Below, in pieces: positions 1-20,703 of a stretch of DNA of 20,703 bases. The stretch covers positions 1-20,703 of the IMG/VR virus record IMGVR_UViG_3300035670_001445; one strand, written 5' to 3'. Position 1 is the stretch's first letter; each line of letters starts with the position of its first letter. Origin of the DNA: a virus. The notes below the pieces were generated by a model, which saw only the letters and a program-made list of their open reading frames with translations, had not been told where the DNA came from and did not search any database. The translations under genes and the position numbers were made by a program.

Positions 1-78
1 CATTTGTTTTGCTATGTTATGGTCAATTTCTAATAACTTGAGCCAAAACATATCGACTGCTGTTTTTTTTGTTTCCAT
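1..78 (-). CDS. Partial small phage protein, N-terminus only
   Basis: An open frame on the minus strand starts with ATG at 78-76 and runs off the left edge after 26 codons; it begins METKKTAVDMFWLKLLEID. The AVDMFWLKLLE stretch vaguely recalls short Bacteroidota phage proteins that start with MKTAVEWL, but that is recollection, not a search. It lies 3 nt downstream of the ERF stop codon and has the same A-rich leader (AAACCTTAAACA-ATG) as the other leftward genes, which supports it being the next gene of that operon. Function unknown. Confidence 0.55.
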   Translation of the reverse strand, partial: METKKTAVDMFWLKLLEIDHNIAKQM

Positions 79-81
79 TGT

Positions 82-627
82 TTAAGGTTTTATTTGTTTA
101 AGTGCGGTTTCAAGTTTAATAAATTCATCCTTTGTTTCTGCTTTGTTTATGGCAGCTATAGCCTTTGCTCTTCTTTCCTCAGGTAGCTTTTCAGTTTGTC
201 TAATCAAAGCGTCTTTCTCCTCCCTTGTAGGTTGATCCTTGCCATGTGTATTGGTAGCGTCTGGATCTCGGCTGTCATCTAACAAAAACAATCCTTGCAA
301 AGCATATTTCCGAGAATAAGAAGAGGAGCTGCCAAAAGACTGAGCAATGTCCATCCCTTTGCGGTTTATATCAATACCAGCCTGCGCAGTTACAGTAGCA
401 TTAGTTTCATTAGGAGCGCAAAATTTAGCTGTAGATTCAACATAAACTAATCCTCCTGATGTTTCTTTTATGGCATCACTTAAAATTAAAATACATTCGT
501 ATTTCAACAATAACGGCTTAACAGCTTCTAGAATATCCTCTGCATTCCGGTACTTATACTTACCGAATTCGTTAAACTGATTCTTAGGCGCTTTGAGTTC
601 GGCCTGAATTGATAATAACTCTTTCAT
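82..627 (-). CDS. erf: ERF-family single-strand DNA annealing protein
   Basis: The 181-aa protein looks like an ERF (essential recombination function) protein, a phage recombinase that anneals complementary single strands during replication, recombination or genome circularisation. Seen in the sequence: the N-terminal block with KAPKNQFNEFGKYKYRNAED (about residues 13-32), then a beta-rich core, then GSSSSYSRKYALQGLFLLDD (about 98-117), which is the most diagnostic ERF stretch. The C-terminal 60 residues are charged and helical and probably not part of the core. Length is usual for the family. The ATG at 627 is preceded by AAACCATAAACAC and no Shine-Dalgarno sequence, as for its operon neighbours. 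It is the third gene of a leftward operon starting near 1042, typical of an early/replication module. ERF membership is high confidence; the recombination role is inferred from the family. Confidence 0.9.
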   Translation of the reverse strand: MKELLSIQAELKAPKNQFNEFGKYKYRNAEDILEAVKPLLLKYECILILSDAIKETSGGLVYVESTAKFCAPNETNATVTAQAGIDINRKGMDIAQSFGSSSSYSRKYALQGLFLLDDSRDPDATNTHGKDQPTREEKDALIRQTEKLPEERRAKAIAAINKAETKDEFIKLETALKQIKP

Positions 628-638
628 GTGTTTATGGT

Positions 639-893
639 TTAAAAGTTTACGGTTTCGTTTTTATATAATGGTTGCCTCTTTGCACCGATGCGAATACCTG
701 CCCAAAATAGATCGCTGCAAAACATATCCACATTTTTAATCTCAATTTCTACTTTTCTGCTGCTGAAAGCATTTTCGGGATGAATAGCTAACAGCCTGCA
801 ATAATCTGATTCTTCGCTGCATTCAGCATCTTTAAAGCATATCGACTTAATATGATCAATATCTTCAATGTTTACGTACATACTTATTTGCAT
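639..893 (-). CDS. Hypothetical early-region protein, 84 aa
   Basis: I do not recognise this 84-aa protein. It starts MQISMYVNIEDIDHIKSI and has four cysteines (CFKDAEC, YCRL, MFCSD), too scattered to propose a metal site. No membrane segment or signal peptide is visible. Its ATG at 893 lies inside the end of the upstream 52-aa gene, a 10-nt overlap that suggests translational coupling, and it ends 11 nt before the ERF start. Position suggests an accessory role in the early operon. Confidence 0.7.
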   Translation of the reverse strand: MQISMYVNIEDIDHIKSICFKDAECSEESDYCRLLAIHPENAFSSRKVEIEIKNVDMFCSDLFWAGIRIGAKRQPLYKNETVNF

Positions 894-1042
894 GGTGTCA
901 GGTTTTTAGATTTAAGAATGGCTTGCTTTTGTTTGTGGTTGCGAAGGTGGCGACCTTTGTAGAATGGTCTTGCAACATAAAGTTTAAAGCTGTCTAGGTA
1001 AAAGTAGAGGAAAACAAGACCTCCGATAATCCAAAGTAGCAT
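884..1042 (-). CDS. Small single-pass membrane protein, 52 aa
   Basis: A 52-codon frame runs from ATG 1042-1040 to TAA 886-884 on the minus strand. It encodes one N-terminal hydrophobic segment (MLLWIIGGLVFLYFYLD, residues 1-17) followed by a strongly basic tail (about residues 27-48, KGRHLRNHKQKQ), the pattern of a small inner-membrane protein with a cytoplasmic basic tail. It is the first gene behind the leftward promoter at 1085-1115, with a 5' leader of about 35-40 nt whose end reads AAAAACTAAACACT-ATG. Its stop overlaps the next start by 10 nt. Function unknown; small membrane proteins of early phage operons may target host functions, but nothing in the sequence shows that. Confidence 0.6.
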   Translation of the reverse strand: MLLWIIGGLVFLYFYLDSFKLYVARPFYKGRHLRNHKQKQAILKSKNLTPCK

Positions 1043-1084
1043 AGTGTTTAGTTTTTAAGTTTACAATAATTCGTAATGACATAG

Positions 1085-1115
1085 CAAATATACACAGCTT
1101 TTACACAATTCCAAA
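1085..1115 (-). promoter_or_regulatory. Leftward promoter, Bacteroidota type
   Basis: On the minus strand TTTG (1115-1112) is followed after 19 nt by TATATTTG (1092-1085). This matches the Bacteroidota primary-sigma consensus, -33 TTTG and -7 TAnnTTTG, in both sequence and spacing. Transcription would start near 1080 and give a leader of about 38 nt before the ATG at 1042. It sits in an AT-rich divergent region between the leftward and rightward gene blocks. No comparable promoter was found reading right from the same gap. Confidence 0.7.
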
Positions 1116-1150
1116 TTTTTTTTAAAATTTTTTTTATTTATTTTTCGGGC

Positions 1151-1387
1151 GTGATATGCGCAACGTGTCGATATTGGGAGAAAAAACATCAGAAAAATAA
1201 TAACTTTCTTGGTGTGGTATTCACTTCAAACATCGGTATTTGCCGCAATATTACAGCGATGCAGCAGATTCTTTTAGTGCCTAACGATAACGCAATTAAC
1301 ATCATTCCTCATGCAACAGTTGAAACAGACGAAGGATTCGGATGTATTCACTTTCGCCCGAACGATTTTAGCGGATCTATTCAGTAG
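1151..1387 (+). CDS. Small Cys-rich, possibly zinc-binding protein
   Basis: A 78-aa protein beginning at GTG 1151 (no in-frame ATG is available). It starts MICATCRYWEKK, then has GICRN near residue 30 and GFGCIHF near residue 64, a C-x2-C ... C ... C arrangement seen in small phage and prophage proteins that probably bind a metal. No membrane segment. It is the first rightward gene after the divergent region and ends 16 nt before the start chosen for the next gene. Precise function unknown; structure-only role or regulation are both possible. The GTG start is inferred from the C-x2-C motif lying at the very N-terminus. Confidence 0.65.
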   Translation: MICATCRYWEKKHQKNNNFLGVVFTSNIGICRNITAMQQILLVPNDNAINIIPHATVETDEGFGCIHFRPNDFSGSIQ

Positions 1388-1403
1388 TCCTGAAACAGAT
1401 AAG

Positions 1404-2054
1404 ATGCTGGCAAAATTTAACGCAGGTGCCGGTCAGGATGATTTAAAATCTGAATTATTTGCAACACTTTGCGAAAAAGACGAAGAGGTTATTATAGACC
1501 TTTATAAGAAAAAGCAATTAATGTTTTACGCTACAGGTATCGTTCAACGCATGATCTTTCAGCCTGGCAATAGGTTTTACAGACGTTACCGCACACAGAC
1601 ATATGAATTTACAGAAACATTATACAACGAGCAAACAGATGACAGCCGGACGGAAAGGGAAAGTCAATTACAGGCAATGGAGGAAGCTATTGAAAACAAT
1701 CTGCACTGGGTAGAAAAGGCAATGCTGAAACTTCACCAAGAATTGGGAAGTATGGAAAAGATCAGCAAGGAAACAAAAATAAGCATGAAGCAGGTAGATC
1801 GTATTTATAAGAAAGGGAAAGAAAAAATACGAACAGCCATGACAGGTAAGATGATCGGTAACTACATTGTTATTACCAATGAAATGATAATAGACGTTCC
1901 TGAAAATGTCACTCCCGATAATATAAACGACATTTTGGAGGAAGTACACGAATACATGATGCAGCGGCTACATGGTCGCATCATACCTAGCAAAGGGGAG
2001 AAAAACGGCTATATTAAAGAGATACAACCAATAAGAGTAAAAAAAGTAATATGA
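1404..2054 (+). CDS. Sigma-70-like / helix-turn-helix protein
   Basis: The ATG at 1404 gives 216 aa and avoids a 77-nt overlap with the preceding gene that the upstream ATG at 1311 would need; 1404 also begins right before the conserved-looking DDLKSELFATLCEKDEE block (residues 12-28). The middle (about 85-112) is an acidic helix, followed by a region-4-like helix-turn-helix at about 115-146 (LGSMEKISKETKISMKQVDR, then a basic recognition-helix tail). This layout resembles sigma-factor-like proteins that precede terminase genes in Bacteroidota prophages. The likely job is transcriptional control of the rightward genes or a DNA-binding packaging role; sequence alone does not separate these. 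A C-terminal extension of about 60 residues is not assigned. Its stop overlaps the next start (ATGA). Confidence 0.75.
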   Translation: MLAKFNAGAGQDDLKSELFATLCEKDEEVIIDLYKKKQLMFYATGIVQRMIFQPGNRFYRRYRTQTYEFTETLYNEQTDDSRTERESQLQAMEEAIENNLHWVEKAMLKLHQELGSMEKISKETKISMKQVDRIYKKGKEKIRTAMTGKMIGNYIVITNEMIIDVPENVTPDNINDILEEVHEYMMQRLHGRIIPSKGEKNGYIKEIQPIRVKKVI

Positions 2055-2287
2055 TTCTACTCATACCAATTACGGCAATCCTTTGCGCTTGGATATGGTT
2101 CGGAGTATTCAGAATGGATGAAAGGTATAAACTATTGAGGCGAAAACCTTTCTCATGTCCGATGTGTTTTGCAATGTGGCTTAGTGCAATCCTGTACTTT
2201 TGCCCTACCTTTGTCACAGAGCTTCTATTCATAACATCTTCAACATCAGCCTTAACAGCATGGCTCGAAAACGTAAAAACGAAATAA
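2051..2287 (+). CDS. Small membrane protein with CPMC motif
   Basis: A 78-aa protein with two hydrophobic segments, residues about 1-20 and 40-62, separated by a basic loop and a CPMC motif (residues 36-39) immediately before FAMWLSAILYF. The SCPxC-x-x-(F/M)W arrangement before a membrane helix resembles DUF1360-type small membrane proteins, but this is from memory. It overlaps the preceding gene by 4 nt (ATGA) and the following one by 28 nt, so it is probably co-translated within the rightward block. Function unknown; it has no holin partner nearby, so I do not call it a holin. Confidence 0.65.
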   Translation: MILLIPITAILCAWIWFGVFRMDERYKLLRRKPFSCPMCFAMWLSAILYFCPTFVTELLFITSSTSALTAWLENVKTK

Positions 2288-2508
2288 ACGAAACACAATA
2301 CTCAAAGAATAGAGAAGCATTTATAGCCATTGAACATTCCTGGCATACTGTTCGCATTGGCTACATTCGTGATCTCGATCAGTTGGCACGTTTTGAAATT
2401 GAGCGTATTTACAGGGAGGAGTTAGATCAGTCTTGGCTACCAAATCGTTATTGCTCAGGATGTTATTTTAAAGCAATTGAAGATTTGATAAATCATTTCA
2501 ACTTATGA
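2260..2508 (+). CDS. Hypothetical protein, 82 aa, CxxC-containing
   Basis: The frame is open further upstream, but the ATG at 2260 (MARKRKNEINETQ) is preferred because the longer version would start deep inside the membrane-protein gene. The 82-aa product has a basic N-terminus, a central helical region and a C-terminal block ELDQSWLPNRYCSGCYFKAI with a C-x2-C pair. Similar short proteins with a W...CxxC end occur just upstream of phage terminase genes in this group, as I recall them. It overlaps the next gene by ATGA. Function not known. Confidence 0.65.
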   Translation: MARKRKNEINETQYSKNREAFIAIEHSWHTVRIGYIRDLDQLARFEIERIYREELDQSWLPNRYCSGCYFKAIEDLINHFNL

Positions 2509-2996
2509 ACTATATTCACCCAACAGCGGTTATATATCCAAACGTAATACTGGAAGATAATATTTATATTGGTGCTTATTGCATAATAGGTGCGCCGCCC
2601 GAATGGAAAGGAAAGGAAGAGGAAAGTAAAGGTGTTTACATCATGTCAGGAACCAGGATAACCGGATTAGTAACAATAGATAGCGGAGCTTTAGGAGCTA
2701 CAATAATCGGTAAAGATTGCTATCTTATGAAACATTCGCATGTAGGTCATGATGCTATCCTAAAAAACGGCGTAACGCTTTCCTGTGGCGCAAAGGTCGG
2801 AGGTCATGCTGAAATAGGAGATAACACGAATATAGGCTTAAACGCAACGATTCATCAGAAAGTTAAAGTACCTTCTGGCTGCATGATTGGGATGGGTGCT
2901 GTAGTTACAAAAAAGACTGAATTAAAAGAGAATTGTAAATATGCTGGGGTGCCGGCTAAATACATAGGAACAAATGACAGGGGTAATATTTCTTGA
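2505..2996 (+). CDS. LpxA-like left-handed beta-helix acyltransferase
   Basis: The 163-aa protein is built of hexapeptide repeats and aligns by eye with UDP-N-acetylglucosamine O-acyltransferase (LpxA), which transfers an acyl chain from acyl-ACP in lipid A synthesis. Matching blocks: IHPTAVIYPNVILEDNIYIG at 4-23; LMKHSHVGHD at 74-83, equivalent to the LpxA segment that holds the catalytic histidine; GGHAEIGDNTNIG at 99-111; and TIHQ at 115-118. It ends with the generic hexapeptide-transferase block YAGVPAKYIG. It is much shorter than LpxA (about 260 aa) and lacks the C-terminal helical domain, so substrate specificity may differ; a sugar O/N-acyltransferase is the alternative. It overlaps the next gene, a glycosyltransferase, by 23 nt, suggesting a joint role in altering a glycan or lipid. 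Confidence 0.85.
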   Translation: MNYIHPTAVIYPNVILEDNIYIGAYCIIGAPPEWKGKEEESKGVYIMSGTRITGLVTIDSGALGATIIGKDCYLMKHSHVGHDAILKNGVTLSCGAKVGGHAEIGDNTNIGLNATIHQKVKVPSGCMIGMGAVVTKKTELKENCKYAGVPAKYIGTNDRGNIS

Positions 2997-3663
2997 CTAC
3001 ATACGCAAAGATTATTCAGATAAAGCTTTGCAATCAATTAACGTACAAAACGTTGATTTTCAATTATTGCAAGTTGAACAGAAAGGAATCAGCGCTGCAA
3101 TAAACAAAGGTCTTTATCATTTCTTTGAAAAAGGATTAGCTCAAAATGTATTCATCTGCGCAAATGACATAGAACTTCCTCAGGGTGCATTTAATAAAAT
3201 GCTTCACGTAGCGCATCACATCCCGGAAACAGGCGTTTCAGCTATTCACTGCGTGGAAGGTTTACCCGATCTGCAAAAGGTAAACGATCAAGACATTCAT
3301 CCCTGTTGGGGGGTGTTCGGAGATTATCTCCTAACAAGATCAGCATTTGAAAAAGTAGGTTATTGGAATGAAGATCAAGACCCTTACGGAATGAATGATT
3401 CAGATTATTGTTATCGCTTACACAAAGCAGGGTTTCTGAATTACTATATTTTCGGCTTAAGAGGTGAGCATTTAGGCGGTGACGTGGGCAGCGGTACTGA
3501 ATACAGAAAGATGAAAGACGAAGGATTAAGCAAAGCAGGCACGATATTTGGTGAATGGCAAAAGGTTTACGATTCGGGAAAAGTGCATTTGCCGTATTTA
3601 CAAGAGAACTACACTATTAAAATGAACCAAATGTATGGGGAGGGGCAGATACAAAATGATTGA
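2974..3663 (+). CDS. Glycosyltransferase, GT2-like (GT-A fold)
   Basis: A 229-aa protein with the plan of family 2 glycosyltransferases, which move a sugar from a nucleotide donor. Seen: an N-terminal strand VIFLDYIRKD, the GISAAINKGL segment (about 38-47) common in GT2 enzymes, ANDIE at about 63-67 in the place of the metal/nucleotide-binding acidic motif, and PYGMNDSDYCYRLHKAGF (about 137-154), equivalent to the catalytic ED/DxD-containing block near the acceptor site. No membrane segments, so probably cytoplasmic. It sits between the LpxA-like gene and the terminase small subunit. Similar enzymes occur in Bacteroidota phages. Acceptor unknown: host surface glycan, phage protein or DNA are all possible. 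Confidence 0.82.
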   Translation: MTGVIFLDYIRKDYSDKALQSINVQNVDFQLLQVEQKGISAAINKGLYHFFEKGLAQNVFICANDIELPQGAFNKMLHVAHHIPETGVSAIHCVEGLPDLQKVNDQDIHPCWGVFGDYLLTRSAFEKVGYWNEDQDPYGMNDSDYCYRLHKAGFLNYYIFGLRGEHLGGDVGSGTEYRKMKDEGLSKAGTIFGEWQKVYDSGKVHLPYLQENYTIKMNQMYGEGQIQND

Positions 3664-4060
3664 TTCTCCTGAAATATTATTGCAATGGTGGGATGAATAC
3701 AAAGCGCATATTGACGCAAACCCTGACAGCATTGAAGAAGCTACGGGGAAAGGTGTAATGGTCAGGAAGGTTAAAAAGCCATATCTTAGGCAAGGTTTTG
3801 AAGCTTGGTGTTTCAGGAATAAAAAATTAGATGTTCATCATTATTTGGATCAATCTGATGAAAGTTATTCTAATTTTCGGGGAGTCGTAATGTGTATGCG
3901 CAAAGAATGGGAAGATGATCAGATAGGTGGCACGATGACAGGAAGGTACAAAGCACCTAATTTAACGGCAAGATTAAACGGAATTACAGATAATCAGAAT
4001 ACAAAGACTGAAGGTATACAAAAGATAACCATTGAGCGAATCAGCACGGATAAAGATTAG
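3656..4060 (+). CDS. terS: Terminase small subunit / DNA-packaging protein
   Basis: 134 aa from ATG 3656 (MIDSPEILLQWWDEYKAHID); the frame is open 7 codons further upstream, but this start gives only an 8-nt overlap and follows a G-rich stretch GGGGAGGGG at 3637-3645. The product is small, charged and helical, with a central FRGVVMCMRKEWEDDQ segment and an ANLTARLNG-type block (APNLTARLNGITD), a pattern I associate with gp3-like DNA-packaging proteins. The call rests largely on the gene lying directly before, and overlapping, the terminase large subunit. It would recognise the genome's packaging site and load it onto the large subunit. Confidence 0.75.
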   Translation: MIDSPEILLQWWDEYKAHIDANPDSIEEATGKGVMVRKVKKPYLRQGFEAWCFRNKKLDVHHYLDQSDESYSNFRGVVMCMRKEWEDDQIGGTMTGRYKAPNLTARLNGITDNQNTKTEGIQKITIERISTDKD

Positions 4061-5210
4061 GAGCGAACACAGCGCACAAAAGCAGATACTTGCTGAAAGA
4101 AAAAGATTTAACGTTTTGGATTGTGGGAGAAGGTTTGGCAAATCTGTTTTGGCTGGTAACTTACTTGTAGAATCTGCATGTGAGGGTGACCCTGTTGCAT
4201 ATTTTGCACCAACCTACAAACTTTTAGAAGGTACTTACAAAGAACTATTAGTGGCACTTAGTCCCGTTATCAGAAAGAAGCACGATAATCAGTTTATCGA
4301 ATTAATCACAGGTGGCATTATTGAGTTTTGGAGCTTAGAGAATCCGCTTGCCGGTCGTTCACGCAAATATAAGTTAGCCATTGTAGACGAAGCAGCTTTT
4401 AATCGTAACCTATGGCAAAGCTGGACGGAAGCGATTAGACCTACCCTCACCGATCTTAAAGGGGATGCATGGTTTATGTCGACACCTAAGGGTAAGAATG
4501 ACTTTTACAAGTTGTGGATGCGAGGTCAAACAGGTGAGCCAGATTGGATGTCGTGGCAGATGCCGACAATAAGCAACACACATATAGATGCTTCAGAGAT
4601 AGAAGCAGCAAGGCGTGACCTTCCTGAATTAGCTTTTAAACAGGAATACTTAGCGGAGTTCAACGATAACGTTGCTAATCCTTTTGGCTTAGAATATATC
4701 CGTATCTGTACCGGCAAGATGTCAAATGAACCTTCAGTTGTTTTCGGCATTGACCTTGCGAAGTCTTTCGACTGGACGGTTATTATTGGTTTGGATAGGT
4801 TTGGCGTTGTGAGCTATTTTGAGCGCTTTCAAAGACCTTGGAACGAGACAAAAGAGATTATCTCACGTTTACCAAAAGGTGCGCTTAAAATAGACTCTAC
4901 TGGCGTTGGCGACCCGATCACAGAAGATATTCAACGTGTACGCTCTGATGTACATTCTTTCAAATATACGCAAACAAGCAAGCAGCAGCTTATGGAAGGG
5001 TTAGCAGCTGCGATACATCAAAGGCGTGTAATCTTTCCTTCCGGTACCATTGTTGCAGAATTAGAAAGCTTTGAATATCAGATGACAGGAACAGGCGTTA
5101 AATATACAGCACCTGTAGGGTTGCATGATGATTGCGTAAATGCCTTAGCTTTGGCATGGAGTATGTATGTGCAGGATAACGGCGGTCAGGTTAAATATTC
5201 TTTTTTATGA
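4032..5210 (+). CDS. terL: Terminase large subunit, ATPase and nuclease
   Basis: 392 aa; packages DNA into the prohead and cuts it. ATPase domain: Walker-A-like CGRRFGKS at residues 31-38; Walker B AIVDEAA at 116-122 with the catalytic glutamate at 120; coupling motif MSTPKGKN at 149-156. Nuclease domain (RNase H fold): acidic residues at GIDLAKS (D241), KIDSTGVGD (D288) and HDDCVNAL (D366/D367). The length and complete motif set suggest an intact enzyme. The only workable start near the Walker A motif is TTG at 4032, giving a 29-nt overlap with the small subunit; no in-frame ATG lies close. The stop overlaps the next start (ATGA). Confidence 0.95.
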   Translation: MSESARIKIRSEHSAQKQILAERKRFNVLDCGRRFGKSVLAGNLLVESACEGDPVAYFAPTYKLLEGTYKELLVALSPVIRKKHDNQFIELITGGIIEFWSLENPLAGRSRKYKLAIVDEAAFNRNLWQSWTEAIRPTLTDLKGDAWFMSTPKGKNDFYKLWMRGQTGEPDWMSWQMPTISNTHIDASEIEAARRDLPELAFKQEYLAEFNDNVANPFGLEYIRICTGKMSNEPSVVFGIDLAKSFDWTVIIGLDRFGVVSYFERFQRPWNETKEIISRLPKGALKIDSTGVGDPITEDIQRVRSDVHSFKYTQTSKQQLMEGLAAAIHQRRVIFPSGTIVAELESFEYQMTGTGVKYTAPVGLHDDCVNALALAWSMYVQDNGGQVKYSFL

Positions 5211-5845
5211 ATTGGAATAAAATTACAGTTAGGCAATATCAGCAGATCGTGCCTATTATTGAAGATCAGACATTTAGCGAATTAGATAGGCTTGTTAAAA
5301 TAATCTGCATCCTTACAGGAAAGAGTGAACAGGAAATAGACAGCTGGCCTCTTAATAAACTGAATGAATATAAGCACCTATTCGAACATGATTTTAAAAA
5401 GGAAGTAAAGAAACGGATAAAGGTTAACGGTAGGTATTATCGCTTTGTATGGCAAATAGAACGTCTCCCTGCGGCTAGGTATATCGAGGCAAAGACATAT
5501 AGTCAGGAAGGTTTTATACCAAATCTTCATCGTTTAATGGCTTCATGTGTAATGCCACAAAAGAAAGTAGGTTTCTTTTATTTCGATAAAAAGTACAATG
5601 CAGCCGATCATGAGAAATACGCTACCGATTTACTAGATGCTCCTTTTCCTTTTGTTTATAACGCCTGTGTTTTTTTTTGCAATGTATTCGTGAAGTGGAT
5701 CGAAACTATCCTATCTTATTCGGAGAAGGAGCTGGGGGGCAAGATGACGGCGAGTCAGATCAAAGTATTGAAAGAGTCTTTGCCCGTTATTATGGATGGA
5801 TTTATTCCGCCACCGTTGTCGCAGATCACGAACGAATCAGCTTAG
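5207..5845 (+). CDS. Tail assembly chaperone-like protein, short (G-like) form
   Basis: 212 aa in the zero frame. Seen: an N-terminal block WNKITVRQYQQIVPII, a helical segment DRLVKIICILTGKSEQEID (about 27-45), a charged middle, and a C-terminus ending in PPPLSQITNESA. The N-terminal block resembles Bacteroidota prophage proteins that occupy the tail-assembly-chaperone slot; I cannot confirm this without a search. The strongest argument for a chaperone pair is that the gene contains GGGGGGC at 5734-5740, phased as X_XXY_YYZ, and a second frame (-1) continues to 5955 with protein-like sequence. Tail chaperones are classically made in short and frameshifted long forms that bind the tape measure. 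Odd: it lies next to the terminase and three genes before the tape measure, not directly before it. Confidence 0.7.
   Translation: MNWNKITVRQYQQIVPIIEDQTFSELDRLVKIICILTGKSEQEIDSWPLNKLNEYKHLFEHDFKKEVKKRIKVNGRYYRFVWQIERLPAARYIEAKTYSQEGFIPNLHRLMASCVMPQKKVGFFYFDKKYNAADHEKYATDLLDAPFPFVYNACVFFCNVFVKWIETILSYSEKELGGKMTASQIKVLKESLPVIMDGFIPPPLSQITNESA
5734..5740 (+). promoter_or_regulatory. Slippery heptamer for -1 ribosomal frameshift
   Basis: GGGGGGC read in the zero frame as G GGG GGC (codons 177-178) is a textbook X_XXY_YYZ site. Slipping back one base after GGC continues at CAA (5740) into a frame open to 5955. A purine-rich GGAGAAGGAG at 5722-5731 lies just upstream and could act as a stimulating internal Shine-Dalgarno-like site; a weak 4-bp stem TGAC/GTCA (5745-5757) follows. 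A sequencing or assembly error in the G run is the alternative. Confidence 0.6.
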
Positions 5846-5955
5846 ACGCTGCTTTTGAACTTCCTGTTTTGCAGTTCCTTAATGCGATGGCTTACATGAA
5901 GATGAAAAATAAAGTAGAAGAAGCGCAAATGGAAAGGCTTAAAAAGAAAAAATAA
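5740..5955 (+). CDS. T-like C-terminal extension of tail chaperone (-1 frame)
   Basis: Downstream part of a predicted frameshift product: 178 zero-frame residues plus 71 residues from the -1 frame, about 249 aa in total. The extension reads QDDGESDQSIERVFARYYGW and continues through a block with ADHERISLDAAFELPVLQFL and ends in a basic helix (MERLKKKK). This block looks like a real, helical domain of the kind fused in frame in related phage proteins. The -1 frame also has an internal ATG at 5677, but starting there would add residues with no domain-like character, so frameshifting is preferred over independent initiation. It overlaps the last 106 nt of the short form. Confidence 0.65.
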   Translation, partial: QDDGESDQSIERVFARYYGWIYSATVVADHERISLDAAFELPVLQFLNAMAYMKMKNKVEEAQMERLKKKK

Positions 5956-5996
5956 AGTACCTTTGTATCTAATTCTTGTGATATTTTTTATTTACT

Positions 5997-6021
5997 AGCT
6001 GGGTTTCTACCCGGCTTTTTT
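5997..6021 (+). terminator. Intrinsic terminator 1 after chaperone genes
   Basis: An 8-bp stem AGCTGGGT / ACCCGGCT (one T-G pair) around a TTCT loop is followed by a T run to 6021. It starts 42 nt after the stop of the -1 frame and is the first of two tandem hairpins. Confidence 0.8.
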
Positions 6022-6023
6022 AT

Positions 6024-6031
6024 TACATTTG
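6024..6031 (+). promoter_or_regulatory. Possible -7 box between tandem terminators
   Basis: TACATTTG fits the Bacteroidota -7 pattern TAnnTTTG and lies between the two tandem terminators, where a new transcript might begin. No TTTG is found at the matching -33 distance, so this is weak. Confidence 0.25.
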
Positions 6032-6064
6032 CATAATCATTGTTTAGTTTTGGTTTACTAATTC

Positions 6065-6096
6065 CCCCTGCCTTTTTAGGTAGGGGTTTTTGTTTT
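6065..6096 (+). terminator. Intrinsic terminator 2 (tandem)
   Basis: A 9-bp stem CCCCTGCCT / AGGTAGGGG (one G-T pair) with a TTTT loop is followed by TTTTTGTTTT. It is second in tandem with the hairpin at 5997 and lies within the repeated intergenic cassette. Confidence 0.8.
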
Positions 6097-6099
6097 ATT

Positions 6100-6112
6100 G
6101 GTATTTAATAGT
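6100..6112 (+). promoter_or_regulatory. GGTATTTA start-proximal motif, site 1
   Basis: GGTATTTA begins exactly 13 nt before the ATG at 6113 and follows a terminator T run. The same spacing is found before 13178 and, as GGTATATA, before 14368. It could be a phage promoter box giving a near-leaderless transcript or a translation signal. Confidence 0.4.
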
Positions 6113-6778
6113 ATGGCAAGTATTGCACAGGCGCAGGCGGCATTTTTACAGGCTGGAGGTTTGGATTTCGGCGGTATCGTTAAACCTGCCCTAAATCAGA
6201 TCGACCCTATGCAAGAAATGCTTAGCAAATACATTGTTGAGTTTTTAAAAACAGCTTCCGATAATCTCAATAAGACTGGATCTGTTACAACTGGCGCACT
6301 AGATGAAAGCTTAGATTTCAACATTGTTAAATTAAGGAACGGTTACAGGATAGATTTCACAGCCTTAGACTATTACAAGTTTGTAGATAAAGGGGTTAGG
6401 GGTGCAGGTGCAAGCCGAAAAAACAACACTTCGCCATATCAGTTTAAATTTATTAACCCTTCAAAAAGCCATGTAACAGCTATTGAAAAGTGGATAATAA
6501 GAAACAGGTTAACCGCTACGGCAAGGGATTTGAGAGGGCGTGAAGGTAGGGAGCGAAAAGCAATCGACCCGACAAAAGGAAGAAGAACACTAGCTTACAT
6601 TATTGCACGTAGTATTAAAAGAGACGGTCTTTATGAAACAGGATTTTGGTCAGATGCTTTCGATAAAACATTTGCAGACTTCGGATCTGAAATGTCAAAG
6701 GCATTAGGTGAAAGCATTACCGTTAATTTAGAACAGATGAAAACAGATTTACAAAAGGGCAAAGGCGTTAAAATATAA
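6113..6778 (+). CDS. HK97 gp10-like / head-tail or tail-completion protein
   Basis: 221 aa from ATG 6113 (MASIAQAQAAF); a TTG five codons upstream is rejected because it falls inside the conserved pre-start motif. The middle contains LDYYKFVDKGVRGAGA, similar to the Y-x-x-F/Y-V-D/E-x-G block of gp10-type neck and tail-completion proteins, which sit at the head-tail joint. The C-terminal half is basic (RGREGRERKAIDPTKGRR) and then helical. First gene after two tandem terminators, 5 nt before the next start. Assignment is by this motif and position only; a general virion structural protein is the alternative. Confidence 0.55.
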   Translation: MASIAQAQAAFLQAGGLDFGGIVKPALNQIDPMQEMLSKYIVEFLKTASDNLNKTGSVTTGALDESLDFNIVKLRNGYRIDFTALDYYKFVDKGVRGAGASRKNNTSPYQFKFINPSKSHVTAIEKWIIRNRLTATARDLRGREGRERKAIDPTKGRRTLAYIIARSIKRDGLYETGFWSDAFDKTFADFGSEMSKALGESITVNLEQMKTDLQKGKGVKI

Positions 6779-6783
6779 ACGAT

Positions 6784-7896
6784 ATGAGTATAACAGTTTC
6801 ACAGTCACCAACAGGTTATCAGTCGGCACATAGCGAAGTATGGCACGTTGTCGAATCTACTAACAAAGCGGTCACAGGGTTTCAATATGTATTCGATATT
6901 TACAAGTCGGGTAATCTAATTACAAGGGTAAAAAATAGTCCGTACGGTATCGACAAATACGGAGTATTGGATGTTGGTAACATTGTCAGAGCTACTTTAA
7001 ATGAAGCATCACTATCTAATTTAGATGTGTTTTCTTTTGACACATCGGAGCAATTAGGAGCTGAAGAATATTGGACGGAATACGATGTAAGGTATGGTGA
7101 GGTGAGTGGTGGTGTATTGACTGCAAACATAGCATCCGGCACATATAGGGTTTACAACAATTACACACGTAGCGTATGGGATCGTAAACAATCAGATATT
7201 ACAGGCGCTATGATTTTAAGCAATAGACCAACAGAAACATATTGGTATAGCGGTGAGCCTGTTGTATTATCTGTATTTCTTCCCTCTGGTCAAACATTTG
7301 CAAGGCAAGAAAAGGTTAACGGATCGGTGCAAAATGAATATACCGAAACAGGAAACGGCAATGCTTTTGTGTTTGGTTTATTGCCAACTGCGGATGACAT
7401 TACCTTTCAATTATCGGGTAGTGTTTCGGGTGTTATCGGTACACGTAACATAAAAAAGAAATGCGCTAAATACGATACGCATACGCTTGTTTTTTTAAAT
7501 GCTTTTGGCGCTTTTGATTCTTACACTTTTATACATGGTAAGTTATTAAACGATAATGAGAAAAAGCGATTCGAGCAAATGCGATGGTCTTTGTCGGGCG
7601 GTCAAATGGTTGACAAAGTAGGTTATTCATATAACGAGGCGTCAAAGGTATATGCCGCCAAGTACAAAGAAAAGATGCAGCTAACATCTGATATTTTGAG
7701 TACGGGTGAATACGATTGGTTAAGTGAGTTAATACATTCGCCTCAGGTTTATTTATTGAATTCAACTACACAGGATTTTTACCCTGTGATAATCACTGAT
7801 TCTAATTATGAGTTTAAAGATGATCGTATAAATAAAACAGATACTTTAATGGTGAACATCGAATTCTCAATAGATAATAACGTTCAATTCAGATAG
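6784..7896 (+). CDS. Tail/baseplate structural protein
   Basis: A 370-aa, beta-rich protein starting MSITVSQSPTGYQSAHSE. The N-terminus (tested peptide, then a strand-rich block to about residue 130 with YTRSVWDRKQSD) resembles Bacteroidota prophage tail proteins that open with a short beta-sandwich domain. The C-terminal half includes FIHGKLLNDNEKKRFEQ and strands near the end (NIEFSIDNNVQFR). No enzymatic motif seen. It begins 5 nt after the gp10-like gene and ends 1 nt before the next ATG, so the tail genes are a tight operon. Role as part of the tail tip or baseplate is inferred from neighbours. Confidence 0.6.
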   Translation: MSITVSQSPTGYQSAHSEVWHVVESTNKAVTGFQYVFDIYKSGNLITRVKNSPYGIDKYGVLDVGNIVRATLNEASLSNLDVFSFDTSEQLGAEEYWTEYDVRYGEVSGGVLTANIASGTYRVYNNYTRSVWDRKQSDITGAMILSNRPTETYWYSGEPVVLSVFLPSGQTFARQEKVNGSVQNEYTETGNGNAFVFGLLPTADDITFQLSGSVSGVIGTRNIKKKCAKYDTHTLVFLNAFGAFDSYTFIHGKLLNDNEKKRFEQMRWSLSGGQMVDKVGYSYNEASKVYAAKYKEKMQLTSDILSTGEYDWLSELIHSPQVYLLNSTTQDFYPVIITDSNYEFKDDRINKTDTLMVNIEFSIDNNVQFR

Positions 7897-7897
7897 T

Positions 7898-9943
7898 ATG
7901 TACGAACTGTTTATAGAAGGGCAAAGGGCGGATATTAACGATGAAATAAGCATTCAGTTAACTTATGCCATTGATGACATTAGAAACTTTGCTTCACGTG
8001 AGACGTCATTCAGCAAGCAGATTGTTTTGCCTGGTACTGGAAACAATAATACAATATTTGGGCATATTGCTGAAATGGGCAGTAACAATGTTTTTTCACC
8101 AGGTCAGCCTAATATCGGTGCTGCTTTCAATGTAGCGCAAACGAGTAGGGCGGAGTTAAGGTTAAATGGTTTGTCGGTATTAAAGGGCGTTTTTAGACTT
8201 ACTGGTATAATAAAGGAAGGTGAAATGCTCGAATACGAAGGTGCATTGTTTGGTGAGCTTTCGGGTTTAATGGCAGAGATCAGCAATAAGAAATTAGAAG
8301 ATTTGGATTTCAGTGCTTATGATCACACGTTAAGCCATACGGTCATTTCAAATAGTTGGGATAACACGCCCGGAAGCGGTTACTTTTATCCGCTTATTGA
8401 TTATGGAAGTTACAGAGAGACGCAAATAATAGCGAATAGCGGCGACTACAATATAGGTACTTTTCGCCCTGCATTGTACGTAAAAGAGTATATTGATAAA
8501 ATGTTTGAGGCGGCAGGTTATTCGTACACATCAACTTTTTTTAATACCAATTATTTCAAGTCTTTAATCATTCCGCACAATCAGGCATTACTTACAAAAC
8601 TTGAGACTAGGCAATTAACTGCTTCTAGATCATCAGGTCTGTTCATAACAACAGATCAAGATTTGTTAACATTTCAAACGGCGGTAGGTGGAAATTTTAC
8701 TATTTCCGCGGCTAAAGATGAATTCACATATAATAATGCTACATCTATAAATATCGTTGGTGTCTTTACTTTAAAGGCATCATATAACCTTACAGGATCT
8801 AACCCTAATTCAGATTTTCAAATACAACTTAGGCAAAATGCTTCTGTGATATCTTCACGTACTTTTACTGGTCCATCTGGCAGTATAAACTTGACTTTTA
8901 ATTTTACAGGAATATTAAATCAAAATGACATTATAGATATTTTAATTGTTTCTGATGATCCTGTTAAATCAACAACCTTAACACTTAGTGGTATTATTGC
9001 AAATTTAACAATAGATACAACCAACGCAATAGTAACGCCAATAACTTCTGGTGATTCTGTACCTATAAATGAAACGATACCAAAAGGTGTATTTCAAAAA
9101 GACTTTTTAGCGTCTTTGATTAAGATGTTCAACTTATACATAACAGAAGATAGGCTAAATGATAAAACGCTGTTAATCGAGCCATATGTCGATTACATGA
9201 GCGGTAATGATATTGACTGGTCTTATAAGGTAGCACGTGATAAAAGCTGGCAGATCGTACCTATGGGCAATCTAAATGCAAGGATATTCGAATATAAGTA
9301 CAAAGATGATTCTGATTTTTACAACGAAAGCTACCGTAAAAAGTTTAATCAGAATTATGCAGATAGGCAATTCGATACTGGTTTTCAATTCTCAAACGAC
9401 AAACAAACAACAGACATAATTTTTGCTTCTTCACCGTTAATACAATACGAAAACAACGATAAATATGTAGTTCCTATTTACAAAAAGTCAAACGAATTAG
9501 CAGCCGAAGATAGGATGGATTCTAACATAAGGATTTTGTTCAGCAAAAAGTTAACTGCAAATAGTTGGAATATTACAGGCGGTGAAACTAATTACGCCAA
9601 AACATCTTATGGGTACGCTGGTCACTTAGACGATCCCACAAACGCAACACAGGACTTAAATTTTGGCGCACCTGGCGAGGTTTATTTAACGGTTAGTACC
9701 TACCCTTCACAGAATCTATTTAATAGGTTTTGGAGTAGCTACATTGCCGAAATAGCAGATAAAGATAGCAAGCTGTTGACGTGTCATGTTTATTTAAAAG
9801 CATTAGATATAGCGCAATTGGATTTCAGCAAAGCAGTATTTATTGACGGGATAAGGTTTCGTTTGAATAAGGTAAGTGATTACGATGTAACGAATAATGA
9901 ACTTGTAAAGGTTGAACTTTTAAAAATAATTGATAATGGCTAA
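7898..9943 (+). CDS. Large tail protein, probable baseplate hub
   Basis: A 681-aa protein starting MYELFIEGQRADINDEISI. The N-terminal region with IRNFASRETSFSKQIVLPGT (about 29-48) resembles the start of large tail-associated proteins in Bacteroidota prophages. The middle (about 240-370) is Ser/Thr/Asn-rich, beta-strand-like and possibly a carbohydrate-binding or jelly-roll insertion; the C-terminal part (GIRFRLNKVSDYDVTNNELV) closes with strands typical of tail hub domains. No catalytic motif is apparent. It ends inside the start of the tape measure gene. Its size and position next to the tape measure argue for a tail-tip component; receptor binding is possible but unproved. Confidence 0.65.
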   Translation: MYELFIEGQRADINDEISIQLTYAIDDIRNFASRETSFSKQIVLPGTGNNNTIFGHIAEMGSNNVFSPGQPNIGAAFNVAQTSRAELRLNGLSVLKGVFRLTGIIKEGEMLEYEGALFGELSGLMAEISNKKLEDLDFSAYDHTLSHTVISNSWDNTPGSGYFYPLIDYGSYRETQIIANSGDYNIGTFRPALYVKEYIDKMFEAAGYSYTSTFFNTNYFKSLIIPHNQALLTKLETRQLTASRSSGLFITTDQDLLTFQTAVGGNFTISAAKDEFTYNNATSINIVGVFTLKASYNLTGSNPNSDFQIQLRQNASVISSRTFTGPSGSINLTFNFTGILNQNDIIDILIVSDDPVKSTTLTLSGIIANLTIDTTNAIVTPITSGDSVPINETIPKGVFQKDFLASLIKMFNLYITEDRLNDKTLLIEPYVDYMSGNDIDWSYKVARDKSWQIVPMGNLNARIFEYKYKDDSDFYNESYRKKFNQNYADRQFDTGFQFSNDKQTTDIIFASSPLIQYENNDKYVVPIYKKSNELAAEDRMDSNIRILFSKKLTANSWNITGGETNYAKTSYGYAGHLDDPTNATQDLNFGAPGEVYLTVSTYPSQNLFNRFWSSYIAEIADKDSKLLTCHVYLKALDIAQLDFSKAVFIDGIRFRLNKVSDYDVTNNELVKVELLKIIDNG

Positions 9944-12068
9944 GACAGAGGTAGGTGCAAGTGTAAATGTAGAGTTTAAGTCGGTAGGTGAGATGCGAAA
10001 AGCTATTAAAGACGCAACAAGCGATTTAATAGTAATGCAGGAGCAGTTTGGCAAGACTTCGCCACAAGCGATAGAAGCGGCGCGTAGGATTGCAGATTTA
10101 AAAGATAGGATTAACGATGCAAGGGAGCAGGCGGATTTGTTCGATCCCGGAAATAAATTCAAAGCTTTTTCAAATGCGGCTTCACAGGTGGCGGCTGGGT
10201 TTTCTGCTGTTCAGGGTGCAATGGCGTTAGTAGGTGAAGAGAGTGATGATTTACAAAAGACATTAGTTAAGGTGCAGGGTGCAATGGCATTAAGTCAGGG
10301 ACTTAGTCAGATTGCTGATTTAGGAAAGGCTTATGAAGAATTAAAGATAGTAGCTGTAAACGCTTTTCGTGCAATCAAAACGGCAATAGGTAGTACCGGT
10401 ATCGGTTTGCTTGTTATTGCATTGGGTGCTATTGTTGCTTATTGGGATGACATAAAAGGTGCTGTGAGTGGTGTTAGTCAAGAACAGAAAAAGTTAAATA
10501 AAGCATCTGAAGATAATTTAAAGGCTCAAAAGGGCAAATTAGATGCAATAAGTAAGCAAGAAAATACATTAAAATTACAGGGTAAAAGTGAAAAAGATAT
10601 TTTAAAATCTAAAATAGATCAGACTAATCAGACTATTAAAGCTGCCGAAATAAATTTAAAGAATAGTATACAAACTCAAAAATCACAGGTAGCGGCTGCA
10701 AAAAGAAATAAGGAAATACTTGAGGGCTTAATTGCATTTGTTAGTTTGCCATTGACAGCGGTGTTAAAAGGTATTGATTTAATAGGTCAAGCTGTTGGTA
10801 AGAATTTTGATTTGTATGGTAAGTTTACGGGAGGTTTGGCTGGTCTTGTATTCGATCCCGAGCAAACAAAAAAGGACGGCGATGCTTCTATTAAAGCACA
10901 AGAAGATGCGTTAACTGAGTTAAAAAACCAAAGAGATGGTTTTATATTATCATCGAGAGATATTGATAAAAAAGGTGAAGAAGAGAGAAACAAAGCAGTT
11001 CAGGAAGCAGATGACAAAGCCGCAAAGGCAAGAGAAGAAGCTGAAAAAATATTATTTGAATCTCGAAAAGCATTGATGTCTCAAAGAGATGCTGAACTTT
11101 TAGACTTAGAAACGAAAAGAGTTGAGGAAGAAAAAAGATTAATAGCCGCAGGCGTTAAAGATAGATCTGCTTTTGATGAGGCATATCGTTTAAAAAGAAA
11201 AGAGATTAACGATAAATTCGACAAACAAGAAGATGATAAAAAGGCGGCTGATGTTAAAAAAGAAAAAGATTTTCAAGATCAATTAAATAAAATTATATTA
11301 GAAACTAGATTAGCCGGAATACAAGATGAAACACAAAAAGAGATTGAGCAATTAAATATAAAATATGCTGAACAAAGAGCTTCGATATTGGCAAATGAGA
11401 ATTTAACTGAAGAGCAGAGATTGGCATTGTTAAAAGCATTAAAAGAGAAAGAAGCGCAAGAATTAGGAGCGATTGATGAAAAAAGAAAAACACAAAAAGA
11501 ACAAATAAATGCACAAATTTTACAAGCAGAGATTCAATTACAAGATGCAACATTTGCTGCAACTAGTGCTGGTCTTAGTGCCTTAGAAACATTAGCAGGC
11601 AAAAACAAAAAATTAGCAAATGCTTTTTTTGTTATTGATAAAGCATTGGCGATTGTGAAAATCATAATGGACACGCAAAGGGAAATAGCTTCATATTATG
11701 CAGCCGGTGCGGCAAGCCCTATGAATTTAATAGTGCCAGGATCTGGTATGGCATTGGCTACAAAACAAGCTATAGCCGCAAAAATAAGGGCGGCTGGTTC
11801 TATTGCAACAATAGCGGCTACATCTATTGGTAGGTTTATGAATGGAAGCGGTGGCGGCGGTACGGGGCCAACTCCCCCACCTCCTCCCGGAAACATGAAC
11901 GCACCTATGTCACCAACATTATCTCCCGTTGTGCAAGGGCAGGCGTTAAATTCAATGGCAATAAATAACTTAGGTAATCAGTCTTTAAGGGCATACGTAA
12001 TGAATTCAGATATACAAAATAACAATCAAAGAAACGCATACCTTGAGCGTAATGCAAGGATCGGATAA
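9936..12068 (+). CDS. Tape measure protein
   Basis: 710 aa from ATG 9936 (MAKTEVGASVNVEF); the TTG two codons upstream is less likely. It is dominated by long alpha-helical, Lys/Glu/Gln-rich coiled-coil stretches (about 180-260 and 330-560), with hydrophobic segments near 150-172 (IGSTGIGLLVIALGAIVAYW) and 245-265, then an Ala-rich helical region and a Gly/Pro-rich linker (GSGGGGTGPTPPPPPG). The end, RAYVMNSDIQNNNQ, is a C-terminus I associate with tape measure proteins of this phage group. It sets tail length and is threaded through the tail tube; by the usual 0.15 nm per residue the tail would be about 105 nm, consistent with a long-tailed phage. Overlaps the upstream gene by 8 nt and ends 1 nt before the protease start. 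Confidence 0.88.
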   Translation: MAKTEVGASVNVEFKSVGEMRKAIKDATSDLIVMQEQFGKTSPQAIEAARRIADLKDRINDAREQADLFDPGNKFKAFSNAASQVAAGFSAVQGAMALVGEESDDLQKTLVKVQGAMALSQGLSQIADLGKAYEELKIVAVNAFRAIKTAIGSTGIGLLVIALGAIVAYWDDIKGAVSGVSQEQKKLNKASEDNLKAQKGKLDAISKQENTLKLQGKSEKDILKSKIDQTNQTIKAAEINLKNSIQTQKSQVAAAKRNKEILEGLIAFVSLPLTAVLKGIDLIGQAVGKNFDLYGKFTGGLAGLVFDPEQTKKDGDASIKAQEDALTELKNQRDGFILSSRDIDKKGEEERNKAVQEADDKAAKAREEAEKILFESRKALMSQRDAELLDLETKRVEEEKRLIAAGVKDRSAFDEAYRLKRKEINDKFDKQEDDKKAADVKKEKDFQDQLNKIILETRLAGIQDETQKEIEQLNIKYAEQRASILANENLTEEQRLALLKALKEKEAQELGAIDEKRKTQKEQINAQILQAEIQLQDATFAATSAGLSALETLAGKNKKLANAFFVIDKALAIVKIIMDTQREIASYYAAGAASPMNLIVPGSGMALATKQAIAAKIRAAGSIATIAATSIGRFMNGSGGGGTGPTPPPPPGNMNAPMSPTLSPVVQGQALNSMAINNLGNQSLRAYVMNSDIQNNNQRNAYLERNARIG

Positions 12069-12069
12069 C

Positions 12070-13101
12070 ATGGAACAGTTACCATTATTTAGATTAACGA
12101 TAAAAGAAGATGAAAACGCCACACAGGAAGTGAATGCGGTGGCACTTGTTGACATACCGGCAATAGGTGAAAACTTCTTCGCATTTGAAAAACAATTATT
12201 TGTTGAGCCGAATGCAGGCGAATCAGAAGAGGAATTTATACCTCGCTGTATTTCGTACATGGTAGGTGAGGGCAAAGATCAAGAACAAGCGGCTGCTATT
12301 TGTTATAGCAAATGGAGTTCTCGAAATGAGAACTTTCAAGAAAGATACAGCGACTATCCAAAACAGGCAAGTGAAAACGCAAAGATAGCGTTAAGGTGGG
12401 CGGAGGAAAACGGATGGGGTGAATGTGGAACGCCTGTTGGCAAAGCGAGGGCGAATCAATTAGCAAAAGGTGAGCCGATAACACGTGAAACAATTGCACG
12501 AATGGCAGCCTTTGAAAGACATAGACAAAACTCACAAAAGGAATTAGGTGACGGATGCGGTCGGCTTATGTGGCTTGCATGGGGCGGTGATGCTGGCATA
12601 GAGTGGGCGCAGCGTAAACTTGAGCAAATAGATAAACAAAAGATGCATGCTTTTTCCGTTGTCAATAATGAAGAGCGTATAGTAGTTGGTCCAGCAATGA
12701 TACCAGATATGCCGATTTATAGACGTGATGAAACAGGCGAATACTATGTTTTCTTTGACAAAAAGACTATTGAAACGATTGCTTTGAAGTTTTACGCAAA
12801 AGGCTTTCAACAGAGTGCAAATGAAATGCATACAAAGCCAGTAGAAGGTATTACCTTTTTCATGTCGTGGATAGCAGATGAAAGTAAAGGCATTCCGAAA
12901 ATGAAGCAGTTTGAAGACCTACCAGACGGCACGTGGTTTTTAGGTGCAAAGGTTATGAATGATGAAACGTGGGCAAAGGTCAAGGATGGCACTTTTAAAG
13001 GATTTAGCGTGGAGGGTATGTTTGATATGACGGAAGTTAAAATGAGAATGAAAGAAGAAGAGATCATTCAAAAGTTAAGAGAATTGCTTAAAGATTTTTG
13101 A
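12070..13101 (+). CDS. XkdF-like prohead protease with inserted domain
   Basis: 343 aa from ATG 12070 (MEQLPLFRLTIKED), which starts 1 nt after the tape measure stop; upstream TTG/ATG codons would overlap it. N-terminal strands VNAVALVDIPAIG (21-33) lead into an insertion of about 140 residues: a Cys-containing segment FIPRCISYMVGEGKDQEQAA (56-75) and a Trp/Gly-rich domain (about 97-190) with GKARANQLAKGEPITRE and LMWLAWGGDAG. The protease core resumes at RIVVGPAMIPDMPIYR (203-218), with a likely catalytic histidine in NEMHTKPVEG (H254) and serine in FKGFSVEGMF (S313). The fold would process the scaffold and capsid precursors. The inserted domains are known to me from other phage head-maturation proteins. 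Catalytic residues are read by analogy with XkdF-type proteases. Confidence 0.78.
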   Translation: MEQLPLFRLTIKEDENATQEVNAVALVDIPAIGENFFAFEKQLFVEPNAGESEEEFIPRCISYMVGEGKDQEQAAAICYSKWSSRNENFQERYSDYPKQASENAKIALRWAEENGWGECGTPVGKARANQLAKGEPITRETIARMAAFERHRQNSQKELGDGCGRLMWLAWGGDAGIEWAQRKLEQIDKQKMHAFSVVNNEERIVVGPAMIPDMPIYRRDETGEYYVFFDKKTIETIALKFYAKGFQQSANEMHTKPVEGITFFMSWIADESKGIPKMKQFEDLPDGTWFLGAKVMNDETWAKVKDGTFKGFSVEGMFDMTEVKMRMKEEEIIQKLRELLKDF

Positions 13102-13130
13102 TCAGTTGTGTTTAGTTTAGGTTTACAACT

Positions 13131-13164
13131 CCCCTGCCTGTTTTTACAGGTGGGGTTTGTTTTT
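13131..13164 (+). terminator. Intrinsic terminator after prohead protease
   Basis: Stem CCCC...CCTGT / ACAGG...GGGG with a small internal loop (TG opposite T) around TTT, followed by TTTGTTTTT. It begins 29 nt after the protease stop and lies inside cassette copy 2. Confidence 0.75.
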
Positions 13165-13177
13165 GGTATTTATTGAT
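13165..13177 (+). promoter_or_regulatory. GGTATTTA start-proximal motif, site 2
   Basis: GGTATTTA starts 13 nt before the ATG at 13178 and directly abuts a terminator T run, as at site 1. It supports 13178 as the true start over the TTG at 13157. Confidence 0.4.
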
Positions 13178-14182
13178 ATGAAAATCCTAACACTAACACA
13201 AAAATTTAGCGGCTGTGGGTATCACAGGCTTATGCTTCCGATCTCATTAATGGAAAAAGAATACGGTAGAATTACCGATTCGATGACTGATGAACAATGG
13301 GAAGAACATGATTTTGACATTGTTTTTATTAATCGCATTTGGGAGCGTGAAAACCTAATTGAAAGGCGAAAGCAGAAAGGGTTTAAATTGGTTGTCGATG
13401 TTGATGACTATTGGATATTATCTCACGATCATTTGATGTATGAAGGTTACAATGCTTCAAACTTTGCCGGTCGTTTAATAGAACACATGAGGGAAGCTGA
13501 TTTAGTTACTTGCACTCACGAAAGGCTGGCAGATGCTATCTATGCACACAATAAGAACGTTCAAATATTACCGAACGCGATACCTTACAATCAGTTACAG
13601 TTCAATGGTGAAAGGGTAGTTACCGATGCGGTCAAATTGTTTTGGGCAGGCGGCATAACACATGAACAGGATATTAAGTTATTACAAGCACCGTTAAAAA
13701 AGCTATCCGGTAACATTCACATGGTTATGGGTGGCTTTGCGGATTCTAACGATACGGAGCGTTATTACTGGCATAGAATGGCTAATTACTTTACATCGGA
13801 CCAGGCTTTGCCGCATACGTTAATTAGAGGCATGGATGTGTTTAATTATTACGAAATGTTCAAACATTCTGACATTATGTTAGTGCCATTGGTGAAGAAT
13901 AATTTTAACGCTTACAAGTCGAATATTAAGCTTTTGGAGGCGGCTGGTAAGGCAATACCGGCTGTTGTTTCTCATGTCGATCCGTACTTAGGTTTTCCCG
14001 AAGATGTAGTTAAATATGTCAAAAAAAGTAGCGACTGGACTCGACATATTAACGAATTAGTGAATGATAAAGATATGAGAGATGAACTTGGAGTTTTATT
14101 ACATACATACTGCTCTAAGTATTTCAATTTCAATGATATAAACGAAAAAAGAAAAGACGCTTTTTTAAAGTTGTTAAGTTAA
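13178..14182 (+). CDS. Glycosyltransferase, GT4-like (GT-B fold)
   Basis: 334 aa from ATG 13178 (MKILTLTQKFSGCGYHRL). A GT-B type plan is visible: N-terminal half with VVDVDDYW (72-79) and ADLVTCTHERLADAI followed by VQILPNAIPY (128-137), the D-x-V...S/T...L...IPN pattern common before the domain boundary of GT4 enzymes; C-terminal half with LFWAGGITHEQD (154-165), SDIMLVPLVKNNF and YKSNIKLLEAAGKAIPAVVS (246-265), equivalent to the E-x7-E-like nucleotide-sugar binding loop. No membrane helix or signal peptide. It stands alone between the hairpin cassette and the tandem-repeat region, amid head genes. Donor, acceptor and target are unknown; glycosylation of the virion or host surface is possible. 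Confidence 0.78.
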   Translation: MKILTLTQKFSGCGYHRLMLPISLMEKEYGRITDSMTDEQWEEHDFDIVFINRIWERENLIERRKQKGFKLVVDVDDYWILSHDHLMYEGYNASNFAGRLIEHMREADLVTCTHERLADAIYAHNKNVQILPNAIPYNQLQFNGERVVTDAVKLFWAGGITHEQDIKLLQAPLKKLSGNIHMVMGGFADSNDTERYYWHRMANYFTSDQALPHTLIRGMDVFNYYEMFKHSDIMLVPLVKNNFNAYKSNIKLLEAAGKAIPAVVSHVDPYLGFPEDVVKYVKKSSDWTRHINELVNDKDMRDELGVLLHTYCSKYFNFNDINEKRKDAFLKLLS

Positions 14183-14185
14183 TAT

Positions 14186-14236
14186 TTCAACGGTCGTTCA
14201 ACAGTCGTTCAACGGTCGTTTAACAGCCGTTCAACA
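14186..14236 (+). repeat. 11-bp tandem repeats, about 4.6 copies
   Basis: Four full copies of TTCAACGGTCG-like units: TTCAACGGTCG, TTCAACAGTCG, TTCAACGGTCG, TTTAACAGCCG, then a partial TTCAACA. They begin 4 nt after the glycosyltransferase stop and are non-coding. Iteron-like spacing of one helical turn suggests a protein-binding array, a packaging site or an origin, none proved. Confidence 0.85.
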
Positions 14237-14290
14237 AAGTAAAGTAAAGTAAATAAAGTAAAGTAAATAAAAGAAATAAAGTAAAGTATA
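14235..14290 (+). repeat. AAGTA/AAATA low-complexity tandem tract
   Basis: Directly follows the 11-bp array and consists of irregular AAGTA and AAATA pentamers with almost no C. It would be an easily melted A-rich strand next to the iteron-like units. Slippage-prone, so copy number may vary. Confidence 0.8.
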
Positions 14291-14292
14291 TT

Positions 14293-14308
14293 ATGCGTTT
14301 GCACGCAT
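14293..14308. other. Perfect inverted repeat ATGCGT-TTGC-ACGCAT
   Basis: Two 6-bp arms (14293-14298 and 14303-14308) around a 4-nt centre, in the leader of the scaffold and capsid genes. No T run follows, so it is more likely a small operator or RNA hairpin than a terminator. Confidence 0.45.
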
Positions 14309-14354
14309 GTAAATTCACTTTTTCATTGGTAAATGTCCAGTTTTTTTAGGTTTC

Positions 14355-14367
14355 GGTATATATGGGC
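14355..14367 (+). promoter_or_regulatory. GGTATATA start-proximal motif, site 3
   Basis: A one-base variant (GGTATATA) of the motif, again 13 nt before an ATG (14368). The spacing favours 14368 over the ATG two codons upstream at 14362. Confidence 0.35.
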
Positions 14368-14958
14368 ATGAAGAATCCGATCGAACTTTTAGCACAGGTT
14401 AAAAAACTTGTTTTTCAAGAAGAGACAATGCCAGCTCCTGAATACACTTTGGCAGACGGCACAAAGATTATGGTTTCCGCTTTGGAAGTTGGCGGTATCG
14501 TTACACTCGAAGATGGCTCACCTGCTCCGGCTGGTGAACACACTTTAGCAGATGGTACTGAAATCGTACTTGCTGAAGGAGGCGTAATAGCTGAAATTGA
14601 TCCGAAAGAAGTTGAGGAAAAAGTTGAGGTTGAAATTGAAAGCGGCAAGGATATGGAAGAAAAAAAGGATGAAGAGAAAGAGAAAATGTATTCTAAATTT
14701 TCTGAAATTGAAAGCCGTATCGCTGCAAGTGAGCAAAGCTTCTCCGCTTTACAATCTGATTACGAAGGTTTAAAAACTGCATTTGGAAAACAAAGCGAAG
14801 CAATGCAGGGACTTATTCAGCTTGTTGATACTTTGGTTAACGTACCTTCTCAAGCACCAACTGAAATGCCTAATAACTTCAAAAAAGTTAGCATTGAAAC
14901 TAAGGCTGACCGCATTCGCAATTATTCAAATTTCGTTTCACAATTTAAAAACAAATAA
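14368..14958 (+). CDS. Scaffold-like capsid assembly protein
   Basis: 196 aa from ATG 14368 (MKNPIELLAQVKKLVFQ); 14362 is an equally open alternative. It lies 2 nt before the major capsid gene, the usual scaffold position. Seen: an N-terminal helix, two related beta-like units carrying TLADGT (about 28-33 and 59-64) with an intervening SPAPAGEH, a very acidic/lysine-rich linker (about 80-108), a coiled coil (about 110-160) and a basic C-terminus (NNFKKVSIETKADRIRN). Long charged helices with a basic tail are characteristic of scaffolds that bind capsid subunits and are then cleaved by the prohead protease. The TLADGT repeats are known to me from Bacteroidota prophage proteins in this position. 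Call by position and composition. Confidence 0.65.
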   Translation: MKNPIELLAQVKKLVFQEETMPAPEYTLADGTKIMVSALEVGGIVTLEDGSPAPAGEHTLADGTEIVLAEGGVIAEIDPKEVEEKVEVEIESGKDMEEKKDEEKEKMYSKFSEIESRIAASEQSFSALQSDYEGLKTAFGKQSEAMQGLIQLVDTLVNVPSQAPTEMPNNFKKVSIETKADRIRNYSNFVSQFKNK

Positions 14959-14960
14959 AG

Positions 14961-15938
14961 ATGGCTTTTTTAGTAACTGGCCTTACGGCTTATGTAGAGC
15001 AAAATGAGCAACAGCTTGTTTCTCAGTCGCTGTTTGAGGCGAGAACTCAACAGCTTATCGTTTCTGAAGGAAATGTAATGACCGGAGTTAAAGGCTCTGA
15101 AACTGTTAACAGAATGGATACTGATGTATTCTTTCAAGATGACAGCTCATGCGGTTTCGCTGCTTCCGGAACAACTGAATTTACTCAACGTACTTTGACT
15201 GTTGGTAAAATCAAAACACAGGAAATCCTTTGTCCGAAAGATCTTGAAGGTAAGTATCTGCAAAAGGCACTTCCCGCTGGATCTAATTACGATACAATGG
15301 CTTTCGCTCAAGAATATACTAACCTGAAAACAGGCAAGATTGCAGAAGCTCTTGAAGTTGCAATTTGGCAAGCTACAGGTGCAGGATACGGCGGTACTAA
15401 CGGACTTTTAAACAAGTTCAAAGGTATTAAGCAATTGATCACAGATGCAACTACAACTCCTGTAGATGCAAACGTAACTGGCTTTTACGGATCGGGTGCG
15501 CCAATTACCGGTATAGATACTGCTGACAAAGCAAAAGCGGCTGTACTTGCAGTTATTAAAGCTCTCCCTGCAAAGATCAAAGGTAAAACAGATGTTCGCA
15601 TCTTCTGCGGATGGGATACTTTCGATCTGCTTGTAAGCAAGTATGTTGATCTTAATCTTTTCCATTACAATTTTGGAAACGATAAAAATGAGCCTAACGC
15701 AGAATTCATCGTACCTGGTACATCTTACAAAGTTATCCCTGTACATGGTTTGACTGGCACTAACGATATCTATGCTTTCAGAATGAGTAATATCTTCTTG
15801 GGTGTTGATTTGCAAGGTGAAGATGAGCGTTTTGAAATGTGGTACTCTCAAGATGATCGCAATGTGAAGTTTCACGCTTCATTCAAGATCGGTGTGCAGT
15901 TCGCCTTCATGGATGAGATCGTTAAATTCGAAGCTTAA
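14961..15938 (+). CDS. Major capsid protein, HK97-like
   Basis: 325 aa starting MAFLVTGLTAYVEQNEQQLV. Features that support a capsid: a helical N-terminus, a long central domain (about 100-240) with EALEVAIWQATGAGYGGTNG, and a C-terminal block RNVKFHASFKIGVQFAFMDE (about 299-318), which resembles the P-domain end of HK97-fold coat proteins. The FHASFKIGVQ segment is close to those in Bacteroidota phage capsids as I recall them. Context is strong: scaffold directly upstream, a hairpin directly downstream, portal and protease nearby. Base composition is richer in C-containing codons than neighbours, as often seen in highly expressed genes. Confidence 0.85.
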   Translation: MAFLVTGLTAYVEQNEQQLVSQSLFEARTQQLIVSEGNVMTGVKGSETVNRMDTDVFFQDDSSCGFAASGTTEFTQRTLTVGKIKTQEILCPKDLEGKYLQKALPAGSNYDTMAFAQEYTNLKTGKIAEALEVAIWQATGAGYGGTNGLLNKFKGIKQLITDATTTPVDANVTGFYGSGAPITGIDTADKAKAAVLAVIKALPAKIKGKTDVRIFCGWDTFDLLVSKYVDLNLFHYNFGNDKNEPNAEFIVPGTSYKVIPVHGLTGTNDIYAFRMSNIFLGVDLQGEDERFEMWYSQDDRNVKFHASFKIGVQFAFMDEIVKFEA

Positions 15939-15948
15939 TTAATAATCT

Positions 15949-15973
15949 AAAGGGGTCGAATTAGACCCCTTTT
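15949..15973 (+). terminator. Hairpin after major capsid gene
   Basis: A perfect 9-bp stem AAAGGGGTC / GACCCCTTT with a 6-nt loop (GAATTA), 10 nt after the capsid stop. The T run is short (four T, mostly in the stem), so it is perhaps a partial terminator or mRNA-stabilising end that lets capsid mRNA outnumber downstream mRNA. Confidence 0.65.
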
Positions 15974-15987
15974 AAAAACATATCAAA

Positions 15988-16506
15988 ATGGCGTGTGCAT
16001 TAACACAAGGTTATAGTTTGGATTGTAAGGATTCAGCTGGTGGCATTACCGAAGTTTACTTTATCGAAAAAGCAAATGTTTCAGCTATTGCAGATGCTTC
16101 AGGTGTTGTTACTGGATTGACTAAGGCAAGCGGTAAGCGTTTCTGGAAATATGAACTACCAAAAGAAACAGGAAACTTTACTCACAATCCACAAGTTTCA
16201 ACTGAAAACGGAACTTTGTTTTTCGAACAGAATCTTACAATCGTTGTTAACAAACTTTCAGCGGCTGTAAATACAGAGCTTAAGTTGTTAGCTCAAAACG
16301 TTCTTATTGCAGTTGTTAAGGATAATAATAATAAGTTTTGGATGCTAGGTAAGGAAAGAGGAATAGATATGGCAGCATCTGAAAGCGGAAGCGGTACAGC
16401 TTTTGGAGATCGTTCAGGATATACTTTAAACTTTATGGGTAAAGAGCCTGATCAACTTTATGAAGTAAATAGTACCGTTGCTGCGGCACTTGAAACAGCT
16501 GGTTGA
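15988..16506 (+). CDS. Tail tube-like / major structural protein
   Basis: 172 aa starting MACALTQGYSLDCKDSAGGI. The start, MACALTQGYSLDCKDS, and the alternating strands (RFWKYELPKETGNFTHNPQV, LFFEQNLTIVV) are of a kind I recall from Bacteroidota prophage structural proteins placed right after the capsid. The size and beta-rich, acidic-poor composition fit a tail tube subunit; it is also in the slot of a strongly expressed gene, flanked by hairpins on both sides. No other tail-tube candidate is visible in the window. Alternative: a capsid decoration protein. Confidence 0.6.
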   Translation: MACALTQGYSLDCKDSAGGITEVYFIEKANVSAIADASGVVTGLTKASGKRFWKYELPKETGNFTHNPQVSTENGTLFFEQNLTIVVNKLSAAVNTELKLLAQNVLIAVVKDNNNKFWMLGKERGIDMAASESGSGTAFGDRSGYTLNFMGKEPDQLYEVNSTVAAALETAG

Positions 16507-16529
16507 TAATTGATGAAGAATAGGTAAAG

Positions 16530-16559
16530 CGCCTGCCTGCATTTAGGCGGGCGTTTTTT
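16530..16559 (+). terminator. Intrinsic terminator after tail tube-like gene
   Basis: A 9-bp stem CGCCTGCCT / AGGCGGGCG (one T-G pair), loop GCATTT, then six T. The CCTGCCT core is shared with the hairpins at 6065 and 13131. Confidence 0.85.
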
Positions 16560-16566
16560 GTTAATC

Positions 16567-16582
16567 GGTATTTATAAAAGGA
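16567..16582 (+). promoter_or_regulatory. GGTATTTA start-proximal motif, site 4
   Basis: GGTATTTA is followed by TAAAAGGA and the ATG at 16583, a spacing of 16 rather than 13 nt. It lies 7 nt after a terminator T run, like sites 1 and 2. Confidence 0.35.
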
Positions 16583-16969
16583 ATGATAAATCTCACAAAA
16601 GGAAATACTGAAACTTTAATTTTGACATTGAAAGAAAAGCAGACTATCTTAGATGCAAATTTTCTTTTCGTGTTTCAAAGCAGAACGACAAACGATAAAG
16701 TAAAGTTTGTAATTGTCAATAGTGCAGATCAGAGTTTATATCAGGATCGCTACAATCAGTTTTCATTAGTGGTGAATACCTATTTTGCAAATGTGGAGGA
16801 GGGTTGGTACACTTACAAAGTATATGAACAGGCAAGCACTACAAATACGAATGAAGCGAATGCCGGTGCCATTGTTGAAACTGGTTTAATGTTCCTTTCA
16901 GATGGTCAGGATGTGACTACAACAAAATATAATAACCCAACAAGTTACAAAGTATATGATGCAGAATAG
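16583..16969 (+). CDS. Virion-associated protein of unknown role, 128 aa
   Basis: A beta-rich protein starting MINLTKGNTETLILTLKEKQ. Conserved-looking blocks are FLFVFQSRTTNDKVKFVIVN and YNQFSLVVNTYFANVEEGWY followed by TYKVYEQAS; proteins of this kind with a TKG...TL...EK start and a Y-x-Y-x-V/I-Y-E-Q motif recur in Bacteroidota prophages. It may be a tail-tip, head-decoration or connector component. A possible in-frame A-rich start signal (AAAAGGA-ATG) is present. It overlaps the portal-type gene by 14 nt, so both are likely made together. Confidence 0.6.
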   Translation: MINLTKGNTETLILTLKEKQTILDANFLFVFQSRTTNDKVKFVIVNSADQSLYQDRYNQFSLVVNTYFANVEEGWYTYKVYEQASTTNTNEANAGAIVETGLMFLSDGQDVTTTKYNNPTSYKVYDAE

Positions 16970-18920
16970 AGTATCTTTTATAAAGTTTGCCGATGTCAAA
17001 GTGCCGGTAATGAAGGAAATGCCCAACAAGGGTTGGGTGATGTTTGGTGAGGATAATAAGTTTCCTAATATGCTGCTTACAATGTTTAACAAAAGCAGCA
17101 AGCATAATGGTATTGTATTAGGAAAGGTAAACTACATTGTAGGCAAAGGTTTTGACAATGTAACACAGGCGAATGCTTATGAGAATTCAAATGAGATACT
17201 TAAAAAACTTTGTTTAGATATTGAGGTTTTCGGAGGGTGTTATATTGAGGTGCAGTATAACGAATTAGGCAAGATCGGTGCTTATTATCACGTACCATAC
17301 CATAAGGTTAGGAGCAATAAAGATAATACTCAGTTTTTTGTTAAAGATTGGGAAAGTTACAAAAAGAATGATGAACCAAAAGTGTTTTTAGCTTACAATC
17401 CTAATCAGGATGTGAAGATGCTTCGCAATCAAACGCAAATACTTTATTACAAAGAATATCGTCCAGGGGTTGAGACTTATAGCTATCCCGGCTATATGGG
17501 TGCTTTAAATGCGATACAAACGGATATTGAAATAAGCAAATACCATTTGTCAACTATTACGAATGGAATGTTTGCTTCAAAAATGATTAGCTTTTTTGAA
17601 GGCATACCTAGCGAAGAAGAAAAAAGAGAGATAGAGAAAGGATTTAAAAGCAAGTTTACTGGTAGTGAAAATGCTGGAAATATTGTTTTGAATTTCGGCA
17701 AAGATCCTGCAAAGCGTCCGCAGTTGGATGATCTTAGCAGTACGGAATTAGATAAACATTTCGACATACTTGCAAAGAGTATTCAACAGGAATTGTTTGC
17801 TGGTCATCAGGTTGTCAGTCCGATGTTATTCGGTATTCGTGTTGAGGGTCAGTTAGGTGGGCGTAGTGAGATTCGTGAGGCTTATGAGATATTTAAGGCT
17901 ACTTATGCAAATGACAAACAGCAAGCATTAGAATTGCTTTTTAAAGAGATCACAGGTGTTGATGTTAAGATCGTTCCTGTTGAGCCGATAGGGTTTGAAT
18001 TTAGCGAACAGACGCTTTTACAGATTGCACCTAAAAAGTGGTTACTTGAAAAGGTTGGTATCGATCCTAATCAGTATCCTGAAATTGCACCCTCAAATGC
18101 ACCCTCAAATGCACCCTCAACAGTTAACGAAAACCTGAAAAACCTAACAGGTAGACAATGGCAAAGCCTTACACGTATTATCCGCAAATTTGAGAAAGGT
18201 GAGATCAGTCAAGAACAAGCTAAGTTACTTTTGAAAAGCAGCTTAGGTTTGAATGATGACGAAGTGAACACAATGCTTTCTATTGATAACGCAATGGAGT
18301 TCAGCGCACAAGAAAAGGATGAACTTTTACTTGCTGAATTCGCAAAGTGTGGTGTAAACAAAAGTGATTATCTTATAGTAAAGACATTGCCGGCTAAATT
18401 CACATCACAGGAATTTAACGAGGTGAATCAGCTTGAAGCGAACGTTTTGGATCTACTTAGAAAAGATAAAAGAATAACTCCTGAAATAATTGCTGAAACA
18501 TTAGATATTGAAGTTGACAGCGCAAAGCAAATAATCAAAAGATTAACGGATGAAGGTCGCATATCTGTAAAAGTTGTCAGGGTAGGTATTGATGAAGTTA
18601 CGGAGCGCACTTTAACAGAGCCTTTGTCAAAACAAACAGATAAAACGCCCGAGACTTTAAATTTTAAGATCTTTTATGAGTACACATGGAAGCCTGGTTT
18701 CACTGATGCTGACAACAGCACAAGGCGAAACTTTTGCGCACGTTTGCAAGACTTAGGTAAGTTATGGTCACGTGCTGAAATTGAAACCATGAGCCGCAGA
18801 ATGGGTTACAGCGTATGGGATCGTAAAGGTGGATGGTATACAGAACCTGACGGGTCAAGATCAAAAGAATGCAGACATCGCTGGGTACGTCAAATAGTAA
18901 TGAAAAAAAATAAAAAATGA
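16956..18920 (+). CDS. Portal-type protein with winged-helix-like and MuF-like C-terminus
   Basis: 654 aa. Residues about 1-370 resemble a portal protein, the ring at the head vertex through which DNA passes: MFNKSSKHNGIVLGKVNYIVGKGF (40-66), FGGCYIEVQYNELG (92-105), and FAGHQVVSPMLFGIRVEGQLGG (281-302), the last being the long central-helix loop region of portals. Then a repetitive linker NAPSNAPS (about 381-388), a helical segment (398-470), a winged-helix-like part (about 494-540, ITPEIIAETLDIEVDSAKQI) and a C-terminal domain (about 570-654) with FYEYTWKPG, RNFCARL, GYSVWDRKGGWY and ECRHRWVRQIV. That Cys/His/Trp-rich end resembles MuF/gp7-type head morphogenesis proteins. Not one of these joins is broken by a stop. 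Alternative start at 16959. Overlaps the next gene by ATGA. Confidence 0.72.
   Translation: MMQNRVSFIKFADVKVPVMKEMPNKGWVMFGEDNKFPNMLLTMFNKSSKHNGIVLGKVNYIVGKGFDNVTQANAYENSNEILKKLCLDIEVFGGCYIEVQYNELGKIGAYYHVPYHKVRSNKDNTQFFVKDWESYKKNDEPKVFLAYNPNQDVKMLRNQTQILYYKEYRPGVETYSYPGYMGALNAIQTDIEISKYHLSTITNGMFASKMISFFEGIPSEEEKREIEKGFKSKFTGSENAGNIVLNFGKDPAKRPQLDDLSSTELDKHFDILAKSIQQELFAGHQVVSPMLFGIRVEGQLGGRSEIREAYEIFKATYANDKQQALELLFKEITGVDVKIVPVEPIGFEFSEQTLLQIAPKKWLLEKVGIDPNQYPEIAPSNAPSNAPSTVNENLKNLTGRQWQSLTRIIRKFEKGEISQEQAKLLLKSSLGLNDDEVNTMLSIDNAMEFSAQEKDELLLAEFAKCGVNKSDYLIVKTLPAKFTSQEFNEVNQLEANVLDLLRKDKRITPEIIAETLDIEVDSAKQIIKRLTDEGRISVKVVRVGIDEVTERTLTEPLSKQTDKTPETLNFKIFYEYTWKPGFTDADNSTRRNFCARLQDLGKLWSRAEIETMSRRMGYSVWDRKGGWYTEPDGSRSKECRHRWVRQIVMKKNKK
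18087..18120 (+). repeat. 12-bp in-frame repeat encoding APSN
   Basis: Two exact copies of GCACCCTCAAAT plus a 10-nt partial third inside the portal-type gene. They encode a small Ala-Pro-Ser-Asn linker at the junction of the portal part and the extra C-terminal domains. Copy number may vary by slippage. Confidence 0.85.
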
Positions 18921-19501
18921 GAGATATCCTTTTTATCAGTCCCGAGAATATTTATGAACGCTCACCTGTTCATAAAAACATAGATAGTAAAATGATCGTT
19001 TCTGAAATAAAAACGATTCAGGAAATGCAGCTTTTGCCTGTACTTGGGACGGCTCTTTATGAAAGATTGCAAGATGGCATCGACAATAGTAACCTAACAG
19101 CGGATGAAGAGACGCTGCTTAAAGATTATATCCGGGATGCGATGATTCACTACACTATTTCAGAGCTTGCCGATGGTTTGTCGTATCAGATATGGAATAA
19201 AGGACTTACAAGAAAGTCAACCGAAAACAGCGAAGCGGTGAGCGCTTCTGAAATTGATGACTACAAAGCAAAGTATAAGAATCGTGCAGAATGGTATCTG
19301 GAAAGGTTAATCAATTATCTGATTGAGGAAGCAGGAACCGGATCTAAATTTCAAGAATATATTAACCCGGGCAGCCGTGTTGATACTTTTATTCCTAAGC
19401 GGTCGGCTTATGAAATAGGTATTTATTTAGGTAAAACAGCGATGCCAAAAGAGGACGTGCCTAAGTGGTATCGTTATGAATTCTTATCCTGTTGCCAATG
19501 A
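18917..19501 (+). CDS. Head-tail connector-like protein (DUF6712-like)
   Basis: 194 aa, starting MRDILFISPENIYERSPVHK, mostly alpha-helical: helices at about 22-58 (IVSEIKTIQEMQLLPVLGTA), 66-100 and 112-140, then a C-terminal part (PKRSAYEIGIYLG). The start and the IQ-MQLLPVLGTALYERL block are like DUF6712-type proteins of Bacteroidota prophages, thought to sit at the head-tail joint; I cannot confirm this without a search. It directly follows the portal-type gene with an ATGA overlap, which suits an adaptor protein. Confidence 0.6.
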   Translation: MRDILFISPENIYERSPVHKNIDSKMIVSEIKTIQEMQLLPVLGTALYERLQDGIDNSNLTADEETLLKDYIRDAMIHYTISELADGLSYQIWNKGLTRKSTENSEAVSASEIDDYKAKYKNRAEWYLERLINYLIEEAGTGSKFQEYINPGSRVDTFIPKRSAYEIGIYLGKTAMPKEDVPKWYRYEFLSCCQ

Positions 19502-19641
19502 GTTATACAAAGAAAACTGAAAAGCTTTTAAAAGCATATTTAAAAAAACATGAGTCCAACACTCAACCAAATAATAAGAAAGCTAGTAACGATCGCAGCC
19601 GCTCACAAACAAGTGAGAACGGCAAGGCACGTAAAAGCTGA
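19498..19641 (+). CDS. Possible small basic peptide, 47 aa
   Basis: An ATGA overlap with the connector-like stop starts a 47-codon frame, MSYTKKTEKLLKAYLKKHES, followed by an Asn/Ser/Arg-rich tail. The first 20 residues look helical and basic; the rest overlaps the next gene's N-terminus by 92 nt and is low in hydrophobic residues, so it could be a shadow of that gene. It fills the 48-nt gap before 19550 with a coupled start, the only argument in its favour. Confidence 0.25.
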   Translation: MSYTKKTEKLLKAYLKKHESNTQPNNKKASNDRSRSQTSENGKARKS

Positions 19642-20263
19642 AGATTTTGTAGTCTTTGATTACAAAGATGTCGAATATCCTGCTGTATGGTATACATTGA
19701 ATACAAGTTCAATTACAGGCAAGGAAAAGACATACAGCATTATTGTAACCATTGCAGATATTCATCATGTCGAAAATATGGATGAACTTGAGATGCAAAG
19801 CGATTGCGAGTTAATCGGTCACGATCTTTTAGCGCAGATAGGCTGGGACAAACACGAATGGACAATGCAGCGGTCTGCAAACTTTGAATATTTCAGACAA
19901 GAACAAGAAGATGTTTTGGCAGGCGTTACTTTTCAGATAGATTTGAAAGTTCCTATGATTTACGATGCTTGCCAAGCACCTTCTAATTATGAGTTACCGA
20001 ATGGAAATTTCGTATATATTAATACAAACAGATTTATGACAGTTGCGGATTTTATAGTAGGTAGCGGTCAGCCGATGGAGCAAGGTGATACTGAATATCA
20101 GAATAATCAGTTGACGATTGCTCCATTTGTATTTATAGATGGTATTTTACAGACTTATGTGGTGAGATCTGATCGTAGGTATATTACTCATAATGCGACA
20201 ACAAGAACAATAACAATAAACGGAGGCGTAAATGAAGGCGAAAATATTAGGATTCTTTTGTAG
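19550..20263 (+). CDS. Tail terminator/completion-like protein with fibre-like tail
   Basis: 237 aa starting MSPTLNQIIRKLVTIAAAHK. The N-terminal 150 residues (KYP-AVWYTLNTSS-like, SIIVTIADIHHVENMDELEM, a helix near 90-105, FQIDLKVPMIYDACQA at about 140) have the mix of strands and helices seen in tail terminator or completion proteins of this group. After about residue 150 the chain is different: VADFIVGSGQPMEQGDTEYQ, FVFIDGILQTYVVR and TRTITINGGVNEGENIRI, a beta-rich end that could be a fibre-attachment domain. Assignment is tentative. The last 32 nt overlap the start of the next gene. Confidence 0.5.
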   Translation: MSPTLNQIIRKLVTIAAAHKQVRTARHVKAEDFVVFDYKDVEYPAVWYTLNTSSITGKEKTYSIIVTIADIHHVENMDELEMQSDCELIGHDLLAQIGWDKHEWTMQRSANFEYFRQEQEDVLAGVTFQIDLKVPMIYDACQAPSNYELPNGNFVYINTNRFMTVADFIVGSGQPMEQGDTEYQNNQLTIAPFVFIDGILQTYVVRSDRRYITHNATTRTITINGGVNEGENIRILL

Positions 20264-20703
20264 TTTAATTCTTTTATCGGTATCGGTAAAATGTCAAACG
20301 ATAGATGGTGTTTTATATACCAATTTTAACAACTATTACAAATGGCGCGGCGGTGCTTTTGATTCTACTTTACTTCTTCCTACTATTGCTGCTTCGATTG
20401 GTCGCAGACCGGGAGCGTTGCGTTACAATACGGCAGATAGTTCGGTTTATTCGTGGACTGGTACGCAATGGAGAAAGGTAGGTGACGGTGCGTCAACACC
20501 TACTTTGCAGCAAGTTACAACGGCTGGTAACACAACATCTAATGACATAAGAGTTGAATATATTGAAGGCTCTGGGGATGTTGTTGTTAGATTAGCCGCT
20601 GATGGTAGCGATGGTCTTATTGAAGTTGGTAATTCAGCTTTATCAGGGCTAGTTTCAATACAAACAAATACTACTGATAGTGGTAGTATTTCTTTTTTTA
20701 AAG
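20232..20703 (+). CDS. Partial tail fibre-like protein with signal peptide
   Basis: ATG 20232 starts a frame with no stop that runs off the right edge after 157 codons. It begins MKAKILGFFCSLILLSVSVK, a Lys-rich start and hydrophobic core ending at CQT, the form of a Bacteroidota Sec signal peptide (cleavage probably near the KCQ/T junction). The mature part (RPGALRYNTADSSVYSWTGT, then TLQQVTTAGNTTSNDIRVEY) is beta-rich, Thr/Ser/Gly-rich and repeats features of tail fibre or spike shafts. A Cys near the cleavage site makes a lipoprotein conceivable, but KC is a poor lipobox. A virion protein exported across the membrane would be odd; see the findings. Confidence 0.6.
   Translation, partial: MKAKILGFFCSLILLSVSVKCQTIDGVLYTNFNNYYKWRGGAFDSTLLLPTIAASIGRRPGALRYNTADSSVYSWTGTQWRKVGDGASTPTLQQVTTAGNTTSNDIRVEYIEGSGDVVVRLAADGSDGLIEVGNSALSGLVSIQTNTTDSGSISFFK

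What the first reader, a model, noticed from the sequence alone, without database searches (positions are those of the whole stretch)
14186..14308. Iteron-like 11-bp array, A-rich tract and inverted repeat before the capsid genes
About 4.6 copies of an 11-bp unit (TTCAACGGTCG), one helical turn each, are followed by a C-poor AAGTA tract and a perfect ATGCGT-TTGC-ACGCAT inverted repeat, all in a 185-nt gap. Direct repeats at one-turn spacing next to an easily melted tract are typical of replication origins and of multi-site repressor or packaging sequences. A lone position between glycosyltransferase and scaffold is not explained by either.
Basis: seen in the sequence. Interest (0 to 1): 0.55.

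Follow-up and report, generated by a model that had tools for sequence, protein, structure and literature searches.

The report
Second origin-like cassette among capsid genes
A short repeat block in front of a virus's capsid genes looks like a second copy of the DNA docking site that related bacterial viruses carry inside their own replication-starter gene, and where the starter gene is of another type the second copy is of that type too, which suggests it is used to run or switch genome copying.

Summary
In detail: 4.6 copies of an 11-bp unit (14186-14236), the window's longest C-free tract (14236-14295) and an inverted repeat (14293-14308) in a 179-nt gap. It has the layout of an origin cassette (iterons plus A-rich tract). 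The same unit lies in the linker of replication-initiator genes (Lin1244_N, DUF1376) of unrelated phages. Of 33 initiator genes compared with their own contigs, 12 have a second copy of their internal cassette elsewhere, mostly in a late-gene gap: all 3 of the window's clade, 8 of 9 of a second clade, and G002. Five iteron types occur; in these 12 the iterons alone match above 500 shuffles (G046 narrowly). Some gaps stack two types, like a record of past initiators. The closest known arrangement is phage SPP1: oriL inside gene 38, oriR in the late region, both bound by gp38. I propose an oriR-like second initiator-bound locus: second origin and/or fork block switching to concatemer replication. 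Caveats: the window's own initiator gene is outside the 20.7 kb; binding and replication are untested; 20 genes show no second copy, including an apparently complete hybrid genome (G083) and clade-2 G039; a Porphyromonas phage has a copy with non-matching iterons.

The parts
14186..14236 (+). iteron array, type A: TTCAACGGTCG-like 11-bp units, 4.6 copies
   Evidence: same unit inside initiator-gene linkers of other phages
14236..14295 (+). A-rich, C-free tract (AAAGTAAAG repeats), candidate DNA-unwinding element
   Evidence: longest C-free run in the window; an A-rich tract follows the iterons in the initiator genes and in the 12 matched distal copies
14293..14308 (.). inverted repeat ATGCGT-TTGC-ACGCAT; several relatives carry ATGTGT-TTC-ACACAT, a change on both arms
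   Evidence: not found in the type-B cassette of L003/G001
14319..14361 (+). block before the scaffold gene (TTTTTCATTGGTAAATGTCC...GGTATATAT), recognisable also in relatives without the cassette; candidate late promoter/leader
   Evidence: read by eye from printed sequences; function inferred
14961..15938 (+). gene taken as the major capsid protein from its position (matches phrog_11320, unknown function); used to find relatives
   Evidence: the capsid identity itself is not shown by any search
16507..16582 (+). gap corresponding to the place of the distal cassette in the second phage clade; no cassette here
82..627 (-). Erf-type single-strand annealing recombinase, early region; in relatives the initiator gene lies a few kb beyond it, outside the window

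Best explanation
The block is a late-region, second copy of an initiator-internal replication origin: iterons for the phage's replisome organizer, followed by an A-rich unwinding tract. The arrangement is like phage SPP1's oriR beside its oriL. Shown by sequence, in relatives: the late cassette matches the iterons and tract inside the same phage's initiator gene, and differs in type where the initiator differs. Inferred: the initiator binds both sites, and the same holds for the window's phage. Proposed mechanism: early theta replication starts at the initiator-gene origin. The second site, somewhat under half a circle away in the two apparently complete genomes, then acts as a second origin and/or, when loaded with initiator, as a fork barrier that starts recombination-dependent (Erf-assisted) concatemer synthesis for packaging.
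For: Same 11-bp unit inside frames of initiator type in 18 of 26 stretches found. Initiator gene against its own contig: second copy at 52-109 bits in 12 of 33. Iterons alone: these 12 exceed all 500 shuffles of their own gap, and scores group by five iteron types. One location (the gap before the scaffold gene) holds three types, each matching its own initiator (G004 A, G001 B, G021 C). An A-rich tract directly follows the iterons in these 12 distal copies, whereas in lambda the AT-rich part is dispensable for O binding (PMC7466680 passages) and for plasmid-borne inhibition (PMC3349717 passages); its retention therefore points to strand opening (inference). Four of six of these initiators scanned match the PHROG family 'replication initiation protein' well; the G004 model has a winged-helix-like N-domain (weak match) and a low-confidence linker. 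SPP1 oriL/oriR has the same layout, with oriR beside moron genes in the late region (PMC6316719, PMC3485210 passages).
Against: The window's own initiator gene is not in the window, so the pairing is shown in relatives only. 47 of 60 capsid-gene relatives show no known cassette at this place. G083, an apparently complete hybrid with the same early region but another capsid module, has no second copy (best 31 bits); G039 of clade 2 has none. 18 further initiator-gene contigs, some incomplete, show none (own best at most 41 bits), so such initiators do not generally need one. Bit scores alone are not decisive: chance-level hits in unrelated contigs reach 55 bits, above G021's 52.5, so G021 rests on the iteron test; G046 passes that test narrowly (25 against a shuffle maximum of 23), and the iteron strings and gaps were cut by hand after the gene-wide hits were seen. 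In Porphyromonas phage005b the distal copy matches the gene's flank (68 bits) but not its iterons (174 of 500 shuffles as good). No binding or replication data.
Confidence: 0.62

Rival explanations
1. Titration or handcuffing site: the distal iterons soak up or pair initiator molecules and damp initiation (as plasmid control iterons do), without being an origin.
For: Matched iterons in the 12 phages are equally expected. Ectopic lambda origins arrest lambda (abstract of PMC4488673), and titration/handcuffing is discussed for lambda O (PMC3349717 passages).
Against: An A-rich tract is kept right after the iterons in all 12 of these distal copies, although in lambda it is not needed for O binding or for plasmid-borne inhibition.
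Confidence: 0.15
2. Late-gene operator: the initiator bound upstream of capsid genes times late transcription, coupling it to replication.
For: In clade 1 the cassette lies directly before the scaffold gene, in clade 2 in a stretch downstream of the capsid gene, in Porphyromonas phage005b upstream of head genes.
Against: The gene that follows differs between clades, and the block before the scaffold gene is recognisable with or without the cassette. Promoters were not tested.
Confidence: 0.1
3. Neutral scar: pieces of initiator genes recombined into the late region and decayed, without function.
For: In G046, G055 and G057 the similarity extends upstream of the iterons into what is initiator coding sequence in the gene, and Porphyromonas phage005b carries a gene-fragment copy with non-matching iterons. 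Stacked types at one place look like repeated captures.
Against: Matching iterons plus tract in 12 phages, in two clades at two different places and in a third phage (G002), are hard to keep without selection or continual re-copying.
Confidence: 0.13

Closest known systems
Bacillus phage SPP1 oriL/oriR (PMC6316719, PMC3485210; passages read)
   Same: Two loci of direct repeats plus an AT-rich unwinding element, one inside the origin-binding-protein gene, one in a late-region segment that also holds moron genes; an annealing recombinase is encoded.
   Different: Uncultured phages, with initiators of Lin1244_N and a DUF1376-like type; the distal locus differs in type with the initiator and can stack types. 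The two loci are about 18 kb apart in circles of 30.5-32.0 kb (12-13 kb in SPP1's 44 kb). SPP1 binding is reported, here it is inferred.
Phage lambda ori inside gene O (PMC3349717, PMC7466680, PMC6022878; passages read)
   Same: Iterons then an AT-rich tract inside the initiator gene, between an N-terminal DNA-binding part and a C-terminal part joined by a flexible linker.
   Different: 18-bp iterons; the passages read place the origin within gene O and mention no second, late-region copy.

Membership tests
SPP1-type dual origin (oriL/oriR) | origin with direct repeats and AT-rich element inside the initiator gene | tested here: inconclusive
   repeats and A-rich tract are present in the initiator genes of relatives G001, G004, G021, G002 and clade 2, but the window's own initiator gene lies outside the 20.7 kb, and origin activity was not tested
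SPP1-type dual origin (oriL/oriR) | second locus of the same organisation in a non-coding late-region gap | tested here: met
   window 14183-14361; in relatives, 12 distal copies matching their own initiator
SPP1-type dual origin (oriL/oriR) | one protein binds both loci | not testable with these tools
   only sequence matching
SPP1-type dual origin (oriL/oriR) | theta-to-sigma switch / fork stalling at the distal locus | not testable with these tools
   an Erf-type annealing protein is encoded, which is compatible only
SPP1-type dual origin (oriL/oriR) | initiator homologous to gp38 | not tested
   the SPP1 record was not found in the collections
lambda-type initiator-internal origin | iterons plus A-rich tract encoding a flexible linker between two parts of the initiator | tested here: met
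   in relative G004: linker 122-156 under pLDDT 50 between better-predicted parts, linker DNA; N-domain fold match weak. Not testable for the window's own initiator

The most novel reading that the evidence does not exclude
The late-region gap is a cassette register: each time the phage acquires a new initiator (new DNA-binding domain plus its iterons), a matching origin cassette is added or replaced there, leaving older types beside it. Beyond serving its own replication, the stacked foreign-type cassettes may titrate the initiators of competing phages in a mixed infection.
Probability: 0.2. Interest if true: 0.8.

Novelty: new variant of a known kind. Interest (0 to 1): 0.63.

Why it matters
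How a phage moves from circle-to-circle replication to packaging concatemers is, for SPP1, described in the papers I read as a model. Here initiator and distal site differ together, in two clades and five iteron types, which gives matched and mismatched pairs to test whether the second site is an origin, a fork barrier or a titrator. It also gives a simple rule, self-match of the initiator-gene linker, to look for origins and distal sites in uncultured phage genomes.

Tried and rejected
Tried without gain: megablast of the window and a distant DNA search of the gap in isolate phages (none, and 10 weak hits at E 0.01 or worse); the capsid-gene protein in isolate phages (no match) and the A2 alignment in bacterial genomes (44 pattern matches, no relative); the type-A cassette pattern in bacterial genomes (none). 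The host is therefore not identified; the G004 initiator's C-terminal part is closest (63%) to Flavobacterium phages among isolates. An attempt to extend the window leftwards to its own initiator gene found only G082/G083, a hybrid phage with another capsid module. PDB sequence search of the initiator: no match; Foldseek: nothing under E 0.001; the VIA second look gave mostly winged-helix domains (my naming) at Z up to 6.9, a level that may be only a common arrangement.

Rejected: chance repeat; coding sequence (no frame of 60 aa or more within the gap); simple microsatellite expansion (does not explain the matching to the initiator). A packaging site was not tested. The inverted repeat shows one two-sided change but was not found in the type-B cassette, so I give it no firm role.

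Rows dropped or special: G032 (its initiator gene meets a terminal repeat) was left out as a query but stayed, unmasked, in the background, as did G012, whose own initiator gene was not masked; these two head many 'best other' lists, so own copies rank 1 to 5 of 46 there, behind those two and same-type phages in most cases. G050 carries both genes, but its contig ends close to the capsid gene and it was not fetched. G024, G031 and G033 were fetched only to 40 kb. Searches kept the best 80 of 123 and of 93 relatives. The 60 loci are not independent: some are near-identical, and a cassette of unknown type would be missed by its motif count (one search shows no non-coding gap over 110 nt before the scaffold gene in the others except a 118-nt terminator-like one in L078).

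Full report
OBSERVATION. The gap 14183-14361 (179 nt) between the gene ending at 14182 and the scaffold-like gene at 14362 holds an 11-bp array at 14186-14236 (4.6 copies), a C-free A-rich tract at 14236-14295 and an inverted repeat at 14293-14308. The array is not chance: 34 of 40 lag-11 matches, no other place in the window at 33 or more (lags 6-40), and at most 31 in 200 dinucleotide shuffles. The tract is the longest C-free run in the window.

RELATIVES OF THE CAPSID-POSITION GENE. The gene 14961-15938 is taken as the capsid gene from its position; its PHROG family has no known function. 80 loci encoding close relatives were fetched (best 80 of 123). Of 60 loci with at least 950 nt upstream of it, 13 show cassette motifs before the scaffold gene. 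The 47 others do not; in those printed, the upstream gene mostly ends a few tens of bases before the scaffold gene. The cassettes differ: type A (TTCAACGGTCG) alone in 2 (L002, L044); A with C (GGGAGGCTAATG-like) in 3 (L006, L008, L039); A with B (ACATATG-like) in 1 (L003); C with B in 1 (L033); C alone in 6 (L007, L010, L027, L036, L040, L050). In the gaps printed, arrays are followed by A-rich tracts. A block before the scaffold ATG (window 14319-14361) is recognisable with and without the cassette.

THE UNIT IN INITIATOR GENES. A scan for two adjacent type-A units in viral contigs returned 26 stretches. 6 are the gap cassette of this clade (L044, L085, L094, L097, L098, L104) and 1 is another intergenic cassette (L082). 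In 18 the array lies inside an open frame of 157-346 aa with the layout of an initiator (N-terminal part, then a linker); L102 was not resolved. Of 10 such proteins scanned against Pfam, 3 match DUF1376, 2 Lin1244_N and 1 DUF6291 above their cut-offs; 4 have no match above cut-off, so their nature is inferred from layout. In the 19 records other than the seven intergenic ones, matches to the tandem pattern fall in one cluster per record (many are fragments).

PAIRING WITH THE PHAGE'S OWN INITIATOR. Longer contigs gave the initiator gene of capsid-gene relatives. G004 has a Lin1244_N initiator with type-A linker and a type-A late cassette. G001 has another N-terminal part (DUF1376 below cut-off) with a type-B linker; its late gap holds a type-B cassette next to a type-A array. 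G021 has a Lin1244_N initiator with type-C linker and a type-C late cassette. The C-terminal part is shared (84-100% over 85 residues), which suggests that N-terminal part and iterons were exchanged as a unit. The search with that C-terminal part (best 80 of 93) led to a second clade (capsid-gene protein 44-49% identical). Of its 9 contigs fetched, 8 (G040, G045, G046, G047, G048, G052, G055, G057, not G039) carry a second copy of their initiator linker in the stretch downstream of the apparent homologue of window 15988-16506. Small opposite-strand frames lie in that stretch, and in G048 the frame of the following gene stays open through the cassette. G002, in which seven window proteins find no match, also has a second copy (65 bits).

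CONTROLS. In all, 33 initiator genes were tested against their own contigs (32, G083). 12 have a distal copy matching in iterons and tract (52-109 bits); Porphyromonas phage005b has a distal copy that matches mainly in the flank (68 bits); 20 have none (own best at most 41 bits). Bit scores alone do not settle it: the gene of G001 finds 55 bits in an unrelated phage, above G021's 52.5. For the iterons alone, cut by hand, the 12 exceed all 500 dinucleotide shuffles of their own gap, G046 narrowly (25 against 23), and Porphyromonas does not (174 of 500 as good). The cross-matrix groups by type: same-type scores 25-103, other-type scores mostly under 25 and at most 30, except that G001's gap scores 42 with both type-A initiators, as its stacked A array predicts. 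An A-rich tract follows the iterons in all 12.

GENOME PLACEMENT. G045 and G048 end in 123- and 127-nt direct repeats, so I take them as complete circles of about 32.0 and 30.5 kb. From the coordinates their two sites are about 17.8 and 18.2 kb apart, 0.56 and 0.60 of the circle (0.44 and 0.40 the short way). In G001 they are about 18.7 kb apart in 31.4 kb of contig. G083, also with a 127-nt terminal repeat (35.3 kb), is 92% identical to window 1-1139 but has a different capsid module and a sixth linker repeat type; it has no second copy. On this one comparison the second site goes with the capsid module and not with the early region.

THE INITIATOR. PHROG calls the G004, G021, G047 and G002 proteins 'replication initiation protein' (E 5e-11 to 1e-22); G055's match is weak (5e-4) and G001's protein hits only a family of unknown function. 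The predicted G004 model has mean pLDDT 66.5, an N-terminal part at about 82-91 (residues 21-90), and a linker at 122-156 under 50, encoded by the iterons and tract. Its N-terminal part resembles winged-helix domains at Z up to 6.9, which is weak.

KNOWN SYSTEMS. [quoted passage not shown] oriL lies in gene 38, oriR in a late-region segment with moron genes; gp38 binds both; fork stalling at oriR is the proposed trigger of concatemer synthesis (passages of PMC6316719 and PMC3485210). In lambda the origin lies in gene O (passages); its AT-rich part is not needed for O binding or for plasmid-borne inhibition, so keeping such a tract in the distal copies favours strand opening over mere titration (inference). 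My searches listed no paper that I recognised as describing a late-region copy of an initiator-internal origin other than SPP1; they cover open-licence papers only, and I saw listings and the starts of abstracts.

CONCLUSION. Shown by sequence: the block is of the same kind as the cassettes inside initiator genes, and in relatives the late copy matches the phage's own initiator type. Inferred: the initiator binds it. Proposed: it works like SPP1 oriR. It is not established that the window's phage itself has a type-A initiator.

Noticed in passing
G083/G082 (L271-L274): Hybrid phage (apparently complete in G083) with the window's early region (92% over window 1-1139) and a wholly different capsid module; its initiator linker has a sixth repeat type (GGGGCTAGGCAA).
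   Followed up: partly
window 12043-13101 and 14362-14958: Protease and scaffold-like genes match different parts of one PHROG family (phrog_24921), so they may be one gene elsewhere; the glycosyltransferase-like gene and the cassette lie between them.
   Followed up: no
L114 2908-3345 (G001): Small early protein with a DnaA helix-turn-helix match (Bac_DnaA_C, E 1e-11); a possible second origin-binding protein.
   Followed up: no
L083-L106 (frames of initiator type): Nearly the same 11-bp unit (AACGACCGTTG / TTCAACGGTCG) sits in the linkers of initiators of several families and of different base composition, on either strand relative to the gene.
   Followed up: partly
L036, L044, L050 gap before scaffold: After the A-rich tract there are GTAC-containing repeats (a perfect ATGTACGT...ACGTACAT inverted repeat in L036 and L050), perhaps another protein-binding site.
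   Followed up: no
L261 30312-30445 (Porphyromonas phage005b): Distal copy of an initiator-gene fragment with three ACAAACGACTG 11-bp units before the head genes, overlapping a small annotated hypothetical gene; its units do not match the resident initiator gene.
   Followed up: partly
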